From NCBI GenBank assembly GCA_947642445.1, contig CANRSF010000001.1, positions 117,062-181,061 on the forward strand: 64,000 nucleotides of DNA, given 5' to 3'. The position numbers and the translations under genes are program-made. This document shows positions 1 to 64,000 of this stretch, in pieces (position 1 is the first letter of the stretch; every line of letters starts with the position of its first letter). Under the pieces are notes generated by a model. The model saw nothing but the letters and a program-made list of their open reading frames with translations, did not search any database and was not told the DNA's origin. This stretch comes from an uncultured Collinsella sp. (lineage in GTDB: Bacteria; Actinomycetota; Coriobacteriia; Coriobacteriales; Coriobacteriaceae).

Positions 1-1
1 C

Positions 2-1090
2 ATGGATTTACTGATTGATATTCTGCTCGACGCCGGCAAGGACACGCTGTCGCTGGTGCCGTTTTTGTTGGTGACGTATCTTGCTCTCGAGACACTTGAG
101 CACGTTGCGGGCGACCGCGTCAACGGCGCTATCAAGCGCGCCGGCGCTGCGGGTCCCGTGGTTGGCTCGCTGCTGGGCATGGTGCCGCAGTGCGGCTTTT
201 CGGCCATGGCGGCCACGCTGTACGCCGGCCGTGTCGTGACCTTGGGCACGTTGGTGGCGGTGTTCCTTTCGACCTCCGACGAGATGCTGCCGCTGTTGCT
301 TGCCGAGCAGGTTCCCGTGCAGACTATGGCGATGCTTTTGGCTTCGAAAGCGCTTATCGCACTGGTCACGGGTTTTATCGTGGACGCTGCCATTCGCGGC
401 CTGCGCCGTAACGCCCGCGCGCACGCGGCGATTCGCCGTACCGTGCTGGGAACCGCGGCCAATCCGGCCCACGTGAACTGCGCGCACGACGACCACAGCG
501 GCGGTGACATCATCGACGAGGTGGCCGAGGCGGGCGTGAGCGCCGACCACATCCACGAGCTGTGCGAGCGCGACCATTGCGGATGTGATGAAGACGAAGA
601 CGAGCACGAACACGGACATGGCCACGATCACGGTCATGAGGGCGAACATGAACACCATGATGGTCACGGTCACTCTCACTCCCACGAAGGGACGCCTGTC
701 CTGTCGATCATCCGCAGTGCGATCTCGCACACCGTGCAGGTCTCGGTATTCATTTTTCTGGTGACGCTGATTCTGGTCGCCGTGCTCGAGACGTTCGGCG
801 AGTCCGCGATCGAGCAGTTCCTGCGCGGCAACGAGACACTCGCTGTCCTGGGTTCGGCGCTTGTCGGGCTGATTCCCAATTGCTCGGCGAGCGTGGTCAT
901 TACACAGCTGTATCTGGAAGGCGCGCTGCAACTGGCGCCGATGCTCGCCGGCACGCTCATTTCCGCCGGCGTGGGTTATCTGGTGCTGTTCCGCACCAAC
1001 CGCAGCGCCCGCGAAAATGCCGTGTTCCTGATCATGATGTACGTCATCGGCGCTGGCTGGGGCCTTATCCTTTCCGCCTTTGGGTTCTAA
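2..1090 (+). CDS. Putative 10-TM heavy-metal exporter/permease (ArsP_2-like), His-rich
   Basis: This is an integral membrane protein of 362 residues, or longer if the true start lies left of the window. Hydrophobic segments form two blocks (about residues 15-140 and 235-362). A soluble loop at about 190-230 separates them and is crowded with His, Asp and Glu (HEHGHGHDHGHEGEHEHHDG). Each block carries a similar motif, GMVPQCGFSA in the first and GLIPNCSASV in the second, which points to an internal duplication with paired Cys residues. This layout fits the family of putative 10-TM heavy-metal exporters (ArsP_2/DUF2899), known only by annotation. The His-rich loop suggests binding of a divalent metal such as Zn, Ni or Mn, but the substrate is inference. 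The gene converges on the YaiI gene at its 3' end. Confidence 0.7.
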   Translation: MDLLIDILLDAGKDTLSLVPFLLVTYLALETLEHVAGDRVNGAIKRAGAAGPVVGSLLGMVPQCGFSAMAATLYAGRVVTLGTLVAVFLSTSDEMLPLLLAEQVPVQTMAMLLASKALIALVTGFIVDAAIRGLRRNARAHAAIRRTVLGTAANPAHVNCAHDDHSGGDIIDEVAEAGVSADHIHELCERDHCGCDEDEDEHEHGHGHDHGHEGEHEHHDGHGHSHSHEGTPVLSIIRSAISHTVQVSVFIFLVTLILVAVLETFGESAIEQFLRGNETLAVLGSALVGLIPNCSASVVITQLYLEGALQLAPMLAGTLISAGVGYLVLFRTNRSARENAVFLIMMYVIGAGWGLILSAFGF

Positions 1091-1179
1091 GTGGATGTTT
1101 GGGGCATGCCGTAAAACTAGGACATGCCATAAATTCCACCGCCATGACCTGGGCGTTGGATGCGCGTCAATCGGCAAAA

Positions 1180-1220
1180 CAAAAAGGTAGATTATTAGGC
1201 ATGTCCCAAAAACCTACCTT
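1180..1220 (-). terminator. Probable intrinsic terminator of the yaiI transcript
   Basis: On the minus strand AAGGTAG pairs with CTACCTT across a 23-nt loop and is followed by TTTGTTTTG. It lies directly downstream of the minus-strand YaiI stop codon, between two converging genes. The long loop makes it a moderate call. Confidence 0.45.
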
Positions 1221-1222
1221 GG

Positions 1223-1705
1223 TTAGTGCAGCAACTCGGTGAGGTTGCGTTTAAAGCGGGCGCGGTCTTCGCTGGTAAATGCTGCCGGACCGCGAGTGCG
1301 TCCGCCGGCGCGGCGTACCTTCTTTTCCTCGTGGCGAATAAACAGCTGCATGTCGATGGTTGCTTTGTCGTAGACGCGCCCGCGCACACCGATAGCGGCG
1401 GCATCGCGCCCGAGCACCATGCTCGCCAAGCCAATGTCCTGCGTCACGACCACGTCGCCCGCCTGCAGGCGTTCGACAATGGCAAAGTCGGCGCTGTCGG
1501 CGCCCACGCTCACGTCGAGCGTCGTGATCCAAAAGCCGCGTCGCGCGTGCTCGGCATCGCGCGGGTCGTCGCGGCGAATGTGCCGTTCCAGGTTTTGCGT
1601 GCTGTTGCCGGCGATAACAACGGCGACGCCCGCCCGCCGCGCGCAGTCAATCGACTCGCGCGTGACCGGGCAGGCGTCGGCATCAATAAAGAGCGTCTTT
1701 GGCAT
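1223..1705 (-). CDS. YaiI/YqxD family protein (DUF188, UPF0178)
   Basis: The 160-residue product starts MPKTLFIDADACPV and contains the family's acidic N-terminal motif (D-x-D-A-C-P), a central VVTQDIGLA segment and a basic C-terminal tail (GGRTRGPAAFTSEDRARF). Length and motifs match the UPF0178 family, a PIN-like fold of unknown cellular role. The start is the ATG one base after the stop of the upstream DUF308 gene, so the two genes are almost certainly co-transcribed and translationally coupled. The family identification is confident; the biochemical function is unknown. The acidic residues suggest a metal-dependent nuclease, but this is inference. Confidence 0.88.
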   Translation of the reverse strand: MPKTLFIDADACPVTRESIDCARRAGVAVVIAGNSTQNLERHIRRDDPRDAEHARRGFWITTLDVSVGADSADFAIVERLQAGDVVVTQDIGLASMVLGRDAAAIGVRGRVYDKATIDMQLFIRHEEKKVRRAGGRTRGPAAFTSEDRARFKRNLTELLH

Positions 1706-2308
1706 CTAGCGCACCAGTTTGCCAAACTGAATGGCGCGAACAATGAGCGTCACGCCAAACACCAGCAGCGCGGCACCGCTAAAGATGACGAGCATCTTGG
1801 CCGACCACAGCGGATAGATAAACACGAACATGCCCGCGATGATGGAGAGCGCGCCGCTCAGGATGGCGAGGGCGCGGTTGGCGGAAAGCTCGGATTCCAG
1901 AATCGACATGACGCCCTCGACGATCCAGCCAAAGCCGGCGACGACCACCACGAGCGTGGTGAGCGTCGCGGTCGAGAAGGCCTGGTTGCGCAGGATTATG
2001 ACGCCGCCCAGAATGATGAGCAGGTTGGAGATGATGCTCGTAACGCGCCAGCCGGTGGGCAGCAGCGGCTCGAAAACAGCGGTAAACAGCCTGATCGCGG
2101 CCGTGATCACAAAGTAGATGCCCAAGACGGTCGTTAGGAAGACGAGGGACTTGGCGGGCGCAAACAGCAGTGCGATGCCGGCGACGAGCGCCAAGACGCC
2201 CGTGATGGCGTAAATCCAGCGCACGGCCTTGACGGCCTTGCCTGCCATGCTTTTCTCGTCAAATCCAAACGCGCTCGATTGCTTGTCATCGGTCTTAAAG
2301 ATGCCCAT
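1706..2308 (-). CDS. DUF308/HdeD-family membrane protein
   Basis: This 200-residue protein has a short charged N-terminus (MGIFKTDDKQ) followed by about six hydrophobic helices in three pairs, with short loops such as FAPAKS and FEPLLPTGWR. This is the architecture of HdeD/DUF308 proteins, small integral membrane proteins linked in enterobacteria to acid resistance but otherwise undefined. The ATG at 2308 was chosen over the longer ORF because AAAGGAG lies 6 bases upstream of it, and the extra N-terminal residues (MPLGDTGCRSCG...) look like untranslated leader. It is first in a two-gene unit with the YaiI gene. Confidence 0.8.
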   Translation of the reverse strand: MGIFKTDDKQSSAFGFDEKSMAGKAVKAVRWIYAITGVLALVAGIALLFAPAKSLVFLTTVLGIYFVITAAIRLFTAVFEPLLPTGWRVTSIISNLLIILGGVIILRNQAFSTATLTTLVVVVAGFGWIVEGVMSILESELSANRALAILSGALSIIAGMFVFIYPLWSAKMLVIFSGAALLVFGVTLIVRAIQFGKLVR

Positions 2309-2541
2309 GATGTCTCCTTTCCGTGCGGCTAAGCCGCAGCTCCTGCAACCAGTATCGCCCAAGGGCACCGTCGCGTGGGGCGGGAAGGGCGAATGGGAGC
2401 CTCATCTTCCCGAATTGTTACCTTTGTTCCCGTTTGGATGTAGGATATTCAACAGCTGTGGAACATTATGCCGTTGAGTGTAATTGCCTACGTTTTAGGT
2501 TAGATTTTCCTAAGGACAATTGGCTTGTATTGGGGGTCCCT

Positions 2542-3213
2542 ATGAACGAAGCAGTTCCCGAGGCACCGTCGAGTGTCGAATCGATGGCAAAGCAAGGTTG
2601 CGAAAAGCTCGGTCTGGAAGCGTTTGATGCGCTGGTCCGTCGTGCCCGTACGTGCCGTCGCTTTGACGAGTCTATGCGCGTGCCGCGCGAGTTTTTGCTC
2701 GAGCTGGCGGAACTGGCGCACCTGGCTCCCTGCGGCGCCAATGCTCAGCGTCTGCGCTTTCACGTGGTGAGCGGTGCAGAGGACTGCGCGCGTGTATTTG
2801 ACGAGCTTGCATGGGCCGGTGCGCTCAAGGATTGGCCGGGTCCCGATGAGGGCGAGCGCCCGACCGGCTACATCGCGATTCTTGCTGAGCGCGCCGTTCC
2901 GGGCAAGCCCGCCGCTCCCATTACCGATGTCGACACGGGCATTACCGCGCAGACGATGATGCTCGCCGCCCGCAGCGCCACGCCCGAGGTGGCAGCCTGC
3001 ATGTTCAAGGCCTTTACGCCCCACGCGATCGATGCCATGGGGCTCGATAACGACAAGTATGAGCTCAAGCTGATCATGGCGTTTGGCATTCCGGCCGAGA
3101 CACAGGTGATCGATGCGATCGATTCCAACCCCGACGGCTCCATCAATTATTGGCGCGACGAGGCGCGGGTACACCACGTACCCAAGCGTCCGCTTGCCGA
3201 CGTGCTGCTGTAG
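2542..3213 (+). CDS. Nitroreductase family protein
   Basis: This product of about 223 residues has nitroreductase features: an R-R-A-R-T-C-R-R-F segment near the start (FMN phosphate-binding region), an LAPCGANAQRLRFHVV motif where the family places P-x-x-x-N-x-Q, and a C-terminal IPAETQVI segment. Such enzymes use FMN and NAD(P)H to reduce nitro compounds, quinones or related electrophiles in the cytosol. The start is the ATG at 2542 following TGGGGGTCCCT; the ORF-track start 220 bases upstream has no family-like sequence. It stands alone. A hairpin repeat follows the stop. The substrate cannot be read from sequence. Confidence 0.8.
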   Translation: MNEAVPEAPSSVESMAKQGCEKLGLEAFDALVRRARTCRRFDESMRVPREFLLELAELAHLAPCGANAQRLRFHVVSGAEDCARVFDELAWAGALKDWPGPDEGERPTGYIAILAERAVPGKPAAPITDVDTGITAQTMMLAARSATPEVAACMFKAFTPHAIDAMGLDNDKYELKLIMAFGIPAETQVIDAIDSNPDGSINYWRDEARVHHVPKRPLADVLL

Positions 3214-3246
3214 TTGTGCGTCGTTGCGGTGCAATCCGGCGGCAAA

Positions 3247-3282
3247 ATCACCACAAAGGCTCCTGTCCCCTTTGTGGTGGTA
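3247..3282 (+). repeat. Family A hairpin repeat (copy 1), likely terminator
   Basis: CACCACAAAGG pairs with CCTTTGTGGTG around the loop CTCCTGTCC. It sits 33 bases after the nitroreductase stop and just before the histidine phosphatase gene. Six further copies occur in this window, nearly all directly after stop codons. This is the most diverged copy. Confidence 0.75.
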
Positions 3283-3296
3283 CGAGGGGAGGGTGT

Positions 3297-3839
3297 GTGG
3301 CAGATCTGTATTTGGTGCGGCATGGGCAGACTGAGCTCAATGTGCAGAGCATTTTGCAGGGCTGGCACGATTCGCCGCTTACGGCGCGCGGGCGCGAGCA
3401 GGCGCTGACGGCGCGTACGGCGTTTGCGGCGCGTGGCGTGGCCTTTGATCATGTGTATTCCTCGCCGTTGGGCCGGGCGCGGCATACGGCCGAGCTTATC
3501 GTTGGCGAGGGCCGTTCCATTGAGCTGGTCGATGACCTGCGTGAGTGGCATTTTGGCTCGCTGGAGGGCACATCAAATCGCGAGATGCCGCCGCAGCCCT
3601 GGGGCGATTATCCGGTGGCCTTTGGCGGCGAGTCGGAAGTGCAGCTTCAGTCGCGCATGGTCGCGGCGCTGTCCCGCATCATGGCCAGGCCGCAGCACGA
3701 CTGCGTGCTGGCGGTTTCCCACGGCTCAGCCTGCCAGGAGTTTCTTGAGTATGTGACTGGCGGGGGAGAGCTGCCCGACAACGGTGCCGTGCTTCATTTT
3801 GGCTATTGCGATGGGGCGTTTTCGCTCTTGGGTTGGTAA
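3297..3839 (+). CDS. Histidine phosphatase (phosphoglycerate mutase-like) 1
   Basis: The 180-residue cytosolic protein opens with VADLYLVRHGQTELN, containing the catalytic RHG phospho-histidine motif of the branch 1 histidine phosphatases. Further family positions are SPLGRARHTAE, an acidic LREWHFGSLEG, and the second catalytic His in AVSHGSACQEF. The GTG at 3297 is taken as start because GGGGAGGG lies just upstream and the ORF-track N-terminus runs through the intergenic repeat. Members include cofactor-dependent phosphoglycerate mutases, but short versions like this are usually broad-specificity phosphatases (CobC/PhoE-like), so no mutase activity is claimed. A paralogue follows 17 bases downstream. 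Confidence 0.85.
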   Translation: MADLYLVRHGQTELNVQSILQGWHDSPLTARGREQALTARTAFAARGVAFDHVYSSPLGRARHTAELIVGEGRSIELVDDLREWHFGSLEGTSNREMPPQPWGDYPVAFGGESEVQLQSRMVAALSRIMARPQHDCVLAVSHGSACQEFLEYVTGGGELPDNGAVLHFGYCDGAFSLLGW

Positions 3840-3856
3840 CGAACGAAAGGACCCCT

Positions 3857-4492
3857 ATGAATAAAGATCTGTATCTGGTCCGTCATGGACAGACGATATT
3901 CAACCTTAAGCGTATCATTCAGGGGTGGAGTGACTCGCCGCTCACACAGCTGGGCTGCGATCAGACGGCGCGTGCCGGCATGTTCTTGCGTGCGCGCGGC
4001 ATTGAGCCCGACCACGCCTACACCTCTACGCTGCACCGCACCGAACAGACCATCGCCAACCTGTGGTCGGGCATGACGTACGAGCGCCTGGACGGTCTGC
4101 GCGAGTGGTTCTTTGGCGACTTTGAGGCCGAGCGCGTGATGCTTATGCCCGAGCGCCCGTGGCGCGATTTCTATCGCCAGTTTGGCGGTGAGGGCCAGAT
4201 GCAGGTGCGCGAGCGCATGGTGACGACGCTGACCGATCTTATGCGACGCCCGGACCATTCGTGCGTGCTCGCGGTGAGCCACGGGTCGGCCATCAAGGAG
4301 TTTTTGGATCACGTGAAGGGCACGGAGGCCGACGAGCGCGAGCGCGTGCCGGGCAACTGCTCGGTGCTGCATTTCGTGTTTGACGATACGACCGATACGT
4401 TTGAACTGGTTGAGATCTTTACGCAGGAAGACTACGCGCGCGAGCTGGGGCTTGAGCCGCTCGTGGCTGCCGCGGGTCCGCAGCGCGGGTAG
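3857..4492 (+). CDS. Histidine phosphatase (phosphoglycerate mutase-like) 2
   Basis: This 211-residue paralogue of the preceding gene starts MNKDLYLVRHGQTIFN (RHG motif) and keeps the TLHRTEQT segment, LREWFFGDFE and a second His in AVSHGSAIKEF. The start at 3857 has GAAAGGA upstream. The 17-base spacing implies an operon and recent tandem duplication followed by divergence; the C-terminus here is longer and ends in a Glu/Leu-rich tail. The probable role is a phosphatase on a small phosphorylated metabolite. A strong terminator hairpin follows. Confidence 0.85.
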   Translation: MNKDLYLVRHGQTIFNLKRIIQGWSDSPLTQLGCDQTARAGMFLRARGIEPDHAYTSTLHRTEQTIANLWSGMTYERLDGLREWFFGDFEAERVMLMPERPWRDFYRQFGGEGQMQVRERMVTTLTDLMRRPDHSCVLAVSHGSAIKEFLDHVKGTEADERERVPGNCSVLHFVFDDTTDTFELVEIFTQEDYARELGLEPLVAAAGPQRG

Positions 4493-4538
4493 TTTGGGCG
4501 TGGCGGTGCGGGTCGCCGACTTACTTCTCGATGCAAAA

Positions 4539-4575
4539 GGGGCGGAGATGCATGTACCTGCTGCATCTCCGCCCC
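4539..4575. terminator. Bidirectional terminator hairpin
   Basis: A perfect 14-bp stem, GGGGCGGAGATGCA with TGCATCTCCGCCCC, encloses a 9-nt loop, with AAAA on the left and a T-rich CTGTTTGTT on the right. It lies between the converging histidine phosphatase and DUF1015-like genes and can serve both. Confidence 0.8.
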
Positions 4576-4620
4576 CTGTTTGTTGAGCTGCCGATTTTTG
4601 TGCTGGGCGGTCTGGTCTTG

Positions 4621-5304
4621 CTAGAACCGCGCGACCTGGTGCGTGAGCAGACCTGTCGGAACTTGCGGCGCGGCGCCGCTGACCTGCGCGGCGGGGAAGA
4701 GCACGGCAACGGTAAAGTTGAACGGCTCCTTGCCGGTGTACGTTCCGGCGGCACGGGCCTCATCGGCCAGCAGCTGCGACGCCCCGGTCAGAGCGGCGGC
4801 GTAGGCGGGGTCGTCGGTCAGTGCCGGCTCCGGTGCTTGGTCGAGCATAGCGCTGATGGCCCCGACGGCGTCCTCGCGCTTGACCTCCCACGCGCGGTGC
4901 GTAATGCCCGCGGGGTCGGTGACGGCGTAGAGCGACGCGCCCTCTTTGGCGGCGCCCAGGATGATATCCATGACGGGCGAGGCCTCGTAGGCGAGCGACA
5001 CGGGGCGCGGCTGCACCTTGAGCTCGGCGATCGCGCGCGCGGCGGCGGCCACGTCGGCGCTGGCATCGCCCTTGCCGTCCGCAAGTACACTCGTCGGGCA
5101 GATCGCCACGACACCCGTCACGCGTCCCGGCTCGCCCGAGCATTCGTACACGTAATACGCCGCACCCGGGTCCTTGAGCATCAGGCCATCGGCAAGGGCT
5201 CCGCGCAGAGCATCGTTGCCGCTCAGGATGCTGCCCATTGCAGGCAGCGCCTCGAGTACGCGGTCCTGAGCCGGGCGGATGCAGGGAAACGGAAGTGCTT
5301 TCAT
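4621..5304 (-). CDS. Short, divergent DUF1015-like protein
   Basis: This 227-residue protein starts MKALPFPCIRPAQDRV, resembling the PF-x-x-x-R-P opening of DUF1015 proteins, and continues with AAYYVYECSGEPGRVTGVVA, like the YYIYR...GRxxTG segment of that family. EPFNFTVAVLFPAAQV near the end matches the FN-x-x-x-V-x-FP part. It is roughly half the usual length (about 400 residues), and the ADGHHR motif normally found in the middle is absent. It may be a reduced lineage-specific version with a different or lost activity. DUF1015 itself has no established function here. RBS evidence at the start is weak (GGACCGCCC). Confidence 0.55.
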   Translation of the reverse strand: MKALPFPCIRPAQDRVLEALPAMGSILSGNDALRGALADGLMLKDPGAAYYVYECSGEPGRVTGVVAICPTSVLADGKGDASADVAAAARAIAELKVQPRPVSLAYEASPVMDIILGAAKEGASLYAVTDPAGITHRAWEVKREDAVGAISAMLDQAPEPALTDDPAYAAALTGASQLLADEARAAGTYTGKEPFNFTVAVLFPAAQVSGAAPQVPTGLLTHQVARF

Positions 5305-5343
5305 GGGCGGTCCTAACGCACGAGTCGGTTTGTTCGCGGCTTA

Positions 5344-6564
5344 TTATGCCCCAACTTGGCCATTCGCGTCCCAGAGCACGTTATCGGCGAGCGCGATTAG
5401 CACCTGCTGACAACGAACGATATCGGCATGGGGCACATATTCGTTGGGCTTGTGTGCGAGCGCGAGCGACCCGGGACCGTAGCTCATGCAATTGCGGTTG
5501 CCTGTCTTGCCGGCAATGACGGCGGTATCGGTGTAGCCGGTAAAGAAGCCGACGGTCGTGTCCGCGCCTGTCACATCGTCTGCTGCGCGCTTGAGTGCAG
5601 CTAGAAGGGGAGAGGCTGGATCGCGCTCGATGGCGGGGCGGTCGCCTGTCGCGGTATAGCTTCCATGGCAGCCGGGGACCGCGGCTTCGGCAGCGACAAT
5701 GGCCTGCTCTACCATGCGCGTCGCGGCGGCCGTATCAGTCGGCGGGGTCAGGCGCATATCGACCCAGACCTTAGCGTGGTCGGGCACGACATAGGGACGG
5801 TAGCCACCCTCGATCTGTCCAAACGTGATGGTCGATGGCCCCAGCTCCTCATGTAAAGGTAGCGTCGCAAACGTGCGACGAAGCGAGCACACGACCTCGG
5901 CCATGGCGGCGACGGCGTCGGCGCCCTTCCAAGGCTGGCTTGCATGAGCCGTGACGCCGGCCATCTCGATCTCGAACCACGTACGCCCCTTGTGCGACAC
6001 CTGGATCTGTCCGTCGGTGGGCTCGGTGTCCAGCACCCATTCGCGCGAGCCGACCCAGCCGGCATTGATGGCCGCCTCGGAGCCGCGCATAAAGTCTTCC
6101 TCGTCGACCGAGCAGATGAGCGAAAAGCCGCGGCGTGGCAGCGCGCCATCCGCCGCCACGCGCTCGAGCGTATGGACCAGTGCGGCAATGGCGCAGGCCA
6201 GGCCACCCTTCATATCGCAGGCACCGCGGCCATAGAGTTTATCGTCGCGCACAACCGCCCCAAGCGGTGCGATGTCTGCGTCCCAGCCATCGCCCAAGGT
6301 GACGGTATCCATGTGGCAGATATAGACCAGCCGCGGCTCGTCGCTTTGGCCCGGCACGGTGACTTTAAGGTTGCGGCGCCCGGGCAGCACTTCGAGCTCC
6401 TCAATCTGCACGGCATCGAGCGCAGAACTATCAAGTTGTGCCAGCTGCTGCTCAATGAGCCTCTTAATGAAGCGCTCAATTTCATCCTCATACGCGCCCG
6501 GGTCTGAGCTGTCAATCTTCACAAGGTCCTGCGCAAGCCGCCAGGCAAAGTCCTCATCAACCAT
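5344..6564 (-). CDS. M20 family metallopeptidase (ArgE/DapE/CPG2-like)
   Basis: This cytosolic di-zinc amidohydrolase has about 406 residues. Visible metal-site motifs are CHMDTV, GRGACDMKGG with the bridging Asp, DEEDFMRG with the catalytic Glu, and a late His in ALAHKPNEYV. A central dimerisation domain carries the usual HKGRTWFEIEMAGVTAHAS. The family cleaves N-acyl groups or C-terminal residues from small peptides and amino acids (acetylornithine deacetylase, succinyl-diaminopimelate desuccinylase, carboxypeptidase G2); the exact substrate is not deducible. The ATG at 6564 with GAGG upstream is preferred over the longer ORF. It stands alone, divergent from the next gene. Confidence 0.85.
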   Translation of the reverse strand: MVDEDFAWRLAQDLVKIDSSDPGAYEDEIERFIKRLIEQQLAQLDSSALDAVQIEELEVLPGRRNLKVTVPGQSDEPRLVYICHMDTVTLGDGWDADIAPLGAVVRDDKLYGRGACDMKGGLACAIAALVHTLERVAADGALPRRGFSLICSVDEEDFMRGSEAAINAGWVGSREWVLDTEPTDGQIQVSHKGRTWFEIEMAGVTAHASQPWKGADAVAAMAEVVCSLRRTFATLPLHEELGPSTITFGQIEGGYRPYVVPDHAKVWVDMRLTPPTDTAAATRMVEQAIVAAEAAVPGCHGSYTATGDRPAIERDPASPLLAALKRAADDVTGADTTVGFFTGYTDTAVIAGKTGNRNCMSYGPGSLALAHKPNEYVPHADIVRCQQVLIALADNVLWDANGQVGA

Positions 6565-6718
6565 ATGCAACCTCACAATCAGTCTGCTTTCCAAACCGAT
6601 TGTAAGCCTCTTGAGAGATCCGCGGCGTGCGCGTGGCAGTATTTACCGTTCGCAGGCCGAGCCAGCGCGTTTGCCGTCCGAGCGGGTTCACAAGCGACGC
6701 AGCGGGTACGTACCCTTC

Positions 6719-7768
6719 ATGGACGACATGCTGTGCGACATATCTGCCTTTCGGTATCACCGGATACCTCCACAGGTCTTGGCAATAATGCCGGACCTGC
6801 CCGATTCTGCGGACGATCCGCGCAGGGAGCACCTATGTGAGCATCCGCTCGTCACGCATTTCCTGGGCACCCCGTTACACGTGTTGGCGCAGGGCAGCTG
6901 CGGACGTAAGGGCGATCGCATTGTCAGGCATGTTTGGAACGGGGAGAGGCCGTTTGATTCCGTGCGGCAGACGGAGTTTGGCCTCGATGTTGCGTCCCCA
7001 CTCTTTACCCTGCTGACTCTGGCTTCCTCGGTCTCAAACGAGCGTCTAATCATGTGCATGTATGAGATGTGCGGCACCTTTGCCGTGTGCAAGATTGCGC
7101 CTCAGGTAAAGTCGGCACTTGAGCAGGCATATGGGAGCCGATGGAGTGACGCACGGTCGGGCTGGGAAAACGTAAAGGATGTCTCGGGGAATCCAACGGA
7201 CTTGTGGAAACGACCTCCCTTGATCGAGCTCTCTGAGCTTACAGAGTTCGTCGATAAGGTCCGGGGGCTCCGCGGCGCTAAAACGTTCATACGAGCCGCG
7301 AAATGCATTACGGGGGTGGCAGCATCGCCGCTCGAGGTCCAGGCTTCGATGCTGTTTGGCCTTACGAGGTTGCGCGGCGGCGAAGGGCTGAGCCTTACCA
7401 ATAACGTTGAGATTCGTATGACGCGCAGCGCCCGCCTGATTTCGGGGCTTGATAGGCGCTATGCCGATATCCTGCTGGCAAATAAGGACGGCAGCCGAGA
7501 GTGTCTGGTTGAATGCCAGGGTAAAGCCATTCACGGATCCATTGAATCCAAGATTTCGGACTCCGATCGAACGACGGCCTTGCAAGCCATGGGATATCCC
7601 GTCGTTCTGATGACCTATGGTCAGCTGGCCGACTTCGATGCCTTCCGCGTGGTGATGGAGCTCATCATGTCCTATCTCGATGTGCCGCTGAAAGACAAGA
7701 CGCCGCGACAGCAGGAGCTCGAACGGCGGCTTCGTGAGGAGATTTTTATCGATTGGGCGGGAATGTAG
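6719..7768 (+). CDS. Orphan protein with PDDEXK/DUF559-like C-terminus
   Basis: This 349-residue protein starts MDDMLCDISAFRYHRIPPQVL. Its C-terminal third has the spacing of a small endonuclease fold: RRYADILLAN (Asp), ECLVECQGKAIHG (E-x-Q-x-K), then DRTTALQAMGYPVVLMTY, as in DUF559/Vsr-like PDDEXK proteins. The first two thirds look helical and carry no motif I recognise. I associate this type with Coriobacteriia, where several paralogues per genome are common, but cannot prove that here. No partner gene is adjacent. The start is chosen at the first ATG in a region matching the apparent family N-terminus; there is no clear RBS. Nuclease activity is inference. Confidence 0.6.
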   Translation: MDDMLCDISAFRYHRIPPQVLAIMPDLPDSADDPRREHLCEHPLVTHFLGTPLHVLAQGSCGRKGDRIVRHVWNGERPFDSVRQTEFGLDVASPLFTLLTLASSVSNERLIMCMYEMCGTFAVCKIAPQVKSALEQAYGSRWSDARSGWENVKDVSGNPTDLWKRPPLIELSELTEFVDKVRGLRGAKTFIRAAKCITGVAASPLEVQASMLFGLTRLRGGEGLSLTNNVEIRMTRSARLISGLDRRYADILLANKDGSRECLVECQGKAIHGSIESKISDSDRTTALQAMGYPVVLMTYGQLADFDAFRVVMELIMSYLDVPLKDKTPRQQELERRLREEIFIDWAGM

Positions 7769-8044
7769 CCGCGCGGGCGGAAAATGGTCGCGCGGACTAG
7801 AGTTTTGGTCGCAAAATACTTATATTTTGCCTTGGAAGGGCCTTAAAAATGCTACCTAGAATAAGTTGTTTCGGAAAATGGACAGTCAACTTACATTCGG
7901 CACATAGAGACCGATTTTTACCTAATAAAGTCCCTGATAAAGCTGTTTATCAAAGCGGGTGTGCTTAGCGACTGGAGCCTCACTATCGATTATCTGAAAA
8001 AACTTGTTCTGGGTATCATTTTAAAGTCGTCCGGAGCAACAAAA
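7769..8044. other. AT-rich non-coding spacer
   Basis: No credible ORF is present. The stretch is much more AT-rich than its neighbours and contains a perfect small inverted repeat, GCAAAATA/TATTTTGC at 7811-7830, without a T-tract. It may hold the 3' end of the preceding orphan-nuclease transcript. Nothing else is recognisable. Confidence 0.5.
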
Positions 8045-8075
8045 TCGGCCCCCGTTTCGTGAAAACGGGGGCCGA
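8045..8075 (-). terminator. Terminator of the serC-serA transcript
   Basis: A 13-bp perfect stem TCGGCCCCCGTTT/AAACGGGGGCCGA has a 5-nt loop. Reading the minus strand it is followed by TTTTGTT. It lies 40 bases past the serA stop. Confidence 0.85.
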
Positions 8076-8114
8076 ATGGGCTTCGTGGTCTGTCTGGCAG
8101 GATTGGCGCCGGCG

Positions 8115-9278
8115 CTATTTAATCACGCGCACGCGATACATCGACGGAATCTGCTTGAGCGCCTCGATCGTGCTGCCGTCCAGGTGCTCATCGGTGTCGA
8201 ACATGGTGTAGGCGTTCTCGCCAGCGGACTCGTTGGTCATGCGCTGCACGTTGGCGTTGTCCTTGGCGAGAATGGCCGTGATCTGGCCGATCATGTTGGG
8301 CACGTTGGCATGCAGGCAGGCAATGCGGCTTGCGGCGCGCGCCTTGCCCATGCTGCAGGCGGGGTAGTTGACGCTGTGCGCGATGTTGCCGTTTTCCAGG
8401 TAATCCTTGAGCTCGCTGATGGCCATGTCGGCGCAGTTGGCCTCGGCCTCGCCGGTGCCGGCGCCCGAATGCGTGGTGATAAACGTGTTGGGCATCTTGA
8501 CGGTCTTGGGCGTGGCAAAGTCGCAGCTAAACCAGCTGAGCTTGCCCTCGCGCAGGGCAGCGTCGACGGCGTCCTCGTCAATGATGGTTTCGCGCGCGTA
8601 GTTGATGAGCACGGCGTCGGGCGCCAGCAGGTCGATCTGCTCGGTGCTGATCATGCCGATGGTGTCTGCCTTGCTGGGCACGTGCACGGTGAGGTAGTCG
8701 CAGCCGCGGCACAGATCCTCGAGCGTGCCCACGCGCTGCACCTCGCGGCTCAGCACCCACGCGTGCTCGACGGAAATGAACGGATCGTAGCCGTAGACGT
8801 CCATACCCAGGTCGACGCAGGCGTTGGCGACCTTGGAGCCCACGTTGCCCAGGCCGATGACGCCGATGCGCTTGCCCTTGAGCTCGCGGCCCACAAAGGC
8901 CTTCTTGGCCTTTTCGGCATCGACCTGAATCTCGGGGTCGTCGGCGTTGTTGCGCACCCAGTTCATCGACTGCACGACGCCGCGGCTCGAAAGCACCAGC
9001 ATGCCCAGGACGAGCTCCTTGACGGCGTTGCTGTTGGCGCCGGGGGAGTTAAAGACGACGACGCCCTTCTTGGCGTACTCCTCGACGGGGATGTTGTTGA
9101 CGCCGGCGCCGCAGCGGGCGATGGCGCGGATGCCCTCGGGCAGCTCGTAGCCGTGCAGGTCGGTGGAACGCATCAGGATGGCGTCGGCCTCCTCGGCGGT
9201 GCTCACAAACTCGTAGCCCTCGCCAAACTCGACTTCGCCGTCTTTGGTGATGTCGTCGATGGTCTTGATCTTGCGCAT
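8115..9278 (-). CDS. serA: D-3-phosphoglycerate dehydrogenase
   Basis: This enzyme catalyses the first step of serine synthesis, NAD-dependent oxidation of 3-phosphoglycerate to 3-phosphohydroxypyruvate. The 387-residue chain has a substrate-binding start, the Rossmann motif GKRIGVIGLGNVGSKVAN (about residue 145), catalytic Arg in INYARETIIDEDA, a Glu in the following region, and the active-site His in ITTHSGAGTGEAE. The final ~70 residues form an ACT domain (NVPNMIGQITAILAKDNANV), so serine feedback is possible. The start has AAGGAG 6 bases upstream. It follows serC by 70 bases on the same strand, forming a serC-serA operon; no serB is adjacent. Confidence 0.95.
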   Translation of the reverse strand: MRKIKTIDDITKDGEVEFGEGYEFVSTAEEADAILMRSTDLHGYELPEGIRAIARCGAGVNNIPVEEYAKKGVVVFNSPGANSNAVKELVLGMLVLSSRGVVQSMNWVRNNADDPEIQVDAEKAKKAFVGRELKGKRIGVIGLGNVGSKVANACVDLGMDVYGYDPFISVEHAWVLSREVQRVGTLEDLCRGCDYLTVHVPSKADTIGMISTEQIDLLAPDAVLINYARETIIDEDAVDAALREGKLSWFSCDFATPKTVKMPNTFITTHSGAGTGEAEANCADMAISELKDYLENGNIAHSVNYPACSMGKARAASRIACLHANVPNMIGQITAILAKDNANVQRMTNESAGENAYTMFDTDEHLDGSTIEALKQIPSMYRVRVIK

Positions 9279-9347
9279 GGAAAACTCCTTAGCAGGTTTG
9301 TTTGAAACAAGTGGTTTGAAGTGGCTGGTCGGCCCGCGGGTTGCGGG

Positions 9348-10472
9348 CTAGTTAGATCGCGGGCTCAAACTATGCTGCGCTTCGAAGTCCTTCATGTACG
9401 TGGCCAGCGCCTGAACGTCTTCCATGGTGACGGCGTTGTAGACGCTGGCGCGCATGCCGCCCACCAGACGATGGCCCTTGACGTTTTGAATCTGGTGCTC
9501 GGCCGCGCCTGTGACAAAGGCCGTGTCGAGTTCGGCGTCGCCGGTGCGGAAGGTGACGTTGGCGATGGAGCGGCTGCCGGCCTGCGTGGTGCCATGGAAC
9601 AGCTCGCTGTGCTCGAGCAGGTCGTAGAGCAGGTTGGCCTTGGCCCAGTTGCGCTCGGCCATGGCGGTAAGTCCGCCGGTCTCCTCGACCCAGCGGAATA
9701 CCTTGCCGCATACGTAGATGCCAAAGGTGTTAGGCGTGTTGAGCATGGAGCCCTTGGCGGCCTGGGTCTTGAGGTCCAGGTACTGCGGCGTCTGCGCAAA
9801 GGCGGGGCCTTCGGCGATGAGGTCGTCGCGAACGATGACCACGGTCACGCCCGCGGCACCGGCGTTTTTCTGCGCGCCGGCGTAGATGAGCCCGTAGCGC
9901 TCAACGTCGAGCGGCTGCGACAGAAAACAGCTCGAGACATCGGCGACCAGCGGCACATCGCCGCAAGCGGGCAGCTCGTGGTACATGGTGCCAAAGATGG
10001 TGTTGTTCTGGCAGATGTAGACGTAGTCGAGGCCTTCGCCCGCGGCCTCGGCGGCAATGCGTGCGTTGACGTCGGCCATGTAGGGAATGCGGTCGAAGTT
10101 GGTGTCCTCGGAGCTCGCGAGCAGCACGGCCTCACCGTACTTGGCGGCCTCCTTGTACGCCTTGTTGGCAAAGTTGCCGGTCACGACGTAGCCGGCGCGG
10201 CCGCGGCGCATGAGGTTCATGGGGATGCCCGCAAACTGCAGCGTGGCGCCGCCCTGCAAAAACAGGACGCGGTAGTTGTCGGGGATGCTCAGCAGACGGC
10301 GCAGGGTTGCCTCGGCGTCGTTGATAATCTGCTGGTACATGCTAGATCGATGGCTCATCTCGAGCACGGACATGCCGCAACCGCGGTAGTCCATCATCTC
10401 GTCGGCGATCTCGGCGAGCACGCTTGTAGGCAGCGCGGCCGGGCCAGCTGAGAAGTTGTGCACACGTGCCAT
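9348..10472 (-). CDS. serC: Phosphoserine aminotransferase
   Basis: This PLP enzyme converts 3-phosphohydroxypyruvate and glutamate to O-phosphoserine, step two of serine synthesis. The 374-residue protein starts MARVHNFSAGPAALP, the hallmark SerC opening, followed by GMSVLEMSHRS and FLQGGATLQFAG. The PLP lysine lies in YAGAQKNAGAAGVTVV. Length is typical (about 360-375). It is first in the serC-serA unit, read away from the BREX island. An older ATG-less leader lies upstream with GGGGAACTAGAAG before the start. Confidence 0.95.
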   Translation of the reverse strand: MARVHNFSAGPAALPTSVLAEIADEMMDYRGCGMSVLEMSHRSSMYQQIINDAEATLRRLLSIPDNYRVLFLQGGATLQFAGIPMNLMRRGRAGYVVTGNFANKAYKEAAKYGEAVLLASSEDTNFDRIPYMADVNARIAAEAAGEGLDYVYICQNNTIFGTMYHELPACGDVPLVADVSSCFLSQPLDVERYGLIYAGAQKNAGAAGVTVVIVRDDLIAEGPAFAQTPQYLDLKTQAAKGSMLNTPNTFGIYVCGKVFRWVEETGGLTAMAERNWAKANLLYDLLEHSELFHGTTQAGSRSIANVTFRTGDAELDTAFVTGAAEHQIQNVKGHRLVGGMRASVYNAVTMEDVQALATYMKDFEAQHSLSPRSN

Positions 10473-10602
10473 CTTCTAGTTCCCCTCGTAGTCGTTTGAA
10501 CGTTCGGGATACTTTAGCACAGTGGAGCGTCAGGCGCGACCGAATCACAGCAAAACCCGAGTGCGCCGCTATGATTTACAGGATGGTTACATGGGGGAGG
10601 GA

Positions 10603-10776
10603 TTATCTCGAGGCTCGTATCCGATCCGCCTCGGCCTTTGCTTGTTTCCAGGGGCGTACGCGACCGTTGGTGAGGTCGTCGTAGCCACGAGCGATGGCAC
10701 GTTGAATGTGATCTTCGCGTTCCTGAATGGTAGTTAGTGCGCGCGTCTGATCAGAAATAGACTTTACGACAGACAT
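10603..10776 (-). CDS. Small antitoxin-like protein, no partner seen
   Basis: This 57-residue basic, mostly helical protein (MSVVKSISDQTRALTTIQER...) ends in GYDDLTNGRVRPWKQAKAEADRIRASR. The tail pattern resembles C-terminal parts of RelB/ParD-like addiction-module antitoxins. The ATG at 10776 is preferred to the longer ORF because GGAG sits 8 bases upstream. No toxin ORF lies next to it on the same strand, so it may be a relic, an orphan regulator or part of the BREX region boundary. Family assignment is tentative. Confidence 0.4.
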   Translation of the reverse strand: MSVVKSISDQTRALTTIQEREDHIQRAIARGYDDLTNGRVRPWKQAKAEADRIRASR

Positions 10777-10977
10777 ATGAAGCTCCTTACATAGAAGCAT
10801 GTGTATAACTCTATGTTGAATATAGCGGAGGATGGCGTTGGGCGTGTGCGTGCCTGCATTCGTAAGCGCGGTTGTCTGGCAAGTGTGATTTGGGGCGACC
10901 TCGTCAAAGCTTCTGAGCTGCGAAAATGACCGTTAACCGGATTTAATTTTGTTGCTCAACATTTGACACTCTGGGCG

Positions 10978-11005
10978 TGGTAACTTTTTTACCAACAGGT
11001 ATGAT
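10978..11005 (+). promoter_or_regulatory. Candidate regulated promoter/operator of the BREX operon
   Basis: A perfect -10 hexamer-like TATGAT (11000-11005) is preceded at the -35 position by an inverted repeat, TGGTAA-ctttt-TTACCA, instead of a good -35 box. A TTGACA occurs further up (10963) but is badly spaced. The palindrome overlapping the -35 would suit an activator or repressor. No dedicated regulator gene is visible nearby. Confidence 0.4.
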
Positions 11006-11014
11006 TATTGTCAT

Positions 11015-11048
11015 GTGCGCCGCACCTGCCTGCCGGGTTGCGGCGCAC
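11015..11048 (+). promoter_or_regulatory. Leader hairpin upstream of brxA
   Basis: A perfect 10-bp stem, GTGCGCCGCA with TGCGGCGCAC, encloses a 14-nt loop. It falls at the predicted 5' end of the BREX mRNA and ends 35 bases before the brxA start. No T-tract follows, so it is more likely a stability or regulatory hairpin than a terminator. Confidence 0.5.
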
Positions 11049-11083
11049 TTGTGACAGCCTTTGACACCCTTGGAGCGTGTACT

Positions 11084-11767
11084 GTGGATATAACCACAAA
11101 AAGCGTTCGGGGGGGGGTGCTCACCCGCGAGCAATTCCTCCCGCATGAGATGCGCATCGTCGCTGCCCTTCGTATGCAGGGCGCAAGCGACGAGCAGGTC
11201 ATTGTACGCGTAAAGAGCGAGAACCTCTTTCAATATCCCACGGAGCGCATGGTCGCCAACCGCGCAACCGTGTGCCTTCGACGCCTCGACGCCATGGTGC
11301 CCACGGACGCCGCATGCGCCGTGCGTGGCATCGACTCCAATATCGCCGTCGAGGCTGTGTCATCCCTAACCAGGCTCATGGCATCCGGCACTCCCACGCA
11401 GGCGGACCAGGCCATCTTCTACAGCATGATCTGCCGCTACGATATCGTGCGCGAGCTCGTGCTCGTCGAGGTAGGGGAGCGCCTACAAAACTTCGATTAT
11501 GCCTTTACGGCGGTTGACCTCAATGCCTTTATGACACGCTTTACCACGGAGTATCCGGACGCGGCCCGCTGGACTGAGGCCACGGTCAAGCGCATTAAGG
11601 GCTCGCTCCGCCAGACGCTCCGCCATGCCGGCCTTATCGGCGAGGGCCAGGGCCCGGAGTCCGAGCGTCTGTCACCACTCTTCCTCGATTCCGATGTCGA
11701 GCGAGCCTTGGTTCTGCTGGGCGAGCAGTCGCTTATCGCGGCCCTTACCGGCAGGGTGGTGATGTAG
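11084..11767 (+). CDS. brxA: BREX type 1 protein BrxA (DUF1819)
   Basis: This first gene of the BREX island encodes a small helical DUF1819 protein (about 227 residues). Members are DNA-binding and part of the BREX core, although the precise role is not settled. Family-like segments are GGVLTREQFLPHEMRIVAALRMQG, ENLFQYPTERMVANRATVCLRRL and, later, a bundle leading to RIKGSLRQTLRHAGLIG. The GTG at 11084 has GGAG 8 bases upstream; the ORF-track start at 11015 falls inside a leader hairpin and is unlikely. Codons 9-12 consist of a run of nine G. The stop is one base before the brxB GTG. Assignment relies on synteny as well as sequence. Confidence 0.8.
   Translation: MDITTKSVRGGVLTREQFLPHEMRIVAALRMQGASDEQVIVRVKSENLFQYPTERMVANRATVCLRRLDAMVPTDAACAVRGIDSNIAVEAVSSLTRLMASGTPTQADQAIFYSMICRYDIVRELVLVEVGERLQNFDYAFTAVDLNAFMTRFTTEYPDAARWTEATVKRIKGSLRQTLRHAGLIGEGQGPESERLSPLFLDSDVERALVLLGEQSLIAALTGRVVM
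11109..11117 (+). repeat. G9 homopolymer inside brxA
   Basis: Nine consecutive G residues (CGG GGG GGG GTG) encode Arg-Gly-Gly-Val near the start of BrxA. Gain or loss of one G would shift the frame about ten codons into the first gene of the operon. Confidence 0.95.
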
Positions 11768-11768
11768 C

Positions 11769-12461
11769 GTGGCTCCCGTCAACAGCGCCGCCGAACCTGC
11801 TATCACCCCGGCGACCGATTTCACCACCAATATCGGCATCCATTCCCGTAAGAGCGTCGTGGCGGCGCATGTCCGCTCTCAGCACGCCTGTCAGGAATTT
11901 GAGCGCCGCGCGCAGCTTCTGCGCGAATGCCTGTGCAGCGAGGACTTTTTGGCTAACAAGGGCATAGGCAATGAGATCGGCTTCCACACCTTTTGCTATG
12001 ACCCCGCGCTGGAGTTTGAGGCGCGTGCATTATTTGACACCCTTTCACGCGATGCCGAGGCCGACAAGCTTCCGTGCACGCTCAAGGTCGTGAACCTCTA
12101 CGACGCCGTGCTGGCAATTCTCGAAAAGCGCCGTGTCCTTAAGGCCATCCCACGCCAAGAGGAGCGCCGCGGTACCCAGCGCGTGCTCGAGGACGTGGCC
12201 AAGTTCGCCTCGCCCGAGATAGTCGCCGCGTACATCCTTGAGCAGACCGAGCCGCACGCGCCTGGAGACGTCGTTCTCCTCACCGGCGCGGGCGAGGTCT
12301 TCCCATTCTTTCGCATGCACACGCTTCTCCATTGCATGCTTGCGGATTTTGATGAGGTGCCTGTGGTCGCCGCCTATCCGGGCAGTTTCAACGGCTCTTC
12401 TTTCCAGCTCTTTAACCGTCTGCCGGCCGACAACTACTACCGCGCCATCGATATCTCGTAA
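11769..12461 (+). CDS. brxB: BREX type 1 protein BrxB (DUF1788)
   Basis: This 230-residue soluble protein shows the DUF1788 pattern: NEIGFHTFCYDPALEFEARALFDTL, TLKVVNLYDAVLAILE, DVVLLTGAGEVFPFFRMHTLL and the C-terminal FQLFNRLPADNYYRAIDI, where the family typically ends in NYYRA. It is a core BREX component of unknown activity, proposed to bridge other Brx proteins. The start is a GTG one base after the brxA stop, so translation is probably coupled; a frameshift in brxA could therefore lower BrxB too. It is 78 bases from brxC. Confidence 0.85.
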   Translation: MAPVNSAAEPAITPATDFTTNIGIHSRKSVVAAHVRSQHACQEFERRAQLLRECLCSEDFLANKGIGNEIGFHTFCYDPALEFEARALFDTLSRDAEADKLPCTLKVVNLYDAVLAILEKRRVLKAIPRQEERRGTQRVLEDVAKFASPEIVAAYILEQTEPHAPGDVVLLTGAGEVFPFFRMHTLLHCMLADFDEVPVVAAYPGSFNGSSFQLFNRLPADNYYRAIDIS

Positions 12462-12539
12462 GCACGGCTCCCCGCAGGCAAGTCCCTGCCGCCGGTAACA
12501 ACCCTTTGCCATAACGTTCCCAAACCCAAAGGAGCACCC

Positions 12540-15500
12540 ATGGACAACACGATCATTCGCGACCTCTTTGCAAAAGACATCAACCGCTCCATCAACGGCG
12601 TGGTCAAGGTCCAGGATTCAAAAGATGGGTCCATCCGCCAGGAGCTTGACGAGTACGTGGTGACGCGCGAGTTGCAGAGGCACTTTGCCACGTTCTTCAA
12701 GGCCTACGGCGATGCCATCGATGCGCGCACCGACAAGATCGGCGTGTGGATCAGTGGTTTCTTCGGTTCCGGTAAATCGCACTTCCTCAAGATGCTGAGC
12801 TACCTGCTCGAGAATCGCCAGATCGGCGGCAAGAGCGCCATCCGCTACTTTGACGGCAAGATCGTCGACCCCATGGTCGCGGCTGCCATGGAGCGCGCCT
12901 GCTCGGTGCCCACGCAGGCCATCCTCTTTAACATCGATAGCAAGGCGGGTCAGTGGAAGCAGGGCGATACGGCTCCCACGGCGCTGCTTCGCGGCTTTGA
13001 GCGCATGTTCTACGAGGCGCGCGGCTTCTACGGCGAGGACCTCAAGCTTGCAAAGCTCGAGGACTACATCGATTCCCTGGGCAAGACCCAGGAGTTCCGC
13101 GAGGCCTTTGAGCGCGTCAACGGCGAGTCCTGGCTCCAGGCCCGCGACACCTACAGCTACTTTGAGGACGACGTCGTCGAGGTGCTGCAGAGCGTGCTCG
13201 GCATGAGCGAAAAGGCCGCATGGAACTGGCTCGAGGGTTCTGAGGACGAGGTTTTGGCCCCCGATGTCTTTGCCAAAAAGGTCAAGGATTACGTGGACGC
13301 TCAGGCAGCGGCCCACGGTGGCAACTTCCGTTTGCTCTTTATGGTCGACGAGGTGGGTCAGTTTATTACAAACGACCAGGACCCAAGCCTTATGCTGAGC
13401 CTTCAGACCATCGTCGAGGAGCTGGGTGCCGCCTGCGGTGGCCGCGTGTGGGTAATGGTTACGAGCCAGGAGGCCATCGACAACCTGAGCCTGCCCGTGG
13501 GCAACGACTTTTCAAAGATCCAGGGCCGTTTCAATACCCGCCTTTCGCTCTCCAGCTCCAGCGTGGACGAGGTCATCCAACGCCGTGTGCTCGAGAAGAC
13601 CGCGCCGGCGGCCGATATGCTTGCACAGGTCTACGAGCAAGACGCCGCCGTCCTCAAAAACAACTTTACCTTTGAGGGCGGCTCGCGCTCCGACCTTGCC
13701 GGCTACGCCAACTCCAAGGATTTTGTGGCCAGCTACCCGTTTGTGGGCTACCAGTTTAAGCTCCTGCCCGACGTGATGACCGAGGTACGCAAGCATGGTG
13801 TTAAGGCCAAGCACATGTCCACGGGCGAGCGCTCCATGCTGAGCGCGTTTCAGGAGAGCGCTCAGGCCATCCAGCATGACCAGACTGGTGCACTCGTGCC
13901 GTTCTGGCGCTTCTTCGACACAATCTCCAAGGATTTGGAGCACGGCATCATTCAAGTCGTCGTCTGTGCGGAGCGCGCGGCTGAAAACGCAGAGGGTCTT
14001 GAGAGCTACGATGTCCGGGTGCTTAAGCTCCTGTACTTGATCCGCTACATCGGCTACGTCAAGGCCACGGTCGAGAACATCTCCATCCTTATGATTGATA
14101 GCCTGGACGTGGACAAGCGCGCCCTTAAGGACCGCGTCAAGGAATCTCTCGCCCGCTTGGAGCGCGAGAACTACGTGGCACGCCAGGGCGATACCTATAG
14201 CTTCCTCACCGACGAGGAGCAGGAAATAGCGCAGGAGATCGCACGCACCCCGATCGACAACGCGAAGGTGATTGAATACATCAAGAAGCGCCTGTTCGAA
14301 AGCATCTACACTGCGCGCAAACTCAACCGCGGGGCCAACGACTTCCCCTTTGACCGCTACGTGGATGGCTCGATTCATGGATCCAACATGGGCGGCATGG
14401 CACTTTCCGTGGTGACCATGGCCAGCGATCTGGGCCGTTCGGACGATGCCGAGTTGGCATTGAAATCCGTGGATAAGGCCATCGTGGCCTTGAGCGACGA
14501 GGTGGATTATTGGGCTCCACTCGTCAACGCCGCCAAGATCCGCAAGTACGCCAAGACGCGAAATCTCCAGGAGCTTCAGCCGAGTACGCGCCAGATCGTC
14601 GAGTCCAAGATGCGCGAGGCGGCCTATAACGAGAAAGAGGCCGATACCCTTTTGAGCGAGGCCGTGCTCCATGCACGTTGCGCGGTCAACGGCCGCATGG
14701 TTGAGGTCCGCGCGGCCAAACCCGTTCAGGTTTTTGAGCAAGTGCTGGCGCAGCTGTGCGATGTGGTCTTTGATAAGGCCGACTATATCGGTGCGCCGGT
14801 CACGAGCGATTCCGATATTCGCTCCACTCTGGCGGGCGACGTTCAAGTGGGGCTCGCTGGCATGGACGCGGGTAACACGCGTGCGCTCAAGGAGGTCGAG
14901 GACTACCTCAAAGTGCAGCACCAGCGCCACCTAGATACCGCTATGGGCGATATCCAGCGCCAGTACCAGCAAAGGCCCTTTGGCTGGCGCGAGGTCGACA
15001 TCGCAAATGTGGTGGCGCAGCTTGTGGTGGAGCAGCGCGCGCAGGTGCTGTTTGGCGGTCAGACGGTTCAAGCTAACGACAGCCGCATGGTGGCGCTCCT
15101 GCGCAAGGATGCCGATAAGGCCCAGGTGCGCTTGCGCATGCGCATGAGCGACCGGTTGCTACGCGCCGCGGGCGAACTCATGTGTGACCTGTTTGATCTC
15201 AAGACCGTGCCCTCCAACGAGGATAAGCTCGTGGCCGAGCTCAAAGAGCGCCTTGAGGGCTTGCGCGAGGCGTGCCTCGCCATAGCACGCGACTACTACA
15301 CGGGCATCAAGCCGGCCTACCCGTATCCCGGTGAGGACGAGTGCGAGAAGATGCGCTCGGAGGTGGCCGACGTCCTTAAGGACCAGAACGAGGCCGAGGC
15401 GTTCTTGACCACGTTCACCAAGCATGAGGAGCGCTTGCTCGATGCTAAGGAAGACTTTGACAAGGTGGTTGAGTTCGTCGAGTCCAATCAACGAACAGCG

Positions 15501-16202
15501 TTTGACCACGCCAGGGATTTCTTGAACCGCACCGAGGGTATCGAGTATGCCTCCGATGACATTCCCAGCGCGGTGGAGAACGTGGCAAAGGTGCGTGAGA
15601 TCCTCAAAGATCCCAAGCCCTACGGCCGTATTAAAGACCTGCAGCCGCTTATGGATCCCGTCGAGGATGACATGAAAAAGCTGCTGGGCATCCGCCGCAA
15701 TGAGTTTTTGTGTCGCATCGAGAGCGATCTGCAAGACCTGCGGGCGCAGGCCGAGAGTCAAAAGGGCTTTGTCAATCAGGCCAAGGATGCCATAGCAGAC
15801 GCCGGCACCAAATACGAGTCGTTCAAAAACCGTGCCCACAGCGCTCAAAGTCTCAACGAACTGAGCGTTGTTGCAACTAACTGGGGCGACTGGCTCAGTG
15901 CGGCGGCCAACGAGATGTACGACGCTGTGGATGAGGCCCGCGTGCGTATGGACAACGAGCGCCGCACCACCGAGGTCATGAGTACGGGTGAGGTGGTCAA
16001 GAAGGTCTCCAACAAGGGCGCCGCATCGTCTGCTCCCGTGCCCGCGCCCAAGCCCCAGCGCAAGATCAAGACTGTGCGCCGCGCCGATCTGGCCAAGCCG
16101 AGTCGTCTCTTGTCCGCAGAGGATGTGGAGCGCTACGTGGACGACTTGCGCTCCCGCCTTATGCAGGCGCTCGCTGCAAACGACGAGATCCGTATCAACT
16201 AA
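12540..16202 (+). CDS. brxC: BREX type 1 ATPase BrxC/PglY
   Basis: This large 1220-residue ATPase has the typical size for BrxC. A Walker A motif GFFGSGKSHFLKM lies near residue 73, and LLFMVDEVGQFI near residue 265 looks like Walker B. The rest is helical with long Glu/Arg-rich stretches; the tail before the C-terminus is Pro/Ala/Lys-rich (SSAPVPAPKPQRKIK). BrxC is essential for BREX defence in characterised systems and is thought to act as an AAA-like motor or switch around the methyltransferase-PglZ complex. AAAGGAG precedes the ATG. An intercistronic hairpin follows before pglX. Codon use matches the host-like part of the island. Confidence 0.93.
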   Translation: MDNTIIRDLFAKDINRSINGVVKVQDSKDGSIRQELDEYVVTRELQRHFATFFKAYGDAIDARTDKIGVWISGFFGSGKSHFLKMLSYLLENRQIGGKSAIRYFDGKIVDPMVAAAMERACSVPTQAILFNIDSKAGQWKQGDTAPTALLRGFERMFYEARGFYGEDLKLAKLEDYIDSLGKTQEFREAFERVNGESWLQARDTYSYFEDDVVEVLQSVLGMSEKAAWNWLEGSEDEVLAPDVFAKKVKDYVDAQAAAHGGNFRLLFMVDEVGQFITNDQDPSLMLSLQTIVEELGAACGGRVWVMVTSQEAIDNLSLPVGNDFSKIQGRFNTRLSLSSSSVDEVIQRRVLEKTAPAADMLAQVYEQDAAVLKNNFTFEGGSRSDLAGYANSKDFVASYPFVGYQFKLLPDVMTEVRKHGVKAKHMSTGERSMLSAFQESAQAIQHDQTGALVPFWRFFDTISKDLEHGIIQVVVCAERAAENAEGLESYDVRVLKLLYLIRYIGYVKATVENISILMIDSLDVDKRALKDRVKESLARLERENYVARQGDTYSFLTDEEQEIAQEIARTPIDNAKVIEYIKKRLFESIYTARKLNRGANDFPFDRYVDGSIHGSNMGGMALSVVTMASDLGRSDDAELALKSVDKAIVALSDEVDYWAPLVNAAKIRKYAKTRNLQELQPSTRQIVESKMREAAYNEKEADTLLSEAVLHARCAVNGRMVEVRAAKPVQVFEQVLAQLCDVVFDKADYIGAPVTSDSDIRSTLAGDVQVGLAGMDAGNTRALKEVEDYLKVQHQRHLDTAMGDIQRQYQQRPFGWREVDIANVVAQLVVEQRAQVLFGGQTVQANDSRMVALLRKDADKAQVRLRMRMSDRLLRAAGELMCDLFDLKTVPSNEDKLVAELKERLEGLREACLAIARDYYTGIKPAYPYPGEDECEKMRSEVADVLKDQNEAEAFLTTFTKHEERLLDAKEDFDKVVEFVESNQRTAFDHARDFLNRTEGIEYASDDIPSAVENVAKVREILKDPKPYGRIKDLQPLMDPVEDDMKKLLGIRRNEFLCRIESDLQDLRAQAESQKGFVNQAKDAIADAGTKYESFKNRAHSAQSLNELSVVATNWGDWLSAAANEMYDAVDEARVRMDNERRTTEVMSTGEVVKKVSNKGAASSAPVPAPKPQRKIKTVRRADLAKPSRLLSAEDVERYVDDLRSRLMQALAANDEIRIN

Positions 16203-16209
16203 CCCGCGG

Positions 16210-16241
16210 AGCCACCGGTGCCAAAGCGCGCACCGGTGGCT
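16210..16241 (+). promoter_or_regulatory. Intercistronic hairpin between brxC and pglX
   Basis: A perfect 11-bp stem AGCCACCGGTG/CACCGGTGGCT has a 10-nt loop and is not followed by a T-run. It lies inside the operon, 8 bases past the brxC stop. It could be an RNA stability element, a processing site or a partial terminator tuning pglX expression. Confidence 0.6.
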
Positions 16242-16268
16242 TATGGCGTTTAGAAAGGCTCATCAACC

Positions 16269-18728
16269 ATGAACGATTCTGCTCTTAAGAGCTTCTGCAC
16301 CTGGGCCCGTACGGAGCTCATCAAAGGCGTGGAGGCGCAGATGGTGCGCTACGGCATCACCGAACCTGCACCCGCGCCCGTTGGGTCCGAGACCGTTAGC
16401 GGCCTGCCCCTAAGTCCGGCTGAGATTGAGCAACGCGACGAACTGCTGCGCATGCAGGCAGAGGTGGGTCACGAGGCGCTGCGCGACCGTGCGGCCTACA
16501 CCTGGTTCAACCGCATCGTGGCCATTCGCTTCATGGATGCACGCGGATGGCTTCCCAGCCGCATGCGCATGCTAAGTCGTGCGGACGGCAGCCATGGCAG
16601 CGAGGCCGTGGAGAACGCACTGGACGTAGAGATAGCGACGGCCGATACCGATCGCATAGCCGAGCTCAAGATGGCGGGCTTGGATGAACCGCTGTGGCGC
16701 TATCTGTTTGTTGCTCAGTGCGAGGAGCTTGCCGATTGCCTGCCGGGTGTCTTTGAGCGCGTGGGCGGAGCCATGGAGCTGCTGTTGCCCCAGGGCCTCA
16801 TGATGTCCGACGGCGTGGTGGGCAAACTCAACACCATTCTCGCTGACGAGGACTGGCGCAAGGGCGTGACCGTTCTGGGCTGGATGTATCAGTACTACAA
16901 CGCTGACGTCAAAGACGAGTTCTTCAAGTCCAAGCGCAAGGCAGCGGCGGCGGACATCGCGCCCGCCACGCAGCTCTTCACCCCCGAGTGGATCGTGCGC
17001 TATATGGTCGAGAACTCGCTCGGCCGTCTGTGGATGCTCAGCAATCCGGGGAGTTCGCTACGCGAGCGCATGGAGTATTACATCGCGCCCGATGCTGAGC
17101 ACGAGGACTTCATCCACATCTCGAGCCCCGAGGATATAACCCTCTGCGACCCAGCGTGCGGCTCGGGCCATATCCTGGTTTATGCGTTTGATCTGCTCTT
17201 CCATATGTACGAGGAGCGCGGCTACCGCGAGCGCGAGATCCCGGAGCTCATCCTGACCAAAAACCTCGCTGGCATGGAGATCGATTCCCGCGCGGCACAG
17301 ATCGCGGAGCTGGCGCTTGCCATGTGCGCCCGCGAGCACGACCGTCGCTTCTTTAGGCGTGGCGTTCGTGCCGACGTTACCGTGCTCTCGAGCATCCCGC
17401 TAGGGGAGGACGAGCTGCCGGGTAACAAGAAGCTCGCCGAGGAACTGAGCCATTTGGGCGAGATCGGTTCGCTGCTCAATCCTTCAGAGGACGAGATCGA
17501 CGAGCTCAAGACTGCCGCGGCGAGCTGTTCCGACGACCTTTTTGCCGCTACGACCAAAACTAAGCTCGAAAGCGCCGCCGCCATCTGCGAGAAGCTGTCC
17601 CGTCGTTTTACCTGCACTGTGGCGAATCCTCCGTATATGGGCAGTAGCAGCTTTAACTCGTTCATGAGTAAGTGGGTCAAGAGGAATTATCCCGACGTGA
17701 AGAGTGACCTGTTCTCCAGCTTTGTCGTTCGCATGTTCAGTCTCGCCAAGGACCACGGCGAGTGCGGAGTCATGTCGCCTTTCGTCTGGATGTTCATCGG
17801 AAGCTATGAGAAGCTCCGCAACGAGATTATCGACAACAGAACGCTGACCTCTCTCATCCAGCTTGAGTACTCGGGCTTCGCTGGCGCGACCGTGCCCATC
17901 TGTACCTACACGTTCCACAATTCGTTCGTCAAGGGCTACAAGGGCGGCTATGTGCGCCTTTCGGACTTCGTTGGTGCTGCTGTCCAGGCCCCGAAGGCCC
18001 TCGAGGCGATCCGAAACCCCGACTGCGGCTGGTTCTACCGCCGCGACGCCGACACCTTCAAGCAAATCCCCGGCACCCCCATAGCCTACTGGGCCAGCGA
18101 GGGGTTACTTTCTGCTTTCTCGCTGGGTAGCTCCATTGGCGATTTTTCGGACTACACAGGGTCTCAAAACAAAACAGGTGATAACAATTTGTATTTGCGC
18201 TTGTTTTGGGAGGTTGATGCACATTCGGTTGGGCGCAAGGGCTCGTGGGCCACTTATTCAAAGGGCGGTGACTTTCGTCGATGGTTTGGCAATCTTCATT
18301 GGCTGGTTTCGATCAAGAAGGACGCAATTGAGTTTTACCGGAGTAATCCGACCTCCAATTTGTTGGCGTCGAAATATTGGTACAGTGAAGGCATTTGCTA
18401 CACAATGCTGACATCAGGCAAGCCGAGTTTCAGGCTATTTCCACCGACGGGCGGATTTGACATGGCCGGCCCATGTATTTGCAATCTGGGCCAAAACAAG
18501 AACTGGGCGCTGGGCTTCCTCAATTGTTCCATCGCTGCCGATGTCCTCAGCATGCTTAACCCCACTCTTAACATGCAAGTGAGAGACATCAAAGCTCTTC
18601 CCATGCTTATTTCCGCTGAGCTTCAACCGGCAATTAATAGTCTGGTCGACAGCAACGTAGACATTTCCAAAATCGACTGGGACTCGTTTGAAACCTCTTG
18701 GGATTTCAAGCGCCATCCACTGATTTAG
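16269..18728 (+). CDS. pglX: BREX methyltransferase PglX, N-terminal part (split gene)
   Basis: PglX methylates adenine to mark self DNA in BREX. This 819-residue ORF has an N-terminal helical region, SAM-binding motif DPACGSGHILVYAFDLL (about residue 293), and catalytic motif IV NPPY (about residue 451), then a target-recognition region. It stops right after DWDSFETSWDFKRHPLI. In single-chain PglX proteins this segment is followed by a further ~320-residue domain, bringing the length to about 1150-1220; here that domain is a separate ORF (19490-20458). The last ~600 bases are visibly more AT-rich than the first 1800, suggesting exchange of the recognition region. The start at 16269 follows AGAAAGG. 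Confidence 0.92.
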   Translation: MNDSALKSFCTWARTELIKGVEAQMVRYGITEPAPAPVGSETVSGLPLSPAEIEQRDELLRMQAEVGHEALRDRAAYTWFNRIVAIRFMDARGWLPSRMRMLSRADGSHGSEAVENALDVEIATADTDRIAELKMAGLDEPLWRYLFVAQCEELADCLPGVFERVGGAMELLLPQGLMMSDGVVGKLNTILADEDWRKGVTVLGWMYQYYNADVKDEFFKSKRKAAAADIAPATQLFTPEWIVRYMVENSLGRLWMLSNPGSSLRERMEYYIAPDAEHEDFIHISSPEDITLCDPACGSGHILVYAFDLLFHMYEERGYREREIPELILTKNLAGMEIDSRAAQIAELALAMCAREHDRRFFRRGVRADVTVLSSIPLGEDELPGNKKLAEELSHLGEIGSLLNPSEDEIDELKTAAASCSDDLFAATTKTKLESAAAICEKLSRRFTCTVANPPYMGSSSFNSFMSKWVKRNYPDVKSDLFSSFVVRMFSLAKDHGECGVMSPFVWMFIGSYEKLRNEIIDNRTLTSLIQLEYSGFAGATVPICTYTFHNSFVKGYKGGYVRLSDFVGAAVQAPKALEAIRNPDCGWFYRRDADTFKQIPGTPIAYWASEGLLSAFSLGSSIGDFSDYTGSQNKTGDNNLYLRLFWEVDAHSVGRKGSWATYSKGGDFRRWFGNLHWLVSIKKDAIEFYRSNPTSNLLASKYWYSEGICYTMLTSGKPSFRLFPPTGGFDMAGPCICNLGQNKNWALGFLNCSIAADVLSMLNPTLNMQVRDIKALPMLISAELQPAINSLVDSNVDISKIDWDSFETSWDFKRHPLI

Positions 18729-18736
18729 GTGTTTTT

Positions 18737-19429
18737 ATGACCGTAGAGAAGAATCAATTCGACGAAGGTGTTAACAGGGTCTCTAGTCTTTTGGCACTGT
18801 ATGACAGCCTGCAAATAGAAGGATCTGCTAGAACGTCGAAGGAAAAAAGACCGACGGATATCTTGCGCGCTGCGCTCGTTTTGCTTCATTCGGCGGAAGA
18901 GGATTATTTTCGTAATATACTCATTCATTGGTATCCCATAAAGGCTGATTCGAAAGCCTTGAGCGAAGTCTCGCTAGCTGGCAGTGATGGAAGAACATCC
19001 AAGTACAGCTTTGATAGATTTGCTTCCTTTTCTGGCAAAACCGTCGATGAAGTAATTTCCGAATCTGTGCGTGAGCATTTTTCGCGAATGAGTTTCAACA
19101 GCTATAAAGATATTGATAGTCGCCTTAAAAAGATAGGCTTGTCGCTCGGTGCTTATAAGCGACAAGCTGAAATAGATGCGCTAATTCAGCGAAGGCACAA
19201 GGTTGTTCACGAAGTTGATTTAATGCAGGACGAATCAAGTGGAAAGAGCCGAACAAGACCTATTAAATCTGCTCAAGTTCGGATTTGGATGGAATGCTCA
19301 ATGGACTTGGTTCAAACAATTGATGAGCAAGTGAGTGCTTGGGAAAAACAGGAAACACAACCGCCGGAAGAAAGCTCCGTCGGCATCGATGAAACCGTTT
19401 GCGCTGGAGAAGAGCCGAATGGGGCATAG
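18737..19429 (+). CDS. RiboL-PSP-type HEPN protein inserted in pglX
   Basis: This 230-residue protein starts MTVEKNQFDEGVNRVSSLLALYDSL and contains DILRAALVLLHSAEEDYFRN, SFNSYKDIDSRLKKIGLSLGAYK and QRRHKVVHEVD. The last holds the R-x4-H signature of HEPN RNases with a polar residue (His) after Arg. The overall pattern matches the RiboL-PSP-HEPN family, often found beside restriction or toxin systems. It lies 8 bases after the PglX-N stop and 60 before PglX-C, same strand, in visibly AT-rich sequence. Likely role (inference): an RNase effector released when BREX fails, or a modulator of PglX. No antitoxin is obvious unless PglX itself is the partner. Confidence 0.75.
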   Translation: MTVEKNQFDEGVNRVSSLLALYDSLQIEGSARTSKEKRPTDILRAALVLLHSAEEDYFRNILIHWYPIKADSKALSEVSLAGSDGRTSKYSFDRFASFSGKTVDEVISESVREHFSRMSFNSYKDIDSRLKKIGLSLGAYKRQAEIDALIQRRHKVVHEVDLMQDESSGKSRTRPIKSAQVRIWMECSMDLVQTIDEQVSAWEKQETQPPEESSVGIDETVCAGEEPNGA

Positions 19430-19489
19430 CCGTGTTTCTTCAATTTCCTGTTGTTGACAACGTCTTATACATTCATTAAGAGGTAACTA

Positions 19490-20458
19490 ATGTCAATCTT
19501 ACTTTCTGATAAATACGAGGCTCGCAAGGCCGAGGTCAATGCTCGCTTTGAGCAGCTTCGCGCTAACGAGGAAGAACTCAACCGCATCTTCGCCAAAATC
19601 TACAACATGGAGGGGGAGGTGCCCATCGAGGTCGAGGATAAGTACGTTTCGGTGGCGCGCATCTTTGATACCGCCGATGAGATTCCCGAGAGCTATAAGG
19701 GCAACAAATACGTGCGCACCAAGCGCGACGAGATCACCTCGCTCATAAGCTACGCCGTGGGCTGCATGTTTGGCCGCTATTCGCTGGATGCGGACGGGCT
19801 GGTCCTGGCCGATCAGGGCGCCACGGTTGACGACTACCTGGCCAAGATGCCCGATCCCGATCATGTGACCTTTATGCCCGACGCCGACAACGTACTGCCC
19901 ATCACCGACGACGAGTACTTTGACGACGACATCGTGCGCTACTTTATCGACTTTGTGCGCACTGTGTACGGCGAGGAGACGCTCGAGCAGAACCTGGCCT
20001 TTATTGCCGAGGCGCTCGGCGGCAAGGGCACCTCGCGCGAGGTAATCCGCACCTACTTTTTGAAGGACTTCTTTAAGGACCACTGCCAGACCTATAAGAA
20101 TCGTCCCATCTACTGGCTGCTCGACAGCGGCAAGAAGAATGGCTTCAAGTGCCTTGTTTACATGCATCGCTACCAGCCCGACCTGTTGGCTCGCATCCGC
20201 ACCGACTATGTGCATGAGCAGCAGGAGCGCTATCGTTCCCAGATCGGCTATGCCAACGACGCCCTTGCCGGTGCCGAGCGCGGCGAGCGCGTGCGTTTGG
20301 ATAAGCGCGTCAAAAAACTCAATGACCAGCTCAAAGAGACCATTGGCTACGAGGAGAAGCTGCACCACTTGGCAGACCAGATGATTAAGATCGACCTGGA
20401 TGACGGCGTCAAGGTCAACTACGCCAAGTTTCAGGATGTGCTGGCGAAGATTAAGTAA
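19490..20458 (+). CDS. pglX: BREX methyltransferase PglX, separate C-terminal domain
   Basis: This 322-residue ORF is homologous in pattern to the C-terminal domain of full-length PglX: EEELNRIFAKIYNMEGEVPIEVEDK, LISYAVGCMFGRYSLD, DEYFDDDIVRYFIDFVRTVYGEE, FLKDFFKDHCQTYKNRPIYWL, DSGKKNGFKCLVYMHRY and IKIDLDDGVKVNYAKF. It has its own ATG with AAGAGG 8 bases upstream, so it should be made as a free polypeptide and may reassemble with PglX-N. Codon use returns to the GC-rich host style within about 30 bases of the start. The domain carries no methyltransferase motifs; in single-chain PglX it contributes to structure and DNA contacts. It is 23 bases from pglZ. Confidence 0.9.
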   Translation: MSILLSDKYEARKAEVNARFEQLRANEEELNRIFAKIYNMEGEVPIEVEDKYVSVARIFDTADEIPESYKGNKYVRTKRDEITSLISYAVGCMFGRYSLDADGLVLADQGATVDDYLAKMPDPDHVTFMPDADNVLPITDDEYFDDDIVRYFIDFVRTVYGEETLEQNLAFIAEALGGKGTSREVIRTYFLKDFFKDHCQTYKNRPIYWLLDSGKKNGFKCLVYMHRYQPDLLARIRTDYVHEQQERYRSQIGYANDALAGAERGERVRLDKRVKKLNDQLKETIGYEEKLHHLADQMIKIDLDDGVKVNYAKFQDVLAKIK

Positions 20459-20481
20459 TTGCAGATACGGTAAGGATATTC

Positions 20482-23190
20482 ATGCCTAAGATCGATGTAG
20501 AAGAACAGCTCAAACTGCGGTTTTTGCAACCGTTGCCTGCATGCGTGCCGCGCCGTGTGGTGGTTTGGCACGATGCGGACGGCGAGTTTGCCCATGAGTT
20601 TGAGCGGTTGGCCGCCGAGGGTTTCGACGGCGCGGGGGCCGATGACGGCGTTATGCCCGCTCACGGTGACTTTGAGCGCCCAGTGCGCTTTGTTGAGGCC
20701 TGCGAGGGCCACATGTTTGCCGTTAAGAAGCTCATCAACCGCGATGACCTTGCGAACGATATCTTGCTGTATCGTCGTTGCCCGCGCGGCAGGCTTGAGG
20801 GCGATTGGCTTGCCGATGTTGAGCTGTATGCCGATCAGTTCCAGGCTGACTATCTTTCGCTTTTGGCCGATCAGCTGGGAATCGAGAATATCGACGCCGT
20901 GCGCGAGAGTCTGCGCGAGCACAAGACGTTCTTTGATGCCAAGACCCGCTGCGTTAAGTTTGCCGCGTGTGTTCCGCATGCTTCGGGCGCATCAGATATC
21001 GAACTCGGTATCCTTACGGTGATTTTTGGCGGTAAAGAGGTTGGCGACGCGCGCCCCGCGTTTGTGCTGCGCGGCTGTATGACCACGCTGCTGCACGAGG
21101 GCCCCGAAGCGCTGGCTGCGCTGGTGGATAAGTACAGCTTGCGCGACGTCCTCTCTGCCTTTATGCTGCGCTGCTATGGGTTTGATGGGCCGCTGTACGA
21201 GCGCGACTCACTGCTTATGCTTGCATCCCATGTGCTCCTTACGGCGGCATCCACCGCGCTTCCCGAGGGGGCGCTCAAGGGACTCGAAAGCTATGTGGCT
21301 CCCGCCTACGGCCCCTATTGTCTTGAGGCGGTGCGTACGTGGGACCAGGCCGCCGATGCCCAGGTATCGAGCGAGGATTTATTTGAGATCTGCCGTTTGG
21401 TGGAGGATGCCCGCGGGCTCTTTGCACGGTTTGAGGCCCTGTCGATCGATGTGCTGACCTCGCTTGATGTGTTCCCGTGCGTCAATGAGGCCGTACTCTC
21501 GCAGCTGTTCTGCTCGTTTGCTCAGGGCGCGGACCGTGTTGCGGATGCGCGCGCCTTTGCGGCGCGTCGCTGCGACCTAAGCTGGTACCGCCGTGTCGAG
21601 AGCTACTTTGACTTGCTTGCCGCCGTGGCCGATATGTGCGCGTTTAGGCAGGCACACGCGGGCGGGTTCCATCTGGCGCAGCCCCAGCAGGTGTGGGATG
21701 CCTACACGTCCGATTGGTATGCCATGGATGCCGCCTATCGTCATATGTGCACCGCGTATCTGCGGGCGCGCTCCGTCGAGTGCGATGTGCTCGAGGAGCC
21801 TGCCCGCGCTGTGGCGGACTGGGCGGAGAATCTCTACAGTAACTGGTTCTTGGCCGATGCCAATGCCTGCTGGGCGGTCGCTGCGCAAGGGGAGTGGGCC
21901 GATTGCGGTTACATCGATGGTCCTGCACGGCAGGATGAGTTCTACTGGCATGTGCTGCCCACCTTTGTGGGCTCTGCCAAGACGACGGTCGTTATCGTGA
22001 GCGACGCACTGCGCTATGAGGTGGCCTGCGACGTTGCGGCTCTGCTCGAGCGCGAGCGCGGCGGCAACGTCAAGGTCTCTAGCATGCAGGCGGTCTTTCC
22101 CTCCATTACCGAGGTGGGCATGCCCGCGCTGCTGCCGCATCAGGCGCTTGAGCTTGCAGCGGATGGTTCGTTTGTGCTGGTTGACGGCATGCCAACTGCG
22201 ACGACTCCGCAGCGCGAGGCCGTACTTACCCACATTGAGCCCACGGCCCGCGCTTTGCGCTCGAGCGCATACCTCAACATGGCGGGAACCGAGCGCAAAG
22301 CGCTGCTCAAAGATTCCAAGCTCGTTTATCTCTACCACAACAAGATCGATGCCACGGGCGAGAAGGCAGCTACGCAGGATGACGTTTTCGATGCCTGCGC
22401 GGACACCGTGGAGGAACTTGCCGCGTTGGCGCGCCGCGTGTGCACCGACGCCCCGGGCGCGCGTGTTGTTATAACGGCGGATCACGGCTTTATCTACACG
22501 CGTCGGGAGCTCAACGAGTGTCAGATGCTCGGCAAGCCAGACCTTCCCTTCCCTGACGCTCCCGTCATGCACGGCAAGCGTCATCTGGTGGTGCCCAACG
22601 AGGCCGTGGCCAAGCTTTCGGAAGAGGCATGCGGGGTGTTTGTTAATGTTGGCATGGGACGTTTGGGTGCCGGTTTTGAGGGATTTGCCCCGCGCGAGAA
22701 CGTGCACTTCAAGCGTCCCGGCGGCACTAACAACTACGTCCACGGCGGCATGAGCCTGCAGGAGCTCTGCGTGCCCGTTATCGGTTTTTGGCGTGCGCGC
22801 TCGGGTTCCAAGGACTTTGTCGACACGCGCGCGGCGACGCTGCGCGTGCTAAGTGAGGGACGCCGAGTGACCAACTCGCTCTTCTCGGTCAACTTGATCC
22901 AGGAAGAACCTGCCCAAGGTAAGGTCTTGCCGTGCGAGTACGAGCTGGTGTTTACCGATGCAAGTGGTAACGAGGTGAGCGATACGGTCAAGGCGCATGC
23001 CAACAAGACTTCTGTTAACTCGCAGGAGCGCGTGGTGCATGCCAAGTTTGCGTTGCATGCAGCGGATGGATTCTCGGCCAAGGGTCCGTACTATTTGGTC
23101 TGCCGCGAGCGCGAAACGGGCAAGATCGTTTGGCGCGAGACGTACACCATCGCTGTTTCGTTTGCCCCTGTTGCTGACTTTGGTTTTTAG
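20482..23190 (+). CDS. pglZ: BREX type 1 phosphatase-like protein PglZ
   Basis: This 902-residue protein has the length of type A PglZ. The C-terminal half holds the alkaline-phosphatase-superfamily core: TVVIVSDALRYEVACDV near residue 506 (metal-binding Asp), SMQAVFPSITEVGMPALLPH, and VVITADHGFIYTR near residue 663 (D-H motif). The final part, FKRPGGTNNYVHGGMSLQELCVPVI, supplies another conserved His. PglZ pairs with PglX in BREX; its in-vivo phosphatase or nuclease target is unsettled. The gene starts 23 bases after PglX-C with AAGG upstream; its stop TAG is merged with the AGGAG of brxL, indicating coupled translation. Confidence 0.93.
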   Translation: MPKIDVEEQLKLRFLQPLPACVPRRVVVWHDADGEFAHEFERLAAEGFDGAGADDGVMPAHGDFERPVRFVEACEGHMFAVKKLINRDDLANDILLYRRCPRGRLEGDWLADVELYADQFQADYLSLLADQLGIENIDAVRESLREHKTFFDAKTRCVKFAACVPHASGASDIELGILTVIFGGKEVGDARPAFVLRGCMTTLLHEGPEALAALVDKYSLRDVLSAFMLRCYGFDGPLYERDSLLMLASHVLLTAASTALPEGALKGLESYVAPAYGPYCLEAVRTWDQAADAQVSSEDLFEICRLVEDARGLFARFEALSIDVLTSLDVFPCVNEAVLSQLFCSFAQGADRVADARAFAARRCDLSWYRRVESYFDLLAAVADMCAFRQAHAGGFHLAQPQQVWDAYTSDWYAMDAAYRHMCTAYLRARSVECDVLEEPARAVADWAENLYSNWFLADANACWAVAAQGEWADCGYIDGPARQDEFYWHVLPTFVGSAKTTVVIVSDALRYEVACDVAALLERERGGNVKVSSMQAVFPSITEVGMPALLPHQALELAADGSFVLVDGMPTATTPQREAVLTHIEPTARALRSSAYLNMAGTERKALLKDSKLVYLYHNKIDATGEKAATQDDVFDACADTVEELAALARRVCTDAPGARVVITADHGFIYTRRELNECQMLGKPDLPFPDAPVMHGKRHLVVPNEAVAKLSEEACGVFVNVGMGRLGAGFEGFAPRENVHFKRPGGTNNYVHGGMSLQELCVPVIGFWRARSGSKDFVDTRAATLRVLSEGRRVTNSLFSVNLIQEEPAQGKVLPCEYELVFTDASGNEVSDTVKAHANKTSVNSQERVVHAKFALHAADGFSAKGPYYLVCRERETGKIVWRETYTIAVSFAPVADFGF

Positions 23191-23201
23191 GAGTGTGCCC
23201 T

Positions 23202-25610
23202 ATGTTTGATAGCCATGACGACGATCTGTGGGAAGTTCCCTCGATTGATGTGAATGCGCCCGTGCAGGCTGCTGTGCCTGTAGGGGAAGCCGTGCCTGCC
23301 CCGGAGGCTGAGACTGTCGAGCCTGCCTCGGAGGCTGAGGCTGCTGCGGAGGCCGTGGCTTCCGCGCTTGTCCCGGAGCCGACGGAGACCGCTGCGCCCG
23401 CCGAGGCCGAGGCGCCCGCCGAGGACGAGTCCTCAACCGATGGCTATGCCCAAGCCGTGGCCGAGACTCCCGAGGACGACGGCTACGACATGGATGTACT
23501 GGACGGCAAGCTGCTCGAGCACTTTGGCGGCAAGATCGTGCGCAAGGACCTTACGGCCCTTATGAAGCGTGGCGCCAACGTGCCTACCTTTGTGCTGGAG
23601 TACCTGCTGGGCATGTACTGCTCAACCGACGACGAGGATGCCGTGGCGGAGGGCCTGGGGCGCATCCGCAAGATCCTCACCGATAACTACGTGCGTCCCG
23701 ACGAGTCCGAGCGCATTAAGTCCAAGATCCGCGAGCTGGGTCGCTTTACCATCATCGATAAGGTGACGGCCAAGCTCGACGAGTACAAAGACATCTACGT
23801 GGCGTCGTTTGCCAATCTGACCATCGAACCGTTTGTGATGCCGGCCGAGTACGTGCGCGACTATTCCAAGATTCTGCAGGGTGGTATTTGGTGCATCATG
23901 AGCATCGAGTATCGTCACCCCTTGGATGAGGAAGACGAGTTTGGCATGGAGGTCTTTGGCGACGATGCGCCGCGCCGCGCCAAGGCCAAGCGTAAGAAGC
24001 GTGGGCCCGAGGACTCTCCGTTCAGCGTGGCGTCGCTCACGCCCATCCAGATGCCCAACCTGGACCTGGATGCCATGGTCGAAGAGCGCCAGTATTTCTC
24101 GCGCGACGAGTGGCTCAACATGCTGCTGCGCTCCGCTGGCTATGAGCCCAGCGAGCTTTCCGAGAAAGAACGCCTGCACTTTATCGAGCGTATGGTGCCG
24201 CTCATCGAGCGCAACTACAATCTGTGCGAGCTTGGTCCCCGCGGTACCGGCAAGAGCCATATCTACAAAGAGGTTTCGCCCTACGCCATCTTGCTTTCGG
24301 GCGGGCAGACCACCACAGCCAACCTGTTCGGCCGTATGAACTCCATGCGCGCCGATCGCGTGGGCTTGGTGGGCCATTGGGATTGCGTGACGTTCGACGA
24401 GGTCGCCGGCATGCGCTTTAAGGACACCAACGCCGTACAGATCATGAAGGACTATATGGCGAGTGGCAGCTACGCGCGCGGCCGCGACCAGATTAACGCC
24501 GATGCCTCCATGGTCTTTGAGGGCAACATCAACGACACCGTGCAAAACGTCCTTAAGACCACGCACTTGTTTGATCCGTTCCCACCGGAGTTCAACAACG
24601 ATTCGGCCTTTTTCGACCGTATCCACTATTACCTGCCGGGCTGGGAGATTCCCAAGATGCGCTCGAGCCTGCTGACCGGGCATTACGGCTTAATCACCGA
24701 CTGCCTGTCGGAGTTTTGCAAGGAGATGCGTCGCAAGGACTTTACGCATCATATCGACCGCTACTTCCGCTTTAACAGCGACTTTAACAAGCGTGACGAG
24801 ATCGCCGTGCGCAAGTCCTTTAGCGGCCTGGCCAAGCTGCTGTTCCCCGACGACGCTATGGACAAGGACGACGTTCGCTGGCTGCTGGACTACGCCATCG
24901 AGGGCCGCCGCCGTGTAAAGGAACAGCTCAAGATTATGGCGGGCGTCGAGTTTATCGACGTCAACCTGGGCTATATGGATGCCGACAATCCGCAGGACGT
25001 GCACGTGGTGCGCGTGCCCGAGCAGTCCGAGGATACGCTGATTCCCGACGGGCCGCTGTTGTCCGGCCACGTGTTTGGTGTGGGCAGGTCGCAGGGCGGC
25101 GAGGTTGCCGTGTACAAGCTGGAGAACAAGGCCGTTGCCGGCGAGTGCAAGTTTAAGCACGAGGGCGTTGCCTTTAATAAGCCGGTGCGCGATACGCTGG
25201 AAGCCGCGTTTGACAACTTTGTGAACCTGGCGAACCGTGTGGCGCCGGGCATGCACATTGGCTCAAAGGACTACCTGCTGTTCTATAACGACCTGCAGAG
25301 CAAGGGCCTGTCCGAGGAAGTCTCGCTTGCCGAGTTTGTGGGCCTGTGCTCCGCGGCGTGCAACCGCCCGGCGATGTCCGCGCTGGCGGTTCCGGGAATC
25401 CTGCGCATGTCGGGCTCTATGGATGAGATCCGCGGGCTCGAGGACATTATGCGCGTGGCTAAAAACGCCGGTGCCAAGCGCGTGATTTTGCCGCTGAGCG
25501 CCATCGCGGGCCTGCAGAGCGTTTCGTCCGAGATTATATCGGGGTTGAGCCCGGTGTTCTACATGGATGGCGATCCGGTCGATGCCGCGAAGAAGGCGTT
25601 GGATCTATAG
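23202..25610 (+). CDS. brxL: BREX Lon-like ATPase BrxL
   Basis: This 802-residue AAA+ protein has an N-terminal DNA-binding-type domain (LDGKLLEHFGGKIVRKDLTALMKRG), ATPase core with Walker A GPRGTGKSHIYKE (about residue 345) and VTFDEVAGM, and a C-terminal Lon-like domain (NLANRVAPGMHIGSKDYLL to the end). BrxL is known to form ring-shaped, DNA-encircling assemblies; the Lon-like part is not a proven protease. Unusually, residues ~15-90 are a low-complexity Ala/Glu/Pro segment (AEAAAEAVASALVPEPTETA) not part of the family core. The ATG at 23202 was chosen because AGGAG lies 9 bases upstream. It closes the canonical BREX set. Confidence 0.92.
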   Translation: MFDSHDDDLWEVPSIDVNAPVQAAVPVGEAVPAPEAETVEPASEAEAAAEAVASALVPEPTETAAPAEAEAPAEDESSTDGYAQAVAETPEDDGYDMDVLDGKLLEHFGGKIVRKDLTALMKRGANVPTFVLEYLLGMYCSTDDEDAVAEGLGRIRKILTDNYVRPDESERIKSKIRELGRFTIIDKVTAKLDEYKDIYVASFANLTIEPFVMPAEYVRDYSKILQGGIWCIMSIEYRHPLDEEDEFGMEVFGDDAPRRAKAKRKKRGPEDSPFSVASLTPIQMPNLDLDAMVEERQYFSRDEWLNMLLRSAGYEPSELSEKERLHFIERMVPLIERNYNLCELGPRGTGKSHIYKEVSPYAILLSGGQTTTANLFGRMNSMRADRVGLVGHWDCVTFDEVAGMRFKDTNAVQIMKDYMASGSYARGRDQINADASMVFEGNINDTVQNVLKTTHLFDPFPPEFNNDSAFFDRIHYYLPGWEIPKMRSSLLTGHYGLITDCLSEFCKEMRRKDFTHHIDRYFRFNSDFNKRDEIAVRKSFSGLAKLLFPDDAMDKDDVRWLLDYAIEGRRRVKEQLKIMAGVEFIDVNLGYMDADNPQDVHVVRVPEQSEDTLIPDGPLLSGHVFGVGRSQGGEVAVYKLENKAVAGECKFKHEGVAFNKPVRDTLEAAFDNFVNLANRVAPGMHIGSKDYLLFYNDLQSKGLSEEVSLAEFVGLCSAACNRPAMSALAVPGILRMSGSMDEIRGLEDIMRVAKNAGAKRVILPLSAIAGLQSVSSEIISGLSPVFYMDGDPVDAAKKALDL

Positions 25611-25705
25611 GGATGCGAGCGTGGGGGCTTGCGTGCGCGAGGCGTTTGTCTTGTGCGCGTGGGCCCGCGGGCATGTTGGCACGTCACGCGTGAGGAGGCC
25701 TTGCC

Positions 25706-27058
25706 ATGGCGGAAGAGCGTTCTGTTGGCGAGTTGCTCGACGAGCTGTTTGGCTTTGAGTCGGTAGCCAAGCGTCAGGCGGCGCTTGAGCAGTACGACCG
25801 CGGGGAGTTATTGCGCAAGGCGCGCTCCCGCGAGCTGCTGGCCGTGATCGAGGGCGTCGAGTCTGCCGAGCGTGCTGCGCGTGAGTCTGCCGTGCAGGCC
25901 GTTGACGGGCATGTGCGCCGCGTTGAAGCCGAGTCGCTTGCGCGGGCTCGCAAGCAGATGGGCGTTGTGGGCCCGTTGCAGATGGAGCGGCGCTACGCTG
26001 CCTTTTTGCGTATGGAGGACAAGGCCGAGCTGTTGGCCCGCTTGGAGCAGACGCTTGCGTTTATCGAGGTAAAGCTGCGTGCCAATACGGCGGACAGGGT
26101 TCGTGCGGCGTACGATGCTGCGGGGGCTTTGGTGCTGCAGGGCGCGGCGCGTCTGAGTAACGTGCACGTTGTGGATGCCGTGCCCCTGGATGCCGATCTG
26201 CTGTGCACGCAGTTGGAGCAGCTGCGTTGTGCCGCCGATACAACGGACCTTGCCGGCATGATTACGGCGACGTTTGAGTCCGAGCTGAGTGCGACCGGGC
26301 CGCGGAATGCTGGCGGGTTTGCTGGCGATGTTGCCGGCGACGTGGCGCTGGAGCGTGAGCTTACTAATGTGCGCGGTGCTGCGCAGCGAGCGCGCTTGGC
26401 GGCCCAAGCGTATCGGGCCGAGCGTGCCGCCCGCGTTGCGGGGAGCACGGTGGAGCCGGTGTCGTTGCCGGGGCCTGTTTGCATTACGTGTGAGACGGGG
26501 TGCGATGCCGGAGGGCTTTTCGAGTTGCTCGCTCAGGTTAAGAAGTCGTTTGAGACCTATAGGCGCGTTGTTGCCGACGGCGGGTTGTTCTGTGCCTTTG
26601 GTGCCGGTTCGCCGCATGGGATTTGCCGCGGCAGTAGTTATTTCGACTACGATGATCGGTTTGACGAAGACGTGTTGGTGGGCGAGTACGACGGTGCTAC
26701 CAGGCACAATGTTCGGCGCGAAGTTGCGATTCCCGAGCTTGTGGACGAGGCTTCGGCCGACGGCGGCGACTCACTCGAGGTTGCCGTGGCGCGCATGCGC
26801 GAGTTTAACGGACGGCGCTACGATGGTGTGCTGGACGAGGATCCTGCGCGCCATGTGGATGCGTTTTGGTATGGACTCAAAAAGCTCAGCCAGTATTGCG
26901 AGGCCGCTGTGCGTGTGGATGAGCGTGCCTGGGATTGCTTTATCGATAAAGTACAGTTTGCCTACGACGAGCCCGTGGGGCGTTTGGCCACGCAGATGGA
27001 TGACAAGCAGGTTGCGGCTTTTGTTGCCGCTGTGAATGCGCTCGGCGCTGCTGAGTAG
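25706..27058 (+). CDS. Unrecognised protein downstream of brxL
   Basis: I do not recognise this 450-residue soluble protein. The N-terminal ~130 residues are strongly helical and charged (ERSVGELLDELFGFESVAKRQ..., possibly coiled coil). A middle part is Ala/Arg-rich, and the C-terminal ~200 residues look globular with CITCETGCDAGG, FETYRRVVADGGLFCAFG and a closing FWYGLKKLSQYCEAAVR segment. No Walker, nuclease or methyltransferase motif is evident. GAGGAGG lies just before the ATG, 95 bases after brxL on the same strand, so it is probably a BREX-linked accessory gene. It is followed 27 bases later by a tiny acidic ORF, likely co-expressed. Confidence 0.6.
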   Translation: MAEERSVGELLDELFGFESVAKRQAALEQYDRGELLRKARSRELLAVIEGVESAERAARESAVQAVDGHVRRVEAESLARARKQMGVVGPLQMERRYAAFLRMEDKAELLARLEQTLAFIEVKLRANTADRVRAAYDAAGALVLQGAARLSNVHVVDAVPLDADLLCTQLEQLRCAADTTDLAGMITATFESELSATGPRNAGGFAGDVAGDVALERELTNVRGAAQRARLAAQAYRAERAARVAGSTVEPVSLPGPVCITCETGCDAGGLFELLAQVKKSFETYRRVVADGGLFCAFGAGSPHGICRGSSYFDYDDRFDEDVLVGEYDGATRHNVRREVAIPELVDEASADGGDSLEVAVARMREFNGRRYDGVLDEDPARHVDAFWYGLKKLSQYCEAAVRVDERAWDCFIDKVQFAYDEPVGRLATQMDDKQVAAFVAAVNALGAAE

Positions 27059-27085
27059 GGGCCTGATCCGGTAGGGAGTTTCACC

Positions 27086-27277
27086 ATGAAGATCGATGTT
27101 GATGTTGACCAGCTGCGCGAGAGCCTGCTCGACCGTGCGGGGAGTGCAGCCGGCGTGGGCTTTCCGGCCGCCATGCTCGACGTGGTAGATATCGAGGACG
27201 AGTCGCCCCAAGAGCTGCTAGCACGAGCCGAGCGCGAAGGCCTCGATCTCCGCGACTTTGCCGTCGACGATGACTAG
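27086..27277 (+). CDS. Small acidic protein, last gene of the BREX island
   Basis: This 63-residue very acidic protein starts MKIDVDVDQLRESLLDRAG and has the core FPAAMLDVVDIEDESPQELLARAEREGLDL. It reminds me of short proteins (about 55-65 residues, L-R-x-x-L...G-x-A...F-P-x-A) found on mobile elements of Firmicutes, but I cannot name a family. It starts 27 bases after the 450-residue unknown, and its TAG stop abuts repeat R1, which marks the end of the island. A small partner or regulatory subunit of the preceding protein is possible. Confidence 0.5.
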   Translation: MKIDVDVDQLRESLLDRAGSAAGVGFPAAMLDVVDIEDESPQELLARAEREGLDLRDFAVDDD

Positions 27278-27547
27278 GGTAGCTAATTTGAGACGGGGCG
27301 TCTGCACCCGCGGCTGCGCGAAGATGAACGATAAACCGTCGCAATGGAGTCTAATGATCTCGCGACCGTTCTATTTTGACTGCACGCTGGCTAAGTGAGT
27401 AGGCTTTATTGGAAATCCTGAGCACCCGACAAATTTGCTTCAACAAACCCGCAGGTCACAGACTTATGCTTTGGTGACGTGGTCGGCGATTCGGCAAAAG
27501 TCTACTCACTTAGTTTTGAGAGACGCTAATTGTCCGCAACGAGATCC
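27277..27547 (+). repeat. Long intergenic repeat R1 (related to R2)
   Basis: This ~270-bp non-coding element begins GGGTAGCTAATTTGAGACGG, contains a degenerate terminator-like hairpin (AACCGTCGCA...CGCGACCGTT), then CTAAGTGAGTAGGCTTTATT, and ends with the arm AAAAGTCTACTCACTTAG and GTCCGCAACGAGATCC. The same blocks occur in the same order and orientation at 30380-30710. R1 lies at the downstream edge of the BREX island. No ORF is supported. Confidence 0.85.
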
Positions 27548-27603
27548 TAGCTGGGGCGATTTATGCTCAAATATGGCCAATTCGGGACGGCTACCCCTAG
27601 CCA

Positions 27604-29205
27604 CTACGATGCCAGCGTGGCGATGACGGCTTCGTCGCCGGCGTATATTAGGGTGTTGCCATCGGGAATGATCGTTTGGCCGTCGCGCTTGAGCATCACG
27701 ACGATAAACGGGTGCTTGCCCTGCGGCACGTCGCGCAGACGCTGTCCAGCTAAGCGGCCGTGGGGAGTCACGGTGACCTCGCGCAGCGTAACCTCGGCAC
27801 GCTCTTCGAACGTTGGGGCGGCCATCACCAGCAGATCGCCTTCCTGGATCACGGTGTCGCCATTGGGCAGTACCGGATGCGCCCCGTCGCGCAGCACCAG
27901 GACCACGAGCATGTCCGTCGCGCTGCCAATGTCCGCGAGCGAGCGTCCGGCAAACGGATGGCCAGCGCCCACCTTGAGCTTTACAAACGACATGCCGTCC
28001 TCGTCGCGGTAGTCGTTAAAGGTGCGGCGCACGTCGCCGGTCGCATCGATCATATCGAGCTTCTTCGCCACCGCCGGCAGCAGCGAGCCCTGCACCACGA
28101 TGCTCGACGCGGCAATCACAAACACCAGGTCAAATAGGTCGTGTCCGCCGGGAACGCCGGCCACCACGGCAAAGAGACTAAAGACGACCGAAGCTGCTCC
28201 GCGCAGGCCCGCCCAGCTTACGAGCGCGACCTGGCTGGGATTCGTCTTAAAGGGCGCTAGGAGCACGCCGACGGCGATGGGGCGGCTCACGAAGAGCATG
28301 AACGCCATGAGCGCCAGGCCCGGCAGCAGCATCTGCGGCAGGCGTGCGGGCGTTACGAGCAGGCCGAGCAAGAAGAAGATGGTCATCTCTGCCATCTCGG
28401 TGAGGGTGTCGAAGAAGTGCGCCATCTCGACCTTACCGGTGATGTCGCTTGCGCCCAGCACAATGCCGGCCAGGTATACGGCCAAAAAGCCGTTGCCGCC
28501 CAGGTAGCTCGGCAGCGCGTAGGCGACGATGGCCACGGCGAACAAGAAGATGGTCTGCGCGCCTTCGGCCGTTGCGTGTGCGCGCTCAATCAGACGGCTG
28601 GATGTCCAGCCGATGGCAAGGCCCAACCCCACGCCCAGGATGATCTGCTTGGTCAGCAGCACGGGAATGTCGATATTGCCGCCCGCCGCGAGGGTCGCGA
28701 GCACGGCGGTGAGCATGTAGGCGACGGGGTCGTTGGAGCCCGATTCGACCTCGAGCAGCGAGTCGGTGCCGCCCCTCAGCGAAAGGCTGTGCTCGCGCAG
28801 AACGCTAAAGACGCTGGCCGCGTCGGTGGACGCCACGACCGATCCCAGCAGCAGGCCGCCGATCCAGTCGAAGCCCAGCACAAAGTGGGCGAACACGCCG
28901 GTGATGCCTGCGGTGATGACGACGCCGAGCGTGCTCAGCAGCACCGCCGGCGCGGCGACGGGCTTGGCGCGGTCTATGTTGGTGTTAAAGCCGCCGTAGA
29001 ACATGATGAACAATAGCGCCGTGCTGCAGACGGTTTCGGTGAGTGCGTAGTCGCTAAAGTCGATATGCGCCGGGCCGTTGACGCCCAACAGCATGCCGAG
29101 CGCGATAAAGATAAGCAGGGTGGGGAAGGGGAGCTTTTTGCCGACGGGTTTGATGGTCAGGCACAAAATGATGACGAGGCCGATAAAAAGAAGGATCTGG
29201 TTCAT
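27604..29205 (-). CDS. CPA1-type cation/proton antiporter with RCK_C domains
   Basis: This 533-residue protein has about 12 membrane helices in the first ~390 residues with the Na+/H+ exchanger pattern (GSVVASTDAASVFSVL, LEVESGSNDPVAYML, ALVSWAGLRGAASVVFSLFA). The C-terminal cytosolic part has two TrkA-C/RCK_C-like domains (about 400-470 and 480-530; FVKLKVGAGHPFAGRSLADI). This matches NhaP2/CvrA-type K+(Na+)/H+ antiporters, where the cytosolic domain gates by ligand. It would help with pH and ion balance at the membrane. It is transcribed toward R1 and divergently from the phosphatase gene. Confidence 0.85.
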   Translation of the reverse strand: MNQILLFIGLVIILCLTIKPVGKKLPFPTLLIFIALGMLLGVNGPAHIDFSDYALTETVCSTALLFIMFYGGFNTNIDRAKPVAAPAVLLSTLGVVITAGITGVFAHFVLGFDWIGGLLLGSVVASTDAASVFSVLREHSLSLRGGTDSLLEVESGSNDPVAYMLTAVLATLAAGGNIDIPVLLTKQIILGVGLGLAIGWTSSRLIERAHATAEGAQTIFLFAVAIVAYALPSYLGGNGFLAVYLAGIVLGASDITGKVEMAHFFDTLTEMAEMTIFFLLGLLVTPARLPQMLLPGLALMAFMLFVSRPIAVGVLLAPFKTNPSQVALVSWAGLRGAASVVFSLFAVVAGVPGGHDLFDLVFVIAASSIVVQGSLLPAVAKKLDMIDATGDVRRTFNDYRDEDGMSFVKLKVGAGHPFAGRSLADIGSATDMLVVLVLRDGAHPVLPNGDTVIQEGDLLVMAAPTFEERAEVTLREVTVTPHGRLAGQRLRDVPQGKHPFIVVMLKRDGQTIIPDGNTLIYAGDEAVIATLAS

Positions 29206-29529
29206 GGATGGTGTCCGCTCCTGGGTGGTTGGCGTGGCGCGGTCAGTTGTCTGCGGTTATTTGTACCCAAAGATGGTGGGTTATGGGCTTGGATTGCGGG
29301 CGTGCGCATTTTCGACACGAGGCTGCGACGCGGGCGGCGCTGGTCGGGGCGCTGGGCCAGACGGCGTGGCGTGAGCGGTGCGGGTTGGCAGGCGTGCGCT
29401 GGCGACTGTTGACGGTATGCAACCCTTCCCAGCTTTATTGCTACGGAGTACAATGGGTAACGTTTAAGTTCAACTTGAAGTTTTAGTTGCGGCGCCGGGC
29501 TTTGGCCGCAATGCAAGGAGAGGCGTACC

Positions 29530-30369
29530 ATGGCGATCTATGTGACATCTGATGCTCACGGGCACGTGCGTGCGCTTGACGAGGCCCTGTCTAAGATCTC
29601 GTTGACGTCCGACGACACGCTGTACGTGCTGGGCGACATGATCGATCGCGGGCCCGATCCGGTCGGCGTTATTAAGCTCGTGCGCTCGCTGCCCAACGCC
29701 CGTGTGCTCAAGGGCAATCACGAGCAGATCATGCTCGATGCCATCATTGGCCAGGATCCGCTCGATGCCGAGACCTGGGATATCAACGGTGGCTGGACGA
29801 CGCGCGAGCAGCTCAACGACATGGAATTTGACGCATACGAGGAGCTCGTGCGATGGATGGCCGCGCTGCCGCTCTACGCGGTGGCCGAGACCGAGGAGCG
29901 CCCGTATCTGCTGGTACATGCTGGAATCGAGATGAAGGCGGCGCGCGCGTTTTTGCTTGAGCATGGCGTCGATTGTGCCGATGGCGTTGGAGCGGTGGGT
30001 GCCGATCGCGAGCTGCTGCAGCAGATGCTCGCGGTGCAGTCGGCCGATGACCTGCTGTGGATTCGTCACGGCTATTGGGATGCGCCGACCGGGCTGCTTT
30101 CTGCCGAGGGCAAGGGTCCGGTCGTGGTGAGCGGCCACACGCCCACGGTGTCGCTTGGGCGCTATTGCGAGGTTGGCGGCCTGGCGGGGCTCGATGAGGA
30201 GTCGGGCCGCGGGCAGATTGTGCGCCTGGGTGGCGAGGATACCGCCGGCGTGCCCGATCGCATCGATATCGACTGCGCCGCCGCCACCGGCTCCGAGTTC
30301 GGCCGCGTCGGTATCCTGCGCCTTGATGACGGCGCCGAGTTCTATGCGAACATCAACCCAGGCGAATAA
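29530..30369 (+). CDS. PPP-family metallophosphoesterase (Ser/Thr phosphatase-like)
   Basis: This 279-residue cytosolic enzyme has the di-metal PPP motifs: VTSDAHGH near residue 6 (D-x-H), YVLGDMIDRGPDP near 35 (GD-x-x-DRG), and LKGNHEQ near 63 (GNHE), plus later His residues in LLVHAGIE and VVSGHTPT. These define bacterial PrpA/ApaH-like phosphatases acting on phosphoproteins or dinucleoside polyphosphates; which one is not decidable here. AAGGAGAGG lies before the ATG. The gene is followed by repeat R2, which includes a good terminator. Confidence 0.88.
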   Translation: MAIYVTSDAHGHVRALDEALSKISLTSDDTLYVLGDMIDRGPDPVGVIKLVRSLPNARVLKGNHEQIMLDAIIGQDPLDAETWDINGGWTTREQLNDMEFDAYEELVRWMAALPLYAVAETEERPYLLVHAGIEMKAARAFLLEHGVDCADGVGAVGADRELLQQMLAVQSADDLLWIRHGYWDAPTGLLSAEGKGPVVVSGHTPTVSLGRYCEVGGLAGLDEESGRGQIVRLGGEDTAGVPDRIDIDCAAATGSEFGRVGILRLDDGAEFYANINPGE

Positions 30370-30379
30370 TCGGTGCAAA

Positions 30380-30710
30380 GGGTAGCTAATTTGGGACGGA
30401 GCTTTTTTGACTACTTTCGGAGAATAGCGCCTTCTTGCTCGGTAAGCGCTAGAAATGAGGAGCGTCTGCGTCCTCGGCAGTGCGAAAATGCTCGAAAAAC
30501 CATCGCAACGGAGTCAAACGACGTTGCGACGGTTCTTTTTTGGCTGCCCGCTGGCTAAGTGAGTAGACTTTTTTGGAAATGCCGAGCAGCCGGCAAATTT
30601 GCCTCAACAAAACCGCAGGTCACTGACTTGTGTTTTGCCGGTGTGGTCAGGGATTCGGCAAAAGTCTACTCACTTAGTTTTGCGTGTCACAAATCGTCCG
30701 CAACGAGACC
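30380..30710 (+). repeat. Long intergenic repeat R2 (related to R1)
   Basis: This ~330-bp non-coding element shares with R1 the opening GGTAGCTAATTTGGGACGG, a terminator hairpin, the 18-bp inverted arms CTAAGTGAGTAGACTTTT (30555-30572) and AAAAGTCTACTCACTTAG (30660-30677), and the end GTCCGCAACGAGACC. It is followed by eight C residues. The arms can fold into a large cruciform or RNA hairpin with small internal stems. R1 and R2 are direct repeats bracketing two genes. Confidence 0.85.
30498..30541 (+). terminator. Terminator of the phosphatase gene, inside R2
   Basis: AACCATCGCAACG pairs with CGTTGCGACGGTT (one wobble pair) over an 11-nt loop, followed by CTTTTTT. Confidence 0.8.
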
Positions 30711-30726
30711 CCCCCCATTGCGCCAA

Positions 30727-32307
30727 TTAGGCGCCGTACGGGTTGCGGTCGCGCTCGATGCGTTGGCGGATGTGGGCGTATTCGATAATCAGCAGCACCA
30801 GGAGTAGGGCCATGATGGCTAGGTAGCTCACCACGGCGCCCATCAGACCCAGCAGGTTGATCAGGATCACCGGCAGCACTACGCTTACGGCGAAGCAGAT
30901 CAGGTAGATTTTGGTGACGTCGCCGGCATGGCGCAGCACCGTGATGATGGCGTAGATAAAGTCGATGGCCGCGGTGACGCCGCCGGCGACAACCATCAGC
31001 AGTGCCAGCGTGCGGTAGCGCTCAAAATTGAGGCCGTACATGAAGCTCATGAGGGGAATACCGGGACCTGCCATAAATGCGGCGCACACGCTGGTGATGA
31101 CCACGATCAGTGCCATAACGGCAACAATAATCAGGTCAAAGCGGCGACGCTTGCGCGGATTCGTCCAAATGCTCGACAGACGCAGAAGCTGCGGTTTATA
31201 GACAAATCCGATGCTCAACAAAATGGCCTGCGCTGGAAAGAACAGGGCATTAAAGTACAGCTGATATTTGTATGCCAGCGTGCCTTCCATCACAAACTTG
31301 GGCATGCTCTCAATAAGGTTGAACAGGAACAGTGCACCAAAGAGCGGGGCGCACTGGACAAACAGGTGGCCGACCTCGCGCAGACTCATGCGGCGCGATT
31401 TTTCGGTTTCGAGCAGGGCGAGCGGGGCGGTGACCAGCGCGAGCGAGGCAATCGCGGCGATGCCCATGGCCATGGCGGCGATGGGCATGCTGCGCGTGAG
31501 GAACAGTGCCACGCTAAAGACCGCGATGACGCCGACGGAGCGTAGCGTTTGGCTCATGCCGGCCAAATAGAGCTTGTCGGCCTGCTGCAGGCGGCCCTCG
31601 TACACGTCGGCGATGCCGTCGATCACCTTATACAGGTAGACGCCCAGGCCGATCGTGGCCATCTGCGCATCGTAGCCGCGGGCGCTGCTGTACATGAGGC
31701 CGCAGCCTAGGGCGAGCGCTCCGCAGAGCCAGCGGTTGAGCTGGTAGGAGGCGAAGGAGGTTTTTTCGTCGATGTCCGAGACCTGAAAGTTGCGCACGCC
31801 GTAGTTGCACGCGATCATGATGAGCGTGCCGGTGACAAAGGCGATGGAGAACTTGCCAGCCTCCTCGGCGCCTACGAGTTGCGTCGACACAATGGTGAGC
31901 AGCGGAAACGCCATACCCCATACGGCGGTACCCAGGGTATTCCAAAGGTAGTCGCGACGGGTGGCGTGATCTTCGTACTCGGCTTCTTGCGTGGAGAAGC
32001 CGCCGCCGTAGACAGCGCCGAGCAGGCGGTTCCACCATGCGTTAACCATGCGGTGGATGGGGCCGGGTTGGCGATCGCGCTCGCGACGACGGCGTGTGGC
32101 CTGGCTGCTGTCGGGACCGCCGGCGTTACGTTGGCTTAGTTCTTGGATTCGCGCGAGCTCTTCGGCAGTGTGCGATGCGGGGAACAGGCCGTTCTCGATG
32201 CGTCCGCCCTGGGCCTTTGCGGTGCCGCTGCTCGCTATGGCGGGGTCGGCGACGCCATTGCGGCGGGCGATGGCGCGGCGGATGCTATCGAGGGGCGTGA
32301 TTCTCAA
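30727..32307 (-). CDS. MOP-like polysaccharide flippase/lipid transporter
   Basis: This 526-residue protein has a basic, soluble ~110-residue N-terminus (ATRRRRERDRQPG) and about 12 predicted membrane helices from residue ~125 on. The helical pattern and segments such as NTLGTAVWGMAFPLLTIV and a mid-protein YFNALFFPAQAILLSIGFVYKP resemble oligosaccharide flippases (Wzx/MurJ-like MOP superfamily). It would move a lipid-linked glycan across the membrane. The start is a TTG at 32307 with AAAGGAA 6 bases before it; no ATG in a sensible position was found. No glycosyltransferases are adjacent, so substrate is unknown. Confidence 0.65.
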   Translation of the reverse strand: MRITPLDSIRRAIARRNGVADPAIASSGTAKAQGGRIENGLFPASHTAEELARIQELSQRNAGGPDSSQATRRRRERDRQPGPIHRMVNAWWNRLLGAVYGGGFSTQEAEYEDHATRRDYLWNTLGTAVWGMAFPLLTIVSTQLVGAEEAGKFSIAFVTGTLIMIACNYGVRNFQVSDIDEKTSFASYQLNRWLCGALALGCGLMYSSARGYDAQMATIGLGVYLYKVIDGIADVYEGRLQQADKLYLAGMSQTLRSVGVIAVFSVALFLTRSMPIAAMAMGIAAIASLALVTAPLALLETEKSRRMSLREVGHLFVQCAPLFGALFLFNLIESMPKFVMEGTLAYKYQLYFNALFFPAQAILLSIGFVYKPQLLRLSSIWTNPRKRRRFDLIIVAVMALIVVITSVCAAFMAGPGIPLMSFMYGLNFERYRTLALLMVVAGGVTAAIDFIYAIITVLRHAGDVTKIYLICFAVSVVLPVILINLLGLMGAVVSYLAIMALLLVLLIIEYAHIRQRIERDRNPYGA

Positions 32308-32485
32308 GGCGGTTCCTTTCTCTTACTGCGCTCTAGTATAGTCGCGGTGGTGTCCATTCGTGTTTTTGAACAGGTTGTTCAATAATTTCGGCGTGCGGCT
32401 GTAATTTGTCGGTTAACGTGCTGTATCCTGTTGAAGTTTTGTGACCCCCCGATACCGCTTGCGCGGTACCAAGGAGTTTTTACCC

Positions 32486-34057
32486 ATGGATATCGCTGCG
32501 TTTTTGCTGGCTCTTGTGCCGATCATCTGGCTTGTCGTGATGCTGCTGTGCTTTAAATGGCCGGCTTGGAAGGCCGCTATGGGCTCGTTCGTCCTTTCGT
32601 GCGTGCTCGCCTTCGCATGGTGGCGCCTGCCGGTGATGCAGATTGCCTCGGCCTCGCTCGAGGGCTTTTTGATGGCCCTGTGGCCCATTGTGTTGGTGAT
32701 TATCGCCGCGGTGTTTACGTATAACCTGTGTGTGCGCACGGGCGCCATGGACGTGATTGGCGGCATGATCACCTCCATCAGCAGCGACCGCCGTCTGCTG
32801 GCGCTGCTCGTGGCTTGGTGCTTCGGTGGCTTTATGGAGGGCATGGCCGGTTTTGGCACCGCCGTTGCCATTCCTGCCGGCATGCTTGCGGGCCTGGGTT
32901 TTGAGGCCGTACCCGCCGTGCTCATCTGCCTGCTGGCCAACGGCGTGCCCACGCCCTACGGCTCCATTGGCATTCCCACGGTGTCCGTTGCCGACTTGGT
33001 GGGCCTGGATTCCCTGCACTTGGCGACCGTTCAGCTGGTGCAGCTCGCGCCCTTCTTTGTGGCGATGCCGCTGCTTATCGTGCTGGTTGCGGGCCGTGTC
33101 AGCGATGATCAAGGCAACGTTGCGAGCGTGGGCGAGCGTCTGCACGGCGTGGCGGGCATCGCGCTGCTCTCTGGCGCGTCTTTTGCCGGTGCGGCTCTGG
33201 TCGTCGCTATGTTCGTGGGCCCCGAGCTTGCCGTCGTCGTCGGTTCCATCGTGTCGCTCGCGCTGACCGCGGCACTTGCCATGCGTGCCGAGAAGTCCGG
33301 TCACCTGGACGCGCGCTTCCACATGAATATCGAGGCCGGCGAGCAGCTCACCGTTAAGTCGGCACTTTCGGCATGGTCGTGCTTCATCCTGATCTTTGTG
33401 TTGTTGCTGGGCACGTCTAACCTGGTGCCCGCCGTGCATGCTGCGCTCGCGCCGTTTGCGAGCCACGTGCAGGTGTATTGCGGCGAGAACCCCGGTACGC
33501 TCACGTTTTCGTGGGTCAACACGCCGGGCGTCTGGATTTTCCTGGCGGCGTTTGTCGGTGGTGCCATTCAGGGTGCGTCGCCGCGCATGATGGGCGAGGT
33601 GCTGGCCGCGACTGTGAAGCAGATGATGCCGACGGTGATCACGATGCTTTCGGTGCTGGGCTGCGCCAAGGTGATGGGCTACGCCGGCATGATCTCGTCG
33701 ATCAGCGCGTTTTGCATTGCGGTCGCCGGTGGGTTGTACCCGATTCTGGCCCCGTGGATCGGCGCGGTCGGTGCGTTCGTGACCGGTTCGGGCACGTCTT
33801 CGGGCATGCTGTTTGGTCCCATTCAGAGCCAGGCTGCCACCGCTCTGGGCGTGAGCGACTACTGGATGGTCGCGCTGAACGCCCTGGGTGTTGCCGCCGG
33901 CAAGATGATCTCGCCGCAGACCCTCGCCATTGGTCTTGCCGCCGTTCACGTGCGCGGCAAAGATGCTGAGCTCCTAGGTGCCATCTTGCCTTACGCAGCC
34001 GGAATGCTGATCCTCATGAGCGCCATCGCCATGCTCGGCCAAGGCCTCCCGCTGTAG
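32486..34057 (+). CDS. lctP: L-lactate permease family transporter
   Basis: This 523-residue membrane protein starts MDIAAFLLALVPIIWLVVML and contains the LctP/LldP hallmark GGFMEGMAGFGTAVAIPAGML, then NGVPTPYGSIGIPTVSVADL and a C-terminal VTGSGTSSGMLFGPIQSQAA. It is expected to import L-lactate (or glycolate) with protons. AAGGAG lies 9 bases before the ATG. It stands alone, with no lactate dehydrogenase nearby, but next to PEP carboxykinase, which would suit growth on C3 acids. A cluster of hairpin repeats follows. Confidence 0.88.
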   Translation: MDIAAFLLALVPIIWLVVMLLCFKWPAWKAAMGSFVLSCVLAFAWWRLPVMQIASASLEGFLMALWPIVLVIIAAVFTYNLCVRTGAMDVIGGMITSISSDRRLLALLVAWCFGGFMEGMAGFGTAVAIPAGMLAGLGFEAVPAVLICLLANGVPTPYGSIGIPTVSVADLVGLDSLHLATVQLVQLAPFFVAMPLLIVLVAGRVSDDQGNVASVGERLHGVAGIALLSGASFAGAALVVAMFVGPELAVVVGSIVSLALTAALAMRAEKSGHLDARFHMNIEAGEQLTVKSALSAWSCFILIFVLLLGTSNLVPAVHAALAPFASHVQVYCGENPGTLTFSWVNTPGVWIFLAAFVGGAIQGASPRMMGEVLAATVKQMMPTVITMLSVLGCAKVMGYAGMISSISAFCIAVAGGLYPILAPWIGAVGAFVTGSGTSSGMLFGPIQSQAATALGVSDYWMVALNALGVAAGKMISPQTLAIGLAAVHVRGKDAELLGAILPYAAGMLILMSAIAMLGQGLPL

Positions 34058-34059
34058 TA

Positions 34060-34196
34060 GGCACTTAGGGACGCTCCTTTTATGCCGGCACTTTGGGAAC
34101 GTCCCTAAGTGCCGGCACCCGGGGACACTCCTTGGCTGTTGCCTGTTCAAGAGTGTCCCCAACGACTAGTCGTTTAAGAACGTCCCCAGACTAGGC
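34060..34196. repeat. Family B repeats (GGGACGTTCC / GAGTGTCCCC)
   Basis: AGGCACTTAGGGACG at 34059 is repeated inverted as CGTCCCTAAGTGCC, followed by GGGGACACTCC and its inverse AGAGTGTCCCC, then CGACTAGTCGTTTAAGAACGTCCCC. Related sequence occurs at 46912-46964 and 53559-53610. It can form strong hairpins and may end the lctP transcript. Confidence 0.7.
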
Positions 34197-34333
34197 CGCT
34201 TGCGTGCGATTTTTGACCGTTGGGCGGGCGCTTCGCCCTTGCCGCAAAAACGTTTTTGCATATCGGGTACAACGGGCTTTACGTGAGTAAAGTGCGCGCC
34301 GCGTCCACGTGTCGCGTTTTTAAAGGAGGCCCC

Positions 34334-36004
34334 ATGCCTGGTGTTACCCCTGCAGAAGTTCTATCCAACTTTGGCATTACGCTGGTCGAAGATCCCGCCG
34401 AGAACCAACCCCGCCTGCTGGTCGACCTGCCGGCAGCCGAGCTCGTCGAGCATGCGATTCGCCGCGAAGAGGGCCGTATGGCCTCCAACGGCGCACTCGT
34501 GATCGAGACGGGGGAGCGTACCGGACGTTCGCCCAACGACCGCTTTATCGTTGACACCCCCGATGTCCACGACAAGATCGCCTGGGGCGCCGTCAACCGC
34601 CCGCTTTCTGCCGAGAGCTACGAGACCATCAAGGCTGGTATCGTCGACTACCTCAACGAGCGCGATGTGTTCGTTACCCGCGGCATGGCGGGCGCCGACC
34701 GCAACCACACGCGCCGACTGCTCGTCGCCTGTGAGCGTGCCAGCCAGGCGCTCTTTATTAAGCAGATGCTCGCCCGCCCGCTTGCCCGTGAAATCGCACG
34801 CACCGGCGAGCCGGACTTCTGCGTGCTCGCCGCACCCGGCTATCAGTGCGACCCTGCCATCAAGGGCCTCAACTCCAGCGCCGCCGTGGTCATCAACTTC
34901 CAGGAGCGCGTGATTCTGGTCGCCGGCACCGGCTACTCCGGTGAGATCAAAAAGTCGATCTTCAGCGTCATGAACTACCTGCTGCCCGTCGAGGACGACG
35001 TTCTGCCCATGCATTGCTCGGCCAGTATGGACCCCGTCACGCATGAGACCGCCGTGTTCTTTGGTCTGTCCGGCACCGGCAAGACCACGCTTTCGGCCAA
35101 CCCCACGCGCCTGCTGATCGGCGACGACGAACACGGTTGGTCCGACATGGGCATCTTTAACGTCGAGGGCGGCTGCTACGCCAAGTGCGAGGGCCTGGAC
35201 GCGTTCCACGAGCCCGAGATCTTCAACGCCGTTCGCTTTGGCGCCATCTGTGAAAACGTGGTACTCGATGAGAATCGCAAGCCTAACTACGACGACGTCT
35301 CGATCACGCACAATACGCGCGTGGCCTACCCCGTCGAGCATATCCCCAACGCGTGGACCAAGGGCATGGGCACCACCCCGAGCGTCGTGCTGTTTTTGAC
35401 CTGCGACGCCTTTGGCGTGCTGCCGCCCATCTCGCGCCTGACGGCCGACGCCGCCATGTATCACTTTGTGACGGGCTTTACGGCCAAGATTCCCGGCACC
35501 GAGGTCGGCGTCACCGAGCCCACACCCACGTTCTCTTCGCTGTTTGGCGAGCCGTTTATGCCGCTCGACCCCATGGTCTATGCCAAGATGCTCGGTGAGC
35601 GCATCGCCGACGGCCGCACGCGTGTGTACCTGGTCAACACCGGCTGGATCGGCGGCGGCTACGGCGTGGGTCATCGCATCGAGCTTGCCTACACGCGCGC
35701 CCTGGTGGCCCGCGCCCTCGACGGTACCATCGAGGACAGCGAGTTCGTGCACGACGACATCTTTAACGTCGACATTCCCACCACGTGCCACGGCGTACCC
35801 GACGGCATCCTGGTGCCGCGCCAGTATTGGCAGAGTACCGCTCGCTACGACGAGGCCGCGCACAACTTGGCCGTGATGTTCGAGGAGAACTTCGAGAAGA
35901 AGTACTCGCACCTGCCCGAATCCGTCAAGGCCGCCGGTCCGCATGCTCAGGTGCACGCCGACGCCCGTCATCGCGGCCACGGCCTGCTGGGACTTCGCCA
36001 CTAG
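34334..36004 (+). CDS. pckA: Phosphoenolpyruvate carboxykinase (ATP)
   Basis: This enzyme catalyses reversible ATP-dependent conversion of oxaloacetate to PEP and CO2, linking C4 acids to gluconeogenesis or, in fermenters, fixing CO2 toward succinate. The 556-residue chain has the substrate region RTGRSPNDRFIVD, the kinase P-loop GLSGTGKTTLSANP (about residue 250), metal-binding IGDDEHGWSD, NVEGGCYAKC and the C-terminal GGYGVGHRI. Length and motifs are of the ATP-dependent type. AAAGGAGG precedes the ATG at 34334; the longer ORF-track start is rejected. A family A hairpin ends the transcript. Confidence 0.95.
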   Translation: MPGVTPAEVLSNFGITLVEDPAENQPRLLVDLPAAELVEHAIRREEGRMASNGALVIETGERTGRSPNDRFIVDTPDVHDKIAWGAVNRPLSAESYETIKAGIVDYLNERDVFVTRGMAGADRNHTRRLLVACERASQALFIKQMLARPLAREIARTGEPDFCVLAAPGYQCDPAIKGLNSSAAVVINFQERVILVAGTGYSGEIKKSIFSVMNYLLPVEDDVLPMHCSASMDPVTHETAVFFGLSGTGKTTLSANPTRLLIGDDEHGWSDMGIFNVEGGCYAKCEGLDAFHEPEIFNAVRFGAICENVVLDENRKPNYDDVSITHNTRVAYPVEHIPNAWTKGMGTTPSVVLFLTCDAFGVLPPISRLTADAAMYHFVTGFTAKIPGTEVGVTEPTPTFSSLFGEPFMPLDPMVYAKMLGERIADGRTRVYLVNTGWIGGGYGVGHRIELAYTRALVARALDGTIEDSEFVHDDIFNVDIPTTCHGVPDGILVPRQYWQSTARYDEAAHNLAVMFEENFEKKYSHLPESVKAAGPHAQVHADARHRGHGLLGLRH

Positions 36005-36019
36005 CGTCGCCTCAGACCC

Positions 36020-36060
36020 AAAACCACCATAAAGGGGACAGGCACCTTTGTGGTGGTTTT
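36020..36060 (+). repeat. Family A hairpin repeat (copy 2), terminator of pckA
   Basis: AAACCACCATAAAGG pairs with CCTTTGTGGTGGTTT; the loop GGACAGGCA is the reverse complement of the loop in copies 3, 5, 6 and 7. It begins 16 bases after the pckA stop and ends in TTTT. Confidence 0.85.
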
Positions 36061-36128
36061 ACTCGCGCGGATGACTCGGGTTACAATACACCTGACATAT
36101 CGCTCCCTTCTCCGGATGGGGGCAGCGT

Positions 36129-36187
36129 AAGCGCTCTTGTGGCGGCACCGTAGGACTTTGAAGGTGGCCGTCGTAAGGGCGCTTTTT
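36129..36187 (+). terminator. Terminator-like hairpin in the leader of the B3/B4 gene
   Basis: AAGCGCTCTT pairs with AAGGGCGCTT (one wobble) and an inner GGCGGCACC/GGTGGCCGTC stem extends it; TTTTTG follows. It lies between a possible -10 box (TACAAT at about 36083) and the ATG at 36232, the place for an attenuator. No known riboswitch class is recognised. Confidence 0.55.
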
Positions 36188-36231
36188 GTTTAGGCACCCG
36201 GGCTCGGGCGCATGCTATGAAGGGAGAGCGC

Positions 36232-36951
36232 ATGAAGAGCTTTATTGCCGAGGATTCGTTTTGGGAGCTATTTCCGCAGGCGGCTGTCGGTGTTGTGGTC
36301 GTAAAGGGCATGAAGCCCGCGGCTCAGATTCCTCAAGAGGACGTGGACGCGATTGCGGCGTTGCTCGACCGCGCCAATATCGACGCGGAGCGTCATCTGA
36401 CCAGCGATACTATCAGCGAGAACGCACCGGTCAAGGCATGGCGCGAGGCTTATCGGCTGTTCAAGACCAAAAAGGGCGCGCGTTGCTCAATTGAGAACCT
36501 GCTCAAGCGCGTGCTCAAGGGCAAACCGGTGGGCCACATTACGCCCGCGGTGGACATCTACAACACGGTGTCGCTGACCTACGCGCTGCCCGTTGGCGGC
36601 GAGGACCTGCATGCGATTGAGGGGGATCTTTGCTTGAAGGTGACTGACGGCGGCGATGCGTTCCTGCCACTTGGCGAGGAAACGGATGACCCGACGCTGC
36701 CCGGCGAGCTCGCCTACATCGATGATGCGGGCGCCGTATGCCGCTGCTGGAACTGGCGCGATGGCGTTCGAACGGCGTTGTCCGATGATTCGGCCGATGC
36801 TTTCCTGGCGATTGAGTGCGTGGAGCCCGAGCGGATGGGGGATTGCCAGGCCGCGATCGATCGCTTAGCCGAGCTGCTCGAGCGCTATCTGGGAGCGACG
36901 GTTGTCGTTAAAACGCTTGTGACCCGCGACAATCCTTGCGTGGGGCTGTAG
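36232..36951 (+). CDS. B3/B4 tRNA-binding-domain protein
   Basis: This 239-residue cytosolic protein resembles free-standing B3/B4 domains otherwise found in the phenylalanyl-tRNA synthetase beta subunit. Typical pattern: early FPQAAVGVVVVKG, middle SIENLLKRVLKGKPVGHITPAVDIYNTVSL, and GGEDLHAIEGDLCLKVTDGGDAFLPLG. In related proteins the domain helps remove mischarged tRNA or binds amino acids; here the role is inference. The ATG at 36232 has GGGAG just upstream, better than the ATG at 36217. A terminator-like hairpin in the leader suggests regulated expression. Confidence 0.8.
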   Translation: MKSFIAEDSFWELFPQAAVGVVVVKGMKPAAQIPQEDVDAIAALLDRANIDAERHLTSDTISENAPVKAWREAYRLFKTKKGARCSIENLLKRVLKGKPVGHITPAVDIYNTVSLTYALPVGGEDLHAIEGDLCLKVTDGGDAFLPLGEETDDPTLPGELAYIDDAGAVCRCWNWRDGVRTALSDDSADAFLAIECVEPERMGDCQAAIDRLAELLERYLGATVVVKTLVTRDNPCVGL

Positions 36952-36979
36952 CGAAGTCTGCGGATCAAACTCGATGCCC

Positions 36980-37021
36980 CAAACCACCACAAAGGTGCCT
37001 GTCCCCTTTGTGGTGGTTTTT
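36980..37021 (+). repeat. Family A hairpin repeat (copy 3)
   Basis: AAACCACCACAAAGG and CCTTTGTGGTGGTTT flank the loop TGCCTGTCC, with TTTTT after it. It begins 29 bases after the B3/B4 stop. Confidence 0.88.
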
Positions 37022-37123
37022 ATGTTGATGGGTTAACAAATGGGATATTTGGGTACGGGTGTTGCCTTGTGCGGCTAAGATGTTTACCCGTTAGCATCAT
37101 GTAAGCGAAAGGCGGTCGTCACC

Positions 37124-37573
37124 ATGCAGCAGAACGACGAGACACGTTTTGAGGACTTTGTCGGACTGATCAGCGGCCTCTACAAGGAGATTCAGCGTAT
37201 CAAGACGTCCGAAGGCGCAAGGCTGGGCCTCAAGGGCTCCGACGTTATGTGCCTGTACTATCTTGAGCGCAGCAAGGACGGCCTGACTGGCGCCGACCTC
37301 GCCCGCATGGCCGGCGTTACCCGTGCCGCCGTTTCGCGCACACTGGCACATCTGGAGGAGGGCGGCTACGTCGAGGTTGACGACTCGGGTGATGCGGCCG
37401 TCAAGTATCGTGCTCCGGTGCGCCTGACTGCCCTGGGCGGCGAGAGCATGAGCGAGGCCGATCGCATCATTCGCGAGGTGCTCGATACCACCGGCAAGGC
37501 CATGGGCGTGGAGCAGCGCGAGCAGATGTATGCATCGCTGCGCACGATCCTCAACACCCTGCGCGAGATCTAG
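37124..37573 (+). CDS. MarR-family transcriptional regulator
   Basis: This 149-residue winged-helix regulator has dimerising N- and C-terminal helices around a core with LKGSDVMCLYYLERSKDGLTGADLARMAGVTRAAVSRTLAHLEEGGYVEV, the usual MarR helix-turn-helix and recognition helix, and a wing around VKYRAPVRLTALG. It would bind a palindrome as a dimer and release DNA on binding a small ligand or on oxidation. GAAAGGCGG precedes the ATG. The DegV gene follows 119 bases downstream on the same strand and could be a target, but this is inference. Confidence 0.88.
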   Translation: MQQNDETRFEDFVGLISGLYKEIQRIKTSEGARLGLKGSDVMCLYYLERSKDGLTGADLARMAGVTRAAVSRTLAHLEEGGYVEVDDSGDAAVKYRAPVRLTALGGESMSEADRIIREVLDTTGKAMGVEQREQMYASLRTILNTLREI

Positions 37574-37692
37574 AGCCGCGCTGGCGCTAGCTTTCAGCCA
37601 AGAACTGCATCGTCCCGTTTGAGCGCGTACGCCGTGCCGGGACATTGCTGTCAAAATTCCCTGCGCGAGACCTGCGCAAGAAAGGATTCGTT

Positions 37693-38547
37693 ATGTCCGT
37701 CCGCATTATTACCGATTCCGCAAGCGATATGTCGCCGGCGGAGCACCCCGCTCTGCGTGTTCTGCCGCTGTCCGTCACCTTTGGCACCGATGTGTATATG
37801 GATGGCGTCGACATCGATCACCAGCGCTTTTACGAGATGCTTGTGGAGCGCGATGAGCTGCCCAAGACCGGTCAGGTCAACCCGTACGCCTTTTCGCAGG
37901 CGATTGCCGAAGCGCGTGAGGCCGGCGATGAGGCCGTGATTATTACCGTGGGCGCCAAGCTCTCGGGCACCAACCAGAGTGCCCGCACCGCACTTGCCGA
38001 GGCGCCGGGCGGCGACATGTTCGTCGTGGACAGCAATAACGTGACCTTGGGCGAGCGCGTGCTGGTCGAGTATGCGCTGCGCCTGGTGGACGAGGGCCAG
38101 GGCGCGGCTCAGGTTGCGGCGGCTGTCGAGGCCGTGCGCGACCGCGTGGTCGTCATCGGCCTGCTCGAGACGTTGGAGTACCTGGTGCGCGGCGGTCGCC
38201 TGTCTGCTGCTGCCGGCGCCGTGGGCACGCTGCTCAACGTAAAGCCCGTGGTGGCTGCCGAGGACGGTCTGATCGTGCAGCTGGGCAAGGCGCGCGGTTC
38301 CAAGAACGGACGTAACCTGCTCAACCAGAAGGTCGAAAAGGCAGGAGGCATCGACTTTTCCATGCCGCTGGCGCTCGGCTATACGGGCCTTTCGGATGCG
38401 GTGCTCAAGAAGTATATCGAGGACAGCGCGGCACTGTGGGCTGGACACACCGAGGGCGAACTGCCCGTTCACACCATCGGCGCCACCATCGGCACCCATG
38501 TAGGCCCCGGCGCCGTAGCCGTAGCCTTCTTCCAGCCCGTTAACTAG
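37693..38547 (+). CDS. DegV-family fatty-acid-binding protein
   Basis: This 284-residue protein starts MSVRIITDSASDMSP, the family opening, with LPLSVTFGTDVYMDGVDI, KTGQVNPYAFSQAI, the lipid head-group site around GAKLSGTNQSARTA, and a C-terminal TIGATIGTHVGPGAVAVAF. DegV (FakB-like) proteins hold a fatty acid and present it to a FakA-type kinase for entry into phospholipid synthesis. AAAGGA precedes the ATG at 37693, chosen over the upstream start in the ORF track. No fakA is adjacent. A family A hairpin follows the stop by 10 bases. Confidence 0.92.
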   Translation: MSVRIITDSASDMSPAEHPALRVLPLSVTFGTDVYMDGVDIDHQRFYEMLVERDELPKTGQVNPYAFSQAIAEAREAGDEAVIITVGAKLSGTNQSARTALAEAPGGDMFVVDSNNVTLGERVLVEYALRLVDEGQGAAQVAAAVEAVRDRVVVIGLLETLEYLVRGGRLSAAAGAVGTLLNVKPVVAAEDGLIVQLGKARGSKNGRNLLNQKVEKAGGIDFSMPLALGYTGLSDAVLKKYIEDSAALWAGHTEGELPVHTIGATIGTHVGPGAVAVAFFQPVN

Positions 38548-38557
38548 CCCACCTGCC

Positions 38558-38597
38558 AAAACCACCACAAAGGGGACAGGAACCTTTGTGGTGGTTT
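38558..38597 (+). repeat. Family A hairpin repeat (copy 4)
   Basis: AAACCACCACAAAGG pairs with CCTTTGTGGTGGTTT; loop GGACAGGAA. It sits between the DegV stop and the MGMT-like gene. Confidence 0.88.
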
Positions 38598-38626
38598 ATG
38601 CTATTCCGGGTGGAAGGGAGCGAGCA

Positions 38627-38947
38627 ATGGCGTCTGAGGGCTTTTTTGAGCGGGTGTACGAGGTGGTCGAGCAGATTCCCGAGGGGATGGTCGCCACGTA
38701 TGGTCAGGTGGCGCTGCTTGCTGGACGTCCACGAAGTGCGCGGTACGTGGGGTATGCCCTGCACGGCAATCCGCGCCCCGGCGAGATTCCCTGTCACCGC
38801 GTGGTGTTTGCCGATGGCCGCATATGCGATGGTTTTGCTTTTGGCGGCCCCAATGCTCAGAGTGAGCTCTTAATGGGGGAGGGCGTGACGTTTACCGATC
38901 CCATGCACGTCGACCTGGGCGCCTGTCGTTGGCCGGCCGGGCTTTAA
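38627..38947 (+). CDS. MGMT-family DNA methyltransferase-like protein (short)
   Basis: This 106-residue protein matches only the C-terminal DNA-binding domain of O6-alkylguanine-DNA alkyltransferases: FFERVYEVVEQIPEGMVATYGQVALLAG, the arginine-finger region ARYVGYALHGNP, and GEIPCHRVVFADGR. The PCHR motif keeps the catalytic Cys, unlike alkyltransferase-like (ATL) proteins that have PWHR. The N-terminal domain of full-length enzymes is missing. It probably repairs or flags alkylated guanine. AAGGGAG precedes the ATG at 38627. Family A hairpins flank it on both sides. Confidence 0.85.
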   Translation: MASEGFFERVYEVVEQIPEGMVATYGQVALLAGRPRSARYVGYALHGNPRPGEIPCHRVVFADGRICDGFAFGGPNAQSELLMGEGVTFTDPMHVDLGACRWPAGL

Positions 38948-38962
38948 CGGCTTGCTCGCGCC

Positions 38963-39002
38963 AAAACCACCACAAAGGTGCCTGTCCCCTTTGTGGTGGT
39001 TC
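38963..39002 (+). repeat. Family A hairpin repeat (copy 5)
   Basis: AAAACCACCACAAAGG pairs with CCTTTGTGGTGGTT; loop TGCCTGTCC. It begins 16 bases past the MGMT-like stop. Confidence 0.88.
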
Positions 39003-39044
39003 TAGTTTACCTGAGCTAACTTATGGAGAAGCTATGGGGGAACA

Positions 39045-39228
39045 TATTGACGCTACAAAGTAAACCACGGTGAACTATATTGTATTCAGCAACGGAGCAG
39101 GCAATAGGCGATGAAAAAGCCTGCCCTGTTGAGTTTGATTCGCATTCCTCCCCTCTGTGCGATTCAACGGTGTACTTCGGGAACAGGCCCGCTGGCAACT
39201 AACTGCCAGCGGGCCTGTTCCTGTTTTT
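39045..39228 (+). ncRNA. Candidate small RNA ending in a very strong terminator
   Basis: No supported ORF lies between repeat A copy 5 and trpS, yet an 18-bp perfect hairpin GGAACAGGCCCGCTGGCA/TGCCAGCGGGCCTGTTCC followed by TGTTTTT (39180-39228) ends a plus-strand transcript here. Upstream lie TTGACG (39045) and TATATT, and two foldable segments, GCAGGC...GCCTGC and TTGA...GATTCGCA/TGCGATTCAA. The MGMT-like gene already has its own terminator. The 5' end is uncertain and the promoter spacing is poor. Confidence 0.4.
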
Positions 39229-39268
39229 CGCGGGAGTGCAATGGGCAGAGCCGAACCGGTCGGGCACC

Positions 39269-39296
39269 AAAAAAGGCGGACGCACTAGCGCCCGCC
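39269..39296 (-). terminator. Terminator of trpS
   Basis: On the minus strand GGCGGGCGC pairs with GCGTCCGCC (one mismatch), followed by TTTTTTGG. It is about 35 bases after the trpS stop. Confidence 0.75.
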
Positions 39297-39331
39297 CTAT
39301 AGCAATCGAAAGTTCTAGCCAGCAGATCGAT

Positions 39332-40381
39332 CTAGTACACCATGCCCATGGCGTCCTGAACCTCGGCCAGGGTCTGCTCGGCAATCTCGTTGGCGCGACG
39401 GTTGCCCTCGTGCAGCACGTCCTTCACATAGTCCAGGTCGTTTTCGTAGCGCTGACGACGCTCGCGGATCGGCGCGAAGTACTCGTTGACGGCCTCGGTC
39501 ACGTACTTCTTGAGCTGGCCGGAGCCGCCCATGCCAATCTCTTCGGCAATCTCGACCTCGGAACGGCCAGTGCAGATGGCGGCCGTCGAAAGCAGACCGG
39601 ACACGCCGGGGCGGTTCTCGGGATCGAATGTGATCATGCGCTCGGAGTCGGTCTGGCTCTTCTTGATGCGCTTGGCCGTCTCCTCGGCGGTCATCGAGAT
39701 GTTGATGGCGTTGCCGTAGCTCTTGCTCATCTTGCGCCCGTCCAGGCCGGGCAGCAGCGGGGTCTCGGACAGCAGCGCGTCGACCTCGGGGAACACCTTG
39801 CCGTAACGGTTGTTAAAGCGGCGGGCGATGGTGCGGGTGAGCTCGATGTGCGGCAGCTGGTCGCGACCGACGGGCACCACATTGCCCTTGCAGAACAGGA
39901 TGTCGCAGGCCTGGTGCACCGGGTAGGTGAGCAGAAGGCCGGTGAGCTCGTGGCCCGAGGCCTCCATCTCGGCCTTGACCGTGGGGTTGCGCGCCAGCTC
40001 GGCCTCGGAGACCAGCGACAGGAACGGCAGCATGAGCTGGTTGGCGGCGGGCACGGCGGAGTGCGCGTAGATCATGGTCTTGTCGGGGTCGATGCCGCAG
40101 GCAAGGTAGTCCATGACCATGTTGTACACGTTGTCCTGGATGTGCTCGGTCGTGTCGCGGTCGGTGATGACCTGGTAGTCGGCGATGAGTACGTTGGTCT
40201 TGGCACCCATGTTCTGCAGCTCCACACGGCCCTTGAGGGTGCCGAAGTAGTGACCCAGGTGCAGGCGGCCGGTGGGGCGGTCGCCGGTAAGCATGGTGAA
40301 CTTCTCGGGCGTTTTTGCCAGGCCCTCGCGAATGGCGTTGCTCTTTTGCAGCGCGACTTCGTAGCTGTTCTCGTTTGGCAT
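39332..40381 (-). CDS. trpS: Tryptophanyl-tRNA synthetase
   Basis: This class I synthetase charges tRNA-Trp. The 349-residue chain has the HIGH-like PTGRLHLGHYFG near residue 37, VPVGRDQLPHIELTR, and the KMSKS loop GRKMSKSYGNAI near residue 225, followed by a C-terminal helical anticodon-binding part. Start at 40381 (MPNENS) has AGGAG upstream; the ORF-track start 30 bases further lacks one. It lies downstream of the WecA/TagO-like gene on the same strand. No T-box or Trp leader was seen in the 160-base gap. Confidence 0.95.
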   Translation of the reverse strand: MPNENSYEVALQKSNAIREGLAKTPEKFTMLTGDRPTGRLHLGHYFGTLKGRVELQNMGAKTNVLIADYQVITDRDTTEHIQDNVYNMVMDYLACGIDPDKTMIYAHSAVPAANQLMLPFLSLVSEAELARNPTVKAEMEASGHELTGLLLTYPVHQACDILFCKGNVVPVGRDQLPHIELTRTIARRFNNRYGKVFPEVDALLSETPLLPGLDGRKMSKSYGNAINISMTAEETAKRIKKSQTDSERMITFDPENRPGVSGLLSTAAICTGRSEVEIAEEIGMGGSGQLKKYVTEAVNEYFAPIRERRQRYENDLDYVKDVLHEGNRRANEIAEQTLAEVQDAMGMVY

Positions 40382-40542
40382 GATTGCTCCTAACGTATGT
40401 TCATGGGTCAAGATGATAACGCGTTTATTGGAGGGTCGGGGCGTAAGTACGCGAGGGGCGGGAGAGCGGCGGCATGTGCGATGGGCGCGGCGTGGCTGCG
40501 CGTTTGGCCGGCGGCGCCTGGGCGCATCCTCGGCAGCTTGCC

Positions 40543-41742
40543 CTAGCGCCTGTGGTGGCGCTCCTCCCTGCGTTCTTCTGCCGCCTGCTCCTCCTGCTTA
40601 AAGGCGGGATCGTCGGGGGTGACGAGCTCGTCCTCGTGCGTGCGCTTGTTGTAATGGTGGCGCAGCACGGGCTCAAACAGGTGCAGGTGCTTGGCAAAGG
40701 CCGCCGAGCCAATGGCGAGTACGGTAAAGATGAGCACGCGCATGGGCACCTCGACCTGGTTAATCGCGGCGGCGCCGGCCGAAAGCATGATGCACCAGGC
40801 GTAGATGAGGAGCACTGCCTGCTTTTGGTTGTAGCCCTCTTGGATCAGGCGGTGGTGGATGTGGCCCTTGTCGGCCTGCCCGATGCTAATGTGGGCGCGC
40901 TTGCGGCGCACGATGGCGCTAAACGTGTCGATGATGGGCACGCCGGCAACGATGAGCGGGATGATAAGCGAGGTGAGCGCGGCGGTGCGGCTCACGTTGA
41001 GCAGCGAGATGGAGCCCAGTGCAAAGCCCAGAAGCAACGACCCCGAGTCGCCCAAGAAGATGCTTGCGGGGTTGAAGTTGTAGCGCAAAAAGGCCAGGCA
41101 AGCGCCAAAGAGCGCAATGGAGAGCGCGGCGGCGTCGATGCGGCCCGAGAGAACGGCCATCGAAAACATGGTGAACGACGCGATGCCGCAGATGCCCGTG
41201 GCCAAGCCGTCGAGGCCGTCGATGAGGTTAATGATGTTGGTGAATGCCACCAGATAGATCACGGTGATGGGGTAGGCGAGCCATCCGAGCATGATCTCGC
41301 CGGGGGCAAACGGGTTGACGATGACGCCGATCCGCAGGCCGCCGATACAGGCGATAAGCGCGGCGAGGACCTGTCCGGCTAGCTTTTGCTTGGGCTCGAG
41401 CTGGAAGACGTCGTCGATAGCGCCGGTCGCAAAGATGACGGTAAAAGAAAGCGCAAGTATGGGGTAGCTGATGTGCAGACGGGGGTGGGGCACCAAAACG
41501 GGCGGCCAACCCAGGTACCAGGTGCCTAGGATTTGCACAATACAGGCAACGACCAGGCCCAAAAACACCGCCATTCCGCCCAAACGCGGGATGGGCTTGG
41601 TGTTGATGCGGCGCTTAGAAGGATAGTCGACGGCGTCGAGCTTAATTGCCAAGCGCTTGACCAGGGGCACCGTGAGGAAGGTCGTGATAAAGGCCGCCGC
41701 TGCCACGCATAGATACGGTATGTAGCTCGGGGATGAAGCCAT
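40543..41742 (-). CDS. WecA/TagO-type undecaprenyl-phosphate sugar-1-phosphate transferase
   Basis: This 399-residue membrane enzyme of the MraY/WecA superfamily transfers a sugar-1-phosphate (probably GlcNAc-1-P) from UDP-sugar to undecaprenyl phosphate, starting wall polymer synthesis. About 10-11 helices are visible, with RRINTKPIPRLGGMAVFLG, GAIDDVFQLEPKQKL (Asp pair), FTNIINLIDGLDGLATG and the HIHHRL motif typical of WecA-like members. The C-terminal tail is polar and rich in Glu/Arg/His. The start at 41742 (MASSPSYIPY) is a best guess; no strong RBS is seen and upstream ATGs at 41814 or 41862 cannot be excluded. Confidence 0.88.
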   Translation of the reverse strand: MASSPSYIPYLCVAAAAFITTFLTVPLVKRLAIKLDAVDYPSKRRINTKPIPRLGGMAVFLGLVVACIVQILGTWYLGWPPVLVPHPRLHISYPILALSFTVIFATGAIDDVFQLEPKQKLAGQVLAALIACIGGLRIGVIVNPFAPGEIMLGWLAYPITVIYLVAFTNIINLIDGLDGLATGICGIASFTMFSMAVLSGRIDAAALSIALFGACLAFLRYNFNPASIFLGDSGSLLLGFALGSISLLNVSRTAALTSLIIPLIVAGVPIIDTFSAIVRRKRAHISIGQADKGHIHHRLIQEGYNQKQAVLLIYAWCIMLSAGAAAINQVEVPMRVLIFTVLAIGSAAFAKHLHLFEPVLRHHYNKRTHEDELVTPDDPAFKQEEQAAEERREERHHRR

Positions 41743-41974
41743 GAATCTAAAAACCGCCAAGCGTCGAAGGAAAAGGTCAAAGGTTGCTAAGCGCAAAGGG
41801 CATAGCCGAACCATGATACTCGACCAAGGGGGGTGCATGGAATTGCGCGCAGCGATAATCACGCGCTTACCAGATATTGGGATGTTGTCGATGGCTTGTC
41901 GGGATACCGGCGGGGATCCATATGGGCTGTAATGGTGGTTTTCGGCAAATAAAAACCACCCCCCACGTTACGAA

Positions 41975-42117
41975 AATGAACCCACCTAAAACAGGTGGGT
42001 GCCCTCATCGACTGTTCCAGCGTCCTTAACAACGAAGGATACCTGTACTAGGTACGACTGTGTGGGCTCCCTAAATAAACGCGACGGTTCACCCAGTTGC
42101 TCCGCGGGGGGCGGAAT
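41975..42117 (-). ncRNA. Structured RNA candidate, possibly 6S RNA
   Basis: The gap between the divergent transferase and radical SAM genes holds no ORF but a highly structured minus-strand segment. It has a CCGC-CCCC-GCGG hairpin at the 5' end, a TCCTT/AAGGA hairpin in the middle, TTTATTTAGGGAGCCCAC, and near the 3' end GAGGGCACCCACC leading into the terminator ACCCACCT-GTTTT-AGGTGGGT followed by TCATTTTC. A -10 box TATGAT lies 7 bases upstream of the proposed 5' end. Overall layout and the 3' GGGCACCCACC remind me of Gram-positive 6S RNAs. It could instead be a leader of the transferase gene. Confidence 0.45.
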
Positions 42118-42123
42118 ACCTAC

Positions 42124-42129
42124 ATCATA
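42124..42129 (-). promoter_or_regulatory. -10 box of the candidate structured RNA
   Basis: TATGAT on the minus strand, spaced 7 bases from the proposed RNA start. The -35 region is weak. Confidence 0.4.
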
Positions 42130-42266
42130 AAGCGGCACTTTATCGATTCCAGTCTTGACATTACAAAAATCGTGTCGGACGATTACGGCGCCTTGGGCTC
42201 GAGCCGTCTGTGCGGTTGGTCCCTTTACGTTTGAGCTGCTGAATCGTTGTTTTGGAGCATGTTTTT

Positions 42267-43211
42267 ATGCCGACGCCGTTGACCGAACTTTTTTCGCCCG
42301 CCTGCCATTTGTGTCCGCGCCGTTGCGGTGCGGTGCGCGACGAGGGTGCGCACGGCGTATGCGGTGCCGATGACACGCTCAAGGTGGCCCGCGCGGCGCT
42401 TCATATGTGGGAGGAGCCGCCTATCTCGGGCGAGGCCGGTTCGGGCACGATCTTCTTTAGCGGCTGCTCGCTCAAATGTATCTATTGCCAGAACCACGAG
42501 ATCTCGACGGGCAATTTTGGGCTTGAGATTTCGCCCGAGCGCCTGGTCGAGATTATGCTGGAGCTGCAGGACCAAGGTGCCAATAACATCAATCTGGTGA
42601 CGGCGACGCACTATGCGCACCTGTTGCCTGCCGCGATTGCCGCGGCACGGACGCGCGGGTTGGTCATCCCAATTGTCTACAACACGAGTGGTTACGAGCG
42701 CGCGAGTGCCGTGGCGGCGCTGGGCGACCTGGTCGACGTGTGGCTTACGGACTTTAAATATGCCGATGCCGGGCTTGCTCAGTCGCTTTCTCATATTAAG
42801 GACTACCCGCGCGTGGCCGTGTCGGGTCTGGCCCAGATGGCGCGCGAGATTGAGCGCCGCGGGGGAGAGCTGGTAGACGAGGACGGGCTCATGAGGCGCG
42901 GCATAATCGTGCGTCATCTGGTGCTGCCGGGGCATGCGGACGATTCGTGCCGCGTGTTGGACCTGGTGTGGCAGACGGTGGGCGACGTGCCGATCTCGGT
43001 CATGAACCAGTACACGCCCAATGCCCTCATGCGCGAACAAGGCGGCGACCTGGCGCGCGCCGTGACGCGCGAGGAGTACGAGCAGGTGCTCGACCATGCC
43101 GACGACCTGGGCTTTACGACGATGTTTTGGCAAGAAGGCGGCGCGGTAGACGAGAGCTTTACCCCGGCGTTCGATACCACCGGTGTTCTTACTAGTGCTC
43201 AAACCAGCTAA
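42267..43211 (+). CDS. Radical SAM protein, PflX-like
   Basis: This 314-residue radical SAM protein resembles the PflX/COG1313 group. The N-terminal Cys cluster CHLCPRRCGAVRD...GVCG precedes the radical SAM site SGCSLKCIYCQNHEIS (C-x3-C-x2-C, about residue 70). The TIM-barrel part continues with NINLVTATHYAHLLP and VWLTDFKYAD. PflX-type proteins resemble pyruvate formate-lyase activases, but their target is not established; no glycyl radical enzyme lies nearby. The ATG at 42267 has GGAG 9 bases upstream, and TTGACA (42155) could be its promoter -35. Confidence 0.82.
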   Translation: MPTPLTELFSPACHLCPRRCGAVRDEGAHGVCGADDTLKVARAALHMWEEPPISGEAGSGTIFFSGCSLKCIYCQNHEISTGNFGLEISPERLVEIMLELQDQGANNINLVTATHYAHLLPAAIAAARTRGLVIPIVYNTSGYERASAVAALGDLVDVWLTDFKYADAGLAQSLSHIKDYPRVAVSGLAQMAREIERRGGELVDEDGLMRRGIIVRHLVLPGHADDSCRVLDLVWQTVGDVPISVMNQYTPNALMREQGGDLARAVTREEYEQVLDHADDLGFTTMFWQEGGAVDESFTPAFDTTGVLTSAQTS

Positions 43212-43237
43212 TCTGGGACGAGGCTCTTTGAGTAGCC

Positions 43238-43333
43238 TTTTTGGGACGGGGCTGTTTTAGCTACCCCTGCCGCTGTTCGACCAAACCGTTCGCGTTGTCT
43301 GTCGGGGTAGCTAAAACAGCCGCGTCCCAAAAA
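43238..43333. repeat. Long inverted repeat related to R1/R2 ends
   Basis: Left arm TTTTTGGGACGGGGCTGTTTTAGCTACCCC and right arm GGGGTAGCTAAAACAGCCGCGTCCCAAAAA are near-perfect inverse copies of about 30 bp around a 37-nt centre. The GGTAGCTAA and GGGACGG blocks are the same as at the starts of R1 and R2. It sits between the radical SAM gene and tRNA-Ala. Confidence 0.85.
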
Positions 43334-43349
43334 GACTGGGTATTGGGCG

Positions 43350-43377
43350 TTGACAGTTGGCGAGCCGTAGGTAAAAT
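43350..43377 (+). promoter_or_regulatory. Promoter of tRNA-Ala
   Basis: TTGACA (43350-43355), 16-base spacer, TAAAAT (43372-43377), 13 bases before the mature tRNA. Confidence 0.75.
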
Positions 43378-43390
43378 ATCAACTTGTCCT

Positions 43391-43463
43391 GGGGACGTAG
43401 CTCAGTTGGGAGAGCGCTGCCGTCGCATGGCAGAGGCCGAGGGTTCGACTCCCTTCGTCTCCA
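43391..43463 (+). tRNA. tRNA-Ala(CGC)
   Basis: This 73-nt cloverleaf has acceptor GGGGACG/CGTCTCC, D-loop AGTTGGGA, anticodon arm CTGCC-GTCGCAT-GGCAG (anticodon CGC, codon GCG), and T-arm GAGGG-TTCGACT-CCCTT. The G3:U70 pair, the alanine identity element, is present. CCA is not encoded. Confidence 0.92.
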
Positions 43464-43479
43464 CCCTTGGATTTGATAA

Positions 43480-43509
43480 GCCGCTGACATTGTGTCGGCG
43501 GCTTTTTTT
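43480..43509 (+). terminator. Terminator after tRNA-Ala
   Basis: GCCGCTGACA pairs with TGTCGGCGGC (one wobble), 3-nt loop, followed by seven T. Confidence 0.9.
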
Positions 43510-43527
43510 AAAAGAAAGGGCTGTACC

Positions 43528-43968
43528 ATGGCCAAGCTTGAGTCCCAACCACTGTCTGCCGAGGAACGCGCCGAGTTGGAAGAGCTCCGCGCCGAGAAAG
43601 CTCGTCGCGAGGCCCAGGAAGAGGCACGCCGCGAGCGTGAGGAGCTGGCCGCCCTGCGTGCCGAGCGCGAGAAGGCCGAGGAGGCCGCCGCGAACGTCGC
43701 CCCCGCGCCCAAGCCCGCCGCCGCGAAGCCCGCGCCCACCGCACCTAAACCTCAGCCTAAAAAGGTCGCTCGTTCCAAGTCCGTCGAGCCCAAGCCGAGC
43801 CGTGACGAGATGACCTTTGCCCAGCGCATGGTTACCTCCAAGGAGCCTACGGGCGAGAACGAGATCCCTGGCATGGCGCCGGCTCAAAAAATCATCATTG
43901 TCCTTGCCCTCATCGCGTTTGTCATCTTTATGGGCTACACGATCCTGACCAGCATGGGCCTGCTCTAG
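43528..43968 (+). CDS. Coiled-coil protein with C-terminal membrane anchor
   Basis: I do not recognise a family. The 146-residue product has an N-terminal charged coiled coil (about residues 8-50; EERAELEELRAEKARREAQEEARRERE), an Ala/Pro/Lys linker (about 55-95), and one hydrophobic segment near the end (IIIVLALIAFVIFMGYTIL), so it is probably a tail-anchored protein with its bulk in the cytosol. GAAAGGG precedes the ATG. It lies between tRNA-Ala and pncB. Low-complexity content makes homology searches unreliable. Confidence 0.7.
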   Translation: MAKLESQPLSAEERAELEELRAEKARREAQEEARREREELAALRAEREKAEEAAANVAPAPKPAAAKPAPTAPKPQPKKVARSKSVEPKPSRDEMTFAQRMVTSKEPTGENEIPGMAPAQKIIIVLALIAFVIFMGYTILTSMGLL

Positions 43969-44052
43969 CCCATTCGCGCTGGGTGCCATGCCCGAACACT
44001 CTGCCCTTTTCCAACCCTCAACCTCTGCACAACGCATCCGAAAGGTCGCCCC

Positions 44053-45558
44053 ATGGCTTTGACCGACATCTCGCATCCCACCGACATTGCAATGCTCACC
44101 GATCTGTACGAGCTCACTATGGCCCAGGGCCTGTGGGAGAGCGGCAAGGCCAATGAGCAGGGTTGTTTTACCGCGTTTTACCGCGACCATCCCTTTGGCA
44201 GCGCCTATGCCGTCATGTGCGGCACCGCCGAGCTGCCCGAGCTGGTCGAGAACCTGCGCTTTACGCCCGAGGATATCGACTACCTCGCCTCACTCCAGGC
44301 CCCGGCCGGCGGTGCGATGTTCAAGCCTGCATTCCTCGACTACCTGCGCGATTTTCGTGCACATGTAAACATCGACGCCGTCCCCGAGGGCGAGCTCGTC
44401 TTTCCGCGCGAACCCATGGTTCGCGTCACCGGTCCCGCGCTGGAGTGCCAGCTGCTCGAAACGGCGCTGCTCAACATCGTCGGCTTCCAGACGCTTGTCG
44501 CCACCAAGACGGCGCGCGTGGTGCTGGCGGCGGACGGCCGTCCCGTTGCCGAGTTTGGCCTGCGCCGCGCCCAGGGTCCCGATGGCGGGCTGGCCGTCGC
44601 GCGCGCGAGCTACGTTGCCGGCTGCTCCTCTACGTCCAATGTGCTCGCCGGCCGCCGCTACGGTATTCCCGTCTTTGGCACGCATGCGCACAGCTGGGTC
44701 ATGAGCTTCGACTCCGAGCTCGAGGCCTTCCGCGCCTTTGCCAAGTCGAGCCCCAAGAATTGCACGCTGCTCATCGACACCTACGACGTACGCGAGGGTT
44801 GCGAGCATGCCATTACGGTTGCCAAGGAGATGGAAGCGGTGGGCGAGCGCCTGTCGGCCATTCGCATCGACTCCGGCGACCTCGCCAAGCTCTCCAAGTA
44901 TGTGCGCGGCCGTTTTGATGCCGAGGGCCTGCCCTATGTGGGGATCTCGGTTTCTAACGATTTGGATGAGTACACGATTCAGTCGCTGCTCGACCAGGGC
45001 GCGCCTATCGATAGCTTTGGCGTGGGCACCAAGCTCGCGACCTGCTACGACCAGCCGGCGCTGGGCGGCGTGTACAAGCTCGCCGCCCGCCGTGCGAGTG
45101 AGACGGACCCGTGGACGCCGGTGGTCAAGCTCTCCGAGCAGCCCTACAAGCGCACGATCCCGGGTGTGCAACGCGTGCGCCGTTATTACGACGGCTTTGG
45201 CGGCCCGGTCTGCGACATGATCTACGACGAGGACCATCTGGCGGGGGAGGGCGCCGCGCGCGGCAATACCCTCGTGGCCGTGAATGATGCCGCTCTGGTG
45301 ACCGACGTGTCCGAACTTGAGTATCGCGAGCTGCTGGTGCCGATCGTGCGCGATGGCAGTGCGGTGGCTCCGCGTGAGAGCATCCAGGACGCGCGCGAGC
45401 GTTGCGCCTGGGCACTTGACCATCTGGACGCAGCTTTCAAGCGCTTCCTGTACCCGCAGACCTATGTGGTGGGCATGGAGCAGGGCCTGGCTCAGGTGCG
45501 CGACGAGCTCGTGCGCAAGAACATGGCTGCGGCTTCGGCCTTCCCCTGGGCAAAATGA
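44053..45558 (+). CDS. pncB: Nicotinate phosphoribosyltransferase
   Basis: This NAD salvage enzyme joins nicotinate and PRPP to nicotinate mononucleotide, with ATP hydrolysis. The 501-residue chain shows TDLYELTMAQGLWESGKANEQ, CFTAFYRDHPFGSAYAV, ETALLNIVGFQTLVATKTARVV, EFGLRRAQGPDGGL (His-site region), FGTHAHSWVMSF and the PRPP-binding IDTYDVREG and IRIDSGDLAKLSK. AAAGG precedes the ATG. The TGA stop is embedded in the left arm of the terminator that follows. Confidence 0.95.
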   Translation: MALTDISHPTDIAMLTDLYELTMAQGLWESGKANEQGCFTAFYRDHPFGSAYAVMCGTAELPELVENLRFTPEDIDYLASLQAPAGGAMFKPAFLDYLRDFRAHVNIDAVPEGELVFPREPMVRVTGPALECQLLETALLNIVGFQTLVATKTARVVLAADGRPVAEFGLRRAQGPDGGLAVARASYVAGCSSTSNVLAGRRYGIPVFGTHAHSWVMSFDSELEAFRAFAKSSPKNCTLLIDTYDVREGCEHAITVAKEMEAVGERLSAIRIDSGDLAKLSKYVRGRFDAEGLPYVGISVSNDLDEYTIQSLLDQGAPIDSFGVGTKLATCYDQPALGGVYKLAARRASETDPWTPVVKLSEQPYKRTIPGVQRVRRYYDGFGGPVCDMIYDEDHLAGEGAARGNTLVAVNDAALVTDVSELEYRELLVPIVRDGSAVAPRESIQDARERCAWALDHLDAAFKRFLYPQTYVVGMEQGLAQVRDELVRKNMAAASAFPWAK

Positions 45559-45590
45559 TCCGAAGGGGACGGAGGAAAACGGATCATTTT
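45552..45590 (+). terminator. Terminator of pncB, overlapping its stop codon
   Basis: AAAATGATCCG pairs with CGGATCATTTT around a purine-rich 17-nt loop (AAGGGGACGGAGGAAAA). The tail is TTTTCTCG. Confidence 0.75.
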
Positions 45591-45639
45591 CTCGCTCGGC
45601 CCGTTCGCCCGTTCGCTGAACATTCGATTGGTTTGACGT

Positions 45640-46767
45640 ATGACGACTTCTTATAAAACGATGGTGGTAAAGATCGGTTCGTCTACGGTGGTGGGCGCCG
45701 ACGGCAAGGTCAACCGCGCCTTTATCGGCGGGCTTGCCGATCAGGCCGCAGCGCTGCGCGAGCTTGGCTGGCGCCTGGTCGTGGTGAGCTCGGGCGCTAT
45801 CGCCTGTGGCTATCCCGTGCTGGGCTTCGACCACAAGCCGGTCGGCGACCTGCCGAGCCTGCAGGCGTGCGCCTCGGCTGGTCAGTGCATCATCTCGTCG
45901 GCCTACGACGAGGAGTTCCATGCACGGGATCTGCTCACCTCGCTCGTGCTACTCACGCGCCACGATACGGCCCGCCGCACGTCCTACCTGCACGCACGCG
46001 ACGCCCTGCTGCGCCTGGTGGAGCTTGGCGTGGTGCCTGTTGTCAACGAGAACGATACCGTTACCGTCGACGAGATCAAGTTTGGCGACAACGACACGCT
46101 GGCGGCGCTTGTGAGCTGTCTGGTTTCCGCCGATCTGTGCGTGACGCTCTCGGACATCGATGGCCTCTACACCGCCAATCCGCACGAGGACCCCACGGCC
46201 GAGTTCGTCCCGGTTGTGCATAAGATCGATGCCAAGATTATCGCCTCGGCGGGCGATTCTTCCACATCGGTGGGCACGGGCGGCATGATCACCAAGATTC
46301 GCGCGAGCCGCATTCTCATGACGGCGGGCATTCAAAGCGTGATTTGCTCGGGCGAGGAGCCCGATGCGCTCGTGCGTCTGGCCCGCGGCGAGAGCGTGGG
46401 TACGCTGTTCGATCCGCCGGCGGAGCGCCTGGACATTGCGCCGCGCAAGTTGTGGATCGCACTGGGTGACAAGGCGCATGGCTCGGTGACGGTCGATGAT
46501 GGCGCCGCGAAGGCGCTGGTCAGCCGCGGATCGTCGCTGCTCGCGGTGGGTATTCGCGAGGTCGATGGCCAGTTTGCCGAGGGCGATGTGCTCGACGTGT
46601 GCGACCCGAGCGGCATGGTTGTCGCCCGTGGTATCGCCGAGGCCGATTCGGACGTGCTGGAGCTTGCAGCCGGCCGCCGCCAGGATCAGATTGCCAGCAA
46701 CCGCCTGCTCGCAGACCTGGCCGAGAAGCCCGCGATCCATAGGGACAACTTGATAGTGTTCGCCTAA
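45640..46767 (+). CDS. proB: Glutamate 5-kinase with PUA domain
   Basis: ProB phosphorylates glutamate to gamma-glutamyl phosphate, the first step of proline synthesis. The 375-residue chain has the kinase start MVVKIGSSTVVG, LVVVSSGAIACG, VPVVNENDTVTVDEIKFGDNDTLAA, TLSDIDGLYTANP and GTGGMITKIRA, then a PUA domain from about residue 285. Feedback by proline is usual in the family. No strong RBS is seen before the ATG. The 3' end carries an elaborate hairpin. proA lies 1.7 kb downstream, separated by an oppositely oriented S33 peptidase gene. Confidence 0.95.
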   Translation: MTTSYKTMVVKIGSSTVVGADGKVNRAFIGGLADQAAALRELGWRLVVVSSGAIACGYPVLGFDHKPVGDLPSLQACASAGQCIISSAYDEEFHARDLLTSLVLLTRHDTARRTSYLHARDALLRLVELGVVPVVNENDTVTVDEIKFGDNDTLAALVSCLVSADLCVTLSDIDGLYTANPHEDPTAEFVPVVHKIDAKIIASAGDSSTSVGTGGMITKIRASRILMTAGIQSVICSGEEPDALVRLARGESVGTLFDPPAERLDIAPRKLWIALGDKAHGSVTVDDGAAKALVSRGSSLLAVGIREVDGQFAEGDVLDVCDPSGMVVARGIAEADSDVLELAAGRRQDQIASNRLLADLAEKPAIHRDNLIVFA

Positions 46768-46781
46768 CCAATTGACGCTGC

Positions 46782-46880
46782 AAACGCCCCTAAGCGGCAA
46801 TCTGACGTTCAATCGTCGGGCATGACCAAAAGGTCAATGCCCTCCTCTTTCACGTCACCTTGCTCGCTTAGGGGCGTTTT
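46782..46880 (+). terminator. Large nested hairpin at the 3' end of proB
   Basis: A perfect 15-bp outer stem AAACGCCCCTAAGCG/CGCTTAGGGGCGTTT encloses 68 nt holding two smaller hairpins, GACG-TTCAAT-CGTC and GGGCATGACC-AAAA-GGTCAATGCCC. TTTTCGCTTT follows. It ends the proB transcript, but is larger than a plain terminator. Confidence 0.7.
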
Positions 46881-46911
46881 CGCTTTCTGTCCTCTACCAG
46901 CGGCATTGTCG

Positions 46912-46964
46912 TTGCCGGCACTTGGGGACGTTCCTATTGTGCCGGCAGACGGGGACACTCCTTT
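46912..46964. repeat. Family B repeat
   Basis: TGCCGGCACTTGGGGACGTTCC is followed by GTGCCGGCA and GGGGACACTCC, the same modules as at 34060-34196. It lies between the converging proB and S33 peptidase genes, ending two bases before the latter's stop. Confidence 0.7.
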
Positions 46965-46965
46965 G

Positions 46966-48384
46966 CTAGAAGATCTGGCGCAGGTCTCCGCGGTTGAGGA
47001 CTTCGTCGAAGAGGTGCTTGAACACCACGCTGCCGTGCAAGCCGTCGTGCTCGAACTCGTTGGTCACCCAGGCATGCGAGTTGCCCACGCGGCTGAGCGT
47101 ATCGAGCTGCATGCCCGAGTCCACGTACATGTCATCGAAGTACACCGCGGCCTGCAGGGGCACCTCGTTGCACGCCAGGCGCTGCGGGTCGTAGATCTTG
47201 TCCCAGCTTGTGTCTTCCATAAGCAGATCCATCGCCGGCTTGAAGGGCTTAAGTTCGGGCATCTGCTCAAACATCCACGGGAACATGGCCTCGCCGGTAA
47301 ACATGAGCGGTCGCGTGAGCGTGTCGAACTCGGCACGATGGGCCTTCTCTTCTGCCGCGGCCCAGCGAATGGGCATGGTGTCGCCGTCGGCGTAGATGAA
47401 CTCCTGAAGCGTCCAGTACAGCGGATTCGTGCGCGTGTTGGTGCGCTCGAAGGCGCGCATCAAAAAGCTGTCGGATACCGAGGCGCCGCAGGCCAGCGTG
47501 CCGTCGCCGTCAACAAAAGCATGATCGATAATCCAATGCATGCGCTCAAAGCTCGGCTTCATGCCAAAGTCGCTGCCCATGAGCTGCAGGCGTTCGACCG
47601 TCATCGGCGAGCCGTCGGGTAGCACGGGCTTTTGCTCCTCGAGGGCATCTGCCAGGGCCGCCACGCGCTCGACGTCGGCGGGGTAGCGGTTGTAATACTG
47701 CTGCGTCTTGGCAGCCATGCGCGGGAAGGTGTGCGCGTAGACCTCGCTTGCGCTCGCCGGTACGTGGGGGATGCCGCCGCAGGTAAAGCTTGCCGCCACG
47801 CCCTCGGGGAAGAGCGACAGGTAGCTCAGCGTCAAAAAGCCGCCGTAGCTCTGCCCGAGCGTGACCCAGGGCCTGCCGCCAAAGCCCACCAGGCGCAGGT
47901 ACTCAAAATCGCGCACGATGGAGCTGGCGAGGTGGCGCTTGAGGAAGTCCGCCTGCGAGCGGTCCGCATCGGCGCCGGCCGCCTCGGCACGCTCGCCCAG
48001 TGCGGCAATCGTGCGCCCGTCTACACAGCTGCTGCGTCCGGTGCCGCGCTGGTCGGGCAGGACGACGCGGAAGTGCTTGACGGCCTCCTCGATCCAGCCG
48101 TCGCTTGTGGGTGACAGCGGACGCGGGCTCTCGCCGCCGGGGCCGCCCTGCAAAAACAGGAGCAGTGGCAGATCGTCGTTGATGCGGTCGGGCGCGCAAA
48201 CCACACGGTAGAAGAGCTTGATGCTCTCGGGCGCACCTGCGATGGGCGCCGGCATGGCGCCGCGGCGCATGGTGCTGCCGACGGCCAGGAGCATCGGCTC
48301 CAGGCCGCGCCAGTCGAGGGGGACGTCGATGCTGTGGTCCTCGACATACAGGCCGGGGACGTGGTACGAAGTGATGAGGGCCAT
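46966..48384 (-). CDS. S33 alpha/beta-hydrolase, prolyl aminopeptidase-like
   Basis: This 472-residue cytosolic hydrolase has LLLFLQGGPGGESPRP (oxyanion region HGGPG-like), VVLPDQRGTGRSS, the nucleophile elbow TLGQSYGGFLTLSY (G-x-S-x-G, Ser near residue 180) and a C-terminal catalytic His region (DDMYVDSG, HAWVTNEFEHDG). This pattern is that of S33 proline iminopeptidases, which cut N-terminal proline from peptides. It lies on the opposite strand between proB and proA, which supports a link to proline supply. GGAAG precedes the ATG at 48384, chosen instead of the longer ORF. Confidence 0.85.
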   Translation of the reverse strand: MALITSYHVPGLYVEDHSIDVPLDWRGLEPMLLAVGSTMRRGAMPAPIAGAPESIKLFYRVVCAPDRINDDLPLLLFLQGGPGGESPRPLSPTSDGWIEEAVKHFRVVLPDQRGTGRSSCVDGRTIAALGERAEAAGADADRSQADFLKRHLASSIVRDFEYLRLVGFGGRPWVTLGQSYGGFLTLSYLSLFPEGVAASFTCGGIPHVPASASEVYAHTFPRMAAKTQQYYNRYPADVERVAALADALEEQKPVLPDGSPMTVERLQLMGSDFGMKPSFERMHWIIDHAFVDGDGTLACGASVSDSFLMRAFERTNTRTNPLYWTLQEFIYADGDTMPIRWAAAEEKAHRAEFDTLTRPLMFTGEAMFPWMFEQMPELKPFKPAMDLLMEDTSWDKIYDPQRLACNEVPLQAAVYFDDMYVDSGMQLDTLSRVGNSHAWVTNEFEHDGLHGSVVFKHLFDEVLNRGDLRQIF

Positions 48385-48496
48385 GTGAGTCTTCCGTTCG
48401 TTGCGGTGTTTCGGGTTGACCAATTCTACCGCCGCGGGCGAGGCCATGCGCAAATCGGCTACCATGGTTGCAAACTTCTAGGAGAAAGGGCCGCCC

Positions 48497-49783
48497 ATGT
48501 CGGTCGATATAGCCACGTATGTCCACGATCTTGCCGTTGCCGCTAAGGCAGCGTCGGCCTCGCTTGCCACGGCGAGCGACGAGCAGCGCCAGGAGGCCGT
48601 GCGCGCCATGGTCGCAGCACTGCGCAACGGTGTCGACTCCATCGTTGCCGCCAACGAGCTCGATATGTCCGCCGCGCGCGATGCGGGGACCTCGGCGGGG
48701 CTCCTCGACCGTCTGCTGCTGACGCCCGAGCGCGTTGAGGGTATGGCCGCCGGCCTGGAGAAGCTCGCCGAGCTGCCCGATCCTGTCGGCCGCGTGCTCG
48801 ACCACCGCGTGCTCGCAAGCGGCGTGGACCTCACCCGCGTGAGCGTGCCGTTGGGCCTGGTCGCCATGGTGTACGAGGCGCGCCCCAACGTGACGGCCGA
48901 CGCCGCGGGCATCTGCATCCGCACCGGCAACGCCTGCATTCTGCGCGGCGGCTCGCTGGCCTATCACTCGTGTGCCATGATTTCTGAGCTGCTGGCCGAT
49001 GCGCTCGAGACCAAGGGCTTCCCGCGCGAGGCTATCTCGATGATCGAGTCCACCGACCGCGAGGCCACTGGCGAGCTCATGAAGCTCCGCGGTATTGTCG
49101 ACGTACTCATTCCGCGCGGCGGTGCAGGCCTGATCCAGCGCTGCGTGCGCGAGTCGCTTGTGCCGGTGATCGAGACGGGCACGGGCAACTGTCATATCTA
49201 CGTGCACGAATCCGCCGACTTCGATAAAGCGCTCAACATTATCGTTAATGCCAAGACCCAGCGCGTGGGCGTGTGCAATGCCGCCGAGTCGCTGCTGGTC
49301 GACCGTGCTGTGGCCGATGCGTTTTTGCCTGCGGTCGTTGCCGTGCTGCACGACCACGGCGTGCTCATTCACAGCGACGAGGCCACGTGCGCCGCGTGCG
49401 CTGCTGCCGGTCTTGTCGAGGACGATGCTTACGTTGCCGCCACCGAGGAGGACTGGGGCCGCGAGTATCTGGCGCTCGAGATGAGCGTAAAGGTCGTGGC
49501 GAACGAGGACGAGGCCATCGCGCATATCAACCGCTACGGCACCATGCATTCCGAGGCCATCATCGCCGAGGATGCGGACGCTTGTGAGCGCTTCTTGGAT
49601 GAGGTCGATGCCTCGGCCGTATACGCCAACGCCAGCACGCGCTTTACCGACGGCGGCGAGTTTGGCCTGGGCGCCGAGATCGGCATCTCGACCCAAAAGC
49701 TCCACGCCCGCGGCCCCTTTGCCGCCGAGGCCCTCACCACCTACAAATACAAGCTCCGCGGCACCGGCCAGGTCCGCCCCTAA
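48497..49783 (+). CDS. proA: Gamma-glutamyl phosphate reductase
   Basis: ProA reduces gamma-glutamyl phosphate with NADPH to glutamate semialdehyde, which cyclises toward proline. The 428-residue chain has the family segments VPLGLVAMVYEARPNVTADAAGICIRTGNACILRGGS, IPRGGAGLIQRCV, the catalytic Cys in NAKTQRVGVCNAAESLL (near residue 257) and EFGLGAEIGISTQKLHARGP at the end. AGGAGAAAGG lies before the ATG. Not in an operon with proB here; a divergent S33 peptidase lies between. Confidence 0.96.
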   Translation: MSVDIATYVHDLAVAAKAASASLATASDEQRQEAVRAMVAALRNGVDSIVAANELDMSAARDAGTSAGLLDRLLLTPERVEGMAAGLEKLAELPDPVGRVLDHRVLASGVDLTRVSVPLGLVAMVYEARPNVTADAAGICIRTGNACILRGGSLAYHSCAMISELLADALETKGFPREAISMIESTDREATGELMKLRGIVDVLIPRGGAGLIQRCVRESLVPVIETGTGNCHIYVHESADFDKALNIIVNAKTQRVGVCNAAESLLVDRAVADAFLPAVVAVLHDHGVLIHSDEATCAACAAAGLVEDDAYVAATEEDWGREYLALEMSVKVVANEDEAIAHINRYGTMHSEAIIAEDADACERFLDEVDASAVYANASTRFTDGGEFGLGAEIGISTQKLHARGPFAAEALTTYKYKLRGTGQVRP

Positions 49784-49795
49784 CGACCGCGCAAG

Positions 49796-49837
49796 AAAAA
49801 CCGCCACAAAGGTGCCTGTCCCCTTTGTGGCGGTTTT
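49796..49837. repeat. Family A hairpin repeat (copy 6), shared by two converging genes
   Basis: AAAACCGCCACAAAGG pairs with CCTTTGTGGCGGTTTT; both arms carry the compensating change CGCC/GGCG relative to the other copies, so the stem is kept. Loop TGCCTGTCC. It lies between the stops of proA and the HD protein gene. Confidence 0.9.
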
Positions 49838-49852
49838 AGGTGGCGTGGGCGG

Positions 49853-50452
49853 TTAGGCCTGGAAGGTGTCGCGATCGGGAGCGAAGGACTGCATGGCCGC
49901 GATGGCGCGGTCAAAGAGCTCGGGGAGTTCCCAGCCCAGCATCTCGGCGCCCTGCGAAATCACGTCGCGCGAGCAGCCGGCGGCAAAGCGCTTGTCCTTG
50001 AACTTCTTCTTGAGCGACTTGGTCGTAAAGTCCATGACGCTCTTGCTCGGGCGCATGATGACGGCAGCTCCGATCAGGCCGGTAAGCTCGTCGCAGGCAA
50101 ACAGAATCTTCTCCATCTGCAGCTCGGGCTTGGGCAGCGAGGTGTTGAAATCGGACGTGTGCGACTGAATGGCACGGATGAGCTCAGGAGAGGCACCTTC
50201 GCCTTCAAGGATCTCGGCCGCATAGATGGTGTGGTTCATGGGGTCGTCCTCATGCTCCTCCCAATCCAGGTCGTGCAGCAGACCGACGATGCCCCAAAAC
50301 TCCTCGTTTTCGGGGTCGAACTCGCGCGCAAAGTAGCGCATGGTGCCCTCGACGGTTTCGCCATGGGTGATGTGGAACGGATCCTTGTTGTGCTCGTTGA
50401 GCAGTTCGAACGCGCGGTCGCGGGTGATTCCGGCGGAAAGTAGCTCTGCCAT
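49853..50452 (-). CDS. HD-domain phosphohydrolase-like protein
   Basis: This 199-residue cytosolic protein has the HD signature: ITHGETVEGTMRYFAREF (first His), GIVGLLHDLDWEEHEDD (HD pair) and NHTIYAAEILEG (later His), followed by ILFACDELTGLIGAA. This arrangement matches small HD hydrolases commonly labelled 'HDIG' proteins, metal-dependent phosphohydrolases on nucleotides. Substrate unknown. AAGGAG precedes the ATG. It is downstream of the CarD-like gene on the same strand, with a family A hairpin between them, so it is probably a separate transcript. Confidence 0.8.
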   Translation of the reverse strand: MAELLSAGITRDRAFELLNEHNKDPFHITHGETVEGTMRYFAREFDPENEEFWGIVGLLHDLDWEEHEDDPMNHTIYAAEILEGEGASPELIRAIQSHTSDFNTSLPKPELQMEKILFACDELTGLIGAAVIMRPSKSVMDFTTKSLKKKFKDKRFAAGCSRDVISQGAEMLGWELPELFDRAIAAMQSFAPDRDTFQA

Positions 50453-50515
50453 AAAAGACTCCTTGTGCTCGTAGGTATCGCTAAGAATGAATGCTACTAG
50501 AACGACTAGAACAGG

Positions 50516-50556
50516 AAAACCACCACAAAGGTGCCTGTCCCCTTTGTGGTGGTTTT
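50516..50556. repeat. Family A hairpin repeat (copy 7)
   Basis: AAAACCACCACAAAGG pairs with CCTTTGTGGTGGTTTT; loop TGCCTGTCC. On the minus strand it follows the CarD-like stop by 12 bases. Confidence 0.9.
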
Positions 50557-50568
50557 GGCGCGGGTGGG

Positions 50569-51054
50569 TTAGTTGAGGGCGGCTTGGGCTAGGCGGGCTT
50601 CGGCGGCCTCTTCGGTGACGCCCAGGGCCACGGCGAACTCCTCGATGGAGCGGCGCTTAGCTTCCTTGAGTACGCGCATGTAGTAGGAGCTGGGCTTTTT
50701 ATCAGCTTCCTCGGCCTGGCGGATGCGGTGCATCATCGTCTTGGCCACACGGACCGTCTCGGGCGCGCCCAGCTTGAGCTGCTGCTTAAAGTGCGTTTCC
50801 TCGAGCGAACTGTTGCGCTCGGTAAAGGTGTCGCACTCCAGCTCGTCGTAGTGGCTCAGCAGGTGCTCGGCATCCTGCTGAGAGATGGCGGCATGTAGGC
50901 GGTCGGCCTGCGCCACGGGGTACATGAGAATCGTCTGCGCATGTCCCTGCTTGGTCTCGAGCAGCAACATGGGCTGCGGCGTGTCGTCCCTAAAACCGAC
51001 GACGGTGCAGACTCCCTGACCCGGATGAATGACGTGTTGACCGATTGAGAACAT
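50569..51054 (-). CDS. CarD-family transcriptional regulator
   Basis: This 161-residue protein starts MFSIGQHVIHPGQGVCTVVGFRDD, the Tudor-like CarD/CdnL/TRCF RNA-polymerase-interaction domain, followed by a helical C-terminal DNA-binding part (KPSSYYMRVLKEAKRRSIEEFAVALGVTEEAAEARL). In actinobacteria CarD binds the polymerase beta subunit and stabilises open complexes, especially at rRNA promoters. GGAGGTAGC precedes the ATG. The small palindrome ATACGAATTTACGTAT lies in its leader. It stands alone. Confidence 0.88.
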   Translation of the reverse strand: MFSIGQHVIHPGQGVCTVVGFRDDTPQPMLLLETKQGHAQTILMYPVAQADRLHAAISQQDAEHLLSHYDELECDTFTERNSSLEETHFKQQLKLGAPETVRVAKTMMHRIRQAEEADKKPSSYYMRVLKEAKRRSIEEFAVALGVTEEAAEARLAQAALN

Positions 51055-51396
51055 GCTACCTCCAACTTATACGAATTTACGTATGTCTAGAATAACACGC
51101 TGACGTGCGCAAACCCTTACTTTATGCAGGAAAAGCACACAATTCTGATAGGTAAGAGTATTCGATAACAGACGCAGCTCATTCACACCTTTATGCATTT
51201 TCAACGCCTGCATAATCTGCAGGCAGACCGGCATCTTTGAGTGACTCCATGCAAGCTGTAGTCATTTTTGTGCATATGCAATATCTATTAGCTTTACCCT
51301 GCGACAGTGCCCGTCGCTTGTGATAGAGTGCTACAAACTCTGGCTTTTGCCCTACGAGTGACCAAGAGCTCGGGGGCTTTAACACAAGGAGGATCT
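51055..51396. other. Intergenic region with divergent promoters of carD-like and argS
   Basis: No supported ORF is present. The stretch is AT-richer than its surroundings and must hold two divergent promoters. An extended -10-like TGTGATAGAGT at about 51328 could serve argS; the carD side shows TATTCT near 51100. No T-box was recognised. Confidence 0.4.
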
Positions 51397-53250
51397 ATGC
51401 CCGAGAAGATTGAAGAGCTGGTACGCGCTGCGCTTGCTGCGGCCCAGGAGGCCGGCGACCTTTCCGCATTTGAACTTGACGATTGCGCTATCGAGCGACC
51501 GGCTGACACTTCTCATGGCGAGTGGACCTCTACCATGGCCCTGAAGTCCGCCAAGCTGGCCCACTGCGCCCCGCGCAAGATCGCCGAGGCCATCGTTGCC
51601 CATATGCCCGAGGACCCCGCGATCGAGAAGGTCGAGATCGCAGGCCCCGGCTTCATCAACTTCTACCTCTCCGTTGCCGTCAAGAATGCCATCTTTGGCG
51701 AGGCTCGCGAGAAGGGCATGGACTTCGCTAAGTCCAACGTCGGTGGTGGCCTGAAGACCCAGGTCGAGTTCGTTTCCGCCAACCCCGTCGGCCCCATGCA
51801 CATCGGCCACGGCCGCTGGGCCGCTCTGGGCGACTCCCTTTGCCGCGTCATGGACCACGCCGGTTACGACATCCAGCGTGAGTTCTACATCAATGACCAC
51901 GGCTCTCAGATGAACACCTTCGGCAACTCCATCAGCACGCGCTATATGCAGCTTGCCGACATCATCGCCAAGCAGGGCGTTGGTATCGACGAGGCTCACA
52001 AGCTGCTGATCGCCGACCGCGACGCCTTTGTTGCCGACGAGAACGACGAGCACCCCGAGACCCATCCGTATCAGGACAACTTTGCCGAGACCTTGGGCAA
52101 GGACTCTTACGGCGGCGACTACATCATCGACGAGGCCGCCGAGTTCTGGCGCACCGACGGCGACAAGTGGGTCGACGCCGATCCGCAGGAGCGCATGGAG
52201 AGCTTCCGCGAGCGCGGCTATGTAAAGATGGTCGATAACATGCGCGACCTCTGCCACGCCGTCAACTGCGACTTCGACCGTTGGTACTCCGAGCGCTCGC
52301 TGTACGTGAAGGACACCGAGGGCGAGACCGCCGGCACCTCCGCCGTCGACCGCGCTTTTGAGAAGCTCGACAAGATGGGCTACCTCTACACCAAGGACGG
52401 CGCCCTGTGGTTCCGCTCCACCGATCTGGGCGACGACAAGGACCGCGTCCTGATCAAGTCCGACGGCGAGTACACCTACTTCGCCTCCGACGTCGCCTAT
52501 CACTGGGATAAGTTCCAGCGCGTCGATCACGTCATCGACATCTGGGGCGCCGACCACCACGGTTACATCGAGCGCGTCCGCTGCGTCTGCGACGCTCTGG
52601 GTTACCCCGGCAAGTTCGAGGTTCTACTGGGCCAGCTCGTCAACCTGCTGCGTAACGGCAAGCCCGTCCGTATGTCCAAGCGCAAGGGCACCATGGTGAC
52701 CCTGCAGGAGCTCGTCGACGAGGTCGGCTCCGATGCCGCTCGCTACACGCTCATCTCCAAGAGCTCCAACCAGATGGTCGACTTCGACATTGAGGCCGTT
52801 AAGAAGCGCGACAACTCCAACCCGGTCTATTACGTGCAGTACGCTCACGCTCGCGTCTGCTCCATCCTGCGCCGTGCCGCTGACGTAACGCCTGAGCAGG
52901 CCGACGAGATGGGCATGAAGGCCGTTGCCGCCAAGGCCATCGGTGAGAACGTCGATTACTCGCTGCTGACCGACCCGACCGAGCTCGCCCTTTCGCGCAA
53001 GCTCAATGAGCTTACCGACCTGATCGCCAGCTGCGCTCGCGATCGCGCCCCGTTCCGTCTGACGCACTTTGCCGAGGAGCTCGCCGGTGACTTCCACAGC
53101 TTCTACGCTGCCTGCCAGGTGCTGCCGAGCGAGGGCCGTCCCGTCGACCCCGAACTTTCGCGTGCCCGTCTGGCCGCTTGCGATGCCGTCCGCGTGACGC
53201 TCGCCCTGGTGCTCACCCTCGTTGGCGTTTCCGCGCCCGAGCAGATGTAA
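51397..53250 (+). CDS. argS: Arginyl-tRNA synthetase
   Basis: This class I synthetase charges tRNA-Arg. The 617-residue chain has an N-terminal additional domain, the HIGH motif SANPVGPMHIGHGRWAALGD near residue 130, DIWGADHHGYIERV, a KMSK-like RMSKRKGTMVTL near residue 430, and a C-terminal DALR anticodon-binding domain (VYYVQYAHARVCSILR to the end). AAGGAGG precedes the ATG at 51397; the ORF-track start is upstream leader. Codon use is strongly biased to C-ending codons, as expected for high expression. Confidence 0.96.
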   Translation: MPEKIEELVRAALAAAQEAGDLSAFELDDCAIERPADTSHGEWTSTMALKSAKLAHCAPRKIAEAIVAHMPEDPAIEKVEIAGPGFINFYLSVAVKNAIFGEAREKGMDFAKSNVGGGLKTQVEFVSANPVGPMHIGHGRWAALGDSLCRVMDHAGYDIQREFYINDHGSQMNTFGNSISTRYMQLADIIAKQGVGIDEAHKLLIADRDAFVADENDEHPETHPYQDNFAETLGKDSYGGDYIIDEAAEFWRTDGDKWVDADPQERMESFRERGYVKMVDNMRDLCHAVNCDFDRWYSERSLYVKDTEGETAGTSAVDRAFEKLDKMGYLYTKDGALWFRSTDLGDDKDRVLIKSDGEYTYFASDVAYHWDKFQRVDHVIDIWGADHHGYIERVRCVCDALGYPGKFEVLLGQLVNLLRNGKPVRMSKRKGTMVTLQELVDEVGSDAARYTLISKSSNQMVDFDIEAVKKRDNSNPVYYVQYAHARVCSILRRAADVTPEQADEMGMKAVAAKAIGENVDYSLLTDPTELALSRKLNELTDLIASCARDRAPFRLTHFAEELAGDFHSFYAACQVLPSEGRPVDPELSRARLAACDAVRVTLALVLTLVGVSAPEQM

Positions 53251-53297
53251 CCTGCGGGTCATTTGACCGTGTAGGTTTGGTTTAACTGAGCCCTATA

Positions 53298-53329
53298 AGC
53301 CCGATCTCCCACGGAGGTCGGGCTTTTTT
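53298..53329 (+). terminator. Terminator of argS
   Basis: AGCCCGATCTCC pairs with GGAGGTCGGGCT (one wobble), loop CAC, then TTTTTT. Confidence 0.92.
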
Positions 53330-53373
53330 CGCAAACGCCGACGTATTGACGAATTTGGAGCTGCTAGAAATAC

Positions 53374-53525
53374 GAAACTATGCCGGTTTACTACGATGAA
53401 TTGAGGAATTCTAACCACGCCGGCTTTTTGCTAAAAAGTGCAAGGTATCTACCTGCGGTTTTAGTTCAACAAGTTTCGGAGTGGTCGCGGTTGAGCGATT
53501 CATCGTAGTAAACCGCCATAGTTTT
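53374..53525. repeat. MITE-like element with ~27-bp terminal inverted repeats
   Basis: Left end AAACTATGCCGGTTTACTACGATGAAT and right end ATTCATCGTAGTAAACCGCCATAGTTT are inverse copies with one mismatch, enclosing about 95 bp of AT-rich non-coding DNA. There is no ORF inside. It lies between argS and rho. A shorter similar motif (GTAAACCACGGTGAACTA) occurs near 39060. Confidence 0.75.
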
Positions 53526-53558
53526 GGCGGAGGCAGTCAGATTTGTGGGTGGCAAACA

Positions 53559-53610
53559 AAGAGTGTCCCTTTTGACTAATCGTTTAAGAACGTTCCCCCA
53601 ATGACTAAGT
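53559..53610. repeat. Family B repeat (partial)
   Basis: AGAGTGTCCC...GACTAATCGTTTAAGAACGTTCCCC is nearly the same as the last module of the 34060-34196 cluster (GACTAGTCGTTTAAGAACGTCCCC). Confidence 0.7.
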
Positions 53611-53637
53611 TGCAGGTGGCGGCGGTTGTGTTACACT
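53610..53637 (+). promoter_or_regulatory. Probable promoter of rho
   Basis: TTGCAG (53610-53615), 16-base spacer, TACACT (53632-53637). It predicts a leader of about 135 bases before the rho GTG, room for the autoregulation common in rho genes. Confidence 0.55.
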
Positions 53638-53780
53638 AACGCTGTGTAGTTGACGCAATCATCTCGATACAGATCAATGATGTCCGTCGTTTTGAACGGA
53701 ACTAGACTGTTTAGCCGCCCTGAAGGTTTATGCAGGGAGCATGTGATCACAGGGCTTGAAAAGAAAGTTGAGCAAACACT

Positions 53781-56354
53781 GTGTCTGATCAACAGCAAGA
53801 AAACGAAATAACGACGACGCAGGCCGCTCCCGCTGTACCGGTTGCGTCGGACCAGGTCGCGGCGCCCGCGCAAGCCTCGGCTCCTGAGACGCCTAAGGCT
53901 GCTTCGACGCCTATGCCTGTAGCGGCTGAGAAGGCCGTGCCTGCAACTGGTGAGGAGGCTGCTCCGGCAAAGCCCAAGCGCATGCGCCGCACGGCCAAGC
54001 CTGCCGCTGACGGCGAGGAGGTCACCAAGCCAAAGCGCCGTACCACGCGCACGACGCGCGCCAAGCTCACCGTTGCAGCTGACTCCTCGGCGCCGATTTC
54101 CGATGAGGTCGCGCAGGCACGTGCGTTGGCGCAGATTAGCGAGGCTCAGGTGGTGCGCGCCCGCCGTCGTGCTGCCGAGCGCGAGGCCGCGGCTCTGACC
54201 GAGCTTGCAGCTCCGTCTGTGCTCGAGACGCCTGCCGCCACCGAGACTCCTGTCGCCGACCAGCCGACCGAGAAGCCGGTACCGCGCACACGCCGTCGCA
54301 CGGCTGCTAAGGCCGAGCAGGTTGCTGAACAGGTAACCCCCGAGCTCACTGAGGCTTCGGTCCGTTCCGCGGCAGGGGAGGGCACATCGCCTGTTGAGCC
54401 CGCTGCGCCTGTCGAGGCCAGCGAAGTTCCCGTTGTCGATCCGGCTTTGCGCCCGCACCGTCGCGGTCGCAAGCCCAAGGCCTTTGTCGAGGCCGAGAAG
54501 GCCGCAGCCGCAGCCGCCGCCGCTCGGGATGCCGCGGCGACCGCCAAGTCCTCAACTGCTGCCGATGCACCCGTCCAGGATGCTACGACTTCCAAGGCCG
54601 TTTCTGCCGATGCCGAGCCCGCCGACGTCCGTCCCGGTCGCAGCCGTCGCACTGCTGCTAAGCGCACGTCCAAGGCTAAGGCTGCCAAGAAGGGTGCGTC
54701 CGAGGATTCCGCCGAGACGACCGCCGATGCATCGATTGATGCCGCCGAGCCCCAGGACGTCGAACAGTCTGCGTCCGAGAAGCCCAAGCGCGGTCGTAAG
54801 AAGTCCGCTAAGGCCAAGGCGTCCGAGCAGCAGACTGATGTCGAAGCGCAGGTCGATTCCGGCGCCGAGGCCAATGACGCCGCTGCGGCCAATGTTGACA
54901 CCGCCGCAACCGATGGTGCCGCCCCCGCCGAGGGCGAAGACGGCGCTCGCCCCAACCGTCGCCAACACAAGCGCAACGACGAGCGCAACGAGCGCAAGGA
55001 CGACCGCAACAACGACCGCCGCAACCGTCAGCGCGATCGCAAGCAGCGCAACAAGGAGCGCAATGCCGCTCCGACCGAGCCCACACTTTCGCGCGAGGAA
55101 CTCGCGGCCATGAAGGTCGCCGAACTTCGCGAGAAGGCCAAGGAGTTCGAGATCGAGACGACCGGCAAGAAGAAGGCCGAGCTCGTCGAGGAAATCTACG
55201 TCACCGCTGCGAAGGCCGAGGGCTTCCGCGACATCAAGGGCATTCTGCAGATTCGCCCGGACAGCTCCGGCATCATCCACGCCCATGGCTACATGAAGTC
55301 CAACGACGACGCCTTCGTGCCCGCCTACCTCATCCGCTCCGCGCGTCTGCGTACGGGCGATGTCATCGAGGGCTCGCTGCGTCCTTCGCGCGGCGGCGAC
55401 AAGCGCGCCGGCCTCGCCAAAATCACGACCGTCAACGGTCTGGACCCCGAGCAGATTCGCAACCGTCCCAAGTTCGGCGACCTCACCCCGGTCTATCCCA
55501 ACGAGCCGCTGCGCATGGAGCACGGCAAGGACTCTATTACCGGTCGCGCCATCGACATCGTGTCACCGATCGGCAAGGGTCAGCGTGGCCTGATCGTGTC
55601 CCCGCCCAAGGCCGGCAAGACCACGATCCTCAAGAAGATCTGTCAGTCTATCTCGATTAACAACCCCGAGGTGCACCTCATCTGCCTGCTCGTCGACGAG
55701 CGCCCCGAAGAGGTCACCGATATGCAGCGTTCCATCAAGGGTGAGGTTGTGGCGTCGACCTTCGATATGCCTGCCGACAACCACACCCGCGTGGCTGAGC
55801 TCGTCATCGAGCGCGCCAAGCGCATTGTTGAGCTGGGTGGCGACGTCGTGGTGGTGCTCGACTCCATCACGCGCCTCGCCCGCGCTTACAACTTGGCGGC
55901 GCCCGCCTCGGGCCGCATCCTTTCGGGCGGCGTCGATTCGGCGGCCCTGTATCCGCCCAAGCGCTTCCTGGGCGCAGCCCGCAATATCGAGAACGGTGGC
56001 TCGCTCACCATCCTGGCCTCTGCCCTCATCGACACCGGTTCCAAGATGGACGAGGTCATCTTTGAGGAGTTCAAGGGCACCGGCAACATGGAGCTTAAGC
56101 TCGACCGCGACCTGGCCGACCGCCGCATCTTCCCGGCTATCGACCCCGTTGCCTCCGGTACGCGTAACGAGGATCTGTTGGTCGACGAGCAGATGCGTCC
56201 GTTTGTCTTTGGTCTACGTCGCATTCTTGCAGGCATGAACAACACCGAGCGTGCGGCCGCATCGTTTATCAAGGGTCTTAAGGGCACCAACACCAACCAG
56301 GAGTTCCTGGTGCGTTCGGCCAAAAAACACAGCGACTACGAGCAGACGTTCTAG
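53781..56354 (+). CDS. rho: Transcription termination factor Rho with long N-terminal extension
   Basis: Rho is the hexameric RNA-dependent ATPase that ends untranslated transcripts. The 857-residue product is twice the usual ~420. Residues 1-430 are low-complexity (Ala/Glu/Lys/Arg/Thr, with repeats such as KPKRxRRTxK and a basic RNERKDDRNNDRRNRQRDRK block). The core follows: Rho_N (LSREELAAMKVAELREKAKE), RNA-binding domain (GILQIRPDSSGIIHAHGYMKS), Walker A PPKAGKTT near residue 608, VVVVLDSITRLARAYN, and Q/R-loop segments to the end. Long insertions in Rho are known in actinobacteria. The start is a GTG with a poor RBS. Confidence 0.95.
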   Translation: MSDQQQENEITTTQAAPAVPVASDQVAAPAQASAPETPKAASTPMPVAAEKAVPATGEEAAPAKPKRMRRTAKPAADGEEVTKPKRRTTRTTRAKLTVAADSSAPISDEVAQARALAQISEAQVVRARRRAAEREAAALTELAAPSVLETPAATETPVADQPTEKPVPRTRRRTAAKAEQVAEQVTPELTEASVRSAAGEGTSPVEPAAPVEASEVPVVDPALRPHRRGRKPKAFVEAEKAAAAAAAARDAAATAKSSTAADAPVQDATTSKAVSADAEPADVRPGRSRRTAAKRTSKAKAAKKGASEDSAETTADASIDAAEPQDVEQSASEKPKRGRKKSAKAKASEQQTDVEAQVDSGAEANDAAAANVDTAATDGAAPAEGEDGARPNRRQHKRNDERNERKDDRNNDRRNRQRDRKQRNKERNAAPTEPTLSREELAAMKVAELREKAKEFEIETTGKKKAELVEEIYVTAAKAEGFRDIKGILQIRPDSSGIIHAHGYMKSNDDAFVPAYLIRSARLRTGDVIEGSLRPSRGGDKRAGLAKITTVNGLDPEQIRNRPKFGDLTPVYPNEPLRMEHGKDSITGRAIDIVSPIGKGQRGLIVSPPKAGKTTILKKICQSISINNPEVHLICLLVDERPEEVTDMQRSIKGEVVASTFDMPADNHTRVAELVIERAKRIVELGGDVVVVLDSITRLARAYNLAAPASGRILSGGVDSAALYPPKRFLGAARNIENGGSLTILASALIDTGSKMDEVIFEEFKGTGNMELKLDRDLADRRIFPAIDPVASGTRNEDLLVDEQMRPFVFGLRRILAGMNNTERAAASFIKGLKGTNTNQEFLVRSAKKHSDYEQTF

Positions 56355-56391
56355 GTTGTCATCTACGCGCAGCGATAGTCATCAATGCGAT

Positions 56392-56423
56392 AAAGGGTCG
56401 GGGCTTTGAGCCTCGGCCCTTTT
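56392..56423 (+). terminator. Terminator of rho
   Basis: AAAGGGTCGGGGC pairs with GCCTCGGCCCTTT (two wobbles), loop TTTGA, tail TTTTC. Confidence 0.75.
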
Positions 56424-56502
56424 CTATAGCGCCGCTCCGCGCTTATTTTTGACCGTAAGACCGACGAGCAGCAGGTTTCCCGTTTCAATCCGACATTGTC
56501 GC

Positions 56503-56531
56503 TTGCAATCGGCAGGGCGGTTTCGCATAAT
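56503..56531 (+). promoter_or_regulatory. Promoter of the membrane-anchored unknown/vanZ operon
   Basis: TTGCAA (56503-56508), 17-base spacer, CATAAT (56526-56531). The rest of the 56424-56667 gap shows no ORF. Confidence 0.6.
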
Positions 56532-56667
56532 AGCTTTTAAGCTTCGCGACGGAAAACGCAGATGAAACGAACCATATACCGTTGCTTTGGGGCATAGCCC
56601 CGCTTCATCTTCTCTCGCGCAGCCAACTGAATGATGCGATTTGGGTGCTGGAAGATGGGGAGAGCTC

Positions 56668-58083
56668 ATGGCTTCTTCTGATGCAACACAACGAGCAGTC
56701 CTTGCCGGACTTTCCTGCGGGATCGGCCTTGCCGCCCCCGTGGTGATGTATGCCGCGACGCTGCCGTTCTCGTCGGTCAACGAGACGGTTGTCGCGGGCG
56801 CTGTTCCCTTTGCCGTCGGTGCGGTGGCGGGCGTGGGCATCTATGCCGCCTCGCTGGGTATCTCCGAGTACCGTGCGCAGCGTGAAGAGCGTCTGTTCCA
56901 GCCCGATGCCATGGGCGGTGCCGCCAATCTCAATCAGCATCAAAGCGAGTTCAAGACCGCCTCGATTCCAGCTCAGCAGCAGGATGCGACTCCATATGCT
57001 GCCGCTTCTGCTTCTCAGGCTCAGTCGGAGCAGTCTACCTCGGCATTCCTTTCCGGCCTGACTGGTGCGTTCCAGCGCCGTCATGCCGATGATGGTGTCC
57101 CTACCATCGCTCGAGCCGCAGATGCCATGGACGAGGCCGAGGCTTGGTCCATGATCGACAGTATGCTCGACGACGATTCGCCGGTGAGCTGCGACCCTGC
57201 GCGCTCGCGCGACGTCTATCAAGTCGCCATCGACGAGCTCACCAACGGCGGGCAGACCGGCTCCTTCAATCGCGACGACATCGCCGCCGCGGCACGCGCC
57301 GTGTCTGGCTCCCAGGCCGCCCCTGCGGGCAGCACGGCGGCTTTTGTGGCACTCGTTGCCAACGCGGCAGCCAATAACGCCTGCAGCGCCACCTCGGCGG
57401 ACGTGAACGCTTCTGCCGATAATTCGTACGTTGATGAAGCCATGACCGCGGACGAGGAGGCTGTTGCCGCCCGCCGTGCCGCCGAAAGCTCGCTTTGGGG
57501 CGCTCCTGCCCAGCAGCAGGCGGCTGAGGCTGCGCCGTACAATGCAAACCTCGCCAGCATGCCTATCATCTCCGGTGCCGCGGGCATCGATCTCGATGAC
57601 CTCGATGAGCCTGCAGCCATCACCGCATCGATTGATGCCCAAGATCGCATCGACACCGGCGACCTTCCGGACGCCTCGCTCGAGGTTGATGTCCCCATGG
57701 CCGATTACTCGGGCCACGAGGGTATGTGGGCCGCCGCCACCGCGATTCTGGATGAGATTGACGAGCCTGCTCCTGTTTCAGCCCCCGCTCCCGTCGCTGC
57801 CCCTCAGCCTGCTGCCCCCGCCTATGTCGGCCGTCACAGCGCTGTGTTCCCCGAGGATACTGCCCGTATCTCGCGTGAGAGCATCGAGCGGGCCGAGGCT
57901 ATTGCCGCCGGCATTATGGAAAATCGTCGTCACGAGCGCGTCAATCAGATCCTCGAGGAAGAGATCGAGCGTCTTCAGTCCTCTACCGCCAAGCGTACGG
58001 GCCGTGCTTATCTGAGCGTTATCGAGGGCGGTACCGCCAGCTTCGCGCCGCTCCGTGCGGAGGCATTACTTCTGCATGGTTAA
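56668..58083 (+). CDS. Membrane-anchored low-complexity protein of unknown function
   Basis: I do not recognise this 471-residue protein. Two hydrophobic helices lie near the N-terminus (about residues 12-30 and 40-62; GLSCGIGLAAPVVMYAATL and FAVGAVAGVGIYAASLG). The remaining ~400 residues are acidic, Ala/Ser/Gln/Pro-rich and probably disordered, with a short helical, more conserved-looking end (ISRESIERAEAIAAGIMENRRHERVNQILEEEIERLQ). GGGGAGAG precedes the ATG at 56668. It overlaps the vanZ gene by 8 bases, so both are one operon at the cell envelope. Confidence 0.7.
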   Translation: MASSDATQRAVLAGLSCGIGLAAPVVMYAATLPFSSVNETVVAGAVPFAVGAVAGVGIYAASLGISEYRAQREERLFQPDAMGGAANLNQHQSEFKTASIPAQQQDATPYAAASASQAQSEQSTSAFLSGLTGAFQRRHADDGVPTIARAADAMDEAEAWSMIDSMLDDDSPVSCDPARSRDVYQVAIDELTNGGQTGSFNRDDIAAAARAVSGSQAAPAGSTAAFVALVANAAANNACSATSADVNASADNSYVDEAMTADEEAVAARRAAESSLWGAPAQQQAAEAAPYNANLASMPIISGAAGIDLDDLDEPAAITASIDAQDRIDTGDLPDASLEVDVPMADYSGHEGMWAAATAILDEIDEPAPVSAPAPVAAPQPAAPAYVGRHSAVFPEDTARISRESIERAEAIAAGIMENRRHERVNQILEEEIERLQSSTAKRTGRAYLSVIEGGTASFAPLRAEALLLHG

Positions 58084-58525
58084 GATCAATCGAAAATGGG
58101 CGGTCGTAACCTGCCTGATGGCGCTCTTGATCTGGGGCAATTCGCTGGTTCCCGGCTCGGGGTCGGGCTCACTGAGCCTAACGGTCATGGAAGCTATCCG
58201 CGGTTTCCTGCACGGCGTGGGACTTCCATATGAATGGGTGACCAACTTTGTTGTTCGTAAGTGCGCGCATTTTACCGAGTATTTGGTGCTCGGCATCCTG
58301 GCAACGCACGCCTTTGATTTTGAGGGCCGACGCACCTTTGACGTGCTGCTGCCCACGGCAGTGTTCCTGCTGCTGATTCCCTCGATCGACGAGACGATTC
58401 AGCTCTTTGTGCCGGGACGCGCCGGCATGATCACCGATGTGATGATCGACTGCTGTGGAGCGGCAACGGGCGTTGTGCTCCGATATCTCTTACGGTCGCT
58501 GATGTGCGCCAAAAAGGCCGCCTAA
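58076..58525 (+). CDS. VanZ-like membrane protein
   Basis: This 149-residue protein has about four membrane helices with the VanZ-type pattern WGNSLVPGSGSGSLSL, VRKCAHFTEYLVLGIL (the conserved K-x-x-H-F-x-E-Y), IPSIDETIQLFVPGRAGMITDVMID. VanZ proteins confer low-level teicoplanin resistance in the van cluster, but most family members lie outside such clusters and have unknown roles. The start at 58076 overlaps the end of the upstream gene by 8 bases, implying translational coupling; the stop lies in the following terminator stem. Confidence 0.85.
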   Translation: MVKINRKWAVVTCLMALLIWGNSLVPGSGSGSLSLTVMEAIRGFLHGVGLPYEWVTNFVVRKCAHFTEYLVLGILATHAFDFEGRRTFDVLLPTAVFLLLIPSIDETIQLFVPGRAGMITDVMIDCCGAATGVVLRYLLRSLMCAKKAA

Positions 58526-58558
58526 GGACGCATTGTTTGGTCCTAGGCGGCCTTTTTT
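58514..58558 (+). terminator. Terminator of the vanZ operon
   Basis: GGCCGCCTAAGGAC pairs with GTCCTAGGCGGCC (one bulge), 10-nt loop, then TTTTTT. The left arm contains the vanZ stop codon. Confidence 0.9.
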
Positions 58559-58640
58559 ATTGGAGGGCTTATATGAGGTGTGGCGGCGTCGTTCCATAGG
58601 TCGGATTTGCCGGGTGCGCCACGCCCTGTGGGTGCGTCTG

Positions 58641-59528
58641 TTACTGAAGCGCCTGTGCGCCTAGGGCCAGGCAGCCCATGATGCCCTGCTTGCCCTCGAG
58701 GCTGTTGTTGACGATGTAGGTATCGATGTCGTTGACCTCGGGCGTGACGATATAGCCGTTGAGCATCTCGGCGCACTTCTTGCGCGCGAGCGGCACGATG
58801 GGGGTGTGGTCGGCCACGCCGCCGCCGATGACGATCTTCTGCGGCGCATAGCACAGGATGTAGGTCATGAGCGCCTGCGCCAGATAGCCGGCGAGCAGAT
58901 CCATGGCCTCCGGGTCATCGGCCATGTCTCCGGCGCTCTTGCCATCCCAGCGCCTTTTAACGCCGGGGCCGGCGATGAGGCCCTCGAGGCAGTTGTCGTG
59001 GAAGGGGCAGGCGCTGTGCTCGCCAATGGTGTCGCGCGGGTCGCGCGTGACCAGGATGTGACCGGCCTCGGGATGCATCATGCCGTGCACGAGCTTACCG
59101 CCCGAGAGCACGCCAGCGCCCACGCCGGTACCGATGGTCAGATACACCACGTCCGTGAGGCCCTGGGCGCAACCAAAGGTGACCTCGCCCAGGCAGGCGA
59201 CGTTGACGTCGGTGTCGTAGCCGCAGGGAATATTGAGCTCGTTTTGGATGGTGCCCAGCAGGTCAAAGTAGCGCCATGCCGTTTTGGGCGTCTCCAGGAT
59301 CTTGCCGTATTGGGGCGAGGCGGGGTTGACTGCGGTGGGGCCAAAGGCGCCGATGCCCAGCGCGGCGATGCCCTTGTTCGCAAACCATGCGTTGACGGCC
59401 TCGACGGTCTCCTGCGGGGTCGTGGTCGCGATCTGCTCGCACTCCAGGACCATACCGTCTGCATAGCCCGTGGCGCAGACCATCTTGGTGCCGCCGGCCT
59501 CGAGCGCTCCGATAAGCTGCTCTGCCAT
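58641..59528 (-). CDS. ROK-family sugar kinase, fructokinase-like
   Basis: This 295-residue cytosolic kinase has the ATP-binding start IGALEAGGTKMVCATG, catalytic DTDVNVACLGE, the glycine-rich YLTIGTGVGAGVLSGGKLVHG, and the zinc motif H-x(n)-C-x-x-x-x-C region GHILVTRDPRD...CPFHDNCLEGLIAGPGV typical of ROK fructokinases. It would phosphorylate a hexose, most likely fructose, entering glycolysis. The ATG at 59528 follows AGAGGAA, whereas the ORF-track start is far upstream. It is a single gene; no sugar transporter is adjacent. Confidence 0.85.
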   Translation of the reverse strand: MAEQLIGALEAGGTKMVCATGYADGMVLECEQIATTTPQETVEAVNAWFANKGIAALGIGAFGPTAVNPASPQYGKILETPKTAWRYFDLLGTIQNELNIPCGYDTDVNVACLGEVTFGCAQGLTDVVYLTIGTGVGAGVLSGGKLVHGMMHPEAGHILVTRDPRDTIGEHSACPFHDNCLEGLIAGPGVKRRWDGKSAGDMADDPEAMDLLAGYLAQALMTYILCYAPQKIVIGGGVADHTPIVPLARKKCAEMLNGYIVTPEVNDIDTYIVNNSLEGKQGIMGCLALGAQALQ

Positions 59529-59610
59529 AGTATTCCTCTCTGGGACGAGTTGCTCCGTGACTAAAGTATAGCGCTCAAAAAAATAAATGAGGTCGCTATA
59601 AAAAGAAACC

Positions 59611-59649
59611 AAAAAGAAAACCTCGTGGCCCAACGGGTTCACGAGGTTT
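59611..59649 (-). terminator. Terminator of the aminotransferase gene
   Basis: AAACCTCGTG pairs with CACGAGGTTT; on the minus strand it is followed by TCTTTTTGG. Confidence 0.8.
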
Positions 59650-59677
59650 CTTTAGTGCCTTTAGTTACTGACCGTCC

Positions 59678-60859
59678 TTACCCGCGCGGTTCGATTTTAT
59701 CACACAGAGACTTGAGGTTCTCCAGTGCCGCGTTAAGCGTCTCGTCTCGTTTGGCAAAGTGGAAACGAATCAGATGGTTGACGGGCTCGCGGAAGAAGCT
59801 CGAGCCGGGCACGGCGCCCACGCCCACCTTGGAGGCCAAATCCTCGCAGAAGTCGAGGTCGCTGTTATAGCCAAACTCCGAGATATCCATCATCACGTAG
59901 TAGGCGCCCTGCGGCACGTTGTGCGTGAGTCCGATGCTGTCGAGTCCCTGACAGAATAGGTCGCGCTTGGCGGTGTAGAGGTCGAGGACCTCCTGGTAAT
60001 AGCTGTCGTCGAAGTTGAGGGCGGTGACGACGGCCTCTTGCAGGGGAGCGGCGGCGCCCACGGTGAGGAAGTCGTGAACCTTTTTGATGCGCTCGGTGAT
60101 TTCGGCAGGAGCGATGGTGTAGCCCAGGCGCCAGCCGGTGATGGAGTAGGTCTTGGATAGCGAGCTGCAGCTGATGGTGCGCTCAAACATGCCGGGCAGC
60201 GTGGCCATGTACACGTGCTCGTGGGGCGCGTAGACGATGTGCTCGTAGACCTCGTCGGTGATGCAGTAGGCGTCGTACTGTTTGCACAGGTCGGCGATAA
60301 GGGTGAGCTCCTCGCGGGTAAAGACCTTGCCGCAGGGGTTGGACGGGTTGCATAGAACGATCGCCTTGGGATCGTTGTCGCGGAAGGCCGCCTCCAGGAC
60401 CTCACGGTCAAAGTCAAAGGTGGGCGGGTTGAGCGGCACGTAGATAGGCTCCGCACCCGAAAGGATCGTGTCGGCGCCGTAGTTCTCGTAGAATGGCGAG
60501 AAGATGACGACCTTGTCGCCGGGGTTCGTGACCGTCATCATGGCGGCCATCATGGCCTCGGTGGAGCCGCAGGTGACCACGATGTTCTCGTTGGGGTTGA
60601 TCGGCATGCCCATAAAGTGCTCCTGCTTGGCGGCAAGCGCCTCGCGCATGGCCTGGGAGCCCCAGGTGATGGAGTACTGGTGGTAAAGCGGCTTGGGGTC
60701 GGTGGCAATGGTGCTGAGGCTATCGAGCAGCTGCGCCGGGGGATCGAAATCGGGGAAGCCCTGCGACAGGTTGACGGCACCATACTTGTTGGAGATGCGC
60801 GTCATGCGGCGGATGACCGAATCGGTAAACGCCGCCGTGCGGTTGGAGAGTTCTTTCAT
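59678..60859 (-). CDS. Class I/II PLP-dependent aminotransferase
   Basis: This 393-residue enzyme of the aspartate-aminotransferase fold (fold type I) has GAVNLSQGFPDFDPP, IVVTCGSTEAMMAAMMTVTNPGD, VLCNPSNPCGKVF, YCITDEVYEHIVY and the PLP lysine in SSLSKTYSITGWRLGY. The sequence around the substrate site resembles kynurenine/methionine aminotransferase-type members (KAT/YbdL-like); the true substrate is unknown. GAAAGGATAGGC precedes the ATG at 60859; the longer ORF-track start is unsupported. It is transcribed away from the tRNA cluster. Confidence 0.9.
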   Translation of the reverse strand: MKELSNRTAAFTDSVIRRMTRISNKYGAVNLSQGFPDFDPPAQLLDSLSTIATDPKPLYHQYSITWGSQAMREALAAKQEHFMGMPINPNENIVVTCGSTEAMMAAMMTVTNPGDKVVIFSPFYENYGADTILSGAEPIYVPLNPPTFDFDREVLEAAFRDNDPKAIVLCNPSNPCGKVFTREELTLIADLCKQYDAYCITDEVYEHIVYAPHEHVYMATLPGMFERTISCSSLSKTYSITGWRLGYTIAPAEITERIKKVHDFLTVGAAAPLQEAVVTALNFDDSYYQEVLDLYTAKRDLFCQGLDSIGLTHNVPQGAYYVMMDISEFGYNSDLDFCEDLASKVGVGAVPGSSFFREPVNHLIRFHFAKRDETLNAALENLKSLCDKIEPRG

Positions 60860-61022
60860 GCCTATCCTTTCGAGCATTGGGTGGAGCAAGTTTACTCCTA
60901 TGGAACCGGTGGGATTTGCTCGAAACGGGCTCGAAAAACTCTTTTCAAAATTCTTGAAAATTGGGGCTTGCATCACGTGGCGTTCCTTGCAATAATAGTC
61001 GAGCGCGAAGCGCACAGGACAC

Positions 61023-61100
61023 GGTGGGTGTAGCTCAGTTGGCTAGAGCGACGGGTTGTGGTCCCGTAGGTCGAGGGTTCGAGTCCCTTTACCCACCCCA
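61023..61100 (+). tRNA. tRNA-His(GTG)
   Basis: The acceptor stem GTGGGTG/TACCCAC carries the extra G-1 opposite C73. The anticodon arm ACGGG-TTGTGGT-CCCGT gives anticodon GTG, and the T-arm is GAGGG-TTCGAGT-CCCTT. CCA is encoded. A TTGCAT...TAATAG pair at 60968-60998 could be its promoter. Confidence 0.93.
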
Positions 61101-61122
61101 GTTCTTGCTTCGTGTTGATATC

Positions 61123-61198
61123 GGGTCGTTAGCTCAGTTGGTAGAGCAGGGGACTCTTAATCCCAAGGTCCAGGGTTCGACCCCCTGACGGCCCACCA
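61123..61198 (+). tRNA. tRNA-Lys(CTT) copy 1
   Basis: This 76-nt gene has acceptor GGGTCGT/ACGGCCC, anticodon arm GGGGA-CTCTTAA-TCCCA (anticodon CTT), T-arm CAGGG-TTCGACC-CCCTG, and encoded ACCA end. Confidence 0.93.
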
Positions 61199-61241
61199 CA
61201 CGATATCTCCTCTAAAGTCCGCCACCACGGACTTTAGCTTT

Positions 61242-61317
61242 GGGTCGTTAGCTCAGTTGGTAGAGCAGGGGACTCTTAATCCCAAGGTCCAGGGTTCGAC
61301 CCCCTGACGGCCCACCA
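61242..61317 (+). tRNA. tRNA-Lys(CTT) copy 2
   Basis: It is identical over 76 nt to copy 1, which ends 43 bases upstream. A terminator hairpin follows. Its last 20 bases are duplicated at 61477-61499. Confidence 0.93.
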
Positions 61318-61327
61318 AAGCATGTTT

Positions 61328-61360
61328 AGACGGTCAACGAAAGTTAGCCGTCTTTTTTTT
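61328..61360 (+). terminator. Terminator of the tRNA cluster
   Basis: AGACGG-TCAAC pairs with GTTAG-CCGTCT around GAAA, followed by TTTTTTT. A sister copy lies at 61509-61535. Confidence 0.88.
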
Positions 61361-61508
61361 GTTAACAGTACATGGGGTCGAACCCGTAAGGGCGCGGAGC
61401 TGAGGAAATGCGCGAGCATTTGCCAGCGCAGCGCGCAAGGCGCGAAGCGCCGCAGCGGCCGCCTGCGCAGCAGGCTGACCCCCTGACGGCCCACCAAAGA
61501 TTGTTAAG

Positions 61509-61535
61509 ACGGTCAACTTCGGTTGGCCGTTTTTT
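61509..61535 (+). terminator. Second copy of the tRNA-cluster terminator
   Basis: ACGGTCAAC-TTCG-GTTGGCCGT followed by TTTTT, part of the duplicated unit. Confidence 0.8.
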
Positions 61536-61603
61536 GTTAACAGTACATGGGGTCGAACCCGAAAGGGCACGGCCGCTTTCACAGATCGAGTCTACCCTGG
61601 GGA

Positions 61604-61966
61604 TCAGTAAAACCGGCGCGTCTGCACGGCAAAGTATGCCTGGGCGAGCGCGATCTCTGGCTTGTTTGAATCTCCGTTTTGGGCGATTAAATAGCATGCA
61701 TAGCGCGTAAGCTTGTAGTCTTTAAACGCGCGAGCGGCGACACCGGCAGTTATCATTTTCGTGGTGTCACGAAAATGGGAATCAACTGGAGTTTTATTTG
61801 TTTCGCACGAGACTTTTGCCCTCTTAACAACTTCGGCGAAGTTCTCCCATCGAGTGTATCCCATGGGTTCCATTAAATCGCGTGCGAGCCAATACTCAAC
61901 GCCCTCTTCCACATTGGCGCAGCTATCAAGTTCGACACGCCACTTCTCGATATCTCTACTGTCCAT
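61604..61966 (-). pseudogene. Truncated dinD-like gene (DNA-damage-inducible protein D)
   Basis: The 120-residue ORF matches the N-terminal half of DinD-type proteins: VEYWLARDLMEPMGYTRWENFAEVVKRAKVSC, DSHFRDTTKMI, then DYKLTRYACYLIAQNGDSNKPEIALAQAYFAVQTRR. In intact DinD (about 270-280 residues) the reading continues past AVQTR; here it meets a stop two codons later, next to the duplicated tRNA-Lys end. Upstream AGGAGGAGATATGG gives a perfect RBS, so a short product may still be made. Most likely a remnant left by a deletion or an excised element. Confidence 0.7.
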
Positions 61967-62049
61967 ATCTCCTCCTCGCTGATCTATTGTCTATGCGCGC
62001 TTTGCCCGCTCTGTACTCAGAATAAGGATACGCTGCCGTGCGGACACGA

Positions 62050-62085
62050 ATGGGCCCCGTGCCACTTCGAGGTCACGGGGCCCAT
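62050..62085 (-). terminator. Hairpin after the FAD oxidoreductase gene
   Basis: ATGGGCCCCGTG pairs with CACGGGGCCCAT around a 12-nt loop. No long T-tract follows on either side. It lies 42 bases past the oxidoreductase stop. Confidence 0.55.
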
Positions 62086-62127
62086 AGATATCGATTAGTT
62101 GTGCTCTGCTCTAGATAGGTGTCCAGT

Positions 62128-63654
62128 TTAATTCGATCGATAGTGCGAACCCAGGCTTTCGGTCCGCTTGCGCATGGCTTTGACCATCTCCGTTGCCAGC
62201 TGATTCTGCGATTGCAGGCGGGCGAGGGCTGCGATCTCGCTGTCATTGGCATGCGGCTTGCTCAGCGCCGTTGCCTCGTCTTTCAGGCTTTCAAGCTGTT
62301 GCAGGGCCTTGGATAGACCTGCTTCGGTCCTGTTGATCATGCAATAGGTGCTCATCGTGTGCTTAAGGCTGTGTGTCAGGCGTTCGGCATCTGTTGTGGC
62401 AATGCCATACTGAGGGAGGGCGATATCCATCGGAGCGGCCGCCTCGGGAGCGTCCAGCGCTGCTCGAGCTGCCGATGCGCCCGCGATGCGCCCGAATACG
62501 ATGCCATTGGCACTCGACAAGCCGCCGATGCGGTCGGCGCCGTGCATGCCGCCTGTTGCCTCACCGCAGGCGTAGAGGCCCTCAACGCCCGTGTACGCGG
62601 TCTTGTCGATTTTGATACCGCCGTTGGCGGCGTGGGCATACATCGCCACGCGCATCTCGTCGGCCGGCGCGATGCCGTGCTCGTCTTGTAGCCAGGTGGC
62701 AAAGGTCTGCACAAACTCGGGGACGTCCTCGCGGGGGAAGTCGTAGTGGAGTGCCAGGCCTTCGGCTCCCGCTTGGTCGATGGCTAGGTCGATAGCGCGA
62801 GAATCCAGACGCGAAGTGAAGGGACCATATCCGGAGCGTTGCTCGAGCAGATTGTCGAGCTTATCGTCGGCGATATCGACCGGCTGGTCGAACTTGACGT
62901 AGCGCCAGGTCTTCTCGTTAAAAACAAGGTTTCGCTTGGGCTCTATAAAGCCGGGCATCATCTGCATGAACTCTATATTAGTAAGGGACGCACCGTGCGC
63001 CAGCGCGATAGCCTGTGATGAGCTGAGCACGTCGGCGGAAGTGAGGCTGCGCTCGAACAGGCCGCCTGTGCCACCGGTTGCGATGATCGTGGCCTTGGCA
63101 GCAAAGGGCACGATTCGATTTTCGGTGAGGTCGTAGAGCACGGTTCCGGTTATTCTACCGTTCGTGTCCTCAACAAGGTCGATAAGCTCATAGCGGGGGA
63201 GCAGGCGAATGCCGAGTGACTCGATTCGGGTCGTCAGAGCGTCCTCAAGGGGTTTGCGGGTGAGGCCGCGCCACATGCGCGTCTTGTGGTCAAAGCAGGG
63301 GATAAACTGCTTTTGCTGGGCGCTCTCGGCATTTTGTGGGCGTTGAAGTTCAACACCCAGATCCCGTTCGAGCCATGTAATTGCCTGGGGAATGCCGCGG
63401 ACAAACGTCTGGACAAGCTCGGGGTCGGCGACGCCGCCACCAACGGTCTGGATGGTGTCGATGAGGTCTTGTTCGTCGTCTTCGTTAACGGGTCCGATAA
63501 GCCCCAGGCCCCAGGTTCCGGGGAAGAAGCTCGATCCACTCATAGTCTTGCCGGCGCTTGCCACAGTGACGGTTGGACCCGTGCGTGCCGCTTCGATGGC
63601 GGCGCAAAGTCCCGCAATGCCAGATCCAATTACCAGTACATCAGTCGATCCCAT
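62128..63654 (-). CDS. FAD-dependent oxidoreductase (fumarate reductase/L-aspartate oxidase-like)
   Basis: This 508-residue flavoprotein starts MGSTDVLVIGSGIAGLCAAIEAA with the dinucleotide fold GxGxxG, then FFPGTWGLGLIGP, AKATIIATGGTGGLFERS, and the closing FAD segment EGLYACGEATGGMHGADRIGGLSSANGIVFGRIAG. This is the fumarate reductase/succinate dehydrogenase/L-aspartate oxidase flavoprotein fold. There is no twin-arginine signal, heme motif or partner iron-sulfur subunit, so it is probably a soluble single-subunit oxidase or reductase of unknown substrate. GAAAGGAATCCG precedes the ATG at 63654. Confidence 0.82.
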   Translation of the reverse strand: MGSTDVLVIGSGIAGLCAAIEAARTGPTVTVASAGKTMSGSSFFPGTWGLGLIGPVNEDDEQDLIDTIQTVGGGVADPELVQTFVRGIPQAITWLERDLGVELQRPQNAESAQQKQFIPCFDHKTRMWRGLTRKPLEDALTTRIESLGIRLLPRYELIDLVEDTNGRITGTVLYDLTENRIVPFAAKATIIATGGTGGLFERSLTSADVLSSSQAIALAHGASLTNIEFMQMMPGFIEPKRNLVFNEKTWRYVKFDQPVDIADDKLDNLLEQRSGYGPFTSRLDSRAIDLAIDQAGAEGLALHYDFPREDVPEFVQTFATWLQDEHGIAPADEMRVAMYAHAANGGIKIDKTAYTGVEGLYACGEATGGMHGADRIGGLSSANGIVFGRIAGASAARAALDAPEAAAPMDIALPQYGIATTDAERLTHSLKHTMSTYCMINRTEAGLSKALQQLESLKDEATALSKPHANDSEIAALARLQSQNQLATEMVKAMRKRTESLGSHYRSN

Positions 63655-63840
63655 CGGATTCCTTTCTCGTCCGGCGCATTGTCGCACGGGTGATCGGCAA
63701 TGGGGCCGCAAAGACTCGGCAAATCGGTAAAGGGCACATATGGCAGGTGGGCGTCATGGGCGTTCTGATGCTCCATTTCATCACATCTCGTATATCGCCC
63801 CAACTGATATATTGGCGTTAGCCACCCTGCAGCAGCGCAA

Positions 63841-63875
63841 ACAAAAAGAGCCGCTACCTCGAAAGGTAGCGGCTC
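63841..63875 (-). terminator. Terminator of the GGGtGRT gene
   Basis: GAGCCGCTACCT pairs with AGGTAGCGGCTC, loop CGAA on plus. On the minus strand it is followed by TTTTTGTTTG. Confidence 0.9.
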
Positions 63876-63910
63876 CAAAGCTCAACTATATGAGCATCGC
63901 GCGGGCGCGA

Positions 63911-64000
63911 TTAGGCCTTGAGGGCCTCCTCGACGGCGACAGCGCAGGCGACGGTGGCACCGACCATGGGGTTGTTGCCCATGCCGATGAGACCCATCAT
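63911..64000 (-). CDS. GGGtGRT protein, C-terminal end (partial)
   Basis: The last 29 residues of a gene that continues past the right edge read MMGLIGMGNNPMVGATVACAVAVEEALKA. This matches the C-terminus I know from GGGtGRT proteins of anaerobes (MMGFLGMGNNPMVGATVAVAVAVEEA), a conserved ~330-residue family of unknown function common in Clostridia and Coriobacteriia. A strong terminator follows the stop. The apparent ATG at the window edge is an internal Met, not the start. Confidence 0.75.
   Translation of the reverse strand: MMGLIGMGNNPMVGATVACAVAVEEALKA

Follow-up and report, generated by a model that had tools for sequence, protein, structure and literature searches.

Introduction

Phase variation of phage defence has been described for the Pgl system of Streptomyces coelicolor, a type 2 BREX. 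According to PMC4365076, where Sumby and Smith 2003 is cited, pglX of this system carries a G tract that goes from 8 to 7 G, with switching at 1e-2 to 1e-4, and a one-base change breaks the frame with loss of phage defence. Among gut actinobacteria, the sortase-dependent pili of Bifidobacterium breve are under a poly-G ON/OFF slippage switch that was measured by maximum depth sequencing (PMC9187656), and phase-variable type IIG restriction-modification in Campylobacter jejuni places a methylation and defence function under frame control (PMC4889913).

The present analysis concerns a 64,000-nucleotide stretch of DNA from an uncultured Collinsella sp. (hereafter the window), for which a first-pass annotation had proposed a G9 tract at the start of brxA as a candidate phase switch for BREX, with a G tract in a pgl gene of S. 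coelicolor as precedent. The precedent is real, and the locus resembles Pgl in having a coding poly-G of about 8 Gs in a BREX/Pgl system of an actinobacterial host; the likeness concerns tract and frame, and a corresponding defence phenotype would be expected. Unlike in S. coelicolor, where the tract is within the methyltransferase gene pglX, the Collinsella tract lies in the N-terminal leader of brxA in a type 1 system, and other Coriobacteriia lineages have it in a leader that forms its own cistron, coupled to brxA. Phase variation of the Pgl type in pglX was rejected for this locus: the window holds two runs of at least eight G (11109-11117 and 30709-30716), neither of them in pglX, and because its tract is not within that gene the Collinsella switch is not the Pgl locus.

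The arrangement is also similar to that of the B. breve pilus switch (PMC9187656), where a poly-G (there G10-G11) lies close to the start of an operon's first gene and an out-of-frame tract has downstream polarity; it differs in that defence rather than pili is concerned and that the Collinsella switch is proposed from genome comparison. Frame control is likewise shared with the C. jejuni type IIG system, in which, unlike here, the tract is in the modification enzyme and no leader is coupled to an accessory DNA-binding gene (PMC4889913). At brxA, as at contingency loci, tract length sets the frame and differs between close relatives. The literature that we searched, which covered few subscription papers, reports no brxA phase variation and no leader-coupled BREX switch; the leader switch at brxA is therefore provisionally novel, and what is new relative to that literature is the coupling of leader cistrons to a defence operon in just one reading phase.

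Results

All six BREX genes are present in the window, in order and on a single strand, which identifies the operon as type 1 BREX (PADLOC, Pfam):

11084..11767, plus strand: brxA, GTG start, 227 aa at G9 (Pfam PF08849, 1.8e-32; PADLOC BrxA, 1e-27)
11769..12461, plus strand: brxB, GTG start (PADLOC and Pfam)
12540..16202, plus strand: brxC (PADLOC and Pfam)
16269..18728, plus strand: N-terminal part of pglX, methyltransferase and target-recognition region (PADLOC PglX profile 1-869)
19490..20458, plus strand: C-terminal part of pglX, spacer and C-terminal region (PADLOC PglX profile 878-1170)
20482..23190, plus strand: pglZ (PADLOC and Pfam)
23193..25610, plus strand: brxL (PADLOC and Pfam)

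The identities given earlier to BrxA, BrxB, BrxC, PglX, PglZ and BrxL are thus correct by both programs. For BrxA, PF08849 scores 113 bits against a cut-off of 23, and the solved structure that best matches the model is BrxA itself (7zge; Foldseek, E 1.7e-6). The brxA stop is TAG 11765-11767 and the GTG of brxB follows at 11769, which confirms the one-base spacing reported before; as brxB starts one base past the brxA stop, it is probably translationally coupled to brxA. The presence of pglX as two ORFs with a HEPN-family gene between them is a departure from the standard BREX layout.

The following elements set the reading of the 5' end of brxA:

11072..11075, plus strand: GGAG, Shine-Dalgarno of brxA (from the sequence; kept in the diverged homologue L006)
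11109..11117, plus strand: G9 tract, codons 9-12 of brxA; G9 is in frame (ON)
11117..11119, plus strand: alternative GTG, codon 12, possible leaky start, in the brxA frame whatever the tract length
11146..11148, plus strand: TGA stop for G10 (in silico frames and G10 alleles)
11150..11152, plus strand: in-frame ATG (Met23), possible restart, one base past the G10 TGA
11211..11213, plus strand: TAA stop for G8 (in silico frames)

The GGAG is separated by an 8-nt spacer from GTG 11084, from which brxA begins VDITTKSVRGGVLTREQF. The tract begins at the second base of codon 9 (CGG), runs through codons 10-11 (GGG GGG) and ends on the first base of codon 12 (GTG), in agreement with the placement first given. 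Early termination of BrxA upon gain or loss of one base, also predicted at that stage, was borne out in silico: G10 reads VDITTKSVRGGGAHPRAIPPA and stops at the TGA after 21 codons, G8 stops at the TAA after 42 codons, and among G8, G9 and G10 the full BrxA is obtained with G9 alone. Confidence in the AlphaFold model of BrxA is high (mean pLDDT 94) apart from residues 1-10 (pLDDT 61), and its first helices comprise residues 13-16 and 20-31, which places the tract outside the BrxA fold, in a disordered tail ahead of the first helix. RNA folding of the leader gave no significant structure and no clear contrast between G9 and G10 (z about -1), and a scan of the sense strand for sigma-70 promoters and terminators gave nothing informative.

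This brxA was found in eight Collinsella genomes, the window genome included, with C. aerofaciens among the related contigs. Four have G9 and are in frame (the window genome, G008, G002 and G005), and four have G10 and stop after 21 codons (G036, G033, G007 and G001), and the smallest brxA difference between the two groups is 0.4%. In another genus, a second pair of close relatives shows the same two lengths (G055, G9, ON; G052, G10, OFF). The length is thus not constant across related genomes, the comparison that had been proposed as a check of the switch. The operon is otherwise intact in both groups where the contig is readable (that of G036 ends within pglX), and the readable OFF genomes have no other breaks in brxA or the downstream operon. 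Across the flanking 2 kb, no informative site unites the G10 genomes, and a single G10 clade is rejected by the AU test (p = 0.005), with conflicting sites that show heavy recombination. The tree requires two to three changes of tract length, a number that is unsure because the flanks recombine. Two lines of argument were dropped, namely selection on OFF alleles, for which the changes are too few, and the invariance of the fourfold sites of the tract, since just 13 of 112 fourfold sites vary in these brxA. In the diverged homologue (L006/G023, 56% identical) the start and frame are kept, and CTGGGAGGCGTG stands in place of the tract.

By base composition alone the G9 is unremarkable, since dinucleotide shuffles of the window predict about as many G8 matches as were seen (2.4 expected, 3 seen); genome-wide it is nonetheless rare, with only 7 tracts of at least nine G (8 matches) in 2.02 Mb. 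It is the position at brxA that is unusual. A Pfam BrxA search of 400 Coriobacteriia genomes gave 52 with brxA; 29 lineages were sampled. Sense runs of at least eight G near BrxA occur in at least 11 of the 29 lineages against 0.12 expected from the genome-wide density (Poisson p about 1e-18); reading two loci cut by contig ends raised the count to 13 of 29 (about 0.1 expected). The enrichment at brxA is about 100-fold, across many lineages. These 13 lineages comprise 23 loci in which a sense run of G8-G11 lies no more than about 400 bp 5' of the BrxA domain, all of the brxA type with a TREQ-like motif; G052 and G055 are close relatives among the sampled genomes and the rest are more distant. 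The other 16 lineages have no tract at brxA. No tract was found in the other brxA type within Coriobacteriia (12 of 12), and no run of at least eight G at the corresponding place in brxA of the same phylum outside Coriobacteriia (9 of 9) or in Firmicutes-type and viral-contig BrxA relatives. The tract is nearly always 22-32 nt past a start codon, which in most cases has a clear Shine-Dalgarno; in the exception, G202, the scripted start is 41 nt before the tract and an ATG lies at 32 nt. Tract presence changes at least 5-7 times on the BrxA protein tree, so that its gain (or loss) happened repeatedly, and the recurrence appears to be convergent in part.

When the tract was varied by -1, 0 and +1 in silico at each of the 23 loci (G052 and G271 included), exactly one of the three phases joined the leader to brxA in all 23, a single-phase result that is nearly automatic for fusion of short leaders. 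The joining takes the form of an in-frame fusion to BrxA (genera g1, g3, g17, g56, g32 and one g18 genome) or of a leader that stops at the start codon of brxA. Leaders of the latter form are cistrons of their own, 30-122 codons long (g11, g52, g13, another g18 genome and g37). In the connecting phase such a cistron terminates where brxA begins (TAG immediately followed by GTG, overlapping ATGA, TAAATG and similar); in the two non-connecting phases it stops after 14-24 codons. For the distant leaders, shuffled spacers give a chance of connection of 0.05-0.4 each, or about 2e-7 jointly. As assembled, 10 of the 23 loci are ON (connecting) and 13 OFF. With distant separate leaders the effect of the switch may well be graded, because brxA there has its own start.

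Upstream C-tracts, seen in two further lineages, were left uncounted. In G226 the connection fails, as no phase joins the leader to brxA; in G017/G039 one phase connects (the leader stop overlaps the brxA ATG), which is uninformative, as 71% of shuffled spacers do so too. In L070 and L073, runs of C11 and C9 precede the BrxA domain by about 120 bp; their lengths differ between the two genomes, and the leader that holds them has one phase in which its stop overlaps the ATG of brxA.

Discussion

As anatomy, the reading of the brxA tract as a phase switch is strongly supported: the G9 and G10 alleles, the frame readings and the recurrence at brxA all bear out the original proposal. We consider it highly probable that the tract serves as a slipped-strand contingency switch that controls translation of the first BREX gene. 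Ribosomes would start at GTG 11084 and, with G9 as in the window, continue in frame into BrxA (ON); replication slippage that adds or removes one G would give an early stop and a short dead peptide (OFF). In the OFF state BrxA would be gone or strongly lowered, the coupled BrxB would probably be lowered too, and BREX methylation and defence would probably be off together. From the G9 and G10 alleles in relatives and the G-run leaders in about a dozen lineages it seems probable that defence is flipped ON and OFF randomly within populations; reversibility there and the phage phenotype are what we infer from this scheme. BrxA is needed for methylation and defence in Acinetobacter (PMC9122589) and Salmonella (PMC11341690) and is dispensable in E. 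coli HS BREX (PMC6326788); BrxB is required in all three (PMC9122589, PMC11341690, PMC6326788). The dispensability of BrxA in E. coli HS, the 16 of 29 lineages with no tract and possible leaks were counted against the switch, as were the recombining flanks, which blur the number of length changes, and the pN/pS of the G10 alleles given below.

The leaks bear on the most serious alternative, which we regard as possible but rather doubtful, that the tract acts as a dimmer, BrxA being made from G10 alleles as well and length only tuning its amount. The stop in G10 need not amount to a full OFF, since GTG 11117-11119 is always in frame and ATG 11150-11152 comes after the stop. This GTG at the end of the tract is the only remaining start in the brxA frame before the domain in G10, an in-frame TAA lying upstream, and a protein started from it would keep all invariant residues; it has, however, no Shine-Dalgarno of its own except the adjoining G run. 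A restart at Met23 would remove R15, E16 and E22, all invariant in the alignment, together with the first short helix. Both starts could leak, and we take this leakiness to be the main uncertainty of the switch mechanism. Programmed slippage of RNA polymerase or the ribosome, by which some BrxA would come from every allele and the run be kept for expression control, would suit the several lineages that are now in a non-connecting phase. Such slippage is possible at runs of at least nine identical bases. We nevertheless judge it unlikely here, given the heritable G9/G10 differences between close genomes and the occurrence of such runs at typical contingency genes in the same genomes.

Slightly less likely still is that the G10 alleles are drifting pseudogenes in which the tract is just a mutational hot spot and its loss of frame not meant for reversal. 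Their pN/pS of 0.89, against 0.54 in G9 alleles (both from small numbers), means that some OFF alleles may be drifting; the lack of further breaks in readable OFF genomes speaks against this, and neutral decay does not account for the strong enrichment at brxA or for its several origins. A homopolymer error of sequencing or assembly, or a chance run, is very improbable. Composition does predict G8 runs in the window and several of the assemblies are from metagenomes, but each length is found in four separate assemblies, isolates included, with isolate contig coverage of 75 (G10, L004) and 88 (G9, L005), and the positional enrichment is strong.

With the slipped-strand switch as the preferred reading, it is likely, though less firmly so than the switch itself, that brxA of Coriobacteriia has repeatedly acquired a phase-variable leader (start codon, 22-32 nt, G8-G11), be it an N-terminal extension or a stop-coupled leader cistron, and that this leader makes type 1 BREX a bet-hedged defence that is switched at its first, DNA-binding component and not at the methyltransferase. 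This suggests partly convergent evolution of the brxA switch. BREX, which can be costly, is common, and apparently broken BREX genes are found in many genomes; a large share of the "broken" brxA in Coriobacteriia have the appearance of a switch in its OFF state. Annotators should be aware that a frameshifted brxA in this class may be able to revert. The G9 and G10 alleles constitute a natural ON/OFF pair in human gut commensals.

Additional observations

In the Collinsella loci read (16269-20458 in the window; also L049-L051 and L053-L056), pglX is split at the boundary of the target-recognition and spacer regions into an N-part of 819-838 aa and a C-part of 322 aa, with identities across loci of 65-94% and 93-97%, respectively. 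The gene between the parts is small and different in each genome read: in the window it is a Pfam HEPN_RiboL-PSP gene (18698-19429), and others have an RNxxAH motif like HEPN RNases. The arrangement resembles a PglX of two subunits whose parts flank an exchangeable, possibly toxic cargo gene. Directly after brxL, a 450-aa ORF (25706-27058) with no Pfam or PADLOC match is kept in the Collinsella loci read that far (86-92% identical) and is a possible extra BREX component. Upstream of brxA the palindrome TGTTGCTCAACA lies at 10950-10961 (wider form TTTGTTG-nn-CAACAAA); it occurs at comparable places in about 15 brxA lineages of Coriobacteriia, in G053, G369 and G240 downstream of the G tract and ahead of the BrxA domain, and is a likely operator.

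The only other G8 run of the window (30709-30716) is on the minus strand. Other tracts of at least nine G in the window genome closely follow the signal peptide of one large surface protein, fall at codons 10-13 of a LuxR-like membrane regulator and precede a large secreted protein rich in repeats; those of G001 and G002 are inside or ahead of genes for secreted, pilin-like and other surface proteins. All these functions were read from the sequences. Surface, pilin-like and regulator genes are the usual targets of contingency loci. The G9-G11 tracts near 5' ends of such genes (LuxR-like membrane regulator, surface and pilin-like; L067, L065:2897, L064, L123 and L124) apparently form an undescribed set of contingency loci in Collinsella.
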